This document shows, in pieces, positions 1 to 64,000 of a stretch of 64,000 nt of DNA. The notes beneath the pieces were generated by a model that saw only the letters and a program-made list of their open reading frames with translations, was not told the origin of the DNA and ran no database searches. Origin of the DNA: Deltaproteobacteria bacterium HGW-Deltaproteobacteria-19 (GTDB taxonomy: Bacteria > Desulfobacterota > Syntrophia > Syntrophales > PHBD01); contig PHBD01000018.1 of the NCBI GenBank assembly GCA_002841865.1, forward strand, positions 1-64,000. The letters run 5' to 3'. Both the position numbers and the translations under genes were made by a program. The first letter of the stretch is position 1, and the number at the start of each line of letters is the position of its first letter.

Positions 1-1737
1 GGGGGCGGCGGACACGGCGTCATCGCCAACATCGCCATGTGCATGATCGGCGCCAGTGCCATGGGGCTCCTGATGAGGCTGCTCCGCCAGCCGGTGATCC
101 TGGGGCATATTCTGGCGGGGGTTCTCATCGGTCCCGTCGGCTTCGGACTGATCTCCGGCCATGCGGACATCGTCACCGTCTCCGAGATCGGCCTCATCCT
201 GCTCCTGTTCATGATCGGCCTCGAGATTGACCTGCACAAGATGTTCTCTTCGGGACGGCTGGTCATCCTCCCCGGGATTCTTCAGTTTCCCTTGAGCCTG
301 GGATTCGGGTACGGTGTTTTCACCCTGCTTGAAGGACTGGGGGTTGCCCTTGCACAGGGCGGTTTTGTAAAGCTGTATTTCTCCGTGGCCATTGCCATCA
401 GCAGCACGATGATCGTGGTGAAGCTGCTCTACGACAAATTCGAGCTGGACACGCTGGCGGGGCGCATCACCGTGGGGATCCTGGTTTTCCAGGATGTGTG
501 GGCCATTATCGTGCTGGCCATCCAGCCCAACCTGGCCAATCCCGACGTTCCGGGCATCGTTCGGACGTTTGCGACCGGGGCGGTCCTGGTGGCTGCCTCT
601 TTCGGGGCGAGCAAGTATCTTCTGCCGAGGATGTTCCGGTCGGTAGCCAAGATCCCCGAACTGGTGGTCGTGGTGAGCCTCGGCTGGTGCTTCCTGGTGG
701 CCCTTGTTGCGGATCACCCGCGGGTCGGACTCTCCATGGAAATGGGCGCCCTCATTGCCGGAGTGTCCCTGGCCACGTTTCCCTACAACCTGGAGGTGGT
801 CGCCCGGGTGGTGAGCATCCGGGATTTCTTTATTACCCTCTTTTTCGTCGCCCTGGGCATGCAGATCCCCTGGCCAAACGTGGATATGATCGTCATGGCC
901 GTCGCCCTGGCCGCCGTAGCGGTGTTTGTCCGCTTCCTGAGCGTTTTTGGCATCCTCTATCCCCTCCGGGCGGGCCACCGGGTGTCGCTCCTGTCCACGA
1001 TCAACCTGAGCCAGATCAGCGAGTTTTCCCTGGTGATCCTTACTCTCGGAATCGGTTTCGGGCACATCCCAAAGGAGACCGTCACGCCCGTGATCTGGGT
1101 GTTTGCCATTCTGGCCGTGGCCTCCACCTACGCAATCCACTACAGCCACCCGCTTCAGGGCGCAGTGAGCCGCCTGCTGACACGGGCAGGCCTGAAGGAC
1201 GTGGGAGGCGGCGAGGAGGAGCCGGAAGGTGAGGCGGCCCGTCCGGTCGTGGTGCTGGGGTTTTTCCGGAATGCCAGCGCCTTTCTGGACGAGGCGGCAA
1301 GGAAGGCGCCCCATCTCATGAAGAAGATCGAGGTCATCGACTTTAACCCCGTGGTCCGGGAAAGGCTTGAGAGAATGGGAATCCCTTGTGTCTACGGTGA
1401 CATCAGCCACCTGGACACGCTTCACCATGCGGGAATCCATCACGCCCGGGTGGCTCTCTGCTCGATTCCCGACAGCATTCTCAAGGGAACCAGCAATCTC
1501 CGCCTGCTGCGTGTCCTCAAGGGGATGTGTCCGAAAGCAGCTGTTATCCTGACGGCGGAAGGGTCCCAGCAGGCCCGGGAACTCCTGGCTGCCGGGGCCG
1601 ACTACGTGATCCAGTCGGCGGCCCTGGCAGGACACGACGCGCTGCATGCGGTGGAGCGGTGCCTGGAGGGAAAGCTCGGTGCCATCAAGGAGGAAGCGGT
1701 TGCGGACCTGGCAGGGCGGCACGAAATCCTGGACTGA
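1..1737 (+). CDS. CPA2-family cation:proton antiporter with C-terminal TrkA-N-like domain (5' partial)
   Basis: The reading frame is open to the first base of the window, so the true start lies upstream; the first internal ATG is at 37. The N-terminal ~380 residues are a chain of hydrophobic segments typical of KefB/GerN-type Na+(K+)/H+ exchangers, including the LFMIGLEIDL segment near residue 70. The last ~160 residues resemble a TrkA-N (RCK) domain with alternating beta/alpha pattern and a DFNP nucleotide-ribose turn. The glycine-rich loop reads LGFFRNAS rather than GxGxxG, so nucleotide binding may be altered. Expected role is inner-membrane monovalent cation efflux coupled to protons. The exact substrate ion cannot be told from sequence. 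Confidence 0.9.
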   Translation, partial: GGGGHGVIANIAMCMIGASAMGLLMRLLRQPVILGHILAGVLIGPVGFGLISGHADIVTVSEIGLILLLFMIGLEIDLHKMFSSGRLVILPGILQFPLSLGFGYGVFTLLEGLGVALAQGGFVKLYFSVAIAISSTMIVVKLLYDKFELDTLAGRITVGILVFQDVWAIIVLAIQPNLANPDVPGIVRTFATGAVLVAASFGASKYLLPRMFRSVAKIPELVVVVSLGWCFLVALVADHPRVGLSMEMGALIAGVSLATFPYNLEVVARVVSIRDFFITLFFVALGMQIPWPNVDMIVMAVALAAVAVFVRFLSVFGILYPLRAGHRVSLLSTINLSQISEFSLVILTLGIGFGHIPKETVTPVIWVFAILAVASTYAIHYSHPLQGAVSRLLTRAGLKDVGGGEEEPEGEAARPVVVLGFFRNASAFLDEAARKAPHLMKKIEVIDFNPVVRERLERMGIPCVYGDISHLDTLHHAGIHHARVALCSIPDSILKGTSNLRLLRVLKGMCPKAAVILTAEGSQQARELLAAGADYVIQSAALAGHDALHAVERCLEGKLGAIKEEAVADLAGRHEILD

Positions 1738-1877
1738 TCCTGACATGCCCACATTACCGATTTCTTCAAAGGCGGCGAAGACCCGTTCAGAATATCTATT
1801 TCGGCCACCCCCGATGAACATGCCCCTGAATCCCCGGCGCCCTTGAGCCCCGCAGGCCGCGTCATGACAGGAATTCC

Positions 1878-1906
1878 TTGATCTTCCCGGCTGCAATTGC
1901 TATAAA
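1878..1906 (+). promoter_or_regulatory. sigma70-type promoter for the coaBC operon
   Basis: TTGATC at 1878-1883 and TATAAA at 1901-1906 are separated by exactly 17 bases, and coaBC starts 54 bases after the -10 box. The -10 sits in a small inverted repeat (TGCAATT, 7-base spacer, AATTGCA). It is the first good promoter upstream of a run of eight overlapping or closely spaced genes. Confidence 0.6.
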
Positions 1907-1960
1907 ATTGCACCGATATGACATCTTCCCGGGGTCGGGAAGCGGGGGAGGGATCCGAGG

Positions 1961-3175
1961 ATGCTCAAGGGGCGGCATGTGGTGCTGGGTGTGACAGGGG
2001 GAATCGCGGCCTACAAGTGCGCCGAATTGACGCGGGAACTGATCCGCCGGGGAGCCGAGGTGAAGGTTATCATGACCGAAAGCGCCCGGGAATTCATGAC
2101 CCCACTGACCCTCCAGACCCTGTCGGGAAACCCCGTCTACACCGAACTTTTCACCCTCATCCGGGAGCAGGACATCGCCCATATCGCCCTGGCGGAGTTT
2201 GCGGAGCTGATGATCGTCGCACCCGCCACGGCCAATGTCATTGGCAAGGCCGCCGCCGGCATCGCCGACGATCTCCTGACGACCGTCCTGATGGCCATGA
2301 AGGCGCCGGTCCTCTTCTGCCCGGCCATGAACACCCAGATGTACGGGAACCCGGCCCTCCAGGAGAACCTGAAAAAGCTTCAGGCCTGGGGATACCATGT
2401 CCTGCCCCCGGCGTCGGGTCCTCTGGCCTGCAAGGCCGAGGGCCAGGGACGTCTCCCCGAGGTCACCGCGATCGTCGAGGCGGCCGTATCCGTCCTGACG
2501 CTGAAAGACCTGGCAGGGGAACACGTTCTCGTCACGGCCGGTCCGACCCGGGAGCCCTTCGACCCGGTTCGCTTCATCACCAACTATTCCTCCGGGAAGA
2601 TGGGCTATGCCGTCGCCCTCCAGGCGCAACGGCGCGGCGCCCGGGTGACCCTTGTGAGCGGGCCGACGTCCCTCCCGCCGCCTGACGGTGTGGAGATTGT
2701 GAACGTCGGGAGCGCGTTGGAGATGAGGGATGCCGTCCTGTCACGCCTGGCCGGCGTGACCGTGGTCATCAAGGCTGCCGCGGTGGCGGATTACAGGCCG
2801 GCGGCGCTCCGGGAACAGAAGATCAAGAAAAAGGGAGGCTCCCTGACGCTGGAGCTGGAGCGGAATCCCGACATCATCCAGGAGATCGGACGGAAAGAGG
2901 GGAGGCGCATTATCGTCGGCTTCGCCATGGAATCGGAGAACCTGCTCGAAAACGCCAGATCCAAGATGGTCGAGAAGAACATGGACCTGATCGTGGCCAA
3001 TGACCTCCGAGAAGAGGGAGCCGGTTTCCAGTGCGACACCAACGTCATCAAGATTCTGGACCGCAAGGGGAACATCGAGGAACTGCCGCTGATGGATAAA
3101 GCCGAGGCGGCCGGGCGGATCCTCGATCGGGTCCGGGCACTCCTGAAAGAAAAGAAACGGGGGCGACGGGGATGA
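1961..3175 (+). CDS. coaBC: bifunctional phosphopantothenoylcysteine decarboxylase / phosphopantothenate-cysteine ligase
   Basis: This 404-residue cytosolic enzyme makes 4'-phosphopantetheine for coenzyme A in two steps: ligation of cysteine to phosphopantothenate (CoaB) and FMN-dependent decarboxylation (CoaC). The N-terminal CoaC half shows GGIAAYK near residue 12, the PAMNTQM substrate motif and the active Cys in LACKAEGQGR near residue 155. The CoaB half, from about residue 185, shows the ligase signature VTAGPTREPFDPVRFITNYSSG and KAAAVADYRP. Length is normal for the fused form. The start is preceded by a purine-rich stretch. Its stop overlaps the next start by four bases (ATGA), so translation is likely coupled. 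Confidence 0.97.
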   Translation: MLKGRHVVLGVTGGIAAYKCAELTRELIRRGAEVKVIMTESAREFMTPLTLQTLSGNPVYTELFTLIREQDIAHIALAEFAELMIVAPATANVIGKAAAGIADDLLTTVLMAMKAPVLFCPAMNTQMYGNPALQENLKKLQAWGYHVLPPASGPLACKAEGQGRLPEVTAIVEAAVSVLTLKDLAGEHVLVTAGPTREPFDPVRFITNYSSGKMGYAVALQAQRRGARVTLVSGPTSLPPPDGVEIVNVGSALEMRDAVLSRLAGVTVVIKAAAVADYRPAALREQKIKKKGGSLTLELERNPDIIQEIGRKEGRRIIVGFAMESENLLENARSKMVEKNMDLIVANDLREEGAGFQCDTNVIKILDRKGNIEELPLMDKAEAAGRILDRVRALLKEKKRGRRG

Positions 3176-3912
3176 GCGGCCCTTCTCCGGATCCATCCGA
3201 GGAGTTCCGGCAGGTTGTTTCGTCTCTCCGGGAATATGCGGAGTGGGAGCGGGATTCCCGGCGGCGCATGTCGTTCTTTCGCGCGACGGGGCCTCTGCCT
3301 GCGGAGCCGGGACCTGCAGGGGCGGTACCGGTCGAGCGGGACGCGGTAATGCCTTCGGCGAGAGGAACCCTGGAGGACGTCCGTGTGGAGATGGGAGACT
3401 GCCGGCGCTGTATCCTGGCGGACTCCCGGAAGAACCTCGTCTTCGGCGAAGGGAGTCCGCAGGCGGAACTCGTCTTTGTCGGAGAGGCACCGGGGGCCGA
3501 CGAGGATGCCCAAGGGCGGCCGTTCGTTGGGCGGGCCGGGCAGCTCCTGACCCGCATCATCGAGGCCATGAAGCTTCGGCGATCCGACGTGTATATCTGC
3601 AACATCCTGAAGTGCCGCCCTCCGGGGAACCGCAATCCCGCTCCGGGAGAGATCGGGGCCTGCGAGCCCTTTCTCCGGAAACAGCTGGAGGCCATCGGGC
3701 CGCGGGTCATCTGCGCCCTGGGGACCTTCGCGGCCAAGACCCTGCTGAGGACGGAGTCGCCCATCACGGTCCTCCGGGGCCGGTTTCACGACTACCAGGG
3801 GATCAAACTCATGCCGACCTATCATCCGGCCTACCTCCTCCGGAACCCCGGGGCAAAGAAGATGGTCTGGGAAGACGTCCAGACGATCATGCGCGAATTG
3901 GGGATCTCATGA
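3172..3912 (+). CDS. uracil-DNA glycosylase, family 4 (Fe-S)
   Basis: A 246-residue family 4 uracil-DNA glycosylase, which removes uracil from DNA at the start of base-excision repair. After a ~65-residue variable leader, the conserved core begins with CRRC (two Fe-S ligands), followed by GEAPGADEDAQGRPF (motif I), NILKCRPPGNRNP with the next Cys and CEPFLRKQL with another, then PTYHPAYLLRNP (motif II with the active His). Four Cys in these positions fit the [4Fe-4S] cluster of the family. It overlaps coaBC and the downstream gene by ATGA junctions, so it is in the middle of a coupled operon. Confidence 0.95.
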   Translation: MSGPSPDPSEEFRQVVSSLREYAEWERDSRRRMSFFRATGPLPAEPGPAGAVPVERDAVMPSARGTLEDVRVEMGDCRRCILADSRKNLVFGEGSPQAELVFVGEAPGADEDAQGRPFVGRAGQLLTRIIEAMKLRRSDVYICNILKCRPPGNRNPAPGEIGACEPFLRKQLEAIGPRVICALGTFAAKTLLRTESPITVLRGRFHDYQGIKLMPTYHPAYLLRNPGAKKMVWEDVQTIMRELGIS

Positions 3913-5216
3913 AAAAAGCGACGATGCGGATCCTGGGTATCGGCTTCCTGGCGCTCCTGATCCTGTCCGGACCGGCGCCGGCTGCCGCGGAGGGGAAGAG
4001 GCCCGTCTTCGACCTGATCACGGTGAATGCCGCCATCACCCCGCCGATTGCCGAGTATATCGTCCAGAGCATTGCCGAGGCCGGGAAATCGGGGGCCGAC
4101 GGCCTGATCCTGCTGCTCGACACACCCGGCGGGCTCGACTTGGCCATGCGGGACATCGCCAAGGCGATCCTGAACGCTCCCCTGCCGGTCATTGTCTATG
4201 TCGGTCCGTCGGGAGCCCGGGCAGCCTCGGCGGGGGTCATCATCACCGTCTCGGCCCACGTGGCCGCCATGACGCCGGGAACGAACATCGGGGCGGCCCA
4301 CCCGGTGGCCCTCGGATTCGGAGGGGGCGGCGACAAGACGATGATGAAGAAGGTCGAAAACGACGCCGTAGCCTACGTCCGGGGAATCGCCAAACAGCGG
4401 AACCGCAACGAGGACTGGGTGGAGCGGTCGGTCCGGAAGAGCGAGTCCATCACGGCGGAGGAGGCCCTGAAGCTCAAGGTGATTGACATCGTCGCCGCCG
4501 ACGTGAACCAACTCCTGGCACAGATGGATGGCCGGGAAGTGACCCTGCTCTCCGGCAAAAAGATTCTCCGGACCCAGGGTGCCGAGGTCCGGGAAAAGAA
4601 GATGGGGACCCGCCAGAAGATCCTCACGGCCCTGAGCGACCCGAACATCGCCTACATCCTCCTCCTGGTGGGTCTGGCGGGGCTTTATTTCGAATTCGCC
4701 AATCCGGGGGTCATCCTTCCCGGTGTGATGGGGGGAATCTCGCTCATCCTGGCCTTTTTCGCCCTTCAGACCCTGCCGGTGAATTACGCGGGGGTGGCGC
4801 TCATTCTCCTGGGAATCGTGTTCTTCATTGCCGAGATCAAGGTCATCAGCCATGGAGTCCTGACCATCGGCGGTGTCATCTCCCTGGTCCTGGGATCGCT
4901 GATGCTGTTCGAATCCTCGGAGCCGGCCCTCCGGGTCTCCTGGGGAGTCCTCGTTCCTGCGGTACTCCTCATTTCCCTGTTCTTCGTCGCCATCATCAGC
5001 CTGGCGGTGAAGGCCCAGCTCCGGCAGAAACGGACGGGGAGCGAGGGTATGGCGGGTATGGAGGGGTATGCGGTGACGGATGTCCACGGGGAAGGAAAGG
5101 TCTTCGTGAAGGGGGAATACTGGAACGCCTTCAGCGATCAGCCGATCGGGAAGGACCGGAAAATCCGGGTCCTGGAGGTGCAGGGACTCCGGCTCAAAGT
5201 AGAAGGGCTTTCATAA
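3909..5216 (+). CDS. nfeD: long-form NfeD membrane serine protease (ClpP-class, STOPP-type)
   Basis: The frame is open far upstream, but the ATG at 3909 is chosen because it overlaps the glycosylase stop (ATGA) and begins a signal peptide ending ...PAAAEG. The 435-residue protein has an N-terminal ClpP-like domain (residues ~30-225) with LLDTPGGL and the nucleophile Ser in the RAASAG loop. About four membrane helices follow (residues ~240-365), then a C-terminal OB-fold NfeD domain ending near [12 protein letters not shown]. Long NfeD proteins pair with slipins, and the next gene is a slipin 14 bases away. Expected role is membrane protein quality control; specific substrates are not known. 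Confidence 0.93.
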
Positions 5217-5230
5217 AGGAGGATAGATCC

Positions 5231-5977
5231 ATGTCGCTGACCGTCATTTCGACCATCGTCATTCTCATTATCATGTTCCTGGCATCGGCCCTGCGGGTTC
5301 TCAACGAGTACGAGCGGGCCGTCGTCTTCCGCCTCGGGCGGATCATCGCCCAGAAGGGGCCGGGCCTCATCATCCTGATTCCCGTGGTCGACCGGATGGT
5401 GAAGGTGGACATGCGGACCATCACCATGGACGTGCCGCCCCAGGATGTCATCACCCGGGACAACGTCTCCATCAAGGTGAACGCGGTGATCTATTTCCGC
5501 GTCGTCGACGCCACGTCCGCGGTGACGGAGGTGGAAAACTTCCTGTATGCCACCTCCCAGCTTGCCCAGACGACCCTCCGTAGTATCTGCGGCCAGGCGG
5601 AGCTGGACGAGATCCTTTCGGAGCGGGAGAAGATCAACCTCCATCTTCAGGAGATTCTCGACCGAAGTACCGACCCCTGGGGAATCAAGGTCTCCCTGGT
5701 GGAGGTCAAGCACATCGACCTGCCGGAAGAGATGAAGCGGGCCATGGCCAAGCAGGCCGAGGCCGAGCGGGAACGACGGGCCAAGGTCATCAACGCCGAG
5801 GGAGAGTTCCAGGCGGCCCAGAAGCTCATCGAGGCGGCGGCCCTCATGGAGACCCAGCCGATGTCGCTGCAGCTCCGGTACCTGCAGACGCTGAACCAGA
5901 TCGCCTCGGAGAACAACTCGACTACGCTGTTCCCCATTCCCATCGATCTGCTCACGCCGTTTCTAAAGAAGGCATAG
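5231..5977 (+). CDS. slipin / stomatin-like SPFH-domain protein
   Basis: A 248-residue SPFH protein with one N-terminal membrane anchor (residues ~3-20), then the band-7 domain starting at [16 protein letters not shown] and containing the conserved [13 protein letters not shown] stretch. A charged coiled-coil region follows ([22 protein letters not shown]), and the C-terminus is an oligomerisation tail. An AGGAGG-type ribosome binding site lies just before the ATG. Slipins form membrane-bound rings or scaffolds. In this family they are cut by, or associate with, the NfeD protease encoded immediately upstream, which fixes the pairing here. Confidence 0.95.
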
Positions 5978-6089
5978 ACGCCCGCTGGTCCTGCGAGAGT
6001 TTCCGTTTCGCCCGCCAGGTCCCGGAAGGGGGCGGAGGGTGAGGAAAGCCGGGAATAAACCGCGGTACCGGAAAGGAGAAAGGGATTTC

Positions 6090-6419
6090 TTGGAAACGAA
6101 AGAGAAAAGACACATCCTGACGGGTGGCGTCATCCTCATCGCCCTCGGCGTGCTGATTTTCCTTCATAATACGGGCCTGTGGGGTTTCGGAGACAGCTGG
6201 CCGCTTCTCTTGATCGTTGTCGCCGGCACAACGCTGGTCCAGCGGGTGAAGGACCTTGGCGGCTGGATCCTGATGGTCGTCGGGATCGTGTTTCTCCTGA
6301 CGGGAACGTTGAAAGTCGACATGCAGGTCCTGGGGCAGTACATCCTGCCTCTCCTGCTGGTTGCGCTCGGCGTCAGCATGATCTGGAAAAAGAAAAAGAA
6401 AGACGACCCGAATCCATGA
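6090..6419 (+). CDS. small DUF5668 (LiaI/LiaF-like) membrane protein
   Basis: Four hydrophobic segments within ~105 residues (GGVILIALGVLIFL, SWPLLLIVVAGTTL, GWILMVVGIVFLL, YILPLLLVALGVSMIW) and a Lys-rich C-terminal tail match the 4-TM DUF5668/LiaF membrane-segment family. A GTG at 6039 would add 17 charged residues. A TTG at 6090 is preferred because the strong site AAAGGAGAA lies seven to eight bases upstream and the product then begins METKEKRHILTGG, typical for the family. Function is not established beyond a membrane role. The stop overlaps the next gene (ATGA). Confidence 0.7.
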   Translation: METKEKRHILTGGVILIALGVLIFLHNTGLWGFGDSWPLLLIVVAGTTLVQRVKDLGGWILMVVGIVFLLTGTLKVDMQVLGQYILPLLLVALGVSMIWKKKKKDDPNP

Positions 6420-7162
6420 GGGGAGCCTCCGGGGACGGGAAGGTCCTCGTCATCTGCGATTTTGACGGCACCGTCTCCCGGACGGATGTCGGGAACGGAC
6501 TCTTCAACCGGTTCACCGGCCGGGGCTGGCAGGCAATCGACGATGCCTACTGTTCCGGGGAGATCGGCTCCCGGGAGGCATACACGAGGGTCGCGGCCAT
6601 CTTGGAGGGAGACCGGGACCGGATGCTCGCTTTCGTCCTCCGGGAGGCGGAGCTGGACAGGCATTTTCCAGCTTTCCGGCAGTTCTGCCGTGAGAAGGCC
6701 CTGGACCTGATCATCGTCTCCGACGGGCTGGACTTTTACATCGATGCAGTCCTCCGGAGGCACAACCTGGGGGATATTCCCGTTTACGCGAACCGGACGG
6801 TGTTTCGAGCCGCGCAGCCTCCGGCCATTGAATTTCCCTGGGCCAGCGAGGACTGCGGGCGATGCGGGACCTGCAAGAGGGGGATCCTCCGGTCCCGGCG
6901 GGATTGCTATGACCGGATCGTTTACGTCGGGAACGGCCACTCGGACGTTTGCCCTTCCGCGGAAGCGGACCTCGTTTTTGCCAAGGGGGTCCTCCTGCAG
7001 ACCTGCGAAGAGCGCCACCGGTCCTGCGTGCCTTTTGATAATTTCAGCGAAGTGATTGAGTTCCTGAACAGAAACCCGCTCCGGTTTCCCGGGGCGGGAC
7101 ATCAATGCCTCCGCGGCGCCCGCGCCTCGGATCAAATCAAAGAAAATTCAACAGGGAGGTAA
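6416..7162 (+). CDS. HAD-superfamily phosphatase (MtnX / phosphoserine phosphatase-like)
   Basis: The ATG at 6416 overlaps the preceding stop and gives a 248-residue protein. HAD motifs are clear: motif I ICDFDGTVS near residue 15 with the nucleophilic Asp, motif II VSDGLDF near residue 100 with the Ser, and motif III/IV VGNGHSDVCP near residue 175. The helical cap and a CGRCGTCK patch near residue 145 resemble the MtnX-type subgroup that acts on small phosphorylated metabolites (methionine salvage in the type member). No other salvage genes are nearby, so the substrate is uncertain. Cytosolic; part of the coaBC operon. Confidence 0.85.
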   Translation: MRGASGDGKVLVICDFDGTVSRTDVGNGLFNRFTGRGWQAIDDAYCSGEIGSREAYTRVAAILEGDRDRMLAFVLREAELDRHFPAFRQFCREKALDLIIVSDGLDFYIDAVLRRHNLGDIPVYANRTVFRAAQPPAIEFPWASEDCGRCGTCKRGILRSRRDCYDRIVYVGNGHSDVCPSAEADLVFAKGVLLQTCEERHRSCVPFDNFSEVIEFLNRNPLRFPGAGHQCLRGARASDQIKENSTGR

Positions 7163-7168
7163 TGTTTC

Positions 7169-7543
7169 ATGGCTTCAAAAGCGAAGGGGATCCGCCAGAG
7201 CCAGAAGGATATCTGGCAGAAGAAAATGGAAAAGCGACTGGCCGAACTGGCCGCCAAGGGAATTGAAGGCACCGCCGCGGCCCGGGACGCCGTTGTGCGG
7301 GCCCTGAAAGCGAAAGTCCGGGAGGCCAACGGGCGTCTGGCCGCCATTGACGCCAAGGACAAGAAGACCGCCGACAAGAAGGAGACGAAGGCCAGGAAGC
7401 TGGAGGAGGCCAAGCTGGGGAAGACAAAGGAAGATGCACCACCCGTTGAGGAGAAAGCCTCCAAGAGCAAGAAGAAGAAAGAGGAAAAGGCGGAGAAGAA
7501 GGAAGGCGCCGCCAAGGAAAAGAAACCCAAGGCAAAGGTATAA
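7169..7543 (+). CDS. Lys/Ala-rich basic protein of unknown function
   Basis: A 124-residue protein with a strong GGGAGG ribosome binding site just upstream. Residues 1-65 look helical and amphipathic (IRQSQKDIWQKKMEKRLAEL). Residues ~65-124 are a low-complexity tail of Lys, Ala and Glu, with runs such as SKKKKEEKAEKKEG. The composition recalls histone H1-like or nucleoid-associated tails, but no DNA-binding motif is recognisable. Its stop overlaps the methyltransferase start by one base (TAATG). Could also be an RNA- or membrane-interacting protein. I do not recognise a named family. Confidence 0.75.
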   Translation: MASKAKGIRQSQKDIWQKKMEKRLAELAAKGIEGTAAARDAVVRALKAKVREANGRLAAIDAKDKKTADKKETKARKLEEAKLGKTKEDAPPVEEKASKSKKKKEEKAEKKEGAAKEKKPKAKV

Positions 7544-8535
7544 TGAAGGAAACCTGGACAGCCGGACGCCTCCTCGAGGTGTCCGGCTCCTACTGGCAGG
7601 CCTGTGCGCTCCATGCGGGGGTGAAGCTGGGAATCTTCACCGCCCTTGGGAGCGGTCCGCATTCCGCGGAGGATGTGGCGCGAGAGACCGCGTCCAGCCT
7701 GCGGGGAGCTACGGCGCTCCTTAATGCCCTCACCGCAATGGGGCTCCTGGTGCGGAAGGGTGACGCGTACCGGAATACCGACGAGTCCAGTATGTATCTC
7801 GTGAGGGGGTCGGAGGAGTACATCGGACACATGCTCCTCCATCATCATCACCTGATGGAGTCGTGGGCGAAGCTACCCATGGCCGTGCGGGGAGGCAGGC
7901 CGATCCGGAAGCGGTCGACGTTCCGGAACCGGGAGATCCGGGAGAGTTTCCTCATGGGGATGTTCAACCTGGCCAGCCGCCTGGCGCCCCGGATCGTCCG
8001 GGAGGTCGACCTGTCGGGACGGAAGCGCCTCCTTGATCTGGGTGGCGGTCCGGGGACCTATGCGATCCATTTCTGCAGGCGGTACGACGGCCTTCAGGCA
8101 ACCGTCTTCGATCTCAAGACCACCCGGCCGTTTGCGACGCGGACAATCCGCAGTTTCGGCCTGGAGGACCGCATTGCCTTCCGGGCCGGGAACTACCTGA
8201 AAGACGATCTGGGAGAGGGGTATGACGCCGTATGGCTGTCCCATATCCTTCACGGAGAAGGGCCGGAAGACTGCCGGAAGATCGTGGCCAAGGCAGCGGC
8301 GGTCCTGGAGCCGGGAGGCATCCTGATCGTCCACGAATTCATCCTGAATGATTCCAAGGATGGGCCCCTTCATCCGGCCCTGTTTTCCCTCAACATGCTC
8401 CTGGGGACCCCCGAGGGGCGCTCTTATTCCGAATCGGAGATCCGGGAGATGCTCGCCGCCGCGGGCCTCCGGGACATCCGCCGCCTGCCGTTCCAGGCTC
8501 CCAACGACTCGGGCCTCATCGCCGGCCGGAAGTAA
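7543..8535 (+). CDS. class I SAM-dependent O-methyltransferase (dimerisation domain + Methyltransf_2)
   Basis: A 330-residue protein with an N-terminal winged-helix dimerisation domain (YWQACALHAGVKLGIFTAL through LLVRKGDAYRNTD, residues ~15-90) and a C-terminal Rossmann domain. Its SAM-binding motif I is LLDLGGGPGTYA near residue 165, with a motif LEPGGILIVHEF near residue 265. This is the fold of hydroxyneurosporene/acetylserotonin-type O-methyltransferases and related bacterial enzymes that methylate small hydroxylated or quinone-like molecules. The acceptor is unknown and no biosynthetic partners lie next to it. It is the last gene of the coaBC operon; a terminator follows at 8634. Confidence 0.85.
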   Translation: MKETWTAGRLLEVSGSYWQACALHAGVKLGIFTALGSGPHSAEDVARETASSLRGATALLNALTAMGLLVRKGDAYRNTDESSMYLVRGSEEYIGHMLLHHHHLMESWAKLPMAVRGGRPIRKRSTFRNREIRESFLMGMFNLASRLAPRIVREVDLSGRKRLLDLGGGPGTYAIHFCRRYDGLQATVFDLKTTRPFATRTIRSFGLEDRIAFRAGNYLKDDLGEGYDAVWLSHILHGEGPEDCRKIVAKAAAVLEPGGILIVHEFILNDSKDGPLHPALFSLNMLLGTPEGRSYSESEIREMLAAAGLRDIRRLPFQAPNDSGLIAGRK

Positions 8536-8967
8536 TCACTCAAGAGGCAGTTGATCGCGACGGTTTTGTCATGCCTTCGACTGGAAAGGCAATCCGTGAT
8601 CGGTATGCTTGTGTAGCTCCCGTTTATCTGCAACCCGGAGGGGAAGCCTTCCGGGGGGTTTTTATCAAAACCGTGCCTGTACCCGGAAGAATCCTGGCCG
8701 TGTGGACCCGGAGCCTCACGGCGATTCGGGATGACTTACCAGCGGACTCCGTTTCCACATATTCGTCCTTCCACCGTTCGATCGGCCGGAATTGTTCCGT
8801 TTCATGCCGGGCCTTTCGTTGAGCGATTCCTGTGTTTCTCAATGAATACGGAATGTTCAATCCTCGTTCCGGATTGGTATTCAACTTGCGATAAAAACAA
8901 AATTCAGGGGTTATCCGGCCGGAGAGGGGATGCTTCTGAGAAGGCATGATGATTTCGAGGAGTTCCA
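8536..8967. other. 432-bp intergenic region
   Basis: Holds the intrinsic terminator at 8634-8663 and the ribosome binding site of the next gene near its end. No further coding sequence or convincing promoter was seen. Confidence 0.6.
8634..8663 (+). terminator. intrinsic terminator of the coaBC operon
   Basis: A nine-base stem (CCCGGAGGG pairing with CCTTCCGGG, one G-T wobble) around a four-base loop is followed by GGG and five T. It lies ~100 bases after the methyltransferase stop on the same strand. Confidence 0.7.
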
Positions 8968-10221
8968 TTGACCCATTGCTCGAGTGCGCCCCTTTCTCTG
9001 TCTGAGCTGAAGGAGATCATCGCCGCCGAAGGCATTATCGTCCATTTTCAGCAGATCCTGTCGACCCGCAACCATTCCGTCATCGGATGCGAGGGACTGA
9101 TCCGCGGTCTGTCCCCGGACGGCCGCATCCTGCCGCCCCTGCCCCTGTTTGACGTCGCCCGGCGCCACGGTCTCACCTTGGAGCTCGACCGCCTCTGCAG
9201 GGAAAAGGTCCTGTCCTCCTTCAGCAAGCTCCTTGATTCCAAAAAGAATTATCTGCTTTTCCTCAACCTGGAAACATCGTTTTTGTCGTCCGAGACCGTT
9301 GGTTCGGGATACTTTCTCGATCAGGTCCTGCGGAACGGGATCCCGCCCGCCAATGTCGTGATCGAATTCGTGGAATCCCGGACAGCCGACACCGGCGCCC
9401 TGATGCGTTTCGTGAACGCCTACAGCGAGTGCGGATTCAACATCGCCCTGGATGACGTCGGAGCCGGCCACTCCAACTTCGACCGAATTTCTCTCCTGCG
9501 GCCCGATATCATAAAAGTCGATCGTTCCATCATCAGCGGAATTGCCGCCGACTATTTCAAGCAGGAGATATTCCGATCCCTCGCAAACCTGTCGCAGAGC
9601 ATTGGTTCCCTGATCCTGGCCGAAGGCGTGGAAACGAGAGAGGAGGCCCTCTGTTGCATCGAGCATGGTGCGGACCTGTTTCAGGGGTACTACTTTGCCA
9701 GGCCCCATAACCGCACCTGTCTGGTTTCGGATGAGGCGGAGCAGAAACTCACGGACGTCGCTTCAGACTATAAGATCAGGTGCATAGAAATGGTAAAGGC
9801 TCGGCGGCTTCAGAACAAGCTTTATCAGAAGGCGGCCCGCAGCGTCATCCGGAGGCTTGAGGGGAAGCCGCCGGAGGCGTTTGAAGGTGCGCTCAGTGAA
9901 GCCATGTCGCAATTCGACTTCATCGATGCGCTTTATATCGTGAACGACGAAGGGGTACAGCAGACGGATACGGTCATGAAGGGAGCAGTAAACAGAAGTA
10001 TCAATCCGCTGTTTCAGGCGGCGAAGAAATATGAAGACCTTTCCTACAAAGAATACTATTTCCAACTGATCAACACAGATCTGAAAAGATATACAACGGA
10101 CCACTACATCTCCTTCGCTACGGGCAACCTTTGCATCACCTTGAGCCATCTGTTTCAAGGTAGTAACGGACATTGCTATATCCTCTGCATGGATTTTCTT
10201 GCCGGCGACCGCTCAATCTGA
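8968..10221 (+). CDS. EAL-domain c-di-GMP phosphodiesterase with C-terminal sensor-like domain
   Basis: The start is a TTG at 8968 preceded by CGAGGAG; an in-frame stop just upstream excludes a longer form. Residues ~10-255 are an EAL domain. The signature is EGL (CEGLIRG), followed by LNLE, IEFVE, LDDVGAG, IKVDRS, LAEGVET and QGYYFARP, so the metal- and substrate-binding residues appear intact and activity is likely. Residues ~270-417 form a second domain with a KEYYFQL / YISFATG pattern like the PAS/Cache-type C-terminal domain of YkuI. No membrane segment was seen, so it is probably cytosolic and hydrolyses c-di-GMP under control of an unknown ligand. Confidence 0.88.
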   Translation: MTHCSSAPLSLSELKEIIAAEGIIVHFQQILSTRNHSVIGCEGLIRGLSPDGRILPPLPLFDVARRHGLTLELDRLCREKVLSSFSKLLDSKKNYLLFLNLETSFLSSETVGSGYFLDQVLRNGIPPANVVIEFVESRTADTGALMRFVNAYSECGFNIALDDVGAGHSNFDRISLLRPDIIKVDRSIISGIAADYFKQEIFRSLANLSQSIGSLILAEGVETREEALCCIEHGADLFQGYYFARPHNRTCLVSDEAEQKLTDVASDYKIRCIEMVKARRLQNKLYQKAARSVIRRLEGKPPEAFEGALSEAMSQFDFIDALYIVNDEGVQQTDTVMKGAVNRSINPLFQAAKKYEDLSYKEYYFQLINTDLKRYTTDHYISFATGNLCITLSHLFQGSNGHCYILCMDFLAGDRSI

Positions 10222-10525
10222 TCTGTCCGGCTGCATTCATTGTCCGGTTCACGATTGCACATCTCCTGACGCTTCGTATCTATGATCCTAAGAAAGGTTT
10301 TTCGAGACTGGAATCAACGACCTCTCTGATATACTTCAGGGATTGAAAGGTCTTGGGCCGATACTTCAGGAATTCCGGTGTGGACGGGCCTCAGGGGAAT
10401 CCCCAGGCCCGCTGGTGCCGCTCGTATTCGTGGCGGGGAAGCTGGATCAGGACGGGCTTCGCCTCATCAGAAAAATCAACAGTGCTGCCAGGGCCATCGC
10501 GCGGGCTCTTCGGGACATGCGCTTC
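10222..10525. other. 304-bp convergent intergenic region with hairpin
   Basis: Lies between the 3' ends of the EAL gene (plus) and the acetate kinase fusion (minus). The only structure seen is an inverted repeat at 10386-10410 (GGGCCT, CA bulge, GGGG, AAT loop, CCCC, AGGCCC) with no T run on either side; it may act as a weak or factor-assisted terminator. Confidence 0.5.
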
Positions 10526-12856
10526 CTACGTAAAGTTCCGGTGCTGGATGGCCTCAATGAAGCCCATGGTGCCGGCGGTGATCTGGGCGGCGTTGGCCTC
10601 GTCCGTGTCGAGGTGCATGTCCATCCGGTAGGTCGGGTGGACGCGGATGAGAACGTCGCCGAAGATAAGCTCCCGGACGCCCTTGACTTTCACCATCACG
10701 ACATCCCGGTCCCGGAGGCCGAGGTTCAGGGCCTCCTCGGGGGACATATGAATGTGGCGCTTCGCCGATATCACGCCCTTCTCGATCCGGATCGCGCCCT
10801 TTTCACCTTCGATGTCGATCCCCGGCGTGCCCTCCAGGTCCCCGGAATCGCGGATGGGGGCGTCGATGCCGAGCTTGAACTGCTCGGTCCGGGAGACCTC
10901 CACCTGGGTTTCCTTACGCAGGGGGCCGAGAATGCGGACCTTCTCGATCCGCCCCTTGGGACCGATGAGGTTCACCATCTCCAGCGCGGCGAACTGTCCC
11001 GGCTGGCTCAACTCTGTACGCGGCGTCAGATCTCCGCCGGGGCCGAAGAGGATGTCGAAGTCCGCCCGGCTGAGATGGACATGGTGGGCCGATGTGGAAA
11101 GGGGGATGCCCCGGGAGCGGAACTTCTCTACGGTCTCCTGCGTGACCACCCGGCCGAGGGCATGGACCGTCTCCCGGGCAATCATCCGCTCCTCGTCCGC
11201 CGGCACTACCAGGATCCGCACTCTTGAAGCGGGGTTGGAGATGTCGGCGGGTTGCCCCCGCCCCACCCGGGTCGTCCGGTTCACATCGTCCGCCAGGTCG
11301 ATGCCGAGAGTCTCCAGTCCCTGACACACCCGGGCCCGGATCTCCGCGGAGTTTTCCCCGATGCCGCCGGTGAAGATCAGGACGTCCAGGCCCCCCAGGG
11401 CGGCGACGTAGGATCCGATGTACTTCCTGAGCCGGTAACAGAAGGCGCTGACGGCAAGCTTGCAGTGCGGGTCCTCCGCCTCGGCGCCCTCCAGAACCTC
11501 CCGCATGTCGTTGCTTTTGCCGCTGATCCCTTTGAGGCCGCTCTCCTTGTTGAGCATCCGATCCACCTGCTCGAGCGTCATGCCCCGGTGCCGCATCAGG
11601 TGCAGGATCACCCCGGGGTCGAGGTCCCCGGCCCGGGTTCCCATGATTAGCCCTTCCAGTGGCGTCATGCCCATGCTCGTGTCGATGCTCCGGCCGTGAT
11701 CGATGGCGCAGACCGAGGCGCCGCTCCCCAGATGGCAGGAAATGATCCTCAGCTCCCCCACGGGCCGCTTGAGAAAGGTCGCTGCGCTCATAGAGACGAA
11801 GCGGTGGTTCGTGCCGTGGAAGCCGTACCGCCGGATCTGTTCCTCCTCGCCGATCGCAAAGGGGATGGCATAGGTGGCGGCTGTTTCGGGCATGGTCTGA
11901 TGGAACGACGTGTCGAATACGGCGACCTGGGGAACGGTTGGCAGCAGTTTTTCCAGGGCGTCGATCCCCTCGATGTTGAAGGGGTTGTGGAGAGGTGCGA
12001 TGGGGATGTAAGAGCGAATGGCATCCTTCACCTCGTTGCTGATGACGGTGGAACTGGAGAACCGTTTTCCCCCGTGGACGACCCGGTGTCCCACCGCGTT
12101 GATCTCGTTCAGGGATCCCAGGGCCTTGATTTCCGGGTCCGTCAGGACGCCGAGCATGACCGCGAGGGCGTCCCCGACCGTAGCGATCCCTGCGGCGGGC
12201 AGGTCTTTCCGGGTCTCCGGGGTCCGGACGTGATGGGCCGCCTCGCCGGAGCCGATTTTTTCCACGGCTCCTTCCAGGAGCGGTGCCGGCCTGGCCGTGT
12301 CGAAGAGCGAGTACTTCAGGGAGGAACTGCCACTGTTCACGACCAGGATCTTCAGGGGGGCGGAGACGGAAGAGAAGTTCAGGTCATAAGGGTCGGTATT
12401 TTCCCGGAGGGCGACGCAGGCCTTTTCCTGCTCCGCCAGGATTCTTTCGTCCGCCAGCAGCCGCCGGGTGATGATTTTCGTAAGCTTCGCCAGGGTCTTG
12501 GGATTGGTCGCCACGACCCGGGAGATGATCTCCCGGGGGATGCGGATGAGCTTCGACGACCAGCCGGACACGACGCTGGCCATGGCCGGCTCTCCGGTCA
12601 TGATGGACATCTCACCGAGGACGGCCCCCCTCTCCAGGGCGGCGATCGTCTTCTCCGTGCCGTCGGGGCAGGGGAGTGTGACTTCCACTTCCCCATCATA
12701 GACGATCCAGAGGAAACGGCCGATCTCTCCCAGCTTGATAATCGGGGCGCCGTCGGTGAACTCCAGGTACTGGGAGTTTTCGGCGAGGAGGGCGATTTCG
12801 GGATCGGCCAGGTCGGAAAGAATCTCGACGCTTTTCAGAAAGGGCGAAAGGTCCAT
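10526..12856 (-). CDS. cNMP-like domain / acetate kinase / PduL phosphotransacylase fusion
   Basis: The ATG at 12856 (AGGAG eight bases upstream) gives 776 residues. An ATG at 12952 in frame would add 32 low-complexity residues and sits at the predicted transcription start. Residues ~5-130 are a cyclic-nucleotide-binding fold (LWIVYDGEVEV, GAVLGEMSIM). Residues ~168-565 are a complete acetate kinase: VNSGSSSLKYSLFD, GHRVVHGGKRF, RRYGFHGTNH, CHLGSGASV, DTSMGMTPLEGLIMGTRAGDLDP, FTGGIGEN. Residues ~575-776 are a PduL phosphotransacylase with zinc-ligand motifs HHVHLS and KRHIHMS and a C-terminal HLDTDEANAA. One chain should therefore convert acetyl-CoA and ADP to acetate and ATP (or the reverse) through acetyl phosphate. 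No frameshift or missing core motif is visible. Confidence 0.93.
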   Translation of the reverse strand: MDLSPFLKSVEILSDLADPEIALLAENSQYLEFTDGAPIIKLGEIGRFLWIVYDGEVEVTLPCPDGTEKTIAALERGAVLGEMSIMTGEPAMASVVSGWSSKLIRIPREIISRVVATNPKTLAKLTKIITRRLLADERILAEQEKACVALRENTDPYDLNFSSVSAPLKILVVNSGSSSLKYSLFDTARPAPLLEGAVEKIGSGEAAHHVRTPETRKDLPAAGIATVGDALAVMLGVLTDPEIKALGSLNEINAVGHRVVHGGKRFSSSTVISNEVKDAIRSYIPIAPLHNPFNIEGIDALEKLLPTVPQVAVFDTSFHQTMPETAATYAIPFAIGEEEQIRRYGFHGTNHRFVSMSAATFLKRPVGELRIISCHLGSGASVCAIDHGRSIDTSMGMTPLEGLIMGTRAGDLDPGVILHLMRHRGMTLEQVDRMLNKESGLKGISGKSNDMREVLEGAEAEDPHCKLAVSAFCYRLRKYIGSYVAALGGLDVLIFTGGIGENSAEIRARVCQGLETLGIDLADDVNRTTRVGRGQPADISNPASRVRILVVPADEERMIARETVHALGRVVTQETVEKFRSRGIPLSTSAHHVHLSRADFDILFGPGGDLTPRTELSQPGQFAALEMVNLIGPKGRIEKVRILGPLRKETQVEVSRTEQFKLGIDAPIRDSGDLEGTPGIDIEGEKGAIRIEKGVISAKRHIHMSPEEALNLGLRDRDVVMVKVKGVRELIFGDVLIRVHPTYRMDMHLDTDEANAAQITAGTMGFIEAIQHRNFT

Positions 12857-12960
12857 GACGGCAACTCCTGTATCGGTTTGGGACGTCGGTCGGGGGTTTC
12901 CTGACGGCGCTGATTCCGAAGCCGGTGCATCATTCGGAATCACTGGATTCAATGGGCCTT

Positions 12961-12989
12961 TGTATAATATGTATCTATCGGAATTTCAA
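12961..12989 (-). promoter_or_regulatory. sigma70-type promoter of the acetate kinase fusion
   Basis: Reading the minus strand, TTGAAA (12989-12984), a 17-base spacer and TATACA (12966-12961). Transcription would start near 12954, leaving a ~97-base leader before the chosen ATG at 12856. Confidence 0.6.
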
Positions 12990-13045
12990 GAAGATAAAGG
13001 GTGTCGGGAACAAGCCGGATTTGATTTATTGCAGTGCGGCCCACG

Positions 13046-13080
13046 AAAAAGGGGACGGAGTAACAATCCGTCCCCTTTTT
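13046..13080 (-). terminator. intrinsic terminator after sufCB
   Basis: A perfect 14-base stem (AAAAAGGGGACGGA with TCCGTCCCCTTTTT) around a seven-base loop. It has a U-tract in both orientations and lies 65 bases past the sufB stop on the minus strand. Its core GGGGACGGA...TCCGTCCCC recurs at 19645. Confidence 0.8.
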
Positions 13081-13144
13081 GAGGGATGCCAGGCCTGTTG
13101 CCCGATATACGGCAATCCGCCCCGTTTGGGACGGCCCTCCCGTC

Positions 13145-14359
13145 TTACAGGTAGTCCTTCTCGCTCATCTCCACGGCCCGGTCGATCTCCGCCTTCAGGG
13201 CGGGAGGGAGGCCGGGGATATCGACGCTGAGGAAGCCACGGACGATGGTCGCCGTTGCCTCGTCTTCCGTGAGGCCCCGTGACATCAGGTAGAGGATCTC
13301 CTCCTGGGCGATCTTCCCGACGGCGGCCTCGTGGGACATCTCGACGCCGTCGACCTTCGCCTGGAGTTCCGGGATGGCGTGGATCAGGCCGCCCCGGAGC
13401 ATCAGGCCCCGGCACTCCAGGTGGGCCTTCACGCCGGGGACCTCGCCAATCAGGTCTCCCCGGTTGATGATCCGCCCGCCGTTGGAGATGGCACGGGCGA
13501 TGATCTCGGCCCGTGTTTCCGGGGCCTTCAGGAGAATCCTTCCTCCCACGTCCAGTTCCGAGCCGGGGCTTCCGACCAGGAGGCTGTAAAAGCGGGAAAC
13601 CGCACCCTTTCCCGCCAGGTGGATTGTGGGGTACATTTGAAGGGATCGGACAGGCTTCATGCAGATGTAGTTGTTCAGGAAGAGGCCGCCTTCCTCGACG
13701 ACGCCCACGGAGCGGGGACGGACGCTCATCTCCTCCGCCCAGTTGTGGATCATGGTGAAGCTGAGCATTGCGTTCTTCTTCACGAAGAACTCCGAGATGC
13801 CCACGTGGAGCCCCCGCTTGAGGGTCGGCGACGTGGCGCAGCCGGTGATCACGTGCAGTTCCGAGTCCTCCTCGGCGATGATGAGGTTGTGGACGTATTG
13901 GCCGAGCCCCTCCTTGTGGATGTAGAGGCACGCCTGCACGGGGAGGGTGACCTTTGCCCCCGGGAGAGCACGAATGACATAGCCGTCTTGCAGGTTGAGC
14001 TGCGCCGCGGCGGTGTACTTGTCGGCGTCGACGGCGACGAGCTTCCAGTAGTATTCCCTGATCCAGTCCTTCTCCTTCAGTGCCCGCTTGATGGGGAGAA
14101 CCTCCAGGCCGTCCTGGAGGGAATGGGCGTGGAGCACGCTTGCGTCCTCCTGGACGTACGTGCCGGAGCGCCCCTCCTCGGTGGCGTCCACGCCGGACTC
14201 CAGGATGCGCTGGCGGTCGATCATCGGCAGCTTCGTCAAGTCTTCCATATAGCCGTGGTCCGTCGGCTCCGCCGTGAAGGAACTGAGATCGATGTCCGGA
14301 CCCAGGGCGGCCTTCTTGTCCTTGGCCTGCGCGGCCTTTTCATTCATCATGTCGTACAT
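13145..14359 (-). CDS. sufB: SufB/SufD-like Fe-S cluster assembly scaffold (SmsB type)
   Basis: A 404-residue SufB/D-family protein, the partner of the SufC ATPase encoded just upstream. The beta-helical core is visible from about residue 110 (YVIRALPGAKVTLPVQACLYI through SPTLKRGLHVGI). The C-terminal part has AHLECRGLML and the family signature MSHEAAVGKIAQEEILYLMSRGLTEDEA. The start at 14359 has GAGGAG eight bases upstream and overlaps the sufC end by 13 bases; ATGs at 14350 and 14347 are alternatives. No sufD, sufS or sufU is nearby, which matches the minimal SufCB (SMS) arrangement of many anaerobes. Likely role: building and transferring Fe-S clusters in the cytosol. Confidence 0.93.
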   Translation of the reverse strand: MYDMMNEKAAQAKDKKAALGPDIDLSSFTAEPTDHGYMEDLTKLPMIDRQRILESGVDATEEGRSGTYVQEDASVLHAHSLQDGLEVLPIKRALKEKDWIREYYWKLVAVDADKYTAAAQLNLQDGYVIRALPGAKVTLPVQACLYIHKEGLGQYVHNLIIAEEDSELHVITGCATSPTLKRGLHVGISEFFVKKNAMLSFTMIHNWAEEMSVRPRSVGVVEEGGLFLNNYICMKPVRSLQMYPTIHLAGKGAVSRFYSLLVGSPGSELDVGGRILLKAPETRAEIIARAISNGGRIINRGDLIGEVPGVKAHLECRGLMLRGGLIHAIPELQAKVDGVEMSHEAAVGKIAQEEILYLMSRGLTEDEATATIVRGFLSVDIPGLPPALKAEIDRAVEMSEKDYL

Positions 14360-15102
14360 CGCACACACTCCTCGTATCCCGCCTGCTTGATGCAGCGGAA
14401 GATCTCCAGGGGGTTGCTCTTGCAACTCATCACGCCGTCGTAAAGGACCTGGCCCTTGTCCGCCGTTACGTAGTCGAGGATGAAGCCGGTGTGGGTGATG
14501 ATAAGGCCCATCTTGGTGCGCTGCTGCCGCCGGTCTTTCTGGGTGAGATCGGCGTCGATCCGGAAATCCCGCTGCAGCAGGGAACTGATGGTGTTGCCGA
14601 TGAGGGCGATGTTTTCCAGGTCCACGCCCGATTCGGGCTCGTCGAAGAGGAGGAGGTCCGCGTCCTGGGCCATCAGCTGGAGCAGTTCGGAGCGCTTGAT
14701 CTCGCCGCCCGAGAAACCGGCGTTGATGTCCCGTTCGAGAAAGTCCGTGAAGTTGACCTTGGCCGCCAGGGCCTCCACATCGACGGCGCCGCGGCCGCAA
14801 ATCTGCACCATCTGGCGGGTCTTGAGGCCATGGATTGTCGGCGGCCGCTGGAAGGACATGCCGATCCCCAGGCGCGTGCGCTCGTGGACAGGCATGTGGG
14901 TGATGTCGACGCCCTTGAACTCGATTTTTCCGGCCGTTACCCGGTACTGGGGATAGCCGAGAATGGTCATGAGGAGCGTGGTCTTCCCTGAACCGTTGGG
15001 TCCGAAGAGGATGTGGGTTTCGCCGGGCTTGATTTCGAGGTCGATGTGCTGGAGGACTTCCCGGTCGCCGATGCTTACCTGCAGGTCTTCGATCTTCAGC
15101 AT
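14347..15102 (-). CDS. sufC: SufC-like ABC ATPase for Fe-S cluster assembly (SmsC type)
   Basis: A 251-residue soluble ABC ATPase. Walker A is GPNGSGKTT near residue 35, followed by the SufC-type Q-loop region SFQRPPTIHGL. The signature reads FSGGEIKRSELLQ, Walker B is LLLFDEPESGVD, and the switch His is in IITHTG. A short extra segment, DADLTQKDRRQQRTKM near residue 185, separates the Walker B region from the H-loop and is longer than in typical SufC. ATP hydrolysis by SufC drives conformational change in the SufB partner encoded downstream. The two genes overlap, so equal expression is likely. A structured leader lies upstream. Confidence 0.95.
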   Translation of the reverse strand: MLKIEDLQVSIGDREVLQHIDLEIKPGETHILFGPNGSGKTTLLMTILGYPQYRVTAGKIEFKGVDITHMPVHERTRLGIGMSFQRPPTIHGLKTRQMVQICGRGAVDVEALAAKVNFTDFLERDINAGFSGGEIKRSELLQLMAQDADLLLFDEPESGVDLENIALIGNTISSLLQRDFRIDADLTQKDRRQQRTKMGLIITHTGFILDYVTADKGQVLYDGVMSCKSNPLEIFRCIKQAGYEECVRCTT

Positions 15103-15148
15103 GGCTGTTTCCTTCCGTCAGTTTTATGCCTCCCCGCGGAAACCGGAA

Positions 15149-15184
15149 GGGAACCGGGTTGGTTCCCGTCCATTCGATGGAACC
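15149..15184 (-). promoter_or_regulatory. alternating inverted repeats in the sufCB leader
   Basis: On the plus strand, GGGAACC (15149-15155) is followed after five bases by GGTTCCC (15161-15167), then after 11 bases by GGAACC (15179-15184). The middle arm can pair with either neighbour, giving two mutually exclusive hairpins 50-80 bases before the sufC start. It could be an attenuator-like leader or an operator for a dimeric regulator. Confidence 0.4.
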
Positions 15185-15208
15185 TGATCCGCCAGGAGGG
15201 TATGATCA

Positions 15209-15236
15209 AAGGTAGTCCTTGCCGGGCGTTTGTCAA
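15209..15236 (-). promoter_or_regulatory. possible sufCB promoter
   Basis: Minus strand TTGACA (15236-15231), 16-base spacer, TACCTT (15214-15209). The -35 is perfect and the -10 is weak. Confidence 0.4.
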
Positions 15237-15288
15237 CACGGGTCAGAGAGGGGGCAGCTTTAAAAGCTGGTCCTCCCTTGACAGTTTC

Positions 15289-16179
15289 TCAGGCCATGAA
15301 TTCCTCAATCACGTCCCGGACGGGCTTTATATCCCGGATGAGGGCCGCCACCTGTCCGGCACCGGCGGGGAAGAGATCGGTATCCCCGGCGAGCCACCCC
15401 TTCGGGGCGTTGAAAAGGTTGTAGCGTTCCGACAGCGTGACGGCGGGATCCTTCATTTCCTTCTCGAGTTTCGGATTCTGGATCACCCGCATGTTCATGC
15501 CTCCCAGGTTGAGGAGCACCGTGCCGCCGTCGCCGCACTTCAGGATGGCCTCTTTCCAGATTGCCGGGGCGGGGCTCTCCTCTGTGGCGATGAGGCGCGT
15601 CCCGATCTGCACTCCCTGGGCGCCAAGGGCCAGGGCCGCGCGGTAGCCGCGGCGGTCGGCGATCCCGCCGGCGGCGACGATTGGGACTTTCACCGCATCG
15701 GCCACGAGGGGAACAAGGACCATCGTCGAGGACTCGGAGCCGAGGGACCGGAGTCCCCCCGATTCGGAGCCGGAGACGATGACGCCGTCGGCGCCTGCCT
15801 CGACGGCCTTGACCGCCGTGTTCAGCGAGAGCAGTACGTGGAGTCCCTTCATGCCGAGGGCGTGAATATGCGGATAGAGCGCCTTCGGCGATCCCGCGGA
15901 GGTGGTCACCGTTTTTACGCCCGCCTCGGCCAGGACTTCCAGGATCTTTGGGTTCTCCTGGTTCATGACCATCAGGTTCGCCCCGAACGGCTTTGCCGTA
16001 AGGGCCCGGACACCCGCGACGAGGCGTTTTGCATCTTCTTTATTGCTGAAGCCGAGGGCGAGCATTCCGAAAGCGCCGGCCTCGCTGACGGCGGCTACGA
16101 ACTTCGGTTCGTTGAGGGCGGCGATGGGGCCCTGGATGATTGGATGACGGCAGCCGAGCATTTCCAGAAGTGCGGACAT
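15289..16179 (-). CDS. nitronate monooxygenase / FabK-like FMN enzyme
   Basis: The ATG at 16179 has AAAGGAGA eight bases upstream and gives 296 residues starting MSALLEMLGCRHPIIQGPI; the open frame further upstream is unrelated sequence. The TIM-barrel NPD/FabK family is recognised from QGPI near residue 15, SAGSPK, GADGVIVSGSESGG near residue 130, VPIVAAGGIADRRG and ALALGAQGVQIGTRLIATEE. These enzymes bind FMN and either oxidise nitronates or reduce enoyl-ACP. In anaerobes their true substrate is often unknown, and the usual active His is not obvious here. A broken ferredoxin gene lies immediately upstream, which suggests a redox function. Confidence 0.85.
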   Translation of the reverse strand: MSALLEMLGCRHPIIQGPIAALNEPKFVAAVSEAGAFGMLALGFSNKEDAKRLVAGVRALTAKPFGANLMVMNQENPKILEVLAEAGVKTVTTSAGSPKALYPHIHALGMKGLHVLLSLNTAVKAVEAGADGVIVSGSESGGLRSLGSESSTMVLVPLVADAVKVPIVAAGGIADRRGYRAALALGAQGVQIGTRLIATEESPAPAIWKEAILKCGDGGTVLLNLGGMNMRVIQNPKLEKEMKDPAVTLSERYNLFNAPKGWLAGDTDLFPAGAGQVAALIRDIKPVRDVIEEFMA

Positions 16180-16229
16180 AAAGAAATCTCCTTTCACTGA
16201 GTTCAGGCGGGGCAGGTCGCCCCGCATGT

Positions 16230-16392
16230 TTACCCTTCCAGGCGGATGGCCTTGCGGGGGCACTCCCGGACCGCCCGCTCGACGGCTTCCCTGTGGCGCT
16301 CCGGCTGCTTCACCTCGAAGACAGGCCGGAGGTTGAGCCCCCACTGGCAAAAAACAGCCGTTGCAGGATGACCGGTCAATGACGATCCGCAT
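16230..16392 (-). pseudogene. small ferredoxin interrupted by a frameshift in a T6 run
   Basis: The ATG at 16392 begins MRIVIDRSSCNGCF, a ferredoxin-like N-terminus with Cys at 10 and 13. In a run of six T the reading must shift by +1 to continue as CQWGLNLRPVFEV... and end with AVRECPRKAIRLEG, the usual last Cys-Pro of a single-cluster ferredoxin. Joined, the product would be about 55 residues. The simplest causes are one extra or two missing T, by mutation or by sequencing error. It lies between the lipoprotein gene and the FMN enzyme gene on the same strand and could be an electron donor to the latter. Confidence 0.7.
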
Positions 16393-16408
16393 GAAACCCC
16401 CGTTATCG

Positions 16409-17485
16409 CTATCTCCCGGAGAGCTGACGGACGAGTTCCGGCAGGCCGTCCAGCAGTTCTTCCTCTTTTCCCTCCCGGCACCGGAGAGATGCCGCGGCCA
16501 TGATCCCCGTCGTTTCGAGGTCTGTCCGACGCGCCTGGAGGATAAGGATGCTACCCAGGGGCGAGAGCCGGCCCGAGATGCTCTGGCTTGCGGCAAGCCA
16601 TTTCCCCAGTTGCAGGGCTTTTCCCTCTTCCAGAAGACCGGATTGGCCAAGTTTCATCTCCTCGATGGCCCGTTGCAGGTCCTGGCGGTTCACGATCGTA
16701 TATCGGCCGGACCGGTGAAACTCCTCCCGCAGGGCCTCCGTGATGATCAGGCCCGCCACGTGCAGGCGGTCCGCCGTGTCCAGGTCGTAAACAACCACCC
16801 GTGGTTTCCCCGCGTCCCTTTCCGTCTTCGGTTCTTCCGGCGGCTCGGCATCCTCATCAGGGGGGATGGGAACCTGCTCCCGCAGGGATGGCTCCGCCGG
16901 GGCCAGGCGTCCCTTTCGGACCGCCAGTGCCAGCATGTCCCCCTTGGCCTGGTTGAAGAGTTTACGGAAGGATTCGCGGACGATCGACCGAAAGTCCCCT
17001 TGGATGAACTGTGACTTGTGGTCCGTGAATACGAACCGTTTTCCCGATTGCAGATTGATGAGGACCATCTGCCAGTATTTGAGGCCGGCGAAACCCCGCT
17101 CTGCCACGAGGACATAGTCGGCGTGGAGCGCCTGTCCAACGTGCCTGGCAAGCGCCCAGTCGTTCTGTCTCCACCGGTGCGGAGCGATGTCCTGGTCGCC
17201 CAGGACGGTTCGGACCTGGGGCCAGGGCACGACCTCGTAAATTCCGGTTTGGTTCAGGATCTTCTGCACCCGCCGGAATGTGCCGGAGGCGAACTCCTCC
17301 TGCGGCTTCCCGAAGCGGCCTCTTGCCGATGTACCGGGATGTATTGTGACGGGTTGGACATAGACGCGGAGTTTTGCTGTTGGGTTGGGGGTAGGGATCG
17401 TCCCGACGTGGACCGGGGTGCACCCCGCCAGGAGCCCGAGCAGGGCGATAAGCATGATGGTCGATAACGGACAGGTGCTTTTCAC
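16409..17485 (-). CDS. CsgG/LpoB-like outer-membrane-associated lipoprotein
   Basis: 358 residues with a lipoprotein signal ending LLAGC (Cys ~22). The N-terminal half (residues ~38-190) has an alpha/beta pattern with VRTVLGDQD and ADYVLVAERGFAG. After a Pro/Glu-rich linker (~residues 205-225), the second half resembles the CsgG/LpoB-type fold: VVVYDLDTADRLHVAGLIITEALREEF, YTIVNRQDLQRAIEEMKLGQSG. Such proteins act in secretion channels or activate peptidoglycan synthases. The two-domain arrangement suggests a tandem of related folds. The specific role is unknown. It is first in a minus-strand group with the ferredoxin remnant and the FMN enzyme. Confidence 0.7.
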   Translation of the reverse strand: MKSTCPLSTIMLIALLGLLAGCTPVHVGTIPTPNPTAKLRVYVQPVTIHPGTSARGRFGKPQEEFASGTFRRVQKILNQTGIYEVVPWPQVRTVLGDQDIAPHRWRQNDWALARHVGQALHADYVLVAERGFAGLKYWQMVLINLQSGKRFVFTDHKSQFIQGDFRSIVRESFRKLFNQAKGDMLALAVRKGRLAPAEPSLREQVPIPPDEDAEPPEEPKTERDAGKPRVVVYDLDTADRLHVAGLIITEALREEFHRSGRYTIVNRQDLQRAIEEMKLGQSGLLEEGKALQLGKWLAASQSISGRLSPLGSILILQARRTDLETTGIMAAASLRCREGKEEELLDGLPELVRQLSGR

Positions 17486-17652
17486 GTTTTCCTCCGGCGC
17501 CGCAGGAGAAGAACCGGGTCATGGCGGTTCGACCGACATTCCGGATGATCCGACGGACATCCATCGGGATCAGACACATGCAGACGAAAAACGTAACAGA
17601 TTGCCCGGCATTATAAAGCGGTTTTCAAAGAAGATCAACCGAGCGGGTCCGT

Positions 17653-18222
17653 TCAGGGATAAAACGGCTCCGGCGCCTTGTCCTTGAGGTATGCCTCGGT
17701 GAAGATGTGCCAGTGATCGGGTCCGCCTTTCCGGTAGAGGACGATGCGGGTCTCGCCGTTCCCGGTCTCGATCACGGCAAAGGAAGGCGGGATGGCGGCA
17801 CCTCGATACTGGTCTCCGGGATTCAGGATGAGCGTGTCTCCGACCATGTCCAGCAGGGCCTGGTGGGTATGGCCGAAGAACACCCCCCGGGTTTTCCGCT
17901 TCTTCGCCATCTTCGCCAGTTCGGCGAGGGTCTCCCTCCATACGGATGGCGGGTGGTAGGGATTCATCTCGAGCTGGAAACCGTGGAGGAGCAGGAAGGG
18001 CCGGCCGTCGAGATCCGCGACCTCCATGTCGGGGTAGTTGCTGCCGTAGTCCTCATTTCCATGGATGCCGTGAAACGGGATTCCCATCTCGTCGGCGATC
18101 GCCCGTCCGTCGAGAACCCCGTCACCCAGATGGATCAGGCCGTCGAAAGGGCCGTATCGGCCGATGGCGTTCCTGAGATCCTGACGGTTGCCGTGGGTAT
18201 CGGAGACGACGAAGTAGCGCAT
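17653..18222 (-). CDS. YfcE/MJ0936-type metallophosphoesterase
   Basis: A 189-residue single-domain calcineurin-like phosphodiesterase. All metal-binding motifs are present: VSDTHGN near residue 8, HLGDGVLDG near residue 32, GIHGNEDYG near residue 54, LLHGF near residue 79 and FFGHTHQAL near residue 115. Family members hydrolyse phosphodiesters in vitro, and the physiological substrate is usually unknown. No signal peptide, so cytosolic. The neighbour on the same strand (a lipoprotein) is ~170 bases away and gives no functional hint. Confidence 0.9.
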   Translation of the reverse strand: MRYFVVSDTHGNRQDLRNAIGRYGPFDGLIHLGDGVLDGRAIADEMGIPFHGIHGNEDYGSNYPDMEVADLDGRPFLLLHGFQLEMNPYHPPSVWRETLAELAKMAKKRKTRGVFFGHTHQALLDMVGDTLILNPGDQYRGAAIPPSFAVIETGNGETRIVLYRKGGPDHWHIFTEAYLKDKAPEPFYP

Positions 18223-18270
18223 GGACGTCCGGGTATCCGCAATTTCCTCGGGAATATGAAAAGAATGGAA

Positions 18271-18306
18271 CGTGAGGTCCCTGCCCCGATGGGGAGGGAC
18301 CTCACG
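18271..18306. repeat. strong inverted repeat between operons
   Basis: A 12-base stem (CGTGAGGTCCCT with AGGGACCTCACG) continues, past a one-base bulge, into CCCC-GAT-GGGG. It lies ~165 bases beyond the acyl-CoA dehydrogenase stop at 18472. Neither side has a clean T run, so it may be a Rho-assisted or processing hairpin rather than a textbook terminator. Confidence 0.5.
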
Positions 18307-18471
18307 AGAGAAGGCATTACTAAAAATGGAGACATGTTGTCAAGGACAGCGGGTGTTTCCTTGCCGATTGAGCGGCAACGTCGGTCACAGGGCATCCTGC
18401 CACGCAGCACGACGGTGGACCATCGCCGCTTCCCATACCGCCGTCCGCGGCAGGATTGACGGTCGGACGCG

Positions 18472-19611
18472 CTAGAATTTCATGACCTTGCTGACGATCT
18501 CCTTCATGATCTCCGTCGTGCCGCCGCCGATGCTCAAAATCCTGGAATCCCGGTAGAGCCGTTCCACCAGGTACTCGCGCGTGTAACCGTATCCGCCGTG
18601 GATCTGGACGGCATCGAAGACAACCTTGTCGCAGACCTCACAGGCGAAGTTCTTTGCCATGGAGACCTCCCGGAGGCAGTCGATTCCCGCCTGCATCTTC
18701 GCCGCGACGCGGTAGTTGTATTCCTTGGCCACGGAGACCTTTGTGGCCATGTCCACGAGCTTGTGGCGGGTCACCTGGAATCCGGAAAGGGTTTTCCCGA
18801 AGGCCTCCCGGGTCTTGGCATACTTGATCGATTCCTCCAGGGCCAGCTCCGCCGTTGCGTGGGCCATGACCGCCAGGGCAAGGCGCTCGTTCTGGAAGTT
18901 CGCCATGATGCCGTAGAATCCCATTCCCTCGCCGCCCAGGAGATTTTCCGCAGGGACGCGGCAGTCCTCGAAGGAGAGCTCCGCCGTGTCGGAGGCGTTC
19001 CAGCCCATCTTGCGGATCTTCTTGGCCACGGAGAAACCGGGAGTGGAAGAATCGATGACGAGCAGGCTGATGCCCTTGAAGCCGGACCCACCGGTCCGCA
19101 CCGCTGTGGTGATGAAATTCGCCCGGCAGCCGCTGGTGATGAAGGTCTTGGCGCCGTTGACGACGTAGTGGTCCCCGTCCCGGACGGCCCGGGTGCGGAT
19201 GTTCGCCACATCGGAGCCGGCATCGGGTTCCGTGATCCCCAGGGCGGCGATCTTCTGTCCCTGGAAGACCGGGGTCAGGAAACGCTGCTTCTGCTCTTCC
19301 GTTCCCATGTGCAGGATCGGGGGGCAGGCGATCGCATAGCTTCCCAGACCCGACACGAGGCCGATGGAGCCGCAGCGGCAGATCTCCTCCGTGTAGGCGA
19401 CGTGCATGAACTTGTCGCAGGGGATGCCGCCGTAGGCCTCCGGAAAGTCGAGGCCCATCAGGCCCGCCTCGGCGGCCTTGGCGTAGAGTTCCACGGGAAA
19501 GATCTCCGCGTCCTCCCAGTGCTCTATATCAGGCTTGACCTCCTTTTCCACGAACTTGCGGACGGTGGTCCGGAAGATCTGGTGGTCTTCCTTGAAGTAT
19601 TCCTGGTACAT
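18472..19611 (-). CDS. acyl-CoA dehydrogenase
   Basis: A 379-residue FAD flavoenzyme that oxidises an acyl-CoA to the 2-enoyl-CoA and passes electrons to ETF. It shows the N-terminal helical domain, the FAD-binding LGITEPDAGSDVANIRTRA near residue 125, the beta domain (FITSGCRANF) and the C-terminal helices with KTREAFGK and IHGGYGYTREY. The segment near the end reads GGGTTEIMK rather than YEGT, so the catalytic base is not at the MCAD position; an isovaleryl/long-chain type Glu in the helix before KTREAFGK is the candidate. It is the last gene of the long CoA-degradation block. Confidence 0.93.
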   Translation of the reverse strand: MYQEYFKEDHQIFRTTVRKFVEKEVKPDIEHWEDAEIFPVELYAKAAEAGLMGLDFPEAYGGIPCDKFMHVAYTEEICRCGSIGLVSGLGSYAIACPPILHMGTEEQKQRFLTPVFQGQKIAALGITEPDAGSDVANIRTRAVRDGDHYVVNGAKTFITSGCRANFITTAVRTGGSGFKGISLLVIDSSTPGFSVAKKIRKMGWNASDTAELSFEDCRVPAENLLGGEGMGFYGIMANFQNERLALAVMAHATAELALEESIKYAKTREAFGKTLSGFQVTRHKLVDMATKVSVAKEYNYRVAAKMQAGIDCLREVSMAKNFACEVCDKVVFDAVQIHGGYGYTREYLVERLYRDSRILSIGGGTTEIMKEIVSKVMKF

Positions 19612-19644
19612 GAAAACGGCCTCCTTAATCTTTGATGAATGTTG

Positions 19645-19674
19645 GGGGACGGATTCGAAATCCGTCCCCTTTTC
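19645..19674 (-). terminator. GGGGACGGA-type hairpin between acyl-CoA genes
   Basis: A perfect 11-base stem (GGGGACGGATT with AATCCGTCCCC), three-base loop, four T following on the plus strand only. It sits in the 81-bp gap between the ligase and the last dehydrogenase. On the transcribed minus strand the U-tract is missing, so it may modulate rather than stop transcription. It shares its core with the 13046 terminator. Confidence 0.5.
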
Positions 19675-19692
19675 CCTTTGCTTTTTGCCTTG

Positions 19693-21267
19693 TTAAGCTT
19701 GCGCGAATTTTTCCCGCAGGATGTTCTTCAGGATCTTGCCGCTCGGATTCCGGGGCAGGGCGTCCGTGAAGATGATTTTTTTCGGGACCTTGTAGCCCGC
19801 CATTTCATTTTTGCAGAAGTCGATGATTTCCTTTTCGTCCACCGTCTGTCCCGGGCGCGGGACAATAATGGCCGTGACGATCTCGGACCAGCGGTCGTCG
19901 GGCATGCCGATGACGGCGACGTCGGCTACCTTGGCGTGCTTGAACAGGGTCGCTTCCACTTCCTGGGACGAGACATTCTCGCCGCCGGTCTTGATGATGT
20001 CCTTCGCCCGGTCGACGAAGTAGACGAACCCCTCGTTGTCCATCCGGACCATGTCGCCCGTGTGGTGCCAGCCGCCGCGGAACGTGCGGGCCGTTTTCTC
20101 CTCTTCCTTGTAGTAGCCCAGCATGACGGACGGTCCCCGGGCCACCAGTTCTCCTGTTTCTCCGCGGGGAACCTCGCGGTTGTCGGGACCGAAAACCTTC
20201 AGTTCGAGGGGAAGGTGAGACTGGCCGATCGAGTCGGGCCGTTTCGCCATGTCCCGGTGCTGGAGGCAGGTTCCCAGGGGGCTCATCTCCGTCTGGCCGT
20301 AATAGTTCATGAACTCTGCGTCGGGCAGGAGTTTCTGCCAGCGATCCAGGACGGCCGGGGGCGCGAGGGCTCCAAAGACGATGCACAGCCGGAGGGAGCT
20401 CAGGTCGTAGCTATCGAAGTCGGGCACCATGGGCAGAAAGAGGTACAGGGCGGGGGGCCAGATCCAGTACGTGATCTTTTCCTCCTGGGTAAGCTTGAGG
20501 ATCTCCACGGGATCCGGGGCGTACTCCATCACGTAAAGGGCTCCGACGGCAAAGCTGGCGATGCACAGGTACATGGCCGCCACATGATAGAGGGGGATGC
20601 CGCCGATCAGGACGTCTTTCTCCGTGACCTTCAGATCGGCCATTGCGCTCAAGAGGACCATATAGAAGTTCAGGTGCGAATTGAGGACCCCTTTCGGTGC
20701 CGCCTCCGTCCCGGAGGTGTACAGGAGGATGGCCGGGTCGTCGTAGTCGATCTCCGCCTCCGGTTCCGTGGCGGGGTTCGCGTCGTTCCACAGGTCCTCG
20801 ATGTTCATCCACCCTGCCGGCGCTTCCTTGCCCGACAGGTTGATGAAACCGAAAACCTTGACGCTCTTGAGTTCGTCCAGCGCGCTGCCGAGTTGGGGGA
20901 TCAGGACGTCCTCGACGAAGAAGACCTTCGGCTCCGCATGGTTGATGATGTACTTGATCTCGTCCCCCTTGAGCATGAAGTTCAGGGGCGTGATGACGGC
21001 CCCCAGCTTCATGAGGGCCCACCAGTAAATGACGTAATGATGGCTGTTGTGGGACAGGATGGCCGCCCGATCGCCCTTCCGGATGCCGAGCTTTGCCAGG
21101 CCGTGGGCGCAGCGGTTGACGGCCTCGTTCAGTTCCCGATACGTGAAGCTCCGGTCCCGGAAACGAAGGATCCGGCGGTAGGGATTTCGCGCTGTTGAGC
21201 GCACCAGGATATCGCCGACGCTGGTTCTGCGGATGACATTCCTCTGATAGGATGTAAGGGAATCCAT
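19693..21267 (-). CDS. AMP-forming acyl-CoA synthetase (CoA ligase)
   Basis: The ATG at 21267 (AAGGAG upstream) gives 524 residues; a TTG at 21291 is a weaker alternative. ANL-superfamily motifs are complete: A3 loop LLYTSGTEAAPKG near residue 180, YYGQTEMSPLG near residue 320, GWHHTGDMV near residue 395, DRAKDIIKTGGENVSS near residue 415 and the adenylation Lys in NPSGKILK near the C-terminus. It activates a carboxylic acid with ATP and CoA and is probably the entry step for the pathway encoded by the surrounding genes. Chain length cannot be predicted. Cytosolic. Confidence 0.93.
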   Translation of the reverse strand: MDSLTSYQRNVIRRTSVGDILVRSTARNPYRRILRFRDRSFTYRELNEAVNRCAHGLAKLGIRKGDRAAILSHNSHHYVIYWWALMKLGAVITPLNFMLKGDEIKYIINHAEPKVFFVEDVLIPQLGSALDELKSVKVFGFINLSGKEAPAGWMNIEDLWNDANPATEPEAEIDYDDPAILLYTSGTEAAPKGVLNSHLNFYMVLLSAMADLKVTEKDVLIGGIPLYHVAAMYLCIASFAVGALYVMEYAPDPVEILKLTQEEKITYWIWPPALYLFLPMVPDFDSYDLSSLRLCIVFGALAPPAVLDRWQKLLPDAEFMNYYGQTEMSPLGTCLQHRDMAKRPDSIGQSHLPLELKVFGPDNREVPRGETGELVARGPSVMLGYYKEEEKTARTFRGGWHHTGDMVRMDNEGFVYFVDRAKDIIKTGGENVSSQEVEATLFKHAKVADVAVIGMPDDRWSEIVTAIIVPRPGQTVDEKEIIDFCKNEMAGYKVPKKIIFTDALPRNPSGKILKNILREKFAQA

Positions 21268-21353
21268 GAAATCGGTCTCCTTTTCAGCCAAAGTTCCCCG
21301 TAAGGGAGAAATCCCCCTGGGGAAGGCATTATCGGGTGTTGAGGAACGGAGGC

Positions 21354-21377
21354 AGGGGCCCCCGTGAAGGGGCCCCT
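21354..21377. repeat. GC-rich hairpin between ligase and dehydrogenase
   Basis: A nine-base stem (AGGGGCCCC with GGGGCCCCT) around a six-base loop in the 145-bp gap. No T run follows on the minus strand, so it is probably an intra-operon attenuating or RNA-processing structure. Confidence 0.45.
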
Positions 21378-21412
21378 CCTATCCCGGTATCAGGGTTGAA
21401 TGGAACTGCCTG

Positions 21413-22570
21413 TCAGGCAGGTTTGTAGCGGTTCAGGCTGTCCCGGGCGATGAAGGCCCGCTGCATCTCCGAGGTGCCGTAGGCAAGCTCGGCAAAGCGG
21501 GCGTCCCGGTACAGGCGCTCGACGGCGGACCCCTTGATGTAGCCGTGGCCGCCGTGGACCTGCATGGCCAGATCCGCGATCTTGTTTACGGATTCGCTCG
21601 TGAAGAGCTTCGCGGAGGCCGTCAGGATCGGCGCCTCCGTCTCCTGGTGGTCCGTGCTCCAGGCCGCACGCAAGGTCATCATCCGACCCAGGTCGTTCAG
21701 GGTGAACATGACGGCCAGCTTCGCCCCCACGCCCTCGAAGAGACCGATGGGCTTCCCGAAGGCCTTCTTCCCCTTCCCGTGACCCGTGGAGACCTCCATG
21801 CAGGCCACTCCAAGACCCACCGACATGGCCGACAGGGAAATCTTGATCCACTCCGTGATCCGGCCGAGAAGGGCGTACCCTCCACCGGCCTCGCCCACGA
21901 GTGCGTCCGCGGGAACCGCACACCCGGTCAGGGTGATGCCCGCCGTGGGGGCTCCCCGGAGACCCATCGTCTCCACCGTCGGACCCACAGCCAGGCCCGC
22001 CGCGCCCTTCTCCACCACAAAGAGCGACAGGCCCTTTTCCAGGCCCGCTTCACGGTCCGTCCAGGCCAGCACCAGGAAGACGTCCGCCACCGGGGCGTTC
22101 GTGACGAGGTCCTTGGATCCCGTCAGGATCCACTGATCCCCCTTCCGCTCAGCCTTCGTCGACAGGCCCGAAAGGTCCGAGCCGGCCTCCGCTTCCGTGC
22201 CGGCCAGCGCGCCGATCTTGTCACCGGAGGCGATGCCCGGCAGGTAACGCGACTTCTGGGCCTGGGACCCGAAACACGAAAGTGCCATCCCGAACGCCGT
22301 CCCCGAAGACATCGCCGCGAGGAACGCGCCCGGGCCGGCCTTTGCCACTTCCTCGCCCGCCACGCACTGGCTGACGAAGTCCGCATTGAGAAGGAGGTCG
22401 AAATAGCCCGCGCCTCCCAGTTTCTTAAACTGGGCCCGGAGCAGTTCCGGGACCTTGTCTGTCGCAGCCGCATCCAGCTCCGCCGCGGCGGGTGCGATCT
22501 CGGCACTGCAAAAGGCCGTCATCCGACCCTGCAGGTCTTTCTGTTCCCTGGTCAGTTCGTAATCGATCAT
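21413..22570 (-). CDS. acyl-CoA dehydrogenase (second)
   Basis: 385 residues. The FAD-binding region LAGTEAEAGSDLSGLST lies near residue 125, with TGSKDLVTNAPVADVF in the beta domain, KKAFGKPIGLFEG near residue 250 and MQVHGGHGYIKG near residue 340; it ends AYGTSEMQRAFIAR. The ELAYGT segment replaces IYEGT of the medium-chain enzymes. It diverges clearly from the two neighbouring dehydrogenases, so each probably handles a different intermediate or they form a heteromer, as seen with steroid-type ACADs. Gap to the upstream dehydrogenase is 15 bases. Confidence 0.92.
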   Translation of the reverse strand: MIDYELTREQKDLQGRMTAFCSAEIAPAAAELDAAATDKVPELLRAQFKKLGGAGYFDLLLNADFVSQCVAGEEVAKAGPGAFLAAMSSGTAFGMALSCFGSQAQKSRYLPGIASGDKIGALAGTEAEAGSDLSGLSTKAERKGDQWILTGSKDLVTNAPVADVFLVLAWTDREAGLEKGLSLFVVEKGAAGLAVGPTVETMGLRGAPTAGITLTGCAVPADALVGEAGGGYALLGRITEWIKISLSAMSVGLGVACMEVSTGHGKGKKAFGKPIGLFEGVGAKLAVMFTLNDLGRMMTLRAAWSTDHQETEAPILTASAKLFTSESVNKIADLAMQVHGGHGYIKGSAVERLYRDARFAELAYGTSEMQRAFIARDSLNRYKPA

Positions 22571-22585
22571 GCTCCTTAACCTCCC

Positions 22586-23734
22586 TCACATCATCATGAA
22601 GCGGGCGACGATCATGCGCATGATGTCGGATGTGCCGCCGCCGAGCTGTCCAAGCTTCGCATCCCGCATGCCCCGCTCCACCGGGTATTCGTGGATGTAC
22701 CCGTACCCGCCGAAGAGATCCACCGCGGCCGAGCACATCTCGAAACCCTTGTCGCCCACGTACATCTTGTTGACCGAGGCCAGGAGAGGATTCAGCATCA
22801 CCCCGTTGTCCTTCGAGGCCGCCACACGGTAAATCGCCAGCCGCGCCGCCTCCAGGAACACCCGCATGTCGGCGATCCGGTTCTGGATCGACTGGAACTC
22901 GCCGATGGACTTCCCGAAGGCGCGACGCTCGTTGGCGTACCGGGCGCAGTTCTCCAGCATGAACATCCCGCCACCCAGGAAGGGCGAAAGCAGCGTGCTC
23001 CGGTCCCACTCCACCCCGCCCAGCGCAATCCGCCAGCCGTTCCCTTCGCCGCCCAGCACGTTCTCCGCCGGAACCTCGCAGTCCTCCATGAAGACCTCCG
23101 AGGTGGTGGAGCACTTGCAGCCCATCTTGTGCATCGGGTTGCCCGTCGAGATCCCCGGGGTGTCCCGGTCCACGATGAACGTCGTGATCCCCTTGTGCCT
23201 CTTCGACTTGTCCAGCGTCGCAAAAATCACGAACACCTTCGCCAGGGGCGCATTGGTGATGAAGGTCTTGGACCCGTTGAGGACGTACTTGTCACCCTTC
23301 TTTACGGCCGTCGTCGCCAGGGCCGCCGCGTCGGATCCGCTGCCCGGCTCCGTCAGCCCCATGCAGCCGATGTCCTCGCCCGTCGCCAGGCCCGGAAGGT
23401 ATTTCTTCTTCTGCTCTTCCGTCCCGTGCTCCATGATGTTGGCCGCGCACAGGTACGTGTGCGCGCCCAGAGCCAGCGTGTGACCGCCGTCGATGCCCGC
23501 GTGGCCCATGGCCTCGCCGGCCAGGCAGCAGGTGGTGAAGTCCGCCCCGGAACCGCCGTACTCCTCCGGGATGGGCAGACCCAGAAGGCCCATGGAGCCC
23601 AGCTTCTTCCAGACCTCCATGCTGAACTCACCCTTCTGGTCCGCTTCCTCGCAGAGGGGGGCAACCTCCTCCTTGCAGAAACGGTAGATTGTGTCGCGAA
23701 ACATCCGCTGTTCGTCGTTGAATGTGAAATCCAT
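22586..23734 (-). CDS. acyl-CoA dehydrogenase (third)
   Basis: 382 residues, a full-length acyl-CoA dehydrogenase. FAD site MGLTEPGSGSDAAALATTA lies near residue 125, NGSKTFITNAPLAKVFVIFA near residue 155, ERRAFGKSIGEFQSIQN near residue 270 and LFGGYGYIHEYPVERGMRDAK near residue 345, with the C-terminus LGGGTSDIMRMIVARFMMM. As in the 18472 gene, Gly occupies the MCAD-type base position. An AAGGAGGAGC site precedes the ATG. Located directly downstream of the BKACE gene (18-base gap). Confidence 0.93.
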   Translation of the reverse strand: MDFTFNDEQRMFRDTIYRFCKEEVAPLCEEADQKGEFSMEVWKKLGSMGLLGLPIPEEYGGSGADFTTCCLAGEAMGHAGIDGGHTLALGAHTYLCAANIMEHGTEEQKKKYLPGLATGEDIGCMGLTEPGSGSDAAALATTAVKKGDKYVLNGSKTFITNAPLAKVFVIFATLDKSKRHKGITTFIVDRDTPGISTGNPMHKMGCKCSTTSEVFMEDCEVPAENVLGGEGNGWRIALGGVEWDRSTLLSPFLGGGMFMLENCARYANERRAFGKSIGEFQSIQNRIADMRVFLEAARLAIYRVAASKDNGVMLNPLLASVNKMYVGDKGFEMCSAAVDLFGGYGYIHEYPVERGMRDAKLGQLGGGTSDIMRMIVARFMMM

Positions 23735-23752
23735 CGAATCGCTCCTCCTTTT

Positions 23753-24622
23753 TCAGGCCTTGCGGACGCCCATCATTTCCCGGGCTTCCGCCGGCGTGGC
23801 GGGCGTGCGGTTCATGGTAGAGGCAACCTTCACAGCCCATTCCACCTGCTCCCAGCTTCCCTTGGCCAGTTCGCCGTTGGGCATCCGGGTGTTGTCCTCC
23901 ATGCCGACCCGCATGTTACCGCCCATGAGGCAGGACATGACGTTGGCCGGGAATTGCTCATTGCCCACGCCGCAGGTCGTGAAGTTGGCCGTCGCCGGGA
24001 TGGCGTTGGCCATGGAGATGAACACGTCGGGACGGAACTTCTGGCCGCCGACGACGCCCCAGACGAAGTTGAAGTTCATGGGTTCCGTGAAGAAACCCTG
24101 CTTGGCGATCAGGAGTGTGTTGTCGATGCCGCCGATGTCGTAGCACTCGATTTCGGGCTTCACGCCGTTGGACTCGAAGGCCTTGCCGAAGTCCTGGAGC
24201 ATCGTGAAGGTGTTGTCGAAGACGTAGTCGAAGAAGATCTGCCCGCTGTTGCGGTCGACGATGCTGAAGTTCATGCTGTTGGTGTTGTACGAGGCCATCT
24301 CCGGCTTGACCGCCACGATCTGGGCCAGCCGCTGTTCCGGAGTCTTGTAGATGCCGACGGCGGAACTGAGGCAGATCAGCAGCTCGGGGCAGCGGGCCTT
24401 GATGGCGTCGTGGACGGCCTGGATCCGGTCGATCTCGTGGGTCGGCTGGCCGTCATCCGTCCGTGCATGCACGTGGACCATGGCGGCCCCGGACTGGTAG
24501 CACTTGTACGCCTCCTCGGCGAACTCCTCGACCGTGTAGGGAACGCTGGGGTTGTTGTTCTTCATGGTCGCGGCGCCGGTGAGGGCCGCGGTGATGATGA
24601 CCTTCTTGTCATTCTTGGCCAT
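23753..24622 (-). CDS. BKACE-family beta-keto acid cleavage enzyme (DUF849)
   Basis: 289 residues. The family is typified by 3-keto-5-aminohexanoate cleavage enzyme (Kce), a Zn-dependent TIM barrel that condenses a beta-keto acid with acetyl-CoA and splits it into acetoacetate and a new acyl-CoA. The metal-binding HVHAR is near residue 55 and the GGNMRVGMEDNTR strand near residue 250 carries the usual Glu. The N-terminal KVIITAALTGAATMKNNNPSVPYT is also typical. Its substrate here is probably a beta-keto acid from the surrounding CoA pathway, not necessarily lysine-derived. A paralog is encoded at 51350. Confidence 0.9.
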   Translation of the reverse strand: MAKNDKKVIITAALTGAATMKNNNPSVPYTVEEFAEEAYKCYQSGAAMVHVHARTDDGQPTHEIDRIQAVHDAIKARCPELLICLSSAVGIYKTPEQRLAQIVAVKPEMASYNTNSMNFSIVDRNSGQIFFDYVFDNTFTMLQDFGKAFESNGVKPEIECYDIGGIDNTLLIAKQGFFTEPMNFNFVWGVVGGQKFRPDVFISMANAIPATANFTTCGVGNEQFPANVMSCLMGGNMRVGMEDNTRMPNGELAKGSWEQVEWAVKVASTMNRTPATPAEAREMMGVRKA

Positions 24623-24683
24623 AGTAGAATCCTCCTTATGGATAAGCTGTTTCTTCGTTTCGGCGGATCCTCCGGGCCGTCTC

Positions 24684-25148
24684 TCAGACGGGCTCGAAGT
24701 GGTCCAGCTGCATCAGGGTGTTGACGGGTCCCTCGGCGAAGACGGCCTTCACCTTCATGCCCACATGGACGTCCGCCGGGTCTACGTCGGCGACGATGTG
24801 GGTGAGCGGCGTGTCGGCTCCGTCGAGCTTGATCTGCCCAAGAATGTAAGGCGCCTTCTTGGGGAGGTGCTTGTCATTGTAATTGACAATGGTGAAGTTG
24901 ACGATTTCTCCCGTCGTGCCCACGTCCACCCAGTTGTCGGCGATCGTGGCCCCGCACTTGTTGCAGTGTTCACGGGGCGGTACATACGTGATGTTGCATT
25001 TGTCGCATTTGAGGCCCGTCAGCTTCTTCTTGTCCCTCATGGCGATGATCCACTTTGAGCCGATCCGTCCCACGAAGTACTGGTTGGGCAGGGCCATCCT
25101 CGCTTCGATGACGAAGCAATCCTTTATGTCTTCACACTTGCATGTCAT
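24684..25148 (-). CDS. stand-alone DUF35 Zn-ribbon/OB-fold protein
   Basis: 154 residues. The zinc ribbon CDKC...CNKC lies near residues 47-70, followed by the OB-fold acyl-CoA-binding domain (GEIVNFTIVNYNDKHLPKKAPYILGQIKLDGADTPLTHIV). DUF35 proteins form obligate complexes with thiolase-like enzymes, either bringing in CoA substrates or completing the active site (archaeal HMG-CoA synthase complex, BbsA-BbsB, ChsH2-Ltp2). Two thiolase-like genes lie upstream in the same block, so a complex with one of them is the natural prediction. Confidence 0.9.
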   Translation of the reverse strand: MTCKCEDIKDCFVIEARMALPNQYFVGRIGSKWIIAMRDKKKLTGLKCDKCNITYVPPREHCNKCGATIADNWVDVGTTGEIVNFTIVNYNDKHLPKKAPYILGQIKLDGADTPLTHIVADVDPADVHVGMKVKAVFAEGPVNTLMQLDHFEPV

Positions 25149-25166
25149 GGTTCGATTCTCCTCTCC

Positions 25167-26336
25167 CTAGTCGATGATTTCAAAATAGAGGATGTCCCGG
25201 AAGCTGCCCGTCGGCTTCTCCGCCCAGGTGGGCCGCACCCTCGATCCGATCTTGAGCTTCGGGAGGTCTTCCTTCTTGATTTCGAAAGCAAATGCGTCCT
25301 CCGGCGTGGCACCTTCCAGCATGATCCAGGCGCAGGCGTAAGGCGTGTCCCGCACTTCGCCGGAGAGAGGATCGGGGCTGGCAAAGTAAACCAGGTCGAA
25401 ATTCGTGACGTATCCTTCGGGTCCCAGTTCCACGTACTCCTTGGTGCGTACATGGCAGAACTGGCAGATCTCCTGGGGAAGGATCAGGGTGCGTCTGCAG
25501 ACGGGGCAGACGCTGGCGAGGAGCTTTTTCTCACGCAGGCCGGCGAACCACTTGCCCATGACGGGGCCTGTGGCGAAACGCTGGTTGATGGAGGTGATCT
25601 TCTTCAACGAAAGCAGTTCCTCCGCCTCCTCGGCGTTGGGATCCACGTACTTGTCGAAATACTTGCCCGTGGCGGCGGCGGCCATCATGTCGCCGTCAAT
25701 CCTGACCTTCCCGGAGGTGAAGGCGGCGGCGCCGTCGATCGTGCCGGTCATCATGCCGACATAGGTGGCGGCCTCCATGGTCATTTTCACGGCCAGGTCC
25801 GCATCGAGGCCTTCCTTGAGGGTGCACGTCCCGTTGGCGATGGTGATGGTGAACTGGCCGCCACCCTCGCCCGTCAGGTCATACCCGTATTTCAGCGTGA
25901 CGCCCGCGGCCTTGTCGGGACGGAAACGCTCTCCGATGGCGGAGAGGATTCCCCGGGCGGTGACTTCCGTCTTTTTCGCCGGTACGGTGTACTGCACAAA
26001 AATCTGGGGCAGAAGCGTCATCAGCATCCGCGTGTCGCCGATGACTTTCATCTTGCCCTGGGAGAGGGCGTCGATAGCACCGATCTTCTGCAGGGTGACG
26101 CCGATGAACGTCTCCGCGTCGGAGGCGATGATCGTCGCCGTGCACGGGCCGAGGTCGCCCTCGACGGTCTCGATCCTGGCGGCCTGGTCCTTGACGGTGA
26201 GCTTCCATTTGCCCCCGCCTTCGCCGCCGCAATCGTACCCGATGACGACGTCCACGCCCTTGGACGCCTCGGGCTTGAAGCGCTTGGGCATCGTATTGAA
26301 GATATCCGCAACGGTCGTTCCGAAGAATTCAGCCAT
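25167..26336 (-). CDS. SCP2-SCP2-DUF35 fusion protein
   Basis: The ATG at 26336 with TAGGAGG six bases upstream gives 389 residues. Residues ~5-115 and ~125-235 are two sterol-carrier-protein-2-like repeats: each has a GYDxxGEGGGxxxxT strand pair, a tolerance-type lipid-pocket helix and a segment GxMKVIGD / GKVRIDGD. Residues ~255-389 are a DUF35 module with zinc ribbon CPVC...CQFC, then an OB-fold (GYVTNFDLVYFASPDP, FEIKKEDLPKLKIGSRV). SCP2 domains bind lipids or acyl-CoA, and DUF35 binds CoA and thiolase-like partners. The protein looks like a substrate-delivery subunit for the adjacent thiolase-like pair, whose first gene ends 11 bases upstream. Confidence 0.88.
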   Translation of the reverse strand: MAEFFGTTVADIFNTMPKRFKPEASKGVDVVIGYDCGGEGGGKWKLTVKDQAARIETVEGDLGPCTATIIASDAETFIGVTLQKIGAIDALSQGKMKVIGDTRMLMTLLPQIFVQYTVPAKKTEVTARGILSAIGERFRPDKAAGVTLKYGYDLTGEGGGQFTITIANGTCTLKEGLDADLAVKMTMEAATYVGMMTGTIDGAAAFTSGKVRIDGDMMAAAATGKYFDKYVDPNAEEAEELLSLKKITSINQRFATGPVMGKWFAGLREKKLLASVCPVCRRTLILPQEICQFCHVRTKEYVELGPEGYVTNFDLVYFASPDPLSGEVRDTPYACAWIMLEGATPEDAFAFEIKKEDLPKLKIGSRVRPTWAEKPTGSFRDILYFEIID

Positions 26337-26346
26337 GGTCAACCTC

Positions 26347-27543
26347 CTACCAGTTCAATTCTTTTTCGAGCATAAGCATAACGGTCCACAAGGTGCCGCC
26401 GAACCCGGAGGCCAAAGCATGGCGGACCTCCTTCTTGATCTGGTGCCCGCCTGCGTCCCCCCGGATCTGGAGGGCCGCCTCGGCGGGACGGAGCATGGCC
26501 GTGGCGCCGATGGGATTGCTGGCGATGACGCCTCCCGAGGGGTTGACGGGGAGCTTGCCGTCCAGGTCGAATTCGTTGGCCTCCATGAGCTTGAGAACCT
26601 CGTCGTCCTTGAGGAGCAGGAATTCCCGGAGCCAGTCGAGGCCCCAGAAGGCGGACGGATCGTACATCTCGAAGACGTCGAAGTATTCCAGCGGGTTCGT
26701 GATGCCGTTTCGCATGAATAGTTTTTCCGCGCAGTCGCGGTGGGTGCTCTTGGGTTTCTGTGCGCCGTACAGGTTGGACATGTTCTCCCCCCGGTGGGAG
26801 GTTTCATGGTCCCGGATCCAGACGGGCGGCTTGGCGGTTCCCTTCTTGACCCGATCCTCGTTGGTGAGGACCATGGCGCAGGCCCCGTCGGACTGGGAGC
26901 ACATGTGGATCAACCGGAGGTCACCGACGAGCTGGGGGGACGTTTCCATCAGGTTTTCCAGCTGGTCGTACTCGAGGCCGAGGCGGCGGTGCGCCCGCTC
27001 GTTCAGCATGGCGTGCTTGTCGATCATGATCCGGTACTTCATAGCGGCCCGCAGAACCCGCTCCTTCCCGAACTCCTTGATCATCTCGTTGGCCGTGGAG
27101 GATGTGAGCGCTCCCGTCTGGAGGTTGCGGAACCAGAGGGGGTCGGCCATGTTGGTGATGCCGCCCGTGGTATTGCCTTCCTGAAGCTTCTCGAAGCCAA
27201 GGCACAGGACGGTGTCGTACTGGCCGGAGGCCACGAGGCTGTCGGACGCGCAGACCAGGGTGGCGCCGACGGTGCCGCCCGTGGTGATCCTGAACTCTTC
27301 CTTGCCGTAGGAGCCGCAGTCCAGGGCATGCCACATGTCGGGCTGGAACTGCATTTCGAAGAGCTCCATGTTGCCGTGGACGATGCAGTCGATATCGTCA
27401 AGCGTCATGTTGGCGTCCGCCAGGGCGTTTTTCACCGCTTCATTGACCATTTCCACCTGGTTCTGGTCTTCCTTGTGGCTGGAGAGGGTCGTCTGTCCGA
27501 TCCCGATTATGGCTACGTTTCTGTTTTTATCGTGTTTTTTCAT
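26347..27543 (-). CDS. thiolase-like protein lacking canonical Cys/His (possible aldolase), subunit 1
   Basis: 398 residues with the thiolase fold of the SCP-x type: NVAIIGIGQT at the start, SGQYDTVLCLG near residue 112, HMCSQSDGACAMVL near residue 220, FDVFEMYDPSAF near residue 300, and NPSGGVIASNPIGATAMLR near residue 345. Counting back from the conserved SG, the nucleophilic Cys position falls in GGTVG, so Gly replaces Cys. The usual GHPxGATG reads SNPIGAT, so His is Asn. This argues against normal thiolysis and for a retro-aldol or non-catalytic role as in Ltp2-like proteins. An adjacent paralog and DUF35 partners support a complex. Confidence 0.85.
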   Translation of the reverse strand: MKKHDKNRNVAIIGIGQTTLSSHKEDQNQVEMVNEAVKNALADANMTLDDIDCIVHGNMELFEMQFQPDMWHALDCGSYGKEEFRITTGGTVGATLVCASDSLVASGQYDTVLCLGFEKLQEGNTTGGITNMADPLWFRNLQTGALTSSTANEMIKEFGKERVLRAAMKYRIMIDKHAMLNERAHRRLGLEYDQLENLMETSPQLVGDLRLIHMCSQSDGACAMVLTNEDRVKKGTAKPPVWIRDHETSHRGENMSNLYGAQKPKSTHRDCAEKLFMRNGITNPLEYFDVFEMYDPSAFWGLDWLREFLLLKDDEVLKLMEANEFDLDGKLPVNPSGGVIASNPIGATAMLRPAEAALQIRGDAGGHQIKKEVRHALASGFGGTLWTVMLMLEKELNW

Positions 27544-27555
27544 GATTCCTGCTCC

Positions 27556-28701
27556 TTACGCTTCAAGAATGAGAACGGAGTGGAACTGGCCGGCGGGCCC
27601 GTTGGTCGAATGGGCCACGGCGCATTTCGCGTCCGGAACCTGGCGGTCCCCGGCGCCGCCCTGAAGCTGGAGGGTCGCCTCGGCGGCCCGGTAGAGACCG
27701 GAAATGATCATCGGGTTCCCTGCCAGGGTACCGCCGGAGAGGTTCACCCGGTACTTCCCGGGTCCGCCTTCCGCGATGAAGCGTCCGCCTTCTCCGTCTC
27801 CGCAGAATCCCAATCCTTCCATCCACATGGGCTGCTGATAGGCGTAGCAGTCCATGACCTCGGCCACGTCAGCGGCCTTTTTCAGATCCTGGATGCCGGC
27901 CCTGCGGCAGGCATTCGCGGTGGCCTTCTTGAGGGCGAAGTTGCTGGTCAGGTCCCGGTCCCCGAAGAAGAAAGCATCCATGCAGTTGGCAAAACCGGTG
28001 ATCCAGACGGGATTGTCGGTGAACTCCCGGGCCCGTTCCTCCGAGGCCAGGAGCAGTCCCACGGCGCCGTCGGAGACAGGATAGGCGTGGAGCTGCCGGA
28101 TGGGATCGCACAGCATGGGCGAGGCCTTGACTTTGCCCGCCGGCACAACTTCCTGCGCGTTGGCATAGGGGTTCCTGGCAGCCCACTGGCGGCTCCGGAC
28201 CACAATCTCGGCAAGCTGGTCATCCGTGAGGCCGCTCTTTCTCATATAGGCCTGGGCCTGGAGCCCGGCGGCGTTCAGGTAATCCAGCCCCGTGGCACGG
28301 CCGTAGAAGGGATCAAACCCGCAGTTCGTGATCATGTTGCGGCTTTCTCCCTGGGATTCCTTGCAGTGCCCCATGATCAGGACGAGGTCCTTGTGTCCCG
28401 AGAGGATGATGGCGTTGGCGTAGCCGATGGCGTTGAGGCCCTCCTGGGCCATCTTCTCTTCCGCCAGGTACTGGCCTCCGATGACGTCCGTGACGCCGTT
28501 GTTCGAGATGGTCCGGGCGTCAAAGAAATCGTCGGACGCGCTGACGATTATTCCCACGCCGTTTTCCCCGTACTTGAAGCCTGTCTGCCCCTGGAGGTCC
28601 TCCAGCACGTCCAGAAGCATGTTCTGGAATCGTTTGTACCAGAGGTCCGGTTCGTTCTTGTGCTGGGCAACTGCACAAATCGCTACCCGCTTTGTGGCCA
28701 T
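27556..28701 (-). CDS. thiolase-like protein lacking canonical Cys/His, subunit 2
   Basis: 381 residues, a divergent thiolase-fold protein: RVAICAVAQH at the start, ILSGHKDLVLIMG near residue 105, YPVSDGAVGLLLASEE near residue 215, AEVMDCYAYQQPMWMEG near residue 285, VNLSGGTLAGNPMIISG near residue 330 and AGQFHSVLILEA at the end. The expected Cys position reads MAQEG (Ala), and the HPxGATG motif reads GNPMIISG (Asn). It is only distantly similar to the next gene, and a 12-base gap separates them, so a heteromer is likely. First of the acyl-CoA genes in the block. Confidence 0.82.
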   Translation of the reverse strand: MATKRVAICAVAQHKNEPDLWYKRFQNMLLDVLEDLQGQTGFKYGENGVGIIVSASDDFFDARTISNNGVTDVIGGQYLAEEKMAQEGLNAIGYANAIILSGHKDLVLIMGHCKESQGESRNMITNCGFDPFYGRATGLDYLNAAGLQAQAYMRKSGLTDDQLAEIVVRSRQWAARNPYANAQEVVPAGKVKASPMLCDPIRQLHAYPVSDGAVGLLLASEERAREFTDNPVWITGFANCMDAFFFGDRDLTSNFALKKATANACRRAGIQDLKKAADVAEVMDCYAYQQPMWMEGLGFCGDGEGGRFIAEGGPGKYRVNLSGGTLAGNPMIISGLYRAAEATLQLQGGAGDRQVPDAKCAVAHSTNGPAGQFHSVLILEA

Positions 28702-28799
28702 AGAACGTCTCCTTCCTTAAATATGGTTCTTAATCGTGTTGCAGCCCGGGCGTCTTGCCCGGCCGGTCCATCCGGCCGGCCGCGGCCCAGGCTGCATTC

Positions 28800-29405
28800 T
28801 CAAGCAAATTGAATCAGCCGCAGGTCCCCGGCGGACTTCCGGCGGGCCTTGTCGCCCGCAAAGCAGTTCATGAATCGCCCCTGCTTGACGGCCCGGATGA
28901 TTTCGTCCCGGTCCAGGGGGGCTTCCAGTTCGATCCATCCCCGTCCACACCCGAGGAGATTGTGGGAATCGTCGGCCGCCACCTTGGGATAGGGAATTCC
29001 CGGGATATCGAATTGGGGTGTGTAGAAACCGTGGGTTGTGATCTCCACGGCGTCGATCGGATATTGCTCGGCCACTTCCGCGATGATGCGGATGCAGTCT
29101 TTCAAGCTTACATCGACGTCGGCGGGATGATTGAAGACATGGAGGACTTCCTTCTCCCCCTCGATGCGGCTCACGTGAACGTATCCCTTGCGGCAGTGGA
29201 CCGTCAGCTCGATTCCCGTGAAGATGAGCATCCGTGAATCAACCCGGCTGATGGCGTCCCCGTAGGAGGGCTTCAGCAGATGATCGTGGTCCGTGATGGC
29301 AATGAAGTCGTATCCCAGGCGGGCATAGGCATCGGCCGCTTCCTGGGGCGTCAGGGCGCCGTCGGAGAACGTCGTATGGGTATGGAGCTGTCCTTTGAGA
29401 ATCAT
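28800..29405 (-). CDS. PHP-domain metal-dependent phosphoesterase
   Basis: 201 residues. PHP motifs are GQLHTHTTFSDG near residue 5, YDFIAITDHDHLL near residue 32, FTGIELTVH near residue 62, LHVFNHP near residue 90 and a late ADDSHN near residue 145. All provide His/Asp metal ligands of the trinuclear site. Family members act on small phosphate esters or nucleotides. Substrate unknown; there is no membrane segment. It lies between the TetR gene and the thiolase-like genes on the same strand, so it may be co-regulated with the CoA module. Confidence 0.88.
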   Translation of the reverse strand: MILKGQLHTHTTFSDGALTPQEAADAYARLGYDFIAITDHDHLLKPSYGDAISRVDSRMLIFTGIELTVHCRKGYVHVSRIEGEKEVLHVFNHPADVDVSLKDCIRIIAEVAEQYPIDAVEITTHGFYTPQFDIPGIPYPKVAADDSHNLLGCGRGWIELEAPLDRDEIIRAVKQGRFMNCFAGDKARRKSAGDLRLIQFA

Positions 29406-29549
29406 AACCGACTATCCGGTTTTAAACAGCGCTCGTCTGCTTTATTTCCGCCTTTCCGTCCGCCGGAATGCCGGAGTCCTGGGATCCGTTCCTTCACAAT
29501 CGCCTTGAATCGAGGAATGTTACCCCGGGTCTGTCGGAGGGATCCCATC

Positions 29550-30152
29550 TTAATGCTCTGCTTCCGCCTCCGCGCCATGAAGAAACACGGTTGTGAGGCT
29601 TTCGATGATGCGCTTTTCCCTGGTCTTGCTCAGTGTTTCATTGCCCAGGATCATGACCGACAGAAAGGTGTCGATAGCGCCGAGGAAAACATAGGTCAGG
29701 TAGTTGGACTGGATATCGGCCCGCAGGGTTCCCCTGACCTGGCCTTCGCGAATGATGTCTTCGCAGAGGTTGAACAGCTTGCGGAATTTATCCTTGCCTC
29801 GGGGACTCGAGTGGTAGATGAATCCCCGGGAGACCTCCGCCACGAAGATGGACATCTGGCTCGGCGTCGCGGTATAGGCGTTCATCATGAACTTGATGAT
29901 CTCGACCAGCTTTTCCTTGGTGGCTGAGGCGCTCTTTTTGAGCATCTCCAGCTCGTCGTAAAAGGTCTTCCACCAGTTCTCGACGATGGCGTCGAAAAGT
30001 TTTTCCTTGTTCTCGAAATAATGATAGATGAGGCCGTACGAAAGGTTGGCCTCCTTGGCTATATCGGCCATCCGGGCTTCGGCGAAGCCTTTCGTGCTGA
30101 AGACCTTCAGGGCCGCTTCGACGATGATTTTTTCGCTCGCTACTTTTTCCAT
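29550..30152 (-). CDS. TetR-family transcriptional regulator
   Basis: 200 residues from the ATG at 30152. The N-terminal HTH is clear: IIVEAALKVFSTKGFAEARMADIAKEANLSYGLIYHYFENKEKLFDAI (residues ~9-57). The remaining ~140 residues are a helical ligand and dimerisation domain of the type seen in fatty acid or acyl-CoA responsive regulators (RGTLRADIQSNYLTYVFLGAIDTFLS). A perfect 16-base palindrome overlaps its own -35 element, so autorepression is likely. Position at the head of the acyl-CoA block suggests that an acyl-CoA releases it from DNA. Confidence 0.92.
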   Translation of the reverse strand: MEKVASEKIIVEAALKVFSTKGFAEARMADIAKEANLSYGLIYHYFENKEKLFDAIVENWWKTFYDELEMLKKSASATKEKLVEIIKFMMNAYTATPSQMSIFVAEVSRGFIYHSSPRGKDKFRKLFNLCEDIIREGQVRGTLRADIQSNYLTYVFLGAIDTFLSVMILGNETLSKTREKRIIESLTTVFLHGAEAEAEH

Positions 30153-30159
30153 GAAGCCC

Positions 30160-30190
30160 CGTTTAGCAAATGTTGATTGACATGTCAATC
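30160..30190 (-). promoter_or_regulatory. TetR promoter with overlapping palindromic operator
   Basis: GATTGACATGTCAATC at 30175-30190 is a perfect 16-base palindrome. On the minus strand it contains TTGACA (30188-30183), followed by 17 bases and TAAACG (30165-30160). Transcription would start at about 30153, directly before the ATG, implying a leaderless or nearly leaderless mRNA. Confidence 0.6.
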
Positions 30191-30303
30191 GGTATTTGGC
30201 GGTGAAGAAAACCGGAAACGGCCGTCTGGTCGAACAGCTTGTATTTTATGGTAAATATTGTATGGCACGCCGAACGAACCTCAGGAAGGAGAAAGCAGGA
30301 AGC

Positions 30304-30684
30304 ATGAAAAAGATGATGGCGATCCTCGTCGTGGTGGCATTCGTTTTCTGCTTCGGAAGCGAGGCTTCCGCATTCCGGTGCAATCAGGGAAAGGGGCTTG
30401 TCAGCAATGGCGACAGCAAGGCGCGCGTCCGGATCGAATGCGGCAAGCCCGACAGCGTTGAAAAGGTGAAATCCGTAACCCGGGGCCGCTACCTGGGCGG
30501 TGAGGACCCGAACACCGGAAGGAGCCGGGGCGGTATCTATGCCGAAGAAACGCTGGCCATCGAAAAGTGGTACTACAACTGCGGTGAGAGCGACTTTCTT
30601 TACGTTCTGACCTTCGAAGGAGACATCCTGATTGCAGAGGAAACGGCCGGTCGAGGGAATGGCCCATCCCGATGCACGTTTTGA
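30304..30684 (+). CDS. exported DUF2845 protein
   Basis: 126 residues from the ATG at 30304, preceded by an AGGAAGGAGAAAG stretch. It has a signal peptide (MKKMMAILVVVAFVFCFGSEASA) and a short secreted domain with FRCNQGKGLVSNGDSKARVRIECGKPD, AIEKWYYNCGESDFLYVLTFEG and a last Cys. This is the DUF2845 pattern found in many Gammaproteobacteria and Deltaproteobacteria. Three to four Cys could form disulphides in the periplasm. Function unknown. It is transcribed away from the TetR gene across a ~150-base shared upstream region that holds the palindromic operator. Confidence 0.8.
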   Translation: MKKMMAILVVVAFVFCFGSEASAFRCNQGKGLVSNGDSKARVRIECGKPDSVEKVKSVTRGRYLGGEDPNTGRSRGGIYAEETLAIEKWYYNCGESDFLYVLTFEGDILIAEETAGRGNGPSRCTF

Positions 30685-30809
30685 GGCGATATAGCCATAT
30701 CCGATGGTATATCCGTTATTTGTAAGTTCTCTCCCTTCCTGTCCGGGTGCCGGTCCGAATTTCGACCGCATCCCTCGATTCTTCCTTCCAGCGGCCGCAA
30801 ATCAATCCT

Positions 30810-30859
30810 TGGATATTTATTATCCATCTGCGTACGCCGATCTGGATAGATTGTATCCA
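30810..30859. promoter_or_regulatory. tandem operator-like inverted repeats TGGATA-N5-TATCCA
   Basis: Two perfect copies, at 30810-30826 and 30843-30859, have centres 33 bases apart (about three helical turns), so dimers would bind on the same DNA face. They lie ~210-260 bases before the tolC start, between DUF2845 and the efflux operon. Confidence 0.5.
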
Positions 30860-31033
30860 TGTTGCCGTCCTCCTGCCGTCGATTTTCCGTCTATTTTATA
30901 ATTCCAATGTAAATCAAATCTGTTAGAAGCTGCGTCCGCTCAGGTACGGTCCTTGCCTGATATCGGTTTCAGGGGATGCCTTCCGGAAGCCCGGATCGAA
31001 CAGGAAATCCCCGGCGACTCCCGGGGCTTCGCC

Positions 31034-31062
31034 TTGACATGCCCCCTCATCCATTGCATATA
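31034..31062 (+). promoter_or_regulatory. promoter of the tolC-macAB operon
   Basis: TTGACA (31034-31039), 17 bases, CATATA (31057-31062). The predicted start of transcription is only a few bases before the tolC ATG at 31071, where no ribosome binding site is seen. Confidence 0.45.
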
Positions 31063-31070
31063 GACCGGCC

Positions 31071-32363
31071 ATGAAGAAAATCGTTGCTCCTATCCTGTTT
31101 TCGGTCCTCTGCGTCTTCCTGCTCGTTCCGGCGGCGGTTTATCCAGGGGAGGCAATTCGTTCCGGAGAGACGCTGGACCTGAAGCGCTGCATTGCCATCG
31201 CCTTCGAGCGTCATCCGAGCATCCTCGGTGCGGCCGGCGGAGTGAAGGCCAGCGAGAGCCGAGTGGGGCAGGCCCGGGCCGGCTATTATCCGCAGGTCAG
31301 TGCATCGGCGGATTACAGCAGAAACTCGGTCGGCAGTTCCACGTACAGAAATAGCGGAACCGTTTACGACTCCTATTCGACCGGCGTCAGCGTCAACCAG
31401 ACCTTCTTCGACTTCTCCAAGACCTCCACCCAGGTGAAAATCCAGCAGTTCGGGGCCGACTCCTCCCGTGCCGACTTTGAGCAGGCGCTGAGCCAGATCG
31501 CCTACGATGTCAAGAAGGCCTATTACGGGCTTCTCCAGGCCCGGCACCTCCGGGACGCCAACTCGGAAGCGGTGGGTTCCTATCAGCAGCACCTGGCGCA
31601 GGCGAAAAAATTCTTTGAGGTGGGCCTGAAACCGAAGTTCGACGTGACCAAGGCGGAGGTGGATCTGAGCAGTGCCCGCCTGAACCTGCTGAAGGCGGAG
31701 AACGCTCTGCGCCTGGCCCGCCTGAGCCTCGGGAACGCCATGGGGATGCCCGGCGCGCCTCCTTTCGAGGTGCAGGACACCCTGGCCTTCCAGTCCTATC
31801 CGGCCTCACTCGACGAGGCGCTGAAGAAGGGGTATGAGCGACGACCCGACCTGCGGTCGGCACAGTCGAAGCGGGAGGCTGCAGAGTCCTCCATCGACCT
31901 TGCGAAAAAGGGATACTATCCCATCCTGACCGGGAGCGCCGGATACGGATGGTCCGGCGAGGATTTTCCACTCGATCGGGGCTGGAACGTCGGCGCAACC
32001 CTGTCGGTTCCGCTGTTCAGCGGTTTATCCACAAAATACCAGACCGACGAGGCCCGGGCGAACCTGGAGATCCTGAAGGCGAGCGAGGATCTGGTCCGAC
32101 AGACCGTTCTCCTGGAGATCCAGCAGGCCCTGCTGAACCTCCAGGAAGCACGGGACCGCATCGATGTGGCAGAACTGGAAGTCCGGCAGGCCGCGGAAAA
32201 CCTGGCACTGGCCCGGGGCCGATACGGCGCGGGCGTCGGCAGTCCCATTGAGGTGACCGACGCCCTGCTGGCGGACATCAACGCCAAGACGGCCCATACG
32301 ACGGCCCTCTACGATTACCGGCTTGCCCAGGCGAGCCTGGAGAAGGCGACCGGAGAGAAATGA
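31071..32363 (+). CDS. TolC-family outer-membrane efflux protein
   Basis: 430 residues with a signal peptide (MKKIVAPILFSVLCVFLLVPAAVYPGEA) and two outer-membrane-efflux repeats rich in coiled coil: LKRCIAIAFERHPSILGA..., FDVTKAEVDLSSARLNLLKAENALRLA and KASEDLVRQTVLLEIQQALLNLQEARDRI. Trimeric TolC proteins form the outer-membrane channel and tunnel of tripartite pumps. The next three genes encode the adaptor and the MacB-type pump, each overlapping by four bases, so a complete tripartite exporter is present. Substrate unknown (MacAB systems export macrolides, lipopeptides, siderophores or haem precursors). Confidence 0.93.
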   Translation: MKKIVAPILFSVLCVFLLVPAAVYPGEAIRSGETLDLKRCIAIAFERHPSILGAAGGVKASESRVGQARAGYYPQVSASADYSRNSVGSSTYRNSGTVYDSYSTGVSVNQTFFDFSKTSTQVKIQQFGADSSRADFEQALSQIAYDVKKAYYGLLQARHLRDANSEAVGSYQQHLAQAKKFFEVGLKPKFDVTKAEVDLSSARLNLLKAENALRLARLSLGNAMGMPGAPPFEVQDTLAFQSYPASLDEALKKGYERRPDLRSAQSKREAAESSIDLAKKGYYPILTGSAGYGWSGEDFPLDRGWNVGATLSVPLFSGLSTKYQTDEARANLEILKASEDLVRQTVLLEIQQALLNLQEARDRIDVAELEVRQAAENLALARGRYGAGVGSPIEVTDALLADINAKTAHTTALYDYRLAQASLEKATGEK

Positions 32364-33585
32364 GAATCATCGGAATGAACAGAAAAACGATCTTCATCAC
32401 TGCCGGCGTCGCCCTCCTCATCGCGGTGGCGGCCGGTTGGTTTTTTCTCCATAAGAGCAACGGACCGTTCTTCAAGACGGCCAAGGCCGCCCGGGGAGAC
32501 CTCCAGGCCGCCGTCACCGCCACGGGCACGGTCAACGCCGTCACCACGGTCCTGGTGGGAACCCAGGTATCCGGGACGATCAAGGAACTCTACGTGGACT
32601 ACAACTCGCCGGTGAAGAAGGGACAGGTCCTCGCCCAGATCGATCCGGTCTCCTTGCAGGCCCAGGTGGACCAGGCGCGGGCGAACCTGCGGCTGGCCGA
32701 GGCAAACGTGGAAAAGGCCGTGGCGGCCGCCCAGGACGCCAAGCGGACTTTCGAGCGCAACAAGACACTGTACACGGCGAACTTCATCGCCCGGAGCGAC
32801 CTCGACACGGCGGAGACGAACGCGTCGTCCACCGCCGCCTCTCTCAGCGCGGCCCGGGCCCAGGTGCAGCAGAACCGGGCGGCCCTGACCCTGGCGGATA
32901 CGAACCTCCGCAACACCAGGATCCTCTCCCCTGTGGACGGCACCGTCATCTCCCGGAGCATCGATGTCGGCCAGACCGTGGCGGCGAGCTTCCAGACGCC
33001 CACACTTTTCAACATCGCCCAGGACCTGACCAGGATGCAGATCGACACGAACGTGGACGAGGCGGATATCGGGAAGGTCAAAGTAGGACAGCCCGTGACG
33101 TTCACTGTCGACGCCTACCCGGAGGCGCCTTTCCAGGGTGATGTCTCGGTGGTCCGCAATGCACCCACGACGGTGCAGAATGTGGTGACCTACGACGTGG
33201 TGGTCAAGGTGGCCAACCCGGACCTGAAGCTCAAGCCGGGCATGACGGCCAACGTTTCCATCATCATCGACCGCCGGACCGCAGCCTTGAAAGTCCCGAA
33301 CGCAGCGCTCCGCTTTCGGCCGGCCGATCGGGAAGGCAGGGGGACGTCGTCCACCGCTGCCAGGCCCAAGGATGGAAAAGACGGCCGGGAAGCGGGCCGG
33401 GGGCAGGCGGTCTGGATCCTGGAGGGAAGGACGCCGAAACGGATCGCCGTCACCGCCGGGATCAGCGACGGCCAGTTCACGGAGGTCGTTTCGGGAGACC
33501 TGAAGGAAGGGCAGGACGTGATCGTCGAGGCCGCGGGCGCGGGAAACAACAAGCAGCAACAGCAGATGAGCCCGAGGTTCTTCCG

Positions 33586-33589
<4 letters not shown>
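32360..33589 (+). CDS. MacA-like periplasmic adaptor (HlyD/RND-MFP family)
   Basis: 409 residues with an N-terminal membrane anchor (IFITAGVALLIAVAAGWFF). It then has the biotinyl-lipoyl half-motif VGTQVSGTIKELYVDYNSPVKKGQVLAQID, a long helical hairpin (residues ~85-190), the second lipoyl half ILSPVDGTVISRSIDVGQTVAA and beta-barrel and membrane-proximal domains. A Gly/Arg/Lys-rich insertion near residue 325 (ADREGRGTSS) is a variable loop. It bridges the MacB pump in the inner membrane and TolC. Start overlaps the tolC stop (ATGA); an internal ATG twelve bases further on is an alternative. Confidence 0.93.
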
Positions 33590-34274
<685 letters not shown>

Positions 34275-34278
<4 letters not shown>

Positions 34279-35504
34279 TCAGCATTCCATCGACTCTCAA
34301 GATTTCCATCCGGGCCCTGTGGGTCAACAAGATGCGGTCTTCCCTCACCATGCTGGGAATCATCATCGGCGTGGGGGCCGTCATCGCCATGCTGGCCGTG
34401 GGTACCGGGGCGAGCCGGAAAATTTCGCAGCAGATCGCCTCCATCGGGAGCAACCTGATCATCGTAATCCCCGGGAGCATGACCCAGGGAGGAGTGCGCC
34501 TGGGAGCGGGAGCCCAATCCACCCTGAGCCGGGAGGACGCTGAGGCGATCGGGCGGGAATGCCCGGCCGTACAGGCCGTATCGGCGGAGATGCGCCGGGC
34601 CGCCCAGGTGGTCTATGGGAACCAGAACTGGGCCACGGCAATCCAGGGACTGGAGCCCGGTGCCCTGGAGGTCCGGGACTGGGGTCTCGTGGACGGGCGG
34701 AACTTCTCGGAGCAGGATGTCCGGAATGCCACGAAGGTCTGTCTCCTGGGGCAGACGGTCGTGGACAGTCTCTTCGGCAGCATGGACCCCGTCGGCCAGA
34801 TTGTCCGGATTCGGAAGATCCCCTTCGTGGTGATCGGGGTCCTCGAAAAGAAGGGCCAGTCACCCATCGGCCAGGATCAGGATGATGTGGTGTTCATCCC
34901 CATCACGACGGCCCTGAAGAAGGTTTTCGGTACGACGCACGCCGGAACGATCGGCTCCATCATGGTGAAGGCGGTCAGCACCGAGGCCCTCCCGGAGGCG
35001 GAGCGGCAGGTGACGGAGCTTCTCCGGCAGCGGCACCGGATCGGCCCGGGTCGGGAAGACGATTTCACCGTCAGGAACCTGACGTCCATGCTCCAGGTGG
35101 CGGAGCAATCCACGAAGGTGATGACCCTTCTCCTGGGGGCCATCGCCTCGGTGTCGCTCCTGGTGGGCGGCATCGGCATCATGAACATCATGCTCGTCTC
35201 AGTGACGGAGCGCACCCGGGAGATCGGCATCCGCATGGCCGTGGGCGCCAAGGCCCGGGATATCCGGCTCCAGTTCATCATCGAGGCCCTGACCCTCTCG
35301 CTCATCGGGGGCGTCACCGGCATCCTCGTCGGGGTTACCGTGTCCGGAATCCTGTCGGCACTGGCCGGCTGGTCCACCGAGGTCTCCATTCTCTCGATCT
35401 TCCTGGCCTTTGGTTTTTCGGCCCTCGTGGGAATCTTCTTCGGCTTCTACCCTGCTTACAAGGCCTCGCTCCTTCATCCCATCGACGCCCTGCGGCACGA
35501 ATAG
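34275..35504 (+). CDS. MacB-type ABC transporter permease
   Basis: 409 residues: one N-terminal membrane helix (MLGIIIGVGAVIAMLAVGTG), a large periplasmic MacB_PCD domain (residues ~55-270), then three C-terminal helices of the FtsX domain (VSLLVGGIGIMNIMLVSVTERTREIGIRMAVGA, LTLSLIGGVTGILVGVTVSGI, FLAFGFSALVGIFFGFYPAYKAS). The TERTREIGIRMAVGA cytoplasmic loop is the hallmark of mechanotransmission permeases. It ends the tripartite pump operon and overlaps the ATPase gene by four bases. Confidence 0.95.
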
Positions 35505-35555
35505 CGGCAGAATTCCGTTGCAAGGGTCCCGGCCCTTGGGGTACCGTTCCGGGCC

Positions 35556-37190
35556 ATGAAGACCTCCCGGATCCTGATCTTTGTCTCCGTTCTGTTCGTG
35601 CTGGCAACGGCCTGCTCGCAACCGGAAGAGGATGCGCGACGGAAGGGTACCGCCGACGCACCGCCCGCCTACGGCGACATCCTGGTGGACGGCTCCATCG
35701 GCGACGCCAGCAACCTCATCCCGATCCTCGCCTCCGACAGCGCTTCCCACGATATCTCGGGCCTCGTCTTCAACGGCCTTGTCAAGTACGACAAGGACAT
35801 GAACGTGGTCGGCGACCTGGCCGAGTCCTGGGACGTCTCGAAGGACGGGCTGGTCATCACCTTCCACCTGCGGAAGGGCGTCCGCTGGCACGACGGCGCG
35901 CCCTTCACGGCGGAGGACGTGCTCTTCACCTACCGCCTCACCATCGATCCGAAGACACCGACGGCCTACGCGGGGGACTTCCTGAAGGTGAAAAAGGCGG
36001 AGGTCCTGGACCCGCACACCTTCCGGGTCACCTACGACAGGCCCTTCGCGCCGGCCCTCATGAGCTGGGGCGCCTCGGTCCTGCCGAGGCACCTCCTGGA
36101 GGGGAAGGACATCAAGTCCACTCCGCTGGCCCGGAAGCCCGTGGGGACGGGACCTTATCTCTTCAAGGAGTGGGTGACGGGGCAGAAACTCGTCCTCGCT
36201 TCGAATCCTGACTATTTCGAGGGCCGGCCGTACCTGGACGGCTACATCATGCGGATCATCCCCGACACGGCCACCATGTTCCTGGAGCTGCGCGCAGGCG
36301 GGATTGACCGGATGGGCCTCACGCCCCTCCAGTACACCCGGCAGACGGAGAGCCCCCTGTTCCGGCGGGATTTCAACAAGTACCGCTATCTCTCCTTCTC
36401 TTACACCTACATGGGCTACAACCTGCTGAATCCCCTGTTCGCCGACAAGCGGATCCGCCAGGCCATTGCCTACGCTGTGGACAAGGAGGAGATCATCCAA
36501 GGGGTTCTCCTGGGACTGGGCCGGGACGCGACGGGGCCTTACAAACCGGGGACCTGGCCTTACAATGCCAATGTCCGCAAATATCCATACGACCCGCAGA
36601 AGGCCCGGAAACTCCTGGCCGAGGCGGGCTGGCGGGACACCGACGGGGACGGTGTCCTGGACCGGGACGGAAAGCCCTTTGTCTTCGAGATCCTGTCGAA
36701 TCAGGGCCACGAGGTGCGGGCCAAGTGCGCCGAGATCATCCAGCGCCGCCTGGCGGAGGTGGGCATCCGCGTGAAGATCCGGATCGTCGAATGGGCCGCT
36801 TTCGTGAACGACTTCATCAACAAGCGCAAGTTCGACGCCACCATCCTGGGCTGGACGATTCCGCCGGATCCGGACGTCTACGACGTGTGGCACTCTTCCA
36901 GGACGGGGCCCCAGGAGCTGAACTTCATCTCCTACCGGAATCCGGAAGTGGACGCCCTCATCGAGAAGGGCAGGGGGACCTTCGACCAGAAAGAGCGCAA
37001 GAAGGCCTACGACCGCCTCCAGGAGATCCTGGCGGAGGAGCAGCCTTACCTGTTCCTCTATGTCCCCGACGCACTGCCCATCGTCTCCGCCCGGGTCCAC
37101 GGCATCGAGCCGGCGCCGCTCGGGATCACCTACAACTTCATCAAGTGGTACGTTCCGAAGGGGGAACAGAAGCTCGTGATGGTCCGGTGA
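35556..37190 (+). CDS. peptide/nickel ABC transporter substrate-binding lipoprotein (family 5)
   Basis: 544 residues. A lipoprotein signal ends LATAC (Cys ~20). The SBP_bac_5 fold follows: GLVFNGLVKYDKDMNVVGDLAESW near residue 65, FHLRKGVRWHDGAPFTAEDVLFTYRL near residue 105, GTGPYLFKEW near residue 200, IRQAIAYAVDKEEIIQGVL near residue 300 and GDGVLDRDGKPFVFEI. It would bind oligopeptides or similar solutes outside the inner membrane. No permease or ATPase of the Opp/Dpp type lies next to it, so it is an orphan binding protein or works with a transporter encoded elsewhere. It follows the MacB permease gene by 51 bases. Confidence 0.92.
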   Translation: MKTSRILIFVSVLFVLATACSQPEEDARRKGTADAPPAYGDILVDGSIGDASNLIPILASDSASHDISGLVFNGLVKYDKDMNVVGDLAESWDVSKDGLVITFHLRKGVRWHDGAPFTAEDVLFTYRLTIDPKTPTAYAGDFLKVKKAEVLDPHTFRVTYDRPFAPALMSWGASVLPRHLLEGKDIKSTPLARKPVGTGPYLFKEWVTGQKLVLASNPDYFEGRPYLDGYIMRIIPDTATMFLELRAGGIDRMGLTPLQYTRQTESPLFRRDFNKYRYLSFSYTYMGYNLLNPLFADKRIRQAIAYAVDKEEIIQGVLLGLGRDATGPYKPGTWPYNANVRKYPYDPQKARKLLAEAGWRDTDGDGVLDRDGKPFVFEILSNQGHEVRAKCAEIIQRRLAEVGIRVKIRIVEWAAFVNDFINKRKFDATILGWTIPPDPDVYDVWHSSRTGPQELNFISYRNPEVDALIEKGRGTFDQKERKKAYDRLQEILAEEQPYLFLYVPDALPIVSARVHGIEPAPLGITYNFIKWYVPKGEQKLVMVR

Positions 37191-37306
37191 TGCGGGAATC
37201 CGGGGTGGCGGGCGGATTTCCCGTTGCCCAAATGTGTCCGGGCTGGTAAGACTCCCGGCAGCAAACCAGTCCGGCGGCAAGCCGGATGACAGGCAGGTAT
37301 GGAATC

Positions 37307-37822
37307 ATGGCGGAGATCAAAAGTACCATCGATCTGATCATGGAGAGAACGAAGAACCTCTCCCTTTCCGAGGAAGAAAAGACGGCCATCCGGAGGCGGG
37401 AGGCCGAAGGGAAGGCCAGGGGCTGGGTCCAGCGATACCGGGACGGTCTGGCGACCCTCCGGGACCTGAAGAAGGAATACGCAGAGGAAAAAAAGGCCTT
37501 TCCGGAGTCGGAGGGGCTTTTCCGGTCTGTCCTGCTGGAGCATGTGGAGCCGGCGGGAGAGAACGGGGCCGTCTTCGAGCTCATGGAAAAGGTCCTGAAA
37601 ATGAAGACGGAACCGGTGCGGGAACTGGCCGAAGCCTACCGGGAGGAGCTGTCCCGAACCGTGCGGGAAGGTCTGGAAGCGGAGCGGGAGTCCCTGCGGC
37701 AAAAGGGGATTTCCGGCGCGGCGGTTATCCCGAATCCCAACCGGGACAAGAACCTCATGGACCGGATCCGGGAAGGGATGTCGGCCTTTCAGGAGCGGCT
37801 CAGGGAGCGGCTTGCCGCCTGA
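37307..37822 (+). CDS. helical cytoplasmic protein of unknown function
   Basis: 171 residues from the ATG at 37307; an ATG at 37286 in the same frame adds seven. The protein is almost wholly helical and charged, with coiled-coil character (KTAIRRREAEGKARGWVQRYRDGL, LKKEYAEEKKAFPESEGL, REELSRTVREGLEAERESLRQKG), and has no membrane segment. I do not recognise a named family. Its 3' end is three bases from the convergent MBL hydrolase gene. It follows a transporter gene by ~115 bases but no functional link is evident. Confidence 0.7.
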   Translation: MAEIKSTIDLIMERTKNLSLSEEEKTAIRRREAEGKARGWVQRYRDGLATLRDLKKEYAEEKKAFPESEGLFRSVLLEHVEPAGENGAVFELMEKVLKMKTEPVRELAEAYREELSRTVREGLEAERESLRQKGISGAAVIPNPNRDKNLMDRIREGMSAFQERLRERLAA

Positions 37823-37825
37823 TGT

Positions 37826-38470
37826 TCAGCGAAGGTAAGGAAACCAGGTTTTCTCGATCTCCGCGAAGTTCTTTCTGACCTCTTCCCGGCCGGCGACAAT
37901 CTCGCCGTGGCCCGTCAGGAGGTATTCCACGTCCAGGGCGGCGAGGCGGCGGATGCTCTGCATGAGTGCCTTCCCGCTGCCGCCGGGCATGTCGGTCCTT
38001 CCGATTCCCTGGGCGAAGACCACGTCCCCCGAGATCAGCACCTTCTTCTCCGGCCAGTAGAGACATACCGAGGCGGGCGAGTGGCCCGGCGCCAGGATCA
38101 CCTGGAGCCGGATGTCCCCGATCGCCAGATCCCCTTCTGCAAGAAAGAAATCAGGCTCCGGAAGCGTCATGTAACCTGCGGCGTACTGGTTGAAGAGCTC
38201 GTATTCCCGCTGATTCATGGCAAAGAGAGCCGGCGGAGAGAATTCCCCGATCGCCTCCAGATGATCCGGATGGGCATGGGTGATCAGAACGGCGTCGATC
38301 CCCTCACGGGAAATCCCCGCTTCCTTCAGTCCCCGGTCCACGTGGGCCAGCAGGTGCCGGTGGCCCGGATCCACAAGGATTCTTTTCTCCCCCTCGATCA
38401 GATAGGTGTTGCAGTTGTTTTCCGAGTAGCTCTGCCACAGGAAGGCGTGGACGCCGTCGGTTACTTTCAT
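37826..38470 (-). CDS. MBL-fold metallohydrolase (glyoxalase II-like)
   Basis: The ATG at 38470 with GGAGG seven bases upstream gives 214 residues. The metal-binding motif is complete: THAHPDHLEAIG near residue 70, APGHSPASVCLY near residue 130, ISGDVVFAQGIGRTDMPGG near residue 150 and TGHGEIV near residue 190. The GRTDMPGG loop and general order are those of the glyoxalase II / rhodanese-associated hydrolase group, which hydrolyses thioesters such as S-lactoylglutathione or CoA-type analogues. Substrate not identifiable. Cytosolic. Confidence 0.9.
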   Translation of the reverse strand: MKVTDGVHAFLWQSYSENNCNTYLIEGEKRILVDPGHRHLLAHVDRGLKEAGISREGIDAVLITHAHPDHLEAIGEFSPPALFAMNQREYELFNQYAAGYMTLPEPDFFLAEGDLAIGDIRLQVILAPGHSPASVCLYWPEKKVLISGDVVFAQGIGRTDMPGGSGKALMQSIRRLAALDVEYLLTGHGEIVAGREEVRKNFAEIEKTWFPYLR

Positions 38471-38511
38471 GATCGGTCCTCCGTTCATTCGTCTGCGGCG
38501 CTATAGCACAA

Positions 38512-39081
38512 TCAGAACTCGATTCCCAGGCGGATCCGGGGTTCCACGACGACCCCCAGGGATTCGGCGGCCTCCCGGTAGGAGCCGGTCCGAAGCCGGT
38601 CCTGAAGAGTCTGGAACCTTTCCCAGCGCTGGCTTTCCTCTTTCTGCCCGGGGACCAGGTATTTCAGGTGGGTCTCCTCATCGGGCATGGTCGACAAGGA
38701 CAGGCGGAAGTTCCGGAAGTATAATTCGTTCCAGGCAGCACCGTTGCTTCCCTCCCCTTGATGTGAAGCAGCCCGCCCGGGGTCCGACCAATACTTTTCC
38801 CGCTTCGCCCAGGAAGGCGAGAGGACGGGCAGCGCCTCGTCGACGTAGCGCCGGGCCTCCTGCTGGATGGCAGGGGTCTCCGCGGGCGGCCGATTCCCAT
38901 TCCTGTCTGTTCCTCCGGAAGGCGATGCCGTAGAGGGAAAGGCCGGGACGGTGTCCGGGGCCAGGCCCGCGATGAGAACCTTCCCCTGTACGATGGCCGG
39001 ACGCACCTCAGCGAATGCCGCCGCCGCGGGCCATGGAACGATCAGCAGGATCAGCAAGGCATGCCAGAGAATCTGTTTCAT
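38512..39081 (-). CDS. exported protein of unknown function
   Basis: 189 residues with a clear signal peptide (MKQILWHALLILLIVPWPAAAAFAEV). The mature part has a Pro/Ser/Gly-rich linker (FPSTASPSGGTDRNGNRPPAE) and a helical C-terminal half (IQQEARRYVDEALPVLSPSWAKREKYW; SQRWERFQTLQDRLRTGSYREAAESLG). No family was recognised. It lies nine bases after the amidase stop on the same strand, so the two are probably co-expressed and this may be a small periplasmic partner in cell-wall turnover. That is inference from position only. Confidence 0.75.
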   Translation of the reverse strand: MKQILWHALLILLIVPWPAAAAFAEVRPAIVQGKVLIAGLAPDTVPAFPSTASPSGGTDRNGNRPPAETPAIQQEARRYVDEALPVLSPSWAKREKYWSDPGRAASHQGEGSNGAAWNELYFRNFRLSLSTMPDEETHLKYLVPGQKEESQRWERFQTLQDRLRTGSYREAAESLGVVVEPRIRLGIEF

Positions 39082-39089
39082 GACTGTAT

Positions 39090-40892
39090 TTACGGAGCGG
39101 AAGGGGACGGTACCCGGATCCGCCTGTTCACGTAGAGGGGGTCGCCACGCTTGATGGAATTCAGGGCCATCAGGTTCTCCACCGAGGTATGGTGGCGCCG
39201 GGCGATCTCCGTCAGATTGTCGCCCCTTTTCACCCGGTAATAGATCATTTTTTCACGGCCATTCGCTGTCGCCTTTTTCGGTTTCTCGGCCGCTGTGGCC
39301 GTGTCGGCCGCCGTTCCGGCGACGGGGATCTTCAAAAGGCGTCCCACGAAGAGAGGATCGCCCCGCTTCATGTCGTTGGCCTCCAGGAGCACCTGGAGGG
39401 CAACCTGCTTTTCCCGGGCAATCCGCCCCAGCGAGTCCCCTTTCTTCACCCGGTAGGTCAGGAAGTGCCTCTTTGAAGCAGGCTCCCGGCTTCCCGCCGT
39501 TTTCTTCGGCTGCACCGCTTCTTCCCCGGAATCGGCGGCGGGGACCTTTATTTTGCGCCCCCACAGGAGCGGGTCGTCGATCTTCATGTCGTTAAGCTTC
39601 AACAGGACCGCCAGGGTCGTGTCGTGTTTCTTCGCGATTCCGGCAAGGGTCTCGCCTCGTTTTACGGGGTACAGGGCTACGGCCGTCCGGTCTTCCCGTC
39701 CGCTCCGGCCTTTCTTCACGATCTTCCCGTCCGGCCCGCCGGTCTCTTCCGCCGGCAGAAACTCGGTGATGGCGTCGGCGATGGCCCCGGCGATCTTCTG
39801 CTGGTGCAGGCGGTGTTTGAGGAGCTTCTCCTCCTCCGGGTTGGAGATATAGGCCGTTTCCACCAGGACAGACGGGATATCCGGCAGCTTCAAGACCCGG
39901 AAGGGAGCATGCTGGACGCTGGCGAACTTGATGTTTCCAACGTCTCCCAGACGGTCCAGGACGGTCGATCCGAAGAGCATGGAGCGGTTGATGGTGTTCG
40001 TCTGAAACATGTTGAGCAGGATCGCATCGGTCTCTTCACCGCTCTCCTCCTCGGAGACGCCGCCGATGATGTCCGAGAGGTTTTCATTGGTCGCCAGGAG
40101 GCGGGCCGCCTCGTTGGACGCCCCGCTCAGGGACAGGGCGTAGACGGAACTGCCCCGGGCGTGGGTTCCCTTCACGGCGTCGGCATGGATGCTGACGAAG
40201 AGGTCCGCGCCGTATTCCTTCGCGATGGTGACGCGCTTCCGGAACGGCACGTAGTAGTCGCCATTCCGGGTCAGGAAGGCCCGGTAACCTTCCCGGCCGT
40301 TCAGCTCGTCGCGGAGCTTCCTGCCGATCTGGAGGACCACGTCTTTTTCTTTCGTGCCGTGGCGTCCGAGCGCCCCGGGGTCGTCACCGCCGTGGCCGGG
40401 ATCGATAATGACGATCCGTTCCCTCCGGTCCTTCTTCACGGCCTGGCGGGTCTCGCTCTCCTTTTTTTCCAGGGCGGGCAGCCGGAGGTCCACCACCACG
40501 CGCTCGGGCCGGTCCTGAAAACGCTTCAGGCGGAACACCTTCGACTCGGCACCCTCCGGGATATGGAGCTCCGCCCGGAGGACGTCACCGGGGCTCCGTC
40601 CGAGAACGATCTTTTCGATGGCCGGCTTCTTCATGTCGATGGTGGAGGGGAGTGAGTCCTTGAGGGTCGTATCCTGGAAATCGATGAAAACCCGGCCGGT
40701 CTCCTTGTGGACGGTGAAGACGATTCCGTCGCTGACGTCGAAGACGATCCGGGTCTGGTCCGGTGCCGTCCAATGGCGAACATTTTGGATTTCCCCGCCG
40801 GCAAAGGCAGAGGCGGAAATCAGCAGCATCAAGGGGATGACCGCCATGGCGGCCCGCAAGAACGGATGGATCCTGGAATGCAGCACCAACAT
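39090..40892 (-). CDS. N-acetylmuramoyl-L-alanine amidase with AMIN and three LysM domains
   Basis: 600 residues. A signal peptide (LMLLISASAFAGGE) is followed by an AMIN domain (residues ~33-140; RIVFDVSDGIVFTV). A zinc-dependent Amidase_3 domain follows (residues ~153-370) with IDPGHGGDDPGA, SIHADAVKG and VETAYISNPEEE carrying the metal ligands and catalytic Glu. Three LysM repeats (~402-447, ~475-520, ~550-595) share the pattern YxVKxGDxLxxIAxxH. It cleaves the stem peptide from peptidoglycan during septation or remodelling, like AmiC. Its LysM modules bind glycan. Three LysM copies at the C-terminus are more than in E. coli amidases but common in this group. Confidence 0.95.
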   Translation of the reverse strand: MLVLHSRIHPFLRAAMAVIPLMLLISASAFAGGEIQNVRHWTAPDQTRIVFDVSDGIVFTVHKETGRVFIDFQDTTLKDSLPSTIDMKKPAIEKIVLGRSPGDVLRAELHIPEGAESKVFRLKRFQDRPERVVVDLRLPALEKKESETRQAVKKDRRERIVIIDPGHGGDDPGALGRHGTKEKDVVLQIGRKLRDELNGREGYRAFLTRNGDYYVPFRKRVTIAKEYGADLFVSIHADAVKGTHARGSSVYALSLSGASNEAARLLATNENLSDIIGGVSEEESGEETDAILLNMFQTNTINRSMLFGSTVLDRLGDVGNIKFASVQHAPFRVLKLPDIPSVLVETAYISNPEEEKLLKHRLHQQKIAGAIADAITEFLPAEETGGPDGKIVKKGRSGREDRTAVALYPVKRGETLAGIAKKHDTTLAVLLKLNDMKIDDPLLWGRKIKVPAADSGEEAVQPKKTAGSREPASKRHFLTYRVKKGDSLGRIAREKQVALQVLLEANDMKRGDPLFVGRLLKIPVAGTAADTATAAEKPKKATANGREKMIYYRVKRGDNLTEIARRHHTSVENLMALNSIKRGDPLYVNRRIRVPSPSAP

Positions 40893-41000
40893 GCCCGCCG
40901 TTTACCAGTATCCTGCTGGAAAATCAATCAGTTTCACGAAATGGGGTTGACAAGAAACGGCCAAAATGACATGAATACCGGCCTTTAAGGGAGTTTGTGC

Positions 41001-41918
41001 ATGGAAATCAAGAAGATCCTGAAGGAAAACCGGTTCTGTCTCTCTTTCGAAGTCTTCCCGCCCAAGCGGGAGGGAAACCTGGAGAATCTCTTTGCGACGA
41101 TCGGGGAGCTGAGTACGTTCGATCCCGATTTCATCTCCGTCACCTATGGCGCCGGCGGAAGCACCCGGGACAAGACCCTGGAGATCGCCTCCAAGGTGAA
41201 AAACGATTTCAACCGGGAGGTGCTGGGCCACCTGACCTGCGTCGAGGCCACCCGGGACGACATCGCCCGGACGCTGGACGCCTTCCAGGAACGGAACATC
41301 GAGAATATCCTTGCCCTCCGGGGAGATCCGCCGACGGGGCAGGAGAAGTTCACCCCCACTCCGGGAGGGTTCGCATTCGCCAACGATCTGGTGGAGTTCA
41401 TCCACCGGAAGTGGCCCTTCTGCATCGGCGTGGCGGGGTATCCGGAGGGCCATCCCGAGGCTGCGTCCCTGGACGATGACCTGAAAAACCTCAAGAAGAA
41501 GGTCGACGCCGGGGCGGACTTCATCGTCACCCAGCTCTTCTTCAACAATGAGTTTTTCTTCCGCTTCCGCGACCGGGTCAGGGCGATGAAGATCCAGGTC
41601 CCCATCCTGCCGGGGCTGTGGCCCATCCTGAACTACAACCAGATCAAGCGGATCGTCGGCCTCTGCGGAGCCACGATTCCCTCCGGCCTGGGAGAGAAAC
41701 TGGATCGCGTCATGGACCGGGCTGAGGAGGTCGAAAAGTACGGCCTTGATCATGCCGTCCGGCAGGCGGAGGAGCTGATCCGGAACGGTGTTGACGGCCT
41801 GCACATCTACTGCATGAACCGGAGCGAGCCCGTGCGGGCCATCCTGGGGGCCGTGAGTATTCCGAAGGGAAAAGCGGACACTCCGGGAACTGCAAAGCCA
41901 GGGCGAATTCAATCTTGA
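41001..41918 (+). CDS. metF: 5,10-methylenetetrahydrofolate reductase
   Basis: The ATG at 41001 has AAGGGAG seven bases upstream and gives 305 residues. MTHFR TIM-barrel motifs are FCLSFEVFPPKREGN near residue 12, SVTYGAGGSTRD near residue 45, HLTCVEATRDDIARTL near residue 76, NILALRGDPPTG near residue 100, and FIVTQLFFNNEFFFRFRDR near residue 170. It reduces methylene-THF to methyl-THF for methionine synthesis or the Wood-Ljungdahl methyl branch. No metV, metH or acs genes are in the window, so which use dominates cannot be told. A tRNA-like terminator follows. Confidence 0.95.
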   Translation: MEIKKILKENRFCLSFEVFPPKREGNLENLFATIGELSTFDPDFISVTYGAGGSTRDKTLEIASKVKNDFNREVLGHLTCVEATRDDIARTLDAFQERNIENILALRGDPPTGQEKFTPTPGGFAFANDLVEFIHRKWPFCIGVAGYPEGHPEAASLDDDLKNLKKKVDAGADFIVTQLFFNNEFFFRFRDRVRAMKIQVPILPGLWPILNYNQIKRIVGLCGATIPSGLGEKLDRVMDRAEEVEKYGLDHAVRQAEELIRNGVDGLHIYCMNRSEPVRAILGAVSIPKGKADTPGTAKPGRIQS

Positions 41919-42003
41919 CAGCCAGCCGGAGGCACCCGGGAAAACCTGTACCGACGAGGAGGCCGTCTCCGGGGAAAGTCTTCCTACCGGCTCATTCGTA
42001 AAA

Positions 42004-42047
42004 AAATCGGGCGATTCGCCTTGGATGATAGAGCATTGGTCTCCGGA
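42004..42047 (+). repeat. 44-bp degenerate copy of the 5' half of tRNA-Arg(CCG)
   Basis: Same length as 45040-45083, with seven mismatches by my count; the first 13 bases (AAATCGGGCGATT) and the last 12 (TTGGTCTCCGGA, ending in the anticodon loop) are identical. It fits a tRNA 5' part displaced by an integration event at the intact gene 3 kb downstream. Confidence 0.65.
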
Positions 42048-42070
42048 TTCAATCCGGTGCAACGCTCTTT
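42031..42070 (+). terminator. terminator of metF built from the tRNA-like sequence
   Basis: Paired segments GAGC/GCTC, TTG/CAA and CCGGATT/AATCCGG make a long imperfect hairpin, followed by TTTTTGTTTTT. The 5' arm is the anticodon arm of the tRNA fragment. Confidence 0.65.
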
Positions 42071-42164
42071 TTGTTTTTAATATTCAGGATCTGCCGATTC
42101 ATTTAGTCCCTGGCATCTACATAATAAAAGAAACACCTTGACTTTTGGAACAATTAGGCCCATC

Positions 42165-42272
42165 CTAGATCTAAAGAAATAAAAGACATTATTCGCTCGT
42201 GATTAATTCTAGTTCAATATAGAGAACTAGAAAGAAATTGAACCCCGTCTCTTATTTTGAGACGGGGTTTTG
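42165..42272 (+). ncRNA. candidate small RNA with two hairpins
   Basis: A perfect nine-base stem (TTCTAGTTC with GAACTAGAA, 42207-42232) is followed by the strong terminator at 42241-42272 with no coding gene upstream. TTGACT at 42138 could be a -35 element, but the -10 (CATCCT at 42161) is poor. The 5' end given here is a guess. Confidence 0.25.
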
Positions 42273-42275
42273 TTT
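42241..42275 (+). terminator. intrinsic terminator in the island
   Basis: A perfect 11-base stem (AACCCCGTCTC with GAGACGGGGTT), seven-base loop TTATTTT, then TTGTTTT. It lies ~70 bases before the first island gene. Confidence 0.75.
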
Positions 42276-42341
42276 TGGGACCGAAGAAAACGTACACGGG
42301 TTGTATTACATTTAGTGCTGGCCAATTCGGGAGGAATCAGG

Positions 42342-42686
42342 ATGAATATACACATTGTTGAGCATGTTAATAATTTTGTCAAAATTGACGATAATGTCTG
42401 GGAAAGCGGATGGTGGAATGTAGATGAAAAAAACGCAGAAAAACTTGTCGGATGTGAAATATATTTTCACAAAAAGCGAGAAGAACCATCTTTTTATGGA
42501 GGGACTGTACTAGGATATAGAATTGAGGAAGATGGACCGTATGTAGGGAAAGTTGTTTTTAAACTGCAATATAAACATGCCTGCAGAAATGTTCGAACTG
42601 ACAAATCCGGATGGAACAAGGAAGTTAAGATTATCGGATTGGAACAACCTGCCGAAAGGAAAAAACGTGGCAGAAGATCTGCTTGA
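42342..42686 (+). CDS. small protein of unknown function (island gene 1)
   Basis: 114 residues from the ATG at 42342, preceded by GGGAGG; the frame is open to 42270 but without a site. The product begins MNIHIVEHVNNFVKIDDNVWESGWW and contains YFHKKREEPSFYGGTVLGYR and GKVVFKLQYKHACRNV. It is soluble and mixed alpha/beta, with a basic tail. No family recognised. Codon use is AT-rich, unlike the flanking core genes. The end overlaps the next gene by 20 bases, so the two are translationally linked. A defence or island-maintenance role is possible but not shown. Confidence 0.65.
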   Translation: MNIHIVEHVNNFVKIDDNVWESGWWNVDEKNAEKLVGCEIYFHKKREEPSFYGGTVLGYRIEEDGPYVGKVVFKLQYKHACRNVRTDKSGWNKEVKIIGLEQPAERKKRGRRSA

Positions 42687-43038
42687 CCAATGGGTCAGAC
42701 TCATCACCCCAATATTTCCGCCAAACGCTTGGATTGTTTCACAATTCTCACATGATGATTATATCATACAAATTGATTGGAAGCTTGGAGATGATCCAAA
42801 GCGAACAGACAAGCGATCCAAAAAGATTCAGATAATAATAAAAGAGAAAATAATTGATGATTACCTTGACAAAAATAAGGAAGATCGTGAATTATACAAT
42901 ATATTATTGAAACAAATTATTTGTGAACGCTACAGTGCTTTTGATGCCGATAACGATGCTCTCACAGGCATGTCGACACGAACTGAGACATGGCTATTTC
43001 CAAAAAATTTATTCAGCGAATATAAGTCAAGAGAATGA
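42667..43038 (+). CDS. small protein of unknown function (island gene 2)
   Basis: 123 residues starting at a GTG at 42667 with AAAGGA six bases upstream. Earlier in-frame ATGs (42577, 42589) lack sites and would overlap the previous gene by ~100 bases. The product is soluble: VAEDLLDQWVRLITPIFPPNAWIVSQF, then a charged middle (DPKRTDKRSKKIQIIIKEKIIDDYLDKNKED) and CERYSAFDADNDA. It lacks membrane segments and any motif I know. AT-rich codon use matches gene 1. The pair has no clear homologues I can name. Confidence 0.6.
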   Translation: MAEDLLDQWVRLITPIFPPNAWIVSQFSHDDYIIQIDWKLGDDPKRTDKRSKKIQIIIKEKIIDDYLDKNKEDRELYNILLKQIICERYSAFDADNDALTGMSTRTETWLFPKNLFSEYKSRE

Positions 43039-43501
43039 ATAATTATTATAAAGAGCAGAAATATTAGCAGATAGCATCATCTCCTGCCTTTTCTTCAAAC
43101 CCGATCAAACATCCCTCAGATCAGAAATAGCGATAAAGACAACCCACCATTCAGATTCCGACCTTTTGGAACTCCTCCGGATGGAGCCTACTCTCTGCGG
43201 TGAGGTTTCCTTGCCATTCAATATTCATTGAGCGCATTCGGATGGTGCCGGAGACCCGCCTGGACCTGGAAAATCGGGCAACCGCCCGAAGGTTTGCCAG
43301 GGACTGTGACGATGGTTGTTTCGTCATGTTGCCCATATGCCTGGTTTTGACTCGGAAGAGTCGATGATCGGGTGGAGAAAGCAATGTGGAAGCACAACTA
43401 TCTGTATATATTGGAAATATCGCCGTATTGAATAATAAACTTGACAATATGTAAAATAGATTGTACTGCAGACGCCATGATCAAAACATGGGGTGCCGAA
43501 T
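43039..43501. other. 463-bp AT-rich intergenic region
   Basis: No convincing gene. Contains TTGACA at 43441-43446 followed by 17 bases and TACTGC, a plausible promoter for the XRE regulator at 43502. A minus-strand reading frame of 98 codons at 43151-43447 has no recognisable similarity and no ribosome binding site. Confidence 0.5.
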
Positions 43502-43729
43502 ATGTCAAAATCTCTGCCACAGCTCAAAATCGTAAATCGGTTGAACGTTCTCCGGGCGGAACAACGGATTACCCAGGAAAAACTCGCGAAAGAAGTGGGT
43601 GTCACGCGGGCAACGATCATCGCCATTGAGGGAGGGGGGTACAATCCATCCCTTGAATTGGCATTTCGCATTGCCCGCTACTTTAAAACGGACATTAATT
43701 CAATTTTCTCAATTGCGGAGGGAAAATAA
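43502..43729 (+). CDS. small XRE-family HTH regulator
   Basis: 75 residues from the ATG at 43502; a GTG at 43493 is an alternative. Nearly the whole protein is one XRE helix-turn-helix: LNVLRAEQRITQEKLAKEVGVTRATIIAIEGGGYNPSLELAFRIARYF. Such single-domain regulators with a TQEKLA helix and an overlapping membrane-protein gene are common, and the pair usually autoregulates. A consensus-like -35 lies ~60 bases upstream. The stop overlaps the next start by one base (TAATG), indicating a two-gene operon. Confidence 0.85.
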   Translation: MSKSLPQLKIVNRLNVLRAEQRITQEKLAKEVGVTRATIIAIEGGGYNPSLELAFRIARYFKTDINSIFSIAEGK

Positions 43730-44325
43730 TGAAACGCTTCGATTTAATTTTACTGAAGATCTTTTTGTATGGGCTTCCTGTCGTCATCGTTCTTGCTGTT
43801 TTCGGTTACTGCTATAGTCAGGGAATTGTTGATCGTGCAAACGGCATTGTCAGCCTCATGAACTCGGTTACAGGATTATTATTTGCGGCCTGGATGGCAA
43901 TTACCCTTTATCTGAGTTTCCGGTTAACAATCTCCGAATCGTTGCGAGATCAGGTAATTGCCAAAATAACCTTCATGCGGGAGCGCGATGAACGTGAGGC
44001 CATCCTGACGGGAAAGGCAACAAAAACGACGTTTCTAATTACCCTGGCTATTCTGATTCTCCTTTTTTCCCTCTCCTGCATTCAGGTATCGATCTATCGC
44101 GTTCCACAGGATCAAGCTGTTGATGGCAAGACGGGAATGATTTCCCTGGGGCTTGGTTTTAATCTGTTTGAACAGGAGAAACAGGATCAAGCATCAAAAG
44201 AGATGCAGCGAGAAAACATTTTCTTATATAAAGGACTGCCCGTTTCAAGCGAAGCAATCCTTCTGATGCTCATCGTTTTGCAGATTATTTCATATAATTA
44301 TTCAATGCGGCGACTCATGAAATGA
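43729..44325 (+). CDS. four-TM membrane protein paired with XRE regulator
   Basis: 198 residues with four likely membrane helices: IFLYGLPVVIVLAVFGYCYS, GLLFAAWMAITLYLSF, TTFLITLAILILLFSLSCI and a last one ILLMLIVLQIISY. A cytoplasmic charged segment (SLRDQVIAKITFMRERDEREAI) lies between helices 2 and 3, and an extracytoplasmic stretch of ~60 residues lies between 3 and 4. The arrangement recalls DUF2178-type partners of XRE regulators, though no family can be named with certainty. It may sense an envelope signal and control the regulator encoded upstream. Confidence 0.7.
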   Translation: MKRFDLILLKIFLYGLPVVIVLAVFGYCYSQGIVDRANGIVSLMNSVTGLLFAAWMAITLYLSFRLTISESLRDQVIAKITFMRERDEREAILTGKATKTTFLITLAILILLFSLSCIQVSIYRVPQDQAVDGKTGMISLGLGFNLFEQEKQDQASKEMQRENIFLYKGLPVSSEAILLMLIVLQIISYNYSMRRLMK

Positions 44326-45044
44326 TTGCGGGGAATCCGTAACCACCTTATTCAAGTAATCCTGGCGCCGAAACTACATCTATCCAACTGGAGAACACGC
44401 AGGGAAGGCTAGGCGAGGCCCCGGAAAAGAAAGAGCCCGCACCATGTTCACGCATGGCAGGGCTCTCTGAATCGCGCTCCGGAGGTATTGAACACATAAC
44501 GGGGAAAAGGGAACGTCTGGAATGGACCTGCAGGCGTTCATGTTGAAATCGGCATTTCAGTCAGGATAACTCCCGCAAGCATTCTGTCAAGATTTGTAAT
44601 GGTGAGGTGGTAAGGAAACCCGCTCTTGGTCTCAGTTGCCAGTGCTTTGGGGATCTAATCGGAGGATCTTCCGATCAATGTGTTTGGGGTGGAGGAAATG
44701 CTGACTGGCCTGCATGAAATGACCGGGATACATTTGAAGATCACCAATGAAAAGCTTTCGGATGGGGGGTTGGAGACCGACCCCGTGGGGCCGGAAAATT
44801 TCTTCCAGACAGGACGGGGATGGGAGGGTAATCACCTCCAAGCGTACGAGGAATGCGGGGATCTGCATGTTCTCCGTGAATAAGCGATTGACAACGGTTT
44901 TGAAAAATGTCAAAAGCGGTTCCTTCTTTGAATACGTCTTGTCGGAAGATGCGTCGTGTTGGCTGGACGTCATAACCGACTGATGGACGGCGCTTCGGAT
45001 GGCAGGCATCAAGTGGTTGCTGTGACGATCCGAAATAAGAAATC
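44326..45044. other. 719-bp region before tRNA-Arg with a strong hairpin
   Basis: The hairpin at 44432-44466 (AGAGCCC with GGGCTCT, inner CCATG/CATGG) may end the XRE operon. Open frames here, including a minus-strand one at 44632-45012, have neither recognisable similarity nor good start sites, and I regard them as non-coding or remnants. Confidence 0.5.
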
Positions 45045-45121
45045 GGGCGATTAGCTCAGGTGGATAGAGCGTTGGTCTCCGGAACCAAAGGCCCCGCGTT
45101 CGAGTCGCGGATCGCCCACCA
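45045..45121 (+). tRNA. tRNA-Arg (anticodon CCG)
   Basis: A full cloverleaf folds: acceptor GGGCGAT/ATCGCCC, D arm GCTC/GAGC, anticodon arm TTGGT/ACCAA with loop CTCCGGA (anticodon CCG), variable loop AGGCC, T arm CCGCG-TTCGAGT-CGCGG, and an encoded CCA. It is the right border of the AT-rich island; a partial copy of its 5' half lies at 42004. Confidence 0.95.
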
Positions 45122-45126
45122 TAATT

Positions 45127-45170
45127 AAAACAAGGGGTTAGGCAGATTGTCTGATCCCTTGTTTTTGTTT
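45127..45170 (+). terminator. terminator of tRNA-Arg
   Basis: AAAACAAGGG pairs with CCCTTGTTTT around a 19-base loop, followed by TGTTT, starting six bases after the tRNA end. Confidence 0.65.
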
Positions 45171-45557
45171 TAGCTAACCTCTGGCTAACACACTTCGAAG
45201 AAGGCAGCTTCCTTTTTTATGAAAATTGGATACGGCCAAAAATCAGTTCCTTCATGGAGAAATCTGTATGATGTAACTTTCGACAGATCCATTTAAGCCC
45301 TTTTGTTTCCTTGCTTAGGGATAGCCAGAAGGCTCAACTTTGGAATCCCCGCCTTTCCAGAACCGCCTCACTTGTCAGATTCAAAAAGTGAATATTTCTC
45401 GGTTATTCCTTCTTGTTTTTCGAGAACGCCTTCGGTTTTTCACCTCTCTTGGCTTTTTCCTCCCTGGTTTTAGCGCTTATACTGCAGATACGACCTCTTC
45501 CTGTCTCTTCGGATATTCGGTCTGCGATAGATTCTGAGATGAAAGGGAGGGGGCCCC

Positions 45558-45577
45558 CAAAAACCGGTCCAGTTTTG
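45558..45577. repeat. palindromic repeat AAAACCGGTCCGGTTTT-like, copy 1
   Basis: Near-perfect inverted repeat centred on CCGGTCC, followed by GGGGAC. Related copies occur at 50238, 52617 and 58585 in the accessory region only. Confidence 0.55.
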
Positions 45578-45593
45578 GGGACCCTCAACTTGG

Positions 45594-45639
45594 GAAGAAA
45601 TCTAACTCTGGATGAGGTACATGTTCAGGGGCAGGTCAA
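45594..45639 (+). repeat. dispersed repeat ending GGGGCAGGTCA, copy 1
   Basis: A ~46-bp unit (AGAAATCTAACTCTGGATGA... ...GGGGCAGGTCA). Clear copies lie at 51253 and 53729, weaker ones at 52729 and 55127, all between genes. Confidence 0.65.
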
Positions 45640-45808
45640 TTCCGAAAATGACAGATGCCCTTGGGAAAAAAGCCTGATATTGTAACGTGGCATCAGATAT
45701 CCTGTCCCCTCGATAGCGGAAAGATTATGCCGGAATAACAGGAGATTCCAAATGCGACTGCCTGCCAACCAGACTTTGTCATTTCCATGGGAAGGGGAAA
45801 GCCATAAC

Positions 45809-48778
45809 ATGCGCCTGACCGTCGCCCTGTTCATCGCCATTGTGATTGTTTGTCTTGGGTCTACCCCGTCCGCCGAGGCACAAGGCCTGCCATCCGAAAT
45901 CGGAGCGGAAATCGCGGTCGGCCGGAATCTCACGAACGACGAATGCAAACTGAGGCGTATCCAGGCGAGAGACTGGGGAGGCGATGCGGAGCGATACGCA
46001 CTTTTTTGCGAGGGGTGGTCGCAACAGAGCGGGCAGATGATTGTACTGCGCTCCGATTCGCAACCGCACACATGGTGGCTGGAGGAAAGCGGCTGGGCCC
46101 AGGCCATTCTTGCGGCTGGAGACTGTGAACCGCCAAAGGCCGAAGCCAATGTCAGTGGTCTCAAGGTGAGGGCTCGCCTTTGCCGGCATAGGCTCGGCTG
46201 GCGCCAGCTGATGCTGGTGGCGAAGTCTGAATCCGACACCTATATCGCGAATTTTCTGCCCAACAACGCACCCTTGATCGAGCGTGCCCTGCTGACCGCC
46301 ACTGGAAAGATTGCCCCGGAGACCTCCACAGCGCAGGGAAGGAGGATGATCAGCCTGAGGGCGTTGGAAGAGCTCATCGGGAAGGATTCCGAGCTGCCGT
46401 CGATCCGGGAGATCGGGAGTATCTTCGATTTGAGCAGACTGGCCCACTATCAGCATGAAGCCCGGCTCTACCGAACATCAGAGCTGACATGGCTGCAGGT
46501 CCTGGCGGCCCAGGAGCGCCTCTTCGGACTGGACAGTCCCGCGCTTGCCATGACGCTGCTGAGCATGTCCCATCCCATTCGGAACCAGCGCCGTCTGGAC
46601 GATGCACTGGCGTTCACGAAAAGGGCCGAGCCACTCGTGCGGAAGTCCCATAATCCCGTCCTGATCTCCCAATTATACAACCACCTTGCCTTCGACGCGG
46701 AATGGCGCAGGAACTATACAGCGGCCATCACGTTCAATCATGAAGCGATTGCCGCCCTGCCGGATGCCTGGCCCGGCTCGTCGGGCTGGCTGGCCGAAGT
46801 GTACTTCAGCCTGTCCATCGCCCAGTATGCAACCAAAGATTACAAGGCGGCCGAAAAGGCGGCACGTGATTCACTCTCGCGCTACATCAAAGCCCGGGGC
46901 CCTGACAGTGGGTGGACAAATCGAGTCCGCATGCAACTCGCGAGAATCCTGACGGCACAAAAGAACTTCGATGAGGCAGAGTACCACCTGAAAGAAGCTC
47001 TTCCCTCGGCGGAACGGATGTTCGGCCGGACGATCTGGTGGGCAAATGCGAAGGTTGTGGAGGCCGGCCTTGCACTGGCGAAGGACGACCAAGACCGGGC
47101 CCTGGGTTCATACCGTGCCTTTGCCTCCGTTGCGGCGCGGGAACCCTTCGCTTGTTTCTACAGTCCTTGCTTCAGTCCGTATGTCGACCTGCTTATAACG
47201 CGAGCCGGCGGTGATTCCGATAAAGCCCAAGGTGCTCTGCGCGAGGCGTTCTCGGTGGTTCAGCTTTTCGACTCCCCTGTCGTCAGCACTGCAATCCAGC
47301 ATCTGTCCGCTCGAGTCAGCGCCGGGGATCCGGAGCTTGCGGCCTTCACACGTGAGCAGCAGGACCTGGCGGAACAGCAGACAAGCCTCCGGGCGCAGTT
47401 GATGGCGGAGTCCAGAAAATCGGCAAAAAGTCGCTCCCCAAAAAGAGAGCAGTCCATCGAGAGCAAAATCAGCAAGTTGCAGGCACGGATCGACGAACAG
47501 GAGCCGAAGCTCCAGGACCGCTTCCCCAAATATGCTCAACTCGTGTCCCGAAGGCCTGTCGATGCGAAGCTGATTGACGAGATCCTGCAGCCTGATGAGG
47601 CTCTCCTTTACATGTCTCACGTGGGGAACAAGGGCTACACGTTCCTGCTGCACCGGAAACGTCTGAAGATCCACACCGTCAATCTGTCGCGAGTGGAACT
47701 TCGGCAGAAGGTCACCGCGTTGCGCAGTGGATTGGCCTTGGATGCCGGCCGCATGCGTCCCTTCGACGTCGCGTTGGCGCATACGCTCTACCGTGATCTC
47801 GTGGGGCCTCTCCTGGAATCCCCGGGACCGATTCGCCGGTTGGTCGTCATTCCGGCAGGGCCGCTGCTCAGCCTTCCGCCTGGCGTCCTGGTTTCCGGCG
47901 AGCCGGGCGCGGACGGAAAGATCCCCTGGCTGGCCCGCCGATTCAGTATCCTGGTCGTCCCGGATTTACGGGCCTTGGTGAACCTGCGCGGCATGGACAA
48001 ACCGCCGGCGTCCGCTTCCGGGTTTCTTGGCCTTGGCAATCCGAGATTTGACGCGGGCCAATCCGGCCCGGCGCTTTCAGGCAGGGCAAGCAATACCGGT
48101 GCAATGAGCAGGGGAATTCATCTTGTTTCCGCAAGCAAGGAGTTTCACGGAACTTCCTGCGCAGAAAAGTTGGATGTCCGCGCCCAGGTCGCGCGGCTGG
48201 CACCACTCCCCGAGTCTGCTGACGAGGTGCGGGCCATGTCTTCGTCCCTTGGTCACGGGAAGGCTGTGGTGCTTCTGGATGAGAAGGCGACCAAGTCGGG
48301 ACTCCGCAAGGCGAACCCGGAGACGTGGGGAATTGTTGCCTTCGCCACCCATGGGCTGCTGCCGGACGACCTCTACTGCGAGAACGAGCCCTCACTCGCA
48401 ATGGCGCCTGGCCCCGCCGGCGACCTTCAGGATGACGGTTTGCTTCGTGCGAGCGAGATCGCCACGATGCGCCTCCATGCTACACTGGTGATCCTTTCAG
48501 CCTGCAACACGGCAGGAGCAGACGGACGACTCGGCGGGGAGAGCCTTTCAGGGCTGGTCAGGGCCTTCTTCTATGCCGGTGCGCGAAACGTGCTCGCAAC
48601 ACATTGGACAATAGCGTCTCAGCCCACGGTCGATCTCATGAAGGAGATGGCAAGACGTCGAGAGCAGGGAATGAGCTGGCCGGAGGCTCTGATGGAAAGC
48701 AAGTCGCGGATGATGGACAATCCCGCAACGTCCCATCCTTTCTTCTGGGGGGCATTCAGCCTGGTTGGGGGAGGCTGA
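45809..48778 (+). CDS. exported TPR-CHAT protease-like protein
   Basis: 989 residues from the ATG at 45809, chosen because it starts a signal peptide (LTVALFIAIVIVCLGSTPSAEAQ) after GGGGAAAG; an ATG at 45752 would add 19. Residues ~200-500 hold tetratricopeptide-like helical pairs (AQERLFGLDSPALA, DYKAAEKAARDSLSRYI, NFDEAEYHLKEALPSAE). A charged coiled coil lies near 540-590. Residues ~690-985 are a CHAT domain, a caspase-like fold with His in FATHGLLPDD and Cys in LSACNTAGADG, both present. The GARNVLATHW and HPFFWGAF segments complete the family signature. CHAT-TPR proteins are often proteases in defence or signalling; this one appears to be exported. Confidence 0.9.
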   Translation: MRLTVALFIAIVIVCLGSTPSAEAQGLPSEIGAEIAVGRNLTNDECKLRRIQARDWGGDAERYALFCEGWSQQSGQMIVLRSDSQPHTWWLEESGWAQAILAAGDCEPPKAEANVSGLKVRARLCRHRLGWRQLMLVAKSESDTYIANFLPNNAPLIERALLTATGKIAPETSTAQGRRMISLRALEELIGKDSELPSIREIGSIFDLSRLAHYQHEARLYRTSELTWLQVLAAQERLFGLDSPALAMTLLSMSHPIRNQRRLDDALAFTKRAEPLVRKSHNPVLISQLYNHLAFDAEWRRNYTAAITFNHEAIAALPDAWPGSSGWLAEVYFSLSIAQYATKDYKAAEKAARDSLSRYIKARGPDSGWTNRVRMQLARILTAQKNFDEAEYHLKEALPSAERMFGRTIWWANAKVVEAGLALAKDDQDRALGSYRAFASVAAREPFACFYSPCFSPYVDLLITRAGGDSDKAQGALREAFSVVQLFDSPVVSTAIQHLSARVSAGDPELAAFTREQQDLAEQQTSLRAQLMAESRKSAKSRSPKREQSIESKISKLQARIDEQEPKLQDRFPKYAQLVSRRPVDAKLIDEILQPDEALLYMSHVGNKGYTFLLHRKRLKIHTVNLSRVELRQKVTALRSGLALDAGRMRPFDVALAHTLYRDLVGPLLESPGPIRRLVVIPAGPLLSLPPGVLVSGEPGADGKIPWLARRFSILVVPDLRALVNLRGMDKPPASASGFLGLGNPRFDAGQSGPALSGRASNTGAMSRGIHLVSASKEFHGTSCAEKLDVRAQVARLAPLPESADEVRAMSSSLGHGKAVVLLDEKATKSGLRKANPETWGIVAFATHGLLPDDLYCENEPSLAMAPGPAGDLQDDGLLRASEIATMRLHATLVILSACNTAGADGRLGGESLSGLVRAFFYAGARNVLATHWTIASQPTVDLMKEMARRREQGMSWPEALMESKSRMMDNPATSHPFFWGAFSLVGGG

Positions 48779-48883
48779 ACACATAGGATTTCGCAAGGTG
48801 GTGGGCCTGCATGCCATCGCCAATCATCCCGCGCCCCATGGCCTTCATTCGTCAAGGGTCCGGTTACACCGATCAAACGATTC

Positions 48884-50020
48884 TCAGCGCAGGAAGTCCC
48901 ACCAACGGACCAGAGGCGGCGAACTGTCCGGCACCACGGGCTGACCGGGTTTGGGCACGATGAGGTTGATGTCTGTACCGGACGCCGCAGCGAGCAGTCG
49001 GTTGACAGGTTCGTACCAGGAATGTGCCGCAAGGTTGTACGTTGCCCAGTGCGCGGGGATGAAGACGTTGCCCCGTACCAGGCGGTGCACCTCGATCGCC
49101 TGCTCGGGGGTTACGTGGATATCCGGCCAGGTCCTGCCGTAAGCACCTATCTTTATGAGCGTGCAGTCGAACGGGCCGAAGCGTTGTCCTATCTCGGAAA
49201 ACTCTGGCGTCATGCCGGAATCGCCACTGAAGAACACGCTGTGCCTTGGGCCGATGAGCATTACCGATGCCCACAACGTGGGATCGCGGCGGAAGGCCCG
49301 GCCGGAGAAATGTCGTGCGGGAGCTGCAAGAACACGCACCCCGTTGCCGATAACCGCCTCTTCCCACCAGTACAGCTCCACGATTTTTTCTGGAGGTACG
49401 CCCCAGTGCTCAAGGTGTGCACCGATGCCTAGCGCAACGATGAACTTCTTTGTTTTTGGGATAAGGGCACGCACCTCGTCCATCGCAAGATGATCGTAAT
49501 GGTCGTGCGAGATGACAACTGCATCAAACTCCGGTAGGTCTGCCATGGCAACAGGACATGGGAAGAATCGCTCGGACCCGATCCAGGAGAAGGGCGACGC
49601 GCGGGAAAAAAGCACCGGGTCGGTCAGGATAAGCGCGCCGTCGAGCTCTATGATGAACGCAGAATGGCCCAGCCACGTCACCCGCAAACCTCCGACAGGA
49701 GCTTGTGCAAAAAAACCGGCGGCGATTCTCTCTGTCGGTATCGGCTTGTGCGGATTGCGGTCGGACGCCTCAAGATACATCCGCCCAGTCTCGATGAACT
49801 GGCCGGGTGAGATCATATTGGTAGGAAGGGCGTTCACGAACTTACCCTCTTTGAAATTTGGGCATACAAGCATGCGCTCCAGCCGAGCGCCATCGGCCTT
49901 TCCGCCCATTTGTTCCTCTGCGAGCGCATACATGATAAGGCCTACGGCAATGCATGCGGCTACCGCTAACCCAAATACGATCAACAGAACTCTCCATTTC
50001 TTTGTAAGCCTTCGTATCAT
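48884..50020 (-). CDS. membrane-anchored MBL-fold hydrolase (UlaG / NAPE-PLD-like)
   Basis: 378 residues from the ATG at 50020, with one N-terminal anchor (VLLIVFGLAVAACIAVGLIMYAL). The beta-lactamase-fold domain shows VTWLGHSAFIIELDG near residue 115, VISHDHYDHLAMDEV near residue 170 (the HxHxDH metal motif), ARHFSGRAF near residue 235, FSGDSG near residue 265 and IPAHWATYNLAAHSW near residue 325. The set matches the UlaG/NAPE-PLD group that includes phospholipid- and lactonase-type hydrolases. With its anchor it would face the periplasm. Substrate unknown. Confidence 0.87.
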   Translation of the reverse strand: MIRRLTKKWRVLLIVFGLAVAACIAVGLIMYALAEEQMGGKADGARLERMLVCPNFKEGKFVNALPTNMISPGQFIETGRMYLEASDRNPHKPIPTERIAAGFFAQAPVGGLRVTWLGHSAFIIELDGALILTDPVLFSRASPFSWIGSERFFPCPVAMADLPEFDAVVISHDHYDHLAMDEVRALIPKTKKFIVALGIGAHLEHWGVPPEKIVELYWWEEAVIGNGVRVLAAPARHFSGRAFRRDPTLWASVMLIGPRHSVFFSGDSGMTPEFSEIGQRFGPFDCTLIKIGAYGRTWPDIHVTPEQAIEVHRLVRGNVFIPAHWATYNLAAHSWYEPVNRLLAAASGTDINLIVPKPGQPVVPDSSPPLVRWWDFLR

Positions 50021-50188
50021 CGTAATATCGCCTCTCCGGCAGCGCACGTTGTGCATCCGCAAACGGAGGAGTCACCTTGGGCATTGTGATCCACGAAACG
50101 TACGCCATGACCCAGGTTGAACCCTGTACCGCACGCTGTAGTAGTTTTCGCTATTGTCATCTACGGAGAACAATTATGCCCGGAGCCG

Positions 50189-51151
50189 TCACCGGATCGA
50201 TCCCCTCCCACCTCCATCTTGGAATTTTTTTTCCCTGGAGAACCGGACCGGTTTTGGGGGGGTAGTATATACAAGTTTGGCCTTGGGGCCGTTTCTCTTT
50301 GTTACGACATACAGGAGGATGCCAAAGAAGATCAGTACCGCTCCGGTAATATGATAAAGGGCCATGCGTTCCCCGAATACGATGTTTTCCGTTATGGCGG
50401 CAGACAGAGGGATAAGCCCGAAAAAGACCGCCGCCGTATTGGGATTGGCCTCCTTTATTCCCTCGCTCCAGAGATAGAACGCAAGATTTGTATTAAAGAG
50501 AGAAAGAAAGACTAACGCCACCACCAATGCCATGCTGATACTCCCTGCGGACACCGGTTCAAGGCTGAACGGGAGGAAACCGACAACGGCGAACAGAGAA
50601 CCGTAGGTTACGTTCTCAATCGACGTAACCTTGTCCTCAAATATCTTGATAAGTATCGAATATGTGGACCAACTCAGGGCGCACCCTACAATAAGCAGAT
50701 TTCCGACATTCACATCCATTGTGATGATTGACATGAAATCTCCCTTGACGACAACGATCAGGGCCCCTGTAACGGAAAGCACGATGGAAAGAAAACCGGC
50801 GGCGCTCAGTTTGTCTTTGAGAAAGATATACGAAAGGATGGCTATGTTCATCGGATTGCTCATGACAATGATCGAGGCTGTTGTTCCTGTGGTGTAGTTA
50901 AGGGCTACGTATGCCGCCAGATTGTTCATGTAATAGCCTGTCAGCGCAAGAGGGATCATGTAAACGATGGTCTTGAAAGATGGTTTTATCGGGTTCGGAT
51001 AAAACAGGAACGGCAGGAAGAACACGAAGGAAAGGAGAAACCGATACTCTCCCGTGAGGTAAGGTCCCAGGTGAACAACCGCATATCTGGCCGCTGTCCA
51101 TCCCATTCCCCAGATGATGCAGGCGAACGAAAGTTTTAAATAACCTGCCAT
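50189..51151 (-). CDS. DMT-superfamily EamA transporter
   Basis: 320 residues with ten membrane helices in two EamA repeats (residues ~1-135 and ~145-290): FACIIWGMGWTAARYAVVHLG begins the first and NLLIVGCALSWSTYSILIKIF the second. The cytoplasmic C-terminus is Lys/Arg-rich and ends beyond the palindromic repeat at 50238, which lies inside the last ~17 codons and encodes part of a PPKPVRFSREKK tail. Members export metabolites or amino acids; the substrate cannot be predicted. Not obviously linked to neighbours. Confidence 0.87.
   Translation of the reverse strand: MAGYLKLSFACIIWGMGWTAARYAVVHLGPYLTGEYRFLLSFVFFLPFLFYPNPIKPSFKTIVYMIPLALTGYYMNNLAAYVALNYTTGTTASIIVMSNPMNIAILSYIFLKDKLSAAGFLSIVLSVTGALIVVVKGDFMSIITMDVNVGNLLIVGCALSWSTYSILIKIFEDKVTSIENVTYGSLFAVVGFLPFSLEPVSAGSISMALVVALVFLSLFNTNLAFYLWSEGIKEANPNTAAVFFGLIPLSAAITENIVFGERMALYHITGAVLIFFGILLYVVTKRNGPKAKLVYTTPPKPVRFSREKKFQDGGGRGSIR
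50238..50256. repeat. palindromic repeat, copy 2
   Basis: AGAACCGGACCGGTTTTG followed by a G run; it overlaps the 3' end of the EamA gene, so the repeat appears to have extended or replaced that gene's C-terminal codons. Confidence 0.5.
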
Positions 51152-51252
51152 ACCCTATGCATCCTGAATCTGACCTCCCCTCCGAGTCATGTACCATACT
51201 CAGCGTTAGATTTCGATTTGATCCGCTGGACGATTTTTTCGGGGAGAAGGTC

Positions 51253-51297
51253 AAGAAACTTAACTCTGGATGAGGCACGCGATTTGGGGGCAGGTCA
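51253..51297 (+). repeat. dispersed repeat ending GGGGCAGGTCA, copy 2
   Basis: AAGAAACTTAACTCTGGATG... ...GGGGGCAGGTCA, differing from copy 1 at only a few positions; it sits between the divergent EamA region and the BKACE stop. Confidence 0.65.
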
Positions 51298-51349
51298 GAA
51301 AGAAAGAGGGAGCCGGTCAGGCTTCAACCGGCTCCCTCCATTGGAGGGA

Positions 51350-52273
51350 TCAATAATTCACGTTGGCAATGCCCTTCAGGCCCAGGATCTGGCGGGCCTC
51401 ATCCGGCGTTGCCGGCTCGACGCCGATTTCCTTGGCGACCCGGACCATCTTGGCCACCTGCTCGGCGTTGCTCTTCGCCATCCGGCCCTTTTCCAGGAAG
51501 AGGTTGTCCTCCATGCCCACCCGGCAGTTGCCGCCGAGGAGGAGTGACTGGGTGCAGATGGGAATCTGGGCCCGGCCGGCCACGCACACGGAGAACTCGA
51601 AATCGCCGATGTTCCGTTTCGCGTGCTCCACGAGGAACATCAGGTTCTCGGGGCTCGCCGAGAGGCCGCCCAGGATGCCCAGGACGAACTGGATGTAGAC
51701 GGGCTTCTTGATGTAGCCGGCCTGGATCAGGAAGGCCACGTTGTTCACCATGCCCGCATCGTAGATCTCGAACTCGGGTTTCGTGTTGTTTTCGTTGAAA
51801 ACGCCGCAGTATTCCCGCAGGGTCTTGAACGTATTGGTGAAGATGAAGTCTTCCGTCATGCCCAGCATCATCTTTTCCCATTCATGTTTCCATTCCTTGT
51901 AGCGGGTCAGCAAGGGGAAAAGCCCCCAGTTCATGGACCCGGCGTTGCAGGAACCCAGTTCGGGCTTGTATGCCGTAACCGGGGCGACCCGCTGTTCCAG
52001 GGTCATGCCGGCGCCGCCGCCGGTGGTGATGCAGATGACGGCATTGCAGCGGCTCTTGATGCTTGTGATGATTTCCTTCATCAGGTTGATGTCCGGAGAG
52101 GGCATCCCGTTCTCGGGATTACGGGCGTGGACGTGGACAACGGCCGCTCCCGCCTCGTAGGCCCGGACGGCCTCGTCGGCGATCTGCTTGGGCGTGATGG
52201 GGAGGTAGTCCGACATCGTGGGGGTGTGGATGCTGCCGGTGACAGCGCAGGTGATAACAGCCTTTTCTTTCAT
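51350..52273 (-). CDS. BKACE-family beta-keto acid cleavage enzyme (DUF849), second copy
   Basis: The ATG at 52273 after AGGAAGG gives 307 residues. The N-terminal KAVITCAVTGSIHTPTMSDYLPITPKQIA and VVHVHARNPENG (His pair near residue 45-47) match the Zn-dependent Kce/BKACE family. GGGAGMTLEQRVAP, TNTFKTLREY and GGNCRVGMEDNLFLEKG near residue 255 complete the barrel. It shares the same order of motifs as the 23753 gene but is clearly divergent in sequence, so a different beta-keto acid is likely. It stands alone in the accessory region with repeats on both sides, suggesting it moved there. Confidence 0.9.
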   Translation of the reverse strand: MKEKAVITCAVTGSIHTPTMSDYLPITPKQIADEAVRAYEAGAAVVHVHARNPENGMPSPDINLMKEIITSIKSRCNAVICITTGGGAGMTLEQRVAPVTAYKPELGSCNAGSMNWGLFPLLTRYKEWKHEWEKMMLGMTEDFIFTNTFKTLREYCGVFNENNTKPEFEIYDAGMVNNVAFLIQAGYIKKPVYIQFVLGILGGLSASPENLMFLVEHAKRNIGDFEFSVCVAGRAQIPICTQSLLLGGNCRVGMEDNLFLEKGRMAKSNAEQVAKMVRVAKEIGVEPATPDEARQILGLKGIANVNY

Positions 52274-52616
52274 GAGGACCTTCCTTTCTCTCTTCATTTA
52301 TCCCTTCAGGAAATTCGGCTTTGCCCATTGGGGATTGGGATAGGTATAAAATCCTTTACCCATTTTCGCGCCCGGTTCCTTATGAAGGATCGTTTGTTCT
52401 GCAAAATTGATGTCAGTAATGCTTTTGTTGTTGTGATTGCACAGAAGGTACCAAGGATTATCAAATAGAATCATTATTTATAACAGCATGTTATTCATCG
52501 ATCGAGGATCAATGAAAATATCCTGACTGTCGTTATGCGGTCAGACGTCCTCATGTGGACGGCCCTTTTGACAGTTCAATGGAGCATCGCTTCCTTGAGC
52601 AGTTGACCTGCCCCTC

Positions 52617-52634
52617 AAAAGCCGGTCCGGTTTT
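52617..52634. repeat. palindromic repeat, copy 3
   Basis: AAAAGCCGGTCCGGTTTT, an inverted repeat; TGACCTGCCCCTC just upstream is the reverse complement of the dispersed-repeat end, so the two elements abut here in opposite orientation. Confidence 0.55.
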
Positions 52635-52728
52635 CGAACAGAAGGTCAGTCTTGATGGACCTGTGTTCGTACACGGATCCGATGATGTCTCCGGCGATGT
52701 CTCCGAGCATGGCGGTCCTCTTTGGGAA

Positions 52729-52779
52729 GCATAACGGAATTCCGACTCCGGGTATGGCACAAGATCCGGAGGCAGGTCA
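52729..52779 (+). repeat. degenerate dispersed repeat
   Basis: Keeps the spacing and the end GGCAGGTCA with CTCCGGGTATGGCAC in the middle, but shows more changes than the three clear copies. Confidence 0.4.
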
Positions 52780-52860
52780 GGCGATCAAGGCCTTCCTGGA
52801 AATGAGGAAACCCGCATTTTAAGGGAGATGAGGGAACCGAGCATAAACAGGAGGTGCAGA

Positions 52861-53100
52861 ATGGATGTGTTCGATGCCGTCAAGGGACGAAGGAGTTGTC
52901 GAAGGTTTCTGTCGGAATCCATCGGAGAAGTGAAAATCCGGCAGATCATGGAAGCGGCTGTCTGGGCGCCTTCGCCGGCCAACAACCAGCCGTGGGAATT
53001 TGTTGTGATCACCAACTCTTCGACCGTGCTGTCGTCGCGAAGATCCTGGGGATCGGGTCATCCGGGGACCCTCAAAGGCCCTCTTCATCCAGGGGAGTAA
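52861..53100 (+). pseudogene. truncated, frameshifted nitroreductase
   Basis: From the ATG at 52861 (CAGGAGG upstream), MDVFDAVKGRRSCRRFLS, IRQIMEAAVWAPSPANNQPWEFVVITN is the N-terminal FMN-binding part of a nitroreductase. After ~54 residues the match continues in another frame as QLFDRAVVAKILGIGSSG, so a frameshift lies near 53016. The rest of the ~170-residue family domain is absent: the sequence runs into the 3' end of the convergent RlpA gene at 53072. It is a broken remnant, not a functional enzyme. Confidence 0.7.
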
Positions 53101-53530
53101 TCCGCACCGTTGCTACTCCCTGCCTGATAATATCAAGATCACGCGCCGCCGTGCGGGACAAATCAATGATCTCAAAGCTGCGTTTGCGGCAGCGGTCATT
53201 GACCGTTACCACAACCGATTTGTTATTGGCCAGGTTCTGTACCTTAACCCGTGTACCGTGCGGGATGGTCGGATGGGCGGCTGTCATTTTTCGCTGGTCG
53301 AAGATTGCCCCTGAACTGGTCCTCCTGCCATTGTAACGGTTGGCATAATAGGTCGCTTTACCCACCTTTCCTTCCGCTTCCTTCGCATTGGATGAAACTA
53401 TCTGCGTTCCTGCCTGTCCTCCAGGTATTTTCAATTCTTCCGCTTGAACAGGCAAGGCAATAACAAGAAGGGCAAACAGACAGGCGACAATTCGTAACAG
53501 GGATCTATACTTGGGATTTTCAGGTCTCAT
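53072..53530 (-). CDS. RlpA-like septal ring lytic transglycosylase family protein
   Basis: 152 residues with a signal peptide (IVACLFALLVIALPVQAEE) and one double-psi beta-barrel domain: GKATYYANRYNGRRTSSGAIFDQRKMTAAHPTIPHGTRVKVQNL, VVVTVNDRC and FEIIDLSRTAARDLDIIRQG. These are the RlpA signatures, including the Asp in VNDR needed for glycan-strand cleavage. It lacks the SPOR domain of E. coli RlpA, and no lipobox is seen, so it is probably soluble in the periplasm. Its 3' end overlaps the nitroreductase remnant. Confidence 0.88.
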   Translation of the reverse strand: MRPENPKYRSLLRIVACLFALLVIALPVQAEELKIPGGQAGTQIVSSNAKEAEGKVGKATYYANRYNGRRTSSGAIFDQRKMTAAHPTIPHGTRVKVQNLANNKSVVVTVNDRCRKRSFEIIDLSRTAARDLDIIRQGVATVRITPLDEEGL

Positions 53531-53728
53531 AGAATCTCTCTCTCAAGTTTTATTTGAATCGGGAATCGGAGCGAGGAGAAATGCAGCGTGCGAGGCGCTT
53601 CTTAACCCAGACACCTTGGTGAAGTCAAGGAATATGCCCTTTATCGTTTAATTCTAAGCGGATAGATTAAAAACAAATCCAGCATATGTCCTGCCGAACG
53701 TTTTTGTCAGCAGGTTGTCTCCAGAAGT

Positions 53729-53774
53729 CGCAGAAATCTAACCCGGGGTGTGGTAAATGATTCGGGGGCAGGTC
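53729..53774 (+). repeat. dispersed repeat ending GGGGCAGGTCA, copy 3
   Basis: CAGAAATCTAACCCGGGGTG... ...CGGGGGCAGGTCA, ~30 bases before the LytM gene. Confidence 0.6.
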
Positions 53775-53803
53775 ATGATGCCTGTTGCAGGCGGTCGTAA
53801 CGA

Positions 53804-54427
53804 ATGAGAATGAAGAAAAACAATATTACCGGATTGCTATTGATCGTGCTTGTCGCGGCCGTTTCCGTGATCGAGTTCATCCAGGATGCCGATGCGTCGA
53901 GTTTGAATGATCAAGCAGGGAATATTAAGCAATTCACGATAACATCTCCCCCATTCGACGGGGCTTTGAAATATCCATTCACGAAAAGCGGCGCCATGCA
54001 ATGCGGTCATTGGAGATCCGGATCCCAGGATTATCCCTGGTATGGTGCACCGAGGGATGGAAACAGCAGGAGACATGCGGGAATTGATCTGTATCCCGTA
54101 AGTGGAGCAGGCACGCCGATCAAGGCAATACGAGATGGAAAAGTGATTCGGGTTGCCCCTTTTTACAGGAGACGAAACGGGGAGATAACATACGCGGTGC
54201 TCGTCGATCATGGAGAGTTTGTCGCAAATTATGCCGAACTCGTAATGCCGGCTCTTGCAGTCGGTGAAATGGTAAAGCAGAATCAGACAATGGGTGTTGT
54301 GAGCGGCACGAAACAACTTCATTTTGAGCTTTATTTGCCCGGCACTGAGAATTGGTCGCCTTGGCACGGCAGGAAACCGCAAGACCTGATTGACCCGACG
54401 GATATGATGCTCCGGGTTTTCAGATGA
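53804..54427 (+). CDS. exported LytM/M23-like protein
   Basis: 207 residues with a signal peptide (LLLIVLVAAVSVIEFIQDADA) and a C-terminal M23-type fold: RRHAGIDLYPVSGAGTPIKAIRDGKVI near residue 90, AVLVDHGEFVANYAEL near residue 135, VGEMVKQNQTMGVVSG and LHFELYLPG near residue 172. The zinc ligands HxxxD, HG and HFE motifs are all present, so peptidoglycan endopeptidase activity is possible. It precedes the decayed caspase gene by 15 bases. Probable role in cell-wall remodelling. Confidence 0.82.
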   Translation: MRMKKNNITGLLLIVLVAAVSVIEFIQDADASSLNDQAGNIKQFTITSPPFDGALKYPFTKSGAMQCGHWRSGSQDYPWYGAPRDGNSRRHAGIDLYPVSGAGTPIKAIRDGKVIRVAPFYRRRNGEITYAVLVDHGEFVANYAELVMPALAVGEMVKQNQTMGVVSGTKQLHFELYLPGTENWSPWHGRKPQDLIDPTDMMLRVFR

Positions 54428-54442
54428 ACAGGCGACAGGTGC

Positions 54443-54717
54443 TTGCCTTTGAACTTGCCTGGTTTCGCATCGGCCGCCCCTGAACGGCGCATTGCCCTGG
54501 TGATCGGAAACGGGAGCTGTGAAACGGGACCTCTTCGGAACCCGGCCAACGACGCCACGGGGCCCGGACAGACGGCCGGGGACAGGGAAGGGCGGAACAG
54601 CCCCTGCACGACCGCGCTGCCGAAAAAGGATCCAGGCCCGGCATGCCAATCGAGAAGGTCTTCAAACAGGTGCGATTCGAGCTTTTTATTGATTGCCGGC
54701 CGGCCACGATTTCCTGA
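54443..54717 (+). pseudogene. decayed caspase-family (peptidase C14) gene
   Basis: A fragment APERRIALVIGNGSCETGPLRNPANDAT is the unmistakable start of a bacterial caspase-like domain. About 120 bases later, in another frame, PGMPIEKVFKQVRFEL is the typical end of the same domain, closed by a stop at 54717. The ~150 residues between, including the catalytic His and Cys, are gone. A large internal deletion plus frameshift explains this. It lies in the same accessory stretch as the intact CHAT caspase-fold gene, ~5.7 kb away. Confidence 0.75.
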
Positions 54718-54788
54718 CGGGATTTGTTAATCAGTCGTTGCAACATTAAATCACCCGAAGTATGTGAAGCAGGGAGTTCGTGAACAGT

Positions 54789-55106
54789 ATGAAACCGAAT
54801 ATATTTGTTTTTGCGATGATTATGATTCTTTTCTCGATGCCGTTATCTGCGGGTGAAATATATACTTATACCGATGAGCACGGAAACACGATCCTGTCAG
54901 ACACCCCTCCTCCTCGAAGTTCCAGGATCAAGATCAAGCACACAGAACCAAACGAACAACTGACAAGCGAAGATCGGCAGGCATTGGAGAAGGAGCGCTC
55001 CTCCAGGCAGAAGGCCTGGGAAGATGAAAAGGCAAGAAGAGACAAAGAACCTGCAGGGATAGTGGAAGCCGATGAAAAGGCCAGGACGGAAACAAAAAAG
55101 AAGTGA
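54789..55106 (+). CDS. exported DUF4124 protein
   Basis: 105 residues from the ATG at 54789; a GTG at 54780 is possible. A signal peptide (IFVFAMIMILFSMPLSAGE) is followed by the DUF4124 motif IYTYTDEHGNTILSDTPPP and a highly charged helical tail (DRQALEKERSSRQKAWEDEKARRDKE). DUF4124 is a small periplasmic domain of unknown function, usually with a charged coiled extension as here. No operon partner is evident. Confidence 0.8.
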   Translation: MKPNIFVFAMIMILFSMPLSAGEIYTYTDEHGNTILSDTPPPRSSRIKIKHTEPNEQLTSEDRQALEKERSSRQKAWEDEKARRDKEPAGIVEADEKARTETKKK

Positions 55107-55126
55107 CCTTCATCCAAAGCCGGGCT

Positions 55127-55150
55127 GCTTTTGGGGGGGCAGGTCAATTG
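55127..55150 (+). repeat. dispersed repeat end, copy 4
   Basis: Only the terminal part GGGCTGCTTTTGGGGGGGCAGGTCA is recognisable, in the gap between DUF4124 and the TPM genes. Confidence 0.4.
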
Positions 55151-55185
55151 AATAAACATACAAGAGTGCTCCATATAATCAACCC

Positions 55186-55824
55186 GTGAAGAAACAAGAT
55201 CTTACAAATCTGGACGGCCGCGTGGCGGCAGCGGAAAAGCGGACGGGCGCTCAGATCGTCCTTGCGGTCATCGAACGGAGTGACTCCTATCCCGAGCTGC
55301 CATGGAAGGCATTCGCCCTGGGAGCGGCCGTCGCCGGCTTATCGGTGTTCGTGAAAGCAATGCTGTGGCCCGGATGGAATTCCGGCTCCGAGGTCATGCT
55401 GTCCGCGGCATCGGTGCTTGCCGCGGGCGTGACCTGCGCCCTGTTGTGTGTTTGCGCACCCGGATTCGCCCGACTCTTTCTCGACGCCAATCGTGCCTCC
55501 GCGGAGGTGTGCCAATATGCCTCGGCCCTCTTCCTCTCCCGTGAAATGTTTGCCACTCGCGGGCGGACAGGCATCCTGCTGCTCGTCAGCCTGTTCGAGC
55601 GTCATGTGGTCATCCTTCCCGACACGGGGCTGCGTCAACGTTTGAGCCAGGATGCCCTGCAGACGATCATTGCGCGAATGACCACGGCCCTCAAAAAGGG
55701 CGAGATTTCCCGCGCCCTGGAAGACGGACTGGATTCCCTGGAAGAGGTTCTTGCCGGCACGGCGACGGAAGCGTCCGGGGAAAACGAACTTCCCGACGAG
55801 ATCATCGAAGAGAAAGGCGAATGA
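55186..55824 (+). CDS. TPM-domain membrane protein (first of pair)
   Basis: 212 residues from a GTG at 55186. VAAAEKRTGAQIVLAVIERSDSYPE at the N-terminus and RGRTGILLLVSLFERHVVILPDTGLRQRL near residue 125 are typical of the TPM_phosphatase (DUF477) superfamily with two membrane helices (AFALGAAVAGLSVFVKAM; LSAASVLAAGVTCALLCV) between. The C-terminus has ALKKGEISRALEDGLDSLEEVLAG. The stop overlaps the start of the next TPM gene by four bases. TPM domains are linked to membrane repair and acid phosphatase activity in plant and bacterial members; no definite role here. Confidence 0.8.
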   Translation: MKKQDLTNLDGRVAAAEKRTGAQIVLAVIERSDSYPELPWKAFALGAAVAGLSVFVKAMLWPGWNSGSEVMLSAASVLAAGVTCALLCVCAPGFARLFLDANRASAEVCQYASALFLSREMFATRGRTGILLLVSLFERHVVILPDTGLRQRLSQDALQTIIARMTTALKKGEISRALEDGLDSLEEVLAGTATEASGENELPDEIIEEKGE

Positions 55825-56768
55825 GAAAAGTTCTGCGATTCGTCATCATTGCGGCAACACTGTGGATGGCTGTAACTGCCGCCGGCGCAGATGTACCGTT
55901 CCTTGCCGGCCGAATCACCGACAATGCGGAAATCCTCTCCCCGGACATGCGCAAGTCATTGACCGAACTCCTGAAAAGCCACGAGGACCGGACAAGCAAC
56001 CAAATCGCCGTTCTTACCGTGCCCACAATCGGGGGGGAGAGCATCGAGGATTACGCCGTCGAGGTCTTCGCGGCATGGAAGCTCGGACAGAAAGGGAAGG
56101 ACAACGGCGTTCTGATCATTGTCGTACCGAATGAGCGGCGCATGCGGATCGAAGTGGGATACGGTCTCGAAGGCACACTTACGGATGGCACGGCCGGCCG
56201 GATCATCCGCAACGCCATGGCCCCCCGATTCAAGGCCGGGGATTATGACGGCGGCGTGGAGGCGGGTGTGAGAAACGTCATCGGTGTGCTGGAGGGAGGC
56301 AAAGCACCCGATGACGAGGCGATTGCAAATGGCAAGAAACCCGAGTCCTCCGGTCTGCACCTGGAAGGACCGGATCTCTCCATTACCGAGCGGATCCTTT
56401 TCGGCGCGTTCATCTTCGGTATCATCGGCCTGTTCACGGTAATCGGAGTCCTGGCGCCCGGGGTAGGCTGGTTCCTCTACTTCTTCCTGATCCCGTTCTG
56501 GGCGACGTTCCCGATCGTTGTCGTCGGCACCACAGGTGCGCTCTACCTGCTGATAACCTATGTGGTCGCGTTTCCCATTGCCAAGCTGCTGCTCGCGAAG
56601 ACAGCCTTGGGCAAAAGGATGTTAAAGGGATTCAACACCAAGGGGGGGGCTTCCATCGGCGGGTTGACGTTCTCATCGGGGAGTTCCGGATCGAGTTTTT
56701 CCAGCAGCTCCAGCTTTTCAGGGGGCGGAGGTTCCTCCGGCGGCGGTGGCGCTTCCGGAAGTTGGTGA
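55821..56768 (+). CDS. YgcG-type TPM-domain exported protein
   Basis: 315 residues with a signal peptide (VIIAATLWMAVTAAGA). The TPM domain (residues ~28-155) shows VPFLAGRITDNAEILSPDMRKSLTELL, NQIAVLTVPTIGGESIEDYAVEVFAAWKLG, GVLIIVVPNERRMRIEVGYGLEG and RFKAGDYDGGV. Then two membrane helices (~residues 195-255) and a C-terminal Gly/Ser-rich tail (SSGSSGSSFSSSSSF) ending GGGGASGSW. This is the classical YgcG architecture. It faces the periplasm and is co-translated with the preceding TPM protein. Confidence 0.9.
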   Translation: MRKVLRFVIIAATLWMAVTAAGADVPFLAGRITDNAEILSPDMRKSLTELLKSHEDRTSNQIAVLTVPTIGGESIEDYAVEVFAAWKLGQKGKDNGVLIIVVPNERRMRIEVGYGLEGTLTDGTAGRIIRNAMAPRFKAGDYDGGVEAGVRNVIGVLEGGKAPDDEAIANGKKPESSGLHLEGPDLSITERILFGAFIFGIIGLFTVIGVLAPGVGWFLYFFLIPFWATFPIVVVGTTGALYLLITYVVAFPIAKLLLAKTALGKRMLKGFNTKGGASIGGLTFSSGSSGSSFSSSSSFSGGGGSSGGGGASGSW

Positions 56769-56802
56769 GCTCCATTTTGGTTCTAAGGGAACAATTGCAG
56801 AC

Positions 56803-57498
56803 ATGAAGAGTCGCAGCATTTCATTCATGCATTGGAGTACTCTTGCCCGCCGCCACCCATCCGCATTCCTTCTGGCCGCACAACTGGTAAGTCTGGTGCT
56901 CTATGCGGCACTGGAAGGTGTCCCGGGCGGGCGGATTCTGCTCAGTGCTTTCGGAATGCTGGTACTCGTTCTGGTGGTCTGGGTTGTCATCCGCAGCCCG
57001 GCTATCTCATGGATCGCATGGATCCTTGCAGCGCCGGCAGTTGCATTGTCACTGCTGTCATGGCTGTCCGGCAACCCAACCCTGTTGTTATGGTCAGCGC
57101 TGCCGGAGGCGGCCCTGTATTTCTACGGAGCGGGTGGGCTGATCACCTATATGATGCGAGACGACCGGGTAACCATCGACGAGTTGTTTGCCGCCGGCGC
57201 CACCTTTACCCTGATCGCGTGGGGATTTGCTTTTCTGTACCTGGTCTGCCAGGCGTGGTGCCCGGGGTCGTTTGCAGGTGGCGCTCATCCGGAGGTGTCC
57301 TGGACTTTCCTCGAACTGCTGTTCTTCAGCTTCACCAACCTCTCGGCGACGGGCCTCAGTGATATCCTGCCGGCGACTGCGACTGTGCGGGTGCTGGTGA
57401 TGCTTGAACAGTTCTGTGGCGTCGCCTACATCGCTGTAGTGGTCTCCCGGTTGATCGGACTGACGATCGCTCGCCAGAAGGGCAACGGGACACCCTGA
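56803..57498 (+). CDS. ion-channel-like membrane protein
   Basis: 231 residues from the ATG at 56803. About six hydrophobic segments are visible. The last ~80 residues resemble a two-TM potassium channel pore: WTFLELLFFSFTNLSATGLSDILPAT followed by ARVLVMLEQF-type inner helix (VRVLVMLEQFCGVAYIAVVVSRLIG). The filter reads ATGLSD where K+ channels have TVGYGD, so selectivity may differ or be lost. It follows the TPM pair by 34 bases in the same direction and may belong to their operon. Confidence 0.75.
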   Translation: MKSRSISFMHWSTLARRHPSAFLLAAQLVSLVLYAALEGVPGGRILLSAFGMLVLVLVVWVVIRSPAISWIAWILAAPAVALSLLSWLSGNPTLLLWSALPEAALYFYGAGGLITYMMRDDRVTIDELFAAGATFTLIAWGFAFLYLVCQAWCPGSFAGGAHPEVSWTFLELLFFSFTNLSATGLSDILPATATVRVLVMLEQFCGVAYIAVVVSRLIGLTIARQKGNGTP

Positions 57499-57532
57499 CA
57501 GCGATGTTTGAACGATGTCTTGTCTCGAGCCA

Positions 57533-58279
57533 TCAGTTCAGGCTTGGTTTATACAGCTTGACCGGTTTCGGTTGCTGCTTTTTGCGCAGGTGCATGTTGA
57601 GCATCTCCACGGCGACGGAAAACGCCATGGCAAAGTAGATGTATCCCTTCGGGACATGGACGTCGAAACCTTCGACGATCAACGTTACTCCGACAAGGAT
57701 AAGAAACGACAAAGCCAGCATCTTGATGGTCGGGTGGGCGTCCACGAAATTGTTGATCGGCTTCGCGGCAAACAGCATTACCCCGACAGCAACGATGATG
57801 GCGATGGCCATGATGGAGACATGCTGAGCCAGACCGACCGCGGTGATGACGGAATCCAGGGAGAAGACAACGTCCAGGACGGCAATCTGAGTCAGAACGG
57901 CAGCCATACTTGCCTTCCCGTGTTTAGGAGCGGTTTCCTGAACTCCTTCCAGACTGTTATGAATTTCATGGGTTGCCTTTGCCATCAGGAAAAGACCGCC
58001 GCCGATCAGGATAATATCGCGTCCCGAAATATCGATGCCGAATACGGAAAACCAGGGTTCCGTCAAACCGACGACCCAGACGATAGAAAACAGAAGGGCC
58101 AGACGCGTCAACATCGCCAGTAAAAGTCCGACATTTCTGGCCAGATCGCGTTTTGCCGCAGGCAGGCGCCCCACAAGGATGGAAATAAAAATGATATTGT
58201 CGATGCCCAGGACAATCTCCAGGGCGGCTAACGTGCCAAGGGCAATCCACCCCTCGACTCCGATCATCCACGCGAACAT
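57533..58279 (-). CDS. TerC-family membrane protein
   Basis: 248 residues, seven or eight membrane helices. TerC motifs are AALEIVLGIDNIIFISILVGRLP near residue 20 and VLTQIAVLDVVFSLDSVITAVGLAQH near residue 140, each with the Asp residues proposed to bind metal. Members of this YoaE/YgjT/Alx group are linked to manganese efflux and metallation of exported proteins. The C-terminal tail is short and basic (KKQQPKPVKLYKP). It is convergent with the channel-like gene and transcribed alone. No riboswitch was recognised upstream. Confidence 0.9.
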   Translation of the reverse strand: MFAWMIGVEGWIALGTLAALEIVLGIDNIIFISILVGRLPAAKRDLARNVGLLLAMLTRLALLFSIVWVVGLTEPWFSVFGIDISGRDIILIGGGLFLMAKATHEIHNSLEGVQETAPKHGKASMAAVLTQIAVLDVVFSLDSVITAVGLAQHVSIMAIAIIVAVGVMLFAAKPINNFVDAHPTIKMLALSFLILVGVTLIVEGFDVHVPKGYIYFAMAFSVAVEMLNMHLRKKQQPKPVKLYKPSLN

Positions 58280-58612
58280 GTCTTGTCTCCTCTGACTATT
58301 TTTTTTTGCGAAGCATATGACGGCATGAACTTTGGAAACAAGAGGATTTTGGCCCTGCCGTCAGCGAAGATCCGGGGATGCCGCATATCGGCGGCTGCTC
58401 CGCTCCGGCTGCACGGCGGTTGGCGATGACATCGTGTCATACTCGCCTTCCGGCACCGACAAAATGATTGCCACTCTGCAACCCGGTTCCAAAGGCAAAT
58501 TCGGGACGCCCAATTCGAAGGAAATCACGCTGAGTCGGTAACGCGGCTTTGGCCAAGCCGAGTTGAGTCCGGCCTGTTGCCGGAAAGCCGGTCCGGTTTT
58601 CCGGTCCGAACA
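58280..58612. other. 333-bp region between TerC and GntR genes
   Basis: No gene recognised. It ends in the palindrome at 58585-58601, followed by TCCGGTCCG, which abuts the 3' end of the GntR gene. Confidence 0.5.
58585..58601. repeat. palindromic repeat, copy 4
   Basis: AAAGCCGGTCCGGTTTT, same core as the copy at 52617; it lies ~12 bases from the GntR stop codon and could also act as its terminator stem. Confidence 0.5.
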
Positions 58613-59287
58613 TCAGGCCGGTTCGGTGTGAGACTCGCCGCTCATAACCTTCATGGCGATCGTTTTTTCATACTTCGCATACTCCCGGATTCTCTGGACG
58701 GCGTCATCCGCCGTGCCCTCTATGGAAATCTGCAGAATCTTCAACAACTCTTTGTAATTATCCACAAGTTCCTTTTTCCTGAAGATCAGCGTCTCGTACT
58801 CGACCCATCGCTTCACCTGCCAGAGCTCCGTGATCGTGTGCTCGAGAAGGGGGTCCTTTGCCACGCGGAGAAGGATCGAGATGGCATCGAACATGGCCTC
58901 GCCGTATCCAAGACCATCTTCCGCCTCCGCGCAGGCCTTGATCTTTTCCATCCCCTCGAGAATCTCTCCGGCATCGTCGGGGGCAATCCTTATGATGACT
59001 TTCCGTATCATCAGGCCATAGAGCTCCGCCAGGATGTCGTAGAGGGATTCGATGTAATCGCTGTTGAGCTGGGTGACGACGGTTCCACGGCGTGCCTCGA
59101 TCGTCACCAGCTTCTTCTTCTCCAGTATTCGGAAGGCCTCGCGAACGGTTCCCTGGCTGACCCCGAGTTCACCGGCGATTTTGGTCTCGATCAAGCGCTC
59201 GCCGGGCAGCAGCTCTTTGCGTATAATCCGGCCGCTGATGACGTCTGCAGCCTTCTGAGATAGATTTTCTGTTTTGATTTTGTACAC
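58613..59287 (-). CDS. GntR-family regulator (FadR-like, FCD domain)
   Basis: 224 residues from a GTG at 59287 with GGGAGG upstream. The N-terminal winged helix (residues ~10-75) shows ISGRIIRKELLPGERLIETKIAGELGVSQGTVREAFRILEKKKLVTIEARRGTVV. The C-terminal FCD domain is helical (YDILAELYGLMIRKVIIRIAPDDAGE, LRVAKDPLLEHTI), with polar residues for metal or organic acid binding. It diverges from the aldehyde oxidoreductase gene across a 259-bp region containing a near-palindrome, so it probably controls that gene in response to a carboxylic acid or CoA ester. Confidence 0.9.
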   Translation of the reverse strand: MYKIKTENLSQKAADVISGRIIRKELLPGERLIETKIAGELGVSQGTVREAFRILEKKKLVTIEARRGTVVTQLNSDYIESLYDILAELYGLMIRKVIIRIAPDDAGEILEGMEKIKACAEAEDGLGYGEAMFDAISILLRVAKDPLLEHTITELWQVKRWVEYETLIFRKKELVDNYKELLKILQISIEGTADDAVQRIREYAKYEKTIAMKVMSGESHTEPA

Positions 59288-59346
59288 TTACGTATTTCCC
59301 TCCCGTTTCGTCAGTTCGTCATGGAGCATTGAAACGGCAATATCCC

Positions 59347-59378
59347 TTGACAGCATTATCGGTTATTGATAATCGATA
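59347..59378 (+). promoter_or_regulatory. promoter and near-palindrome before the aldehyde oxidoreductase gene
   Basis: TTGACA (59347-59352) has candidate -10 boxes GATAAT (59368) or TAATCG (59370). The 15-mer TATTGATAATCGATA at 59364-59378 is a near-palindrome (one mismatched pair) overlapping them and is a good candidate GntR operator. Confidence 0.45.
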
Positions 59379-59546
59379 AACGTATCTAACAAGTAATCTG
59401 CCTTCTGTCAAGAAGAAGCTCAGGAGAAGCACCGGTTTATAGGGCCGCGGCGACTTCCTGCGAGACGGATGGTCGATTCCGGACGCCTCCGGAAGCCGAA
59501 TATCCCGGCACACAGACAGCGGCATTTTAAAGGCTGGAGGTTATCG

Positions 59547-61559
59547 ATGGCAAGCAAATACAAGGGGTACATGGGAAAGATTCTGGATGTCGATCTCACC
59601 TCCGGGAAGATTGGCAGCTATGACCTGTCCGATCGGGATCGGGAGCGTTTCGTCGGCGGCAGGTTCATCTCCACAAAGATCCTCTGGGATGAATTGAAAC
59701 CCGGTATCGACCCGTTGTCGGAAGACAATATGCTGATCGTCATGACGTCCCCCCTGACCGGGACGGGGGCGCCGTCGACAAGCCGGTACGACATCTCCGC
59801 CAAGAGCCCCCAGACCGGAACCATCGGCCATTCGAACAGCGGCGGCCATTTCGGGATCCACCTGAAACGGGCGGGCTGGGACGGCGTCATCGTTCGCGGA
59901 AGGGCCAAGAGCCCGGTCTATCTCGACATCGACGAGGACAAGGTGACGATAAAAGATGCGTCGCATCTCTGGGGAAAGGACACGGAAGAGACGAAGGAGC
60001 AGATGGGGGACCGGAGGGCCGGCAAGATGGTGATCGGTCCCGCCGGAGAAAATCTCGTCAAGTATGCCATCGTCATTTCTCAGGACCGCAGCCACGGCCG
60101 CTCGGGCATGGGCGCCGTCATGGGGTCGAAGAACCTGAAAGGAATCGTCGCCAGGGGGAACCGGAAGATCGAGCTCCATGATCCGGAAACGTTCAAGAAA
60201 ACCATCAAGCAATGGATCGACATGCTGAAGGGGCATCCCGCGACGGGAGAGTTTGCCCCCAAGTACGGAACGTCGGGCTTCCTGAAGAGCATATCCGATC
60301 ACAACGCCCTCCCGACGAAGAATTTTTCCTCCGGGACTTACAAGGACGCCCATATGCTGACAGGGCAGACTCTGGCCGAAACCCGGCTCGTCAAGAACGC
60401 CGGCTGCCAGTCCTGCCCCATCCGCTGCGCCCGGGTCGTCAATCTGGACGGTCGCGAGATCAAGGGGCCGGAATACGAAATCCTGTGCCTGCTGGGATCC
60501 AACCTGCTCATCAACGACATGGACGCCATCATCCGGTGGAATTATGAACTGGATCTCCTCGGTCTCGATACGATCTCTTCGGGCACGGTCCTGGGCTTTG
60601 CCGCGGAACTGAATGAAAAAGGCATGTGGAAGAACGGGATCGAGTTCGGGAAAAAGGACAACATCTCCGAGACGCTCCGGGATATCGCCTTCCGAAAGGG
60701 CATCGGGAATGATCTGGCGGAGGGCGTCCGGTACCTGTCGCAGAAATACGGGGGAGAGGATTTCGCCCCTCACTCCAAGGGCATGGAGATGGCCGCTTAC
60801 GAGCCCCGGGGCGCCGTGGGCCACGGTCTCGGCTATGCAACGGCAAACCGCGGCGCCTGCCACCTGGACGGCGGCTACATGATCTATTTCGAGGCCACGG
60901 GCCCGGCGATTCTCAACCCCTACGACTACCGTTCCAAGCCGGGCTACACCATCCTCGACCAGAATCTCCTGGCGTCCATCAGCGCCGGGGGAAACTGCCT
61001 CTTCACGAGCTGGACGATGCTCCCCGCCTTTCTCTTCAAAATGGCGAATTCCAGGCTCGTCAGCTGGCTGGTCACACAGATCCTGACCTATTCCTGGGCC
61101 GCCGTCGAGCTGACCCTGAAACTGCCTCCGTCCCTGATGCGATACCACCTCCCCATGCTTCCCCATACGAAGGCCCTGGCCATGGCCACGGGGATGGAGA
61201 TGGATTTCGGGCGGTTCATCCGGATGGGGGAACGGGGCTTCACCATGGAACGGCTCTACAACATCCGCGAGGGGTTCACCGCGAAGGACGACCGGCTGGC
61301 CAGGCGGTTCACCCACGAGGAGCAGATCCCCGGGAAGAAAAAGACCGTGGTCCCTCTGGCCAAGATGTTGCCCAAATACTATCGCCTTCGGGGATGGGAC
61401 GCAAAGGGCGTTCCGACCTCCCGGACCATCAAAAAGCTCGACCTGGATTTTGTGCGGTTCGCTCAGAAAGATCCATCGGAACGAAGAGGCGAAGAAACCG
61501 GCGGATTGCCGGTCAAGACGTATGCGGATATTCCTGTGAGCGGTGAGACCAAGGCGTAA
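59547..61559 (+). CDS. aor: tungsten/molybdenum aldehyde:ferredoxin oxidoreductase
   Basis: The ATG at 59547 with CTGGAGG six bases upstream gives 670 residues; the frame is open to 59469 but without a site. GKILDVDLTSGKI and FVGGRFISTKIL open the family, and MTSPLTGTGAPSTSRYDISAKSPQTGTIGHSNSGGHFG near residue 75 forms the pterin-binding region. CQSCPIRC near residue 290 gives three of the [4Fe-4S] Cys ligands, and a late NCLF near residue 480 is the likely fourth. It oxidises aldehydes to acids with ferredoxin (or the reverse) in anaerobes. The tungsten cofactor is typical; no cofactor genes lie nearby. A GntR regulator is divergent. Confidence 0.93.
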   Translation: MASKYKGYMGKILDVDLTSGKIGSYDLSDRDRERFVGGRFISTKILWDELKPGIDPLSEDNMLIVMTSPLTGTGAPSTSRYDISAKSPQTGTIGHSNSGGHFGIHLKRAGWDGVIVRGRAKSPVYLDIDEDKVTIKDASHLWGKDTEETKEQMGDRRAGKMVIGPAGENLVKYAIVISQDRSHGRSGMGAVMGSKNLKGIVARGNRKIELHDPETFKKTIKQWIDMLKGHPATGEFAPKYGTSGFLKSISDHNALPTKNFSSGTYKDAHMLTGQTLAETRLVKNAGCQSCPIRCARVVNLDGREIKGPEYEILCLLGSNLLINDMDAIIRWNYELDLLGLDTISSGTVLGFAAELNEKGMWKNGIEFGKKDNISETLRDIAFRKGIGNDLAEGVRYLSQKYGGEDFAPHSKGMEMAAYEPRGAVGHGLGYATANRGACHLDGGYMIYFEATGPAILNPYDYRSKPGYTILDQNLLASISAGGNCLFTSWTMLPAFLFKMANSRLVSWLVTQILTYSWAAVELTLKLPPSLMRYHLPMLPHTKALAMATGMEMDFGRFIRMGERGFTMERLYNIREGFTAKDDRLARRFTHEEQIPGKKKTVVPLAKMLPKYYRLRGWDAKGVPTSRTIKKLDLDFVRFAQKDPSERRGEETGGLPVKTYADIPVSGETKA

Positions 61560-61652
61560 GAAGATTCAAGGCATGAAGGCATCGACAGATCCTCGACAGC
61601 GCAAGGGACTCTCCAAGCCTGCCGCCGGAATGACTGAGAAGGGGAGATCGAA

Positions 61653-62051
61653 ATGAAAGTATTCGTTTTCATAACTGGAATGATGAATGTTCTGGGTGGG
61701 ATTCTCTTTGCCATGCCTGGTGCGCTCCTGCTGGCAGGCATCGAAGCCCCCGCGAACAGGTTCTGGCTCCTGCTGCCGGCCCTGTTCCTCTTTTTTCTGG
61801 GGATCATCCTGATTTATTCTTCCAGGGACCTCGCGCACCGCGCGACGATTGTGTTCTGGGACGGCTTTTCGCGCGTCACGGCCTTTGCCGTTTTTGTGTG
61901 GTACGGTTTATGTGCCGGCATGGGTGCCATGCTGGCGGTCCTGGGAGTTGTCGATCTCGCCATTGCCCTCGTTTTTTTCATCGGGCTTCCCCGCGTCCTC
62001 CATCGGGACTTCCTGAGCATTCTTTTCGATCACCGAGACACTGCGATATAA
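61653..62051 (+). CDS. small four-TM protein of unknown function
   Basis: 132 residues with a GGGGAG site upstream. Four membrane helices (VFITGMMNVLGGILFAMPGALLLAG; FWLLLPALFLFFLGIILIY; VTAFAVFVWYGLCAGMGAML; GVVDLAIALVFFIGLP) with short charged loops and a charged tail (HRDFLSILFDHRDTAI). No family recognised with confidence; the pattern is similar to small DUF4345/DoxX-like proteins. It follows the aldehyde oxidoreductase by ~90 bases in the same direction and may be co-transcribed. Confidence 0.7.
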   Translation: MKVFVFITGMMNVLGGILFAMPGALLLAGIEAPANRFWLLLPALFLFFLGIILIYSSRDLAHRATIVFWDGFSRVTAFAVFVWYGLCAGMGAMLAVLGVVDLAIALVFFIGLPRVLHRDFLSILFDHRDTAI

Positions 62052-62215
62052 AAAAACACTGGTTCAATGCCTCCGACAGCCGTATGCTCGCGAGCATCCG
62101 TTTTGTGTGTGGCAGTGCCTGATGAAAGCGCCGTCCAGGAAGGGCGGGTACCGGTCAGGAAAAAGGCCCGGCGGTTTCATGCAGGCGAATCCAATCATTT
62201 TCAAAGGATCATGCA

Positions 62216-63388
62216 ATGCCTCAACTCAGCAAGCGCACAGCGCTGTTCACCGAATCCGTGATTCGTCGCATGACGCGTGTTGCCGACCTTCACGGCGCCA
62301 TCAATCTCTCACAGGGGTTTCCCGATTTCGATCCTCCGCCCGAATTGCTCGCGGCCGCGGCTCGAACGGCGGAGGCCGGTCCGCATCAGTATGCGGTGAC
62401 ATGGGGTGCGCCGAACTTCAGGCGCGCCCTGGCCCTGAAAGTGTCCCGCTTCATGGGGTTTCCGATCGACGCGGACGAGCATATCGTCGTAACGTGCGGA
62501 AGCACCGAAGCGATGATGGCATCCATGCTGGCGGTCTGCAATCCCGGGGATAAAGTCATCGTGTTCTCGCCATTTTATGAAAATTACGGGGCGGATGCGA
62601 TTCTGAGCGGCGCGGAGCCGATCTATGTCGAGCTGCGACCTCCCCGATTTACGTTCGATCCGGATGAACTGAGAAAGGCGTTCGAACAAAAACCCAAGGC
62701 GATCATTCTCTGCAACCCTTCCAACCCCACGGGAAGAGTATTCACCCGGGACGAGCTGGAAACCATCGCCTCGCTGGCCCTGGAATTTGACGCCTTTGTG
62801 ATCACGGACGAAGTGTATGAGCACATCGTCTACGAACCGCACCACCATATTTACATGGCGTCGTTGCCGGGTATGTTTGAACGAACGATCTCCTGCAACT
62901 CCCTGTCGAAAACGTATTCCATCACGGGATGGCGTCTGGGGTACGTCGTCGCACCGCCCGAGGCAGCCGATGCCGTGAAGAAGGTGCACGACTTCCTGAC
63001 GGTCGGAGCCGCCGCGCCGTTGCAGGAAGCGGCCGTGACGGCCCTTGGGCTCCCCGAGGCCTATTACCGCTCGCTCCTCGACGTCTACACGGAAAAGCGG
63101 GAGGTCTTTCTGAAAGCGCTCGACGCGGCGGGGTTGACTTATGTGACCCCGGAAGGTGCTTATTACGTGCTGGTCGACGTCTCTGAATTCAAACTGCGCG
63201 ACGATGTCGCTTTTTGTGAGTGGCTGGCGCAGTATGTGGGAGTCGCGGGCGTGCCGGGTTCAAGCTTCTTCCATGAGCCGACCCGTCATCTCGTGCGGTT
63301 CCATTTCGCAAAGAAGAACGAGACGCTCGAAGAGGCGGGGAGAAGGCTGCTCGGCCTGCAGGAGGCCTGGGGAAAGCACGCGCCGTGA
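62216..63388 (+). CDS. class I/II PLP-dependent aminotransferase
   Basis: 390 residues, fold type I. The N-terminal NLSQGFPDFDPPPELL, QYAVTWGAPNFRRAL near residue 58, CGSTEAMMASMLAVCNPGD near residue 92, CNPSNPTGRVFTRDEL near residue 165, and VITDEVYEHIVYE near residue 195 are all present. The Schiff-base Lys lies in SLSKTYSITGWRLG near residue 232, and the C-terminal VRFHFAKKNETLEEAGRRL carries the carboxylate-binding Arg. It is in the subgroup of kynurenine/glutamine/aspartate-type transaminases. The amino donor cannot be determined. No clear operon partner. Confidence 0.93.
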   Translation: MPQLSKRTALFTESVIRRMTRVADLHGAINLSQGFPDFDPPPELLAAAARTAEAGPHQYAVTWGAPNFRRALALKVSRFMGFPIDADEHIVVTCGSTEAMMASMLAVCNPGDKVIVFSPFYENYGADAILSGAEPIYVELRPPRFTFDPDELRKAFEQKPKAIILCNPSNPTGRVFTRDELETIASLALEFDAFVITDEVYEHIVYEPHHHIYMASLPGMFERTISCNSLSKTYSITGWRLGYVVAPPEAADAVKKVHDFLTVGAAAPLQEAAVTALGLPEAYYRSLLDVYTEKREVFLKALDAAGLTYVTPEGAYYVLVDVSEFKLRDDVAFCEWLAQYVGVAGVPGSSFFHEPTRHLVRFHFAKKNETLEEAGRRLLGLQEAWGKHAP

Positions 63389-63564
63389 AAACGGGGATTC
63401 CGCTCAAGGACCGGGAGCCCGGATCCCCGGGACGCGTCGGGGGCAACAGGGATCCATTCGGACATTCGCCGCATAAGAGGGATCTTCGAAATGCGAGAGG
63501 GGTGCCGGTGATCTGATCGACCCAGGCGACCCGCAAGGTGACCGCCCATCCGAACACACTGGAA

Positions 63565-64000
63565 TTATTTCGACGTGATTACCCAGACGCCCTGCCACTG
63601 GTCAGGCGGGTTTTCGATGAGCTCCCTGCATTTGGCGACATAGAAGCGCGACGGGGCGTCTTCCTCCGCCAGACTGGAAAATACGGCCTCGGCCTGGGCG
63701 AATTCGCCCTGGTAGAAGAGGGCGACCGCCTCTGAAAAGCGCGTTATAACCGACTGTATTCGCTCATCGATGGATTCCGGCAGATAGGGTTCATAAACCA
63801 CCACGGGTTCGCTGCGGCCGACCACGGCAACCCGTGAAATCTCCCGCACGGGGAAGGCGCCGCTCATCTGATCCATTGAAGTCTGTGAGATCATCGTATA
63901 GGTCCCGAACTGTTTGTTGATGCCCTCCAGTCGAGCCGCCAGGTTCACGGCGTCTCCGATCATTGTGTAATCGAACCGGGAGTGGGAACCCATGTTGCCG
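63565..64000 (-). CDS. class III adenylate/guanylate cyclase, C-terminal part (cut by window end)
   Basis: The frame is open through the right edge. Visible residues GNMGSHSRFDYTMIGDAVNLAARLEGINKQFG are the final part of a class III cyclase catalytic domain (the ...GDAVNLAARLE motif). A short all-beta end follows (FPVREISRVAVVGRSEPVVVYEPYL) and a helical TPR-like tail (ERIQSVITRFSEAVALFYQGEFAQAEAVFSSLAEED). The N-terminal sensor and metal-binding Asps are outside the window. It would make cAMP or cGMP. Such signals could be relevant to the cNMP-like domain of the acetate kinase fusion, but the distance makes this only a possibility. Confidence 0.9.
   Translation of the reverse strand, partial: GNMGSHSRFDYTMIGDAVNLAARLEGINKQFGTYTMISQTSMDQMSGAFPVREISRVAVVGRSEPVVVYEPYLPESIDERIQSVITRFSEAVALFYQGEFAQAEAVFSSLAEEDAPSRFYVAKCRELIENPPDQWQGVWVITSK

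Follow-up and report, generated by a model that had tools for sequence, protein, structure and literature searches.

The window, that is, the whole stretch of 64,000 nucleotides analysed here (contig PHBD01000018.1 of Deltaproteobacteria bacterium HGW-Deltaproteobacteria-19), carries a minus-strand gene in which a cNMP-binding-like (CNB) domain, an acetate kinase (AckA) and a PduL phosphotransacylase follow each other in a single frame. The frame is uninterrupted from the ATG at 12856 to the stop at 10526, the product (P0001) has 776 aa, and the orthologue alignment begins at the same methionine. An earlier reading of the sequence alone had placed three complete domains in one frame at 10526-12856; the open reading frame and the Pfam matches bear this out, the coordinates are right, and the strand is added here. 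The features of the locus are as follows.

10526-12856, minus strand: fusion gene, 776 codons and a stop, encoding the cNMP-like domain, acetate kinase and PduL (open reading frame, Pfam, orthologues)
10580-11101, minus strand: PduL phosphotransacylase domain, residues 586-759, complete (Pfam, NCBIfam)
11174-12352, minus strand: acetate kinase domain, residues 169-561, complete (Pfam, NCBIfam)
12377-12394, minus strand: conserved linker DPYDLN, residues 155-160, directly 5' of the kinase domain (alignment of 23 orthologues)
12407-12502, minus strand: long helix, residues 119-150, at the position of the dimer-making C-helix of CRP (DSSP of the AlphaFold2 model, alignment)
12503-12763, minus strand: CRP-type cNMP-binding-like domain, residues 32-118 (Pfam PF00027)
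12572-12616, minus strand: phosphate-binding cassette GEMSIMTGEPAMASV, residues 81-95, with A91 after the proline instead of the canonical arginine
12865-12869, minus strand: AGGAG, resembling a ribosome-binding site, 8 nt 5' of the ATG
13046-13080, minus strand: terminator-like hairpin with a T-run, AAAAAGGGGACGG...CCGTCCCCTTTTT, separating the fusion gene from sufB; folding energy -29.5 kcal/mol (z = -5.1)

All three domains exceed their Pfam gathering cut-offs. The N-terminal one matches PF00027 (cNMP_binding) at residues 32-118 (3e-13; 49.9 bits against a cut-off of 27.5), the kinase matches PF00871 (Acetate_kinase) at residues 169-561 over the entire profile (7e-143; 476.5 bits; positions 1-392 of 392), and the C-terminal part matches PF06130 (PTAC) at residues 586-759 (5e-74; 248.5 bits against 25; positions 2-175 of 176). 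The NCBIfam models TIGR00016 (468.5 bits against a cut-off of 293.4) and NF011652 (252.3 bits against 209) identify the kinase and the PduL part, respectively. A Foldseek search with an AlphaFold2 model of the fusion retrieved acetate kinases, R. palustris PduL and the CRP-fold proteins GlxR and Mtb CRP from the PDB. The model is moderate (mean pLDDT 73, pTM 0.51, built on 23 sequences), active-site distances being beyond its quality, and it was used for the folds and the helix 119-150 only.

Upstream of the fusion gene, on the same strand, lie sufC and sufB, and the opposite side is occupied by a convergent gene with an EAL domain (PF00563, 2e-49; window 8968-10221, plus strand), whose C-terminal part has no Pfam match. 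As sufB is followed by the hairpin at 13046-13080 and the EAL gene is convergent, the fusion gene is probably transcribed alone. Upstream of sufC there is a nitronate monooxygenase-like gene (PF03060; window 15289-16149, minus strand). No riboswitch or other known RNA was found 5' of the fusion gene, a promoter scan of the gene gave nothing exceeding chance, and a comparison with 18 other loci showed no neighbour common to the Syntrophales. In four Nitrospirota loci (L046, L047, L048 and L050) we observe a conserved row, with a flavin-reductase-like gene on the 5' side and tRNA-nucleotidyltransferase-like, membrane and solute-binding-like genes on the 3' side (named by eye). Operon context was considered as a functional clue and rejected, as SufC/SufB are situated behind a terminator, the EAL gene is on the opposite strand, and the Nitrospirota row has no metabolic link.

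Distribution and origin of the fusion

The fusion was searched for in 60 relatives and in GTDB species contigs. The domain-architecture search for cNMP, AckA and PduL, a check proposed together with the original observation, recovered the same order in many independent assemblies. The complete three-domain form was observed in 26 of the 155 genomes of the order Syntrophales (as given by record titles), in five Nitrospirota (Magnetominusculus relatives) among the matches found, and in two genomes of another family of the same phylum (G237 and G202). Eight of the 155 Syntrophales genomes encode AckA-PduL with no CNB domain, and seven further ones contain partial pieces, interrupted by a frame break or truncated at the end of a contig. 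The close matches are titled Syntrophus sp., Syntrophaceae, Syntrophales or Deltaproteobacteria, and the more distant ones (51-56% identity) come from Nitrospirota, e.g. Candidatus Magnetominusculus; the carriers are mostly uncultured anaerobic bacteria. These proteins make up an ancient and conserved family, a point that the sequence-only reading had missed. It had described the architecture as one it did not know from any described protein, and indeed we found no paper on the cNMP-AckA-PduL order among the open-licence literature, although protein databases may well list it; nor did the literature search yield biochemistry of any family member.

The same in-frame architecture in independent assemblies (26 in the order, five Nitrospirota, two in the other family) rules out an assembly chimera or an annotation artefact, a reading to which we attach next to no probability. 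The only irregularities on its side, which lend it no support, are frame breaks in a few relatives (G151, G165) and masked bases in G184. The breaks are located within AckA in one case (L160, G151:C250) and between AckA and PduL in the other (L159, G165:C11), and may stem either from assembly error or from decay. GC3 is alike across the three domains, and dN/dS, calculated against an orthologue from the same genus (92% identical), amounts to 0.13 in the CNB domain, 0.10 in AckA and 0.09 in PduL. Hence, with values about 0.1 in each, all three domains, including the CNB one, are maintained by purifying selection. A frameshift or an assembly join between the domains, named beforehand as one way in which the observation could fail, is excluded by the orthologues in one frame together with the similar GC3 and dN/dS.

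The AckA tree unites the fused kinases from Syntrophales, Nitrospirota and G237/G202 (support 99/91) and sets them apart from stand-alone AckA; inside this group, the three-domain proteins cluster together, albeit weakly (92/35). The occurrence of the three-domain form in both Syntrophales and Nitrospirota suggests a transfer between the phyla. In the PduL tree, the two- and three-domain forms are not cleanly separated, and hence the CNB domain may have been lost in the two-domain group.

The same enzyme pair occurs in one chain, with no CNB domain, not only in Syntrophales. An Oligoflexia MAG (L049, positions 898-2838) encodes AckA-PduL distant from the Syntrophales group, and Alicyclobacillus acidiphilus (L084, positions 5824-7605) encodes the reverse order, PduL and then AckA. 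Both kinases fall outside the Syntrophales fused group, and thus AckA and PduL probably have been fused repeatedly, with the caution that these branches are long. A putative CNB-AckA protein in L025 was rejected, since no Pfam family matches its first 160 residues, which are merely an upstream open frame. One genus contains a second three-domain paralogue (L149, G059:C170; L150, G154:C38), in which the cassette is more eroded (FGDMSVFTGNLVAFD) and the DPYDL linker is kept; in this genus, a classical Pta gene is situated a few kb from the first fusion copy.

Active sites and acetate metabolism

The roles of the catalytic and acetate-pocket residues of M. thermophila AckA are established. The catalytic residues N7, R91, H123, D148, H180, R241 and E384 correspond to N174, R258, H290, D315, H347, R408 and E555 of the fusion, and those of the acetate pocket, V93, L122, F179 and P232, to V260, L289, F346 and P399, so that the pocket is of the acetate type. 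All eleven (seven catalytic and four pocket residues) are invariant in the alignment of 23 orthologues (A1). The full profile match and the seven retained catalytic residues agree with the earlier claim of a kinase with all family motifs. Compared to the AckA family (TIGR00016/PF00871; M. thermophila structures 1G99 and 1TUU), the fusion shares the full domain, the catalytic residues and the acetate pocket, at about 45% identity in the structure matches, but it adds the CNB domain before and PduL after the kinase, and its kinase makes up a clade that excludes the genome's stand-alone AckA.

The zinc ligands of R. palustris rPduL are His48, His50, Glu109, His157, His159 and His204 (PMC4784909). 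They align with H592, H594, E653, H701, H703 and H748 of the fusion, each of these six dimetal ligands being invariant in the 23 orthologues; the earlier observation of both HxH motifs is thereby extended to the complete set. Overall, the fusion PduL is 49% identical to the R. palustris protein (PF06130/NF011652; 5CUO) over 185 columns. The two differ at the N-terminus of the domain, the place expected for an encapsulation peptide, which in the fusion is attached to AckA via about 20 residues, so that no N-terminal encapsulation peptide is present. The search for the BMC shell family PF00936 gave no match in the window genome, the controls being detected. Hence the fusion PduL is not linked to a microcompartment, and a role in one is ruled out. 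PduL had been characterised as usually separate and often microcompartment-linked; whatever holds elsewhere, the fusion PduL is neither, being joined to AckA in a genome with no PF00936.

The fusion carries the sole PduL of the window genome, and no classical Pta was found there at E <= 1e-60, the best PTA_PTB match (7e-35) being at the Ptb-like level. The genome also encodes a second, stand-alone AckA (contig C48), which falls into another clade of the AckA tree, a butyrate kinase adjoining two Ptb-like genes, and an AMP-forming AcsA (contig C31). Given these separate genes, the cell may not depend mainly on the fusion for ATP.

In the order as a whole, 41 of the 155 genomes contain PduL. Wherever the domain is complete, it shares a frame with AckA, the only exceptions being short fragments in frames of 39-128 aa. 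Thus, within Syntrophales, PduL means the fusion. Classical Pta was observed in 9 of the 155 genomes; 35 of the 41 PduL carriers lack it, and the six that have it all belong to one genus. The genome G035 has two butyrate-kinase-type matches, two AcsA and no fusion. Taken together, the intact domains, the invariant active-site residues, the missing separate Pta and the absent shell gene make it most likely that the fusion is a bifunctional enzyme interconverting acetyl-CoA and acetate with ATP. The proposal that AckA and PduL, which act consecutively via acetyl phosphate, are truly fused stands, the pair being catalytically complete as judged from the residues.

In a lineage such as this one, which is fermentative and probably syntrophic, the bifunctional enzyme would most likely run, on balance, from acetyl-CoA, phosphate and ADP to acetate, ATP and CoA. 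Alternatively, it could mainly work in reverse and assimilate acetate as acetyl-CoA, its sensor reading the energy or carbon state. Both reactions are reversible, and the Nitrospirota carriers (Magnetominusculus relatives) need not be fermenters; however, AcsA is available for acetate activation in the window genome, and routes of the AckA-Pta type are favoured at high acetate and for ATP formation in fermenters. We consider such a reversal unlikely and retain acetate formation as the main direction. The same step, from acetyl-CoA to acetate with ATP, is performed differently in Syntrophus aciditrophicus of the same order, which is reported to have no AckA and Pta homologues and to form ATP via Acs1, pyrophosphate and AMP (PMC4992975), that is, by one AMP- and pyrophosphate-dependent enzyme, unlike the AckA-PduL fusion.

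The N-terminal domain and its possible ligand

In CRP, the phosphate-binding cassette ends in R82-S83, which hold the cyclic phosphate. In the comparison with E. coli CRP, whose landmarks E72, R82 and R123 aligned where expected, the position of R82 in the 23 fusion orthologues is occupied by Ala (n = 18), Thr (n = 3), Gly (n = 1) or Glu (n = 1), and never by Arg. The arginine is likewise missing in four more divergent members. E82 (CRP E72) and R132 (CRP R123) are retained, both being invariant in the 23 orthologues. Among all 10-residue blocks in the N-terminal domain, conservation is highest in the cassette (mean 0.90 over 23 orthologues), with G81, E82, M83 and G88 invariant.

If the domain were an ordinary sensor of cAMP (or cGMP) switching the fused enzyme, it would resemble the one in mycobacterial Pat (Rv0998/MSMEG_5458), where a CRP-type domain likewise precedes an enzyme of acetyl-CoA metabolism and exerts allosteric control within one chain (PMC8556138). 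This precedent is joined by the Pfam cNMP_binding match above the cut-off, the invariant E82 and GE motif, a weak match of the NCBIfam Pat model to the fusion, and the window genome's eight class III nucleotidyl cyclase domains, due to which cAMP may be present in the cell. Pat, however, is a GNAT acetyltransferase that binds cAMP, whereas in the fusion the arginine holding the cyclic phosphate is replaced by A, T, G or E in 23 of 23 orthologues and is absent from the four more distant members. At the same time, the Pro-Arg of the canonical cassette is kept in three or more of the genome's other CNB proteins, and hence the loss is peculiar to the fusion family rather than a habit of the organism. 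As the arginine is missing throughout the family, control by cAMP or cGMP in the ordinary manner is quite unlikely. Of the earlier proposal of a cNMP-like domain with an allosteric role, the fold is thus confirmed by Pfam and Foldseek, and the identity of the controller as cAMP or cGMP is weakened.

One of the eight cyclase domains lies across the end of the window (63811-64000 within it; G000:C58:63811-64326 in full, minus strand), in a 704-codon frame.

Another possibility is that the domain binds no ligand and is a structural dimerisation scaffold joining AckA and PduL. Such a role would agree with the lost phosphate arginine, with the CRP-type C-helix in the AlphaFold2 model, and with the second paralogue of one genus, where the cassette is eroded further (FGDMSVFTGN), yet the linker and both enzymes are kept. 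On the other hand, AckA already forms its own dimer, as seen in solved structures, and the cassette, where the domain is most strongly conserved, is kept beyond the apparent need of a scaffold. A purely structural role is therefore possible but doubtful. Our preferred readings are a domain that dimerises the protein and responds allosterically to some other ligand, or else one with a structural role, and between a retuned pocket and a dimer scaffold the conservation of the cassette tips the balance slightly to the retuned pocket. The occurrence of AckA-PduL proteins with no CNB domain in eight Syntrophales genomes indicates that the enzyme can dispense with the sensor.

Between the N-terminal domain and the kinase, D155, P156, Y157 and L159 are invariant in the 23 orthologues. 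The whole stretch DPYDLNFxS (residues 155-163; window 12394-12368) is almost invariant and may dock on the kinase.

Proposed mechanism and significance

We propose that the fusion is probably a reversible enzyme converting acetyl-CoA to acetyl phosphate and further to acetate, with a CRP-like domain that dimerises and tunes it allosterically and whose pocket is not for ordinary cAMP or cGMP. The C-terminal PduL domain would exchange CoA for phosphate at its two-metal site, and the central AckA domain would pass the phosphate to ADP. For the CRP-like domain and its long C-helix, a part in dimerisation and allosteric tuning is most likely. Acetyl phosphate might be channelled between PduL and AckA, although the scheme does not require this. 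A stronger version, which we put forward tentatively and hold to be unlikely in full, has a one-chain "acetate synthase" channel acetyl phosphate between its two sites. Its gate would be a CRP-like pocket that throughout the family has been retuned to something other than a cyclic mononucleotide, e.g. an energy or CoA metabolite. If true, bacteria living near thermodynamic equilibrium would have their ATP formation throttled directly and allosterically at this enzyme.

It has long been asked how syntrophic bacteria obtain ATP from acetyl-CoA. The answer given for Syntrophus aciditrophicus, a pyrophosphate-dependent Acs, follows from AckA and Pta being reported missing there. Many of its Syntrophales relatives carry a single AckA-PduL fusion instead, and a survey for pta alone would overlook it. 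Acetyl phosphate is a cell-wide acetylating and phosphorylating agent, and the fusion offers a natural test case of whether it is retained within one protein. The conserved sensor with no cAMP arginine, in turn, allows for a direct test of the signal governing energy conservation at the acetate step. In the carriers of the fusion, the textbook pathway from acetyl-CoA to acetate may thus be one machine under a different signal.
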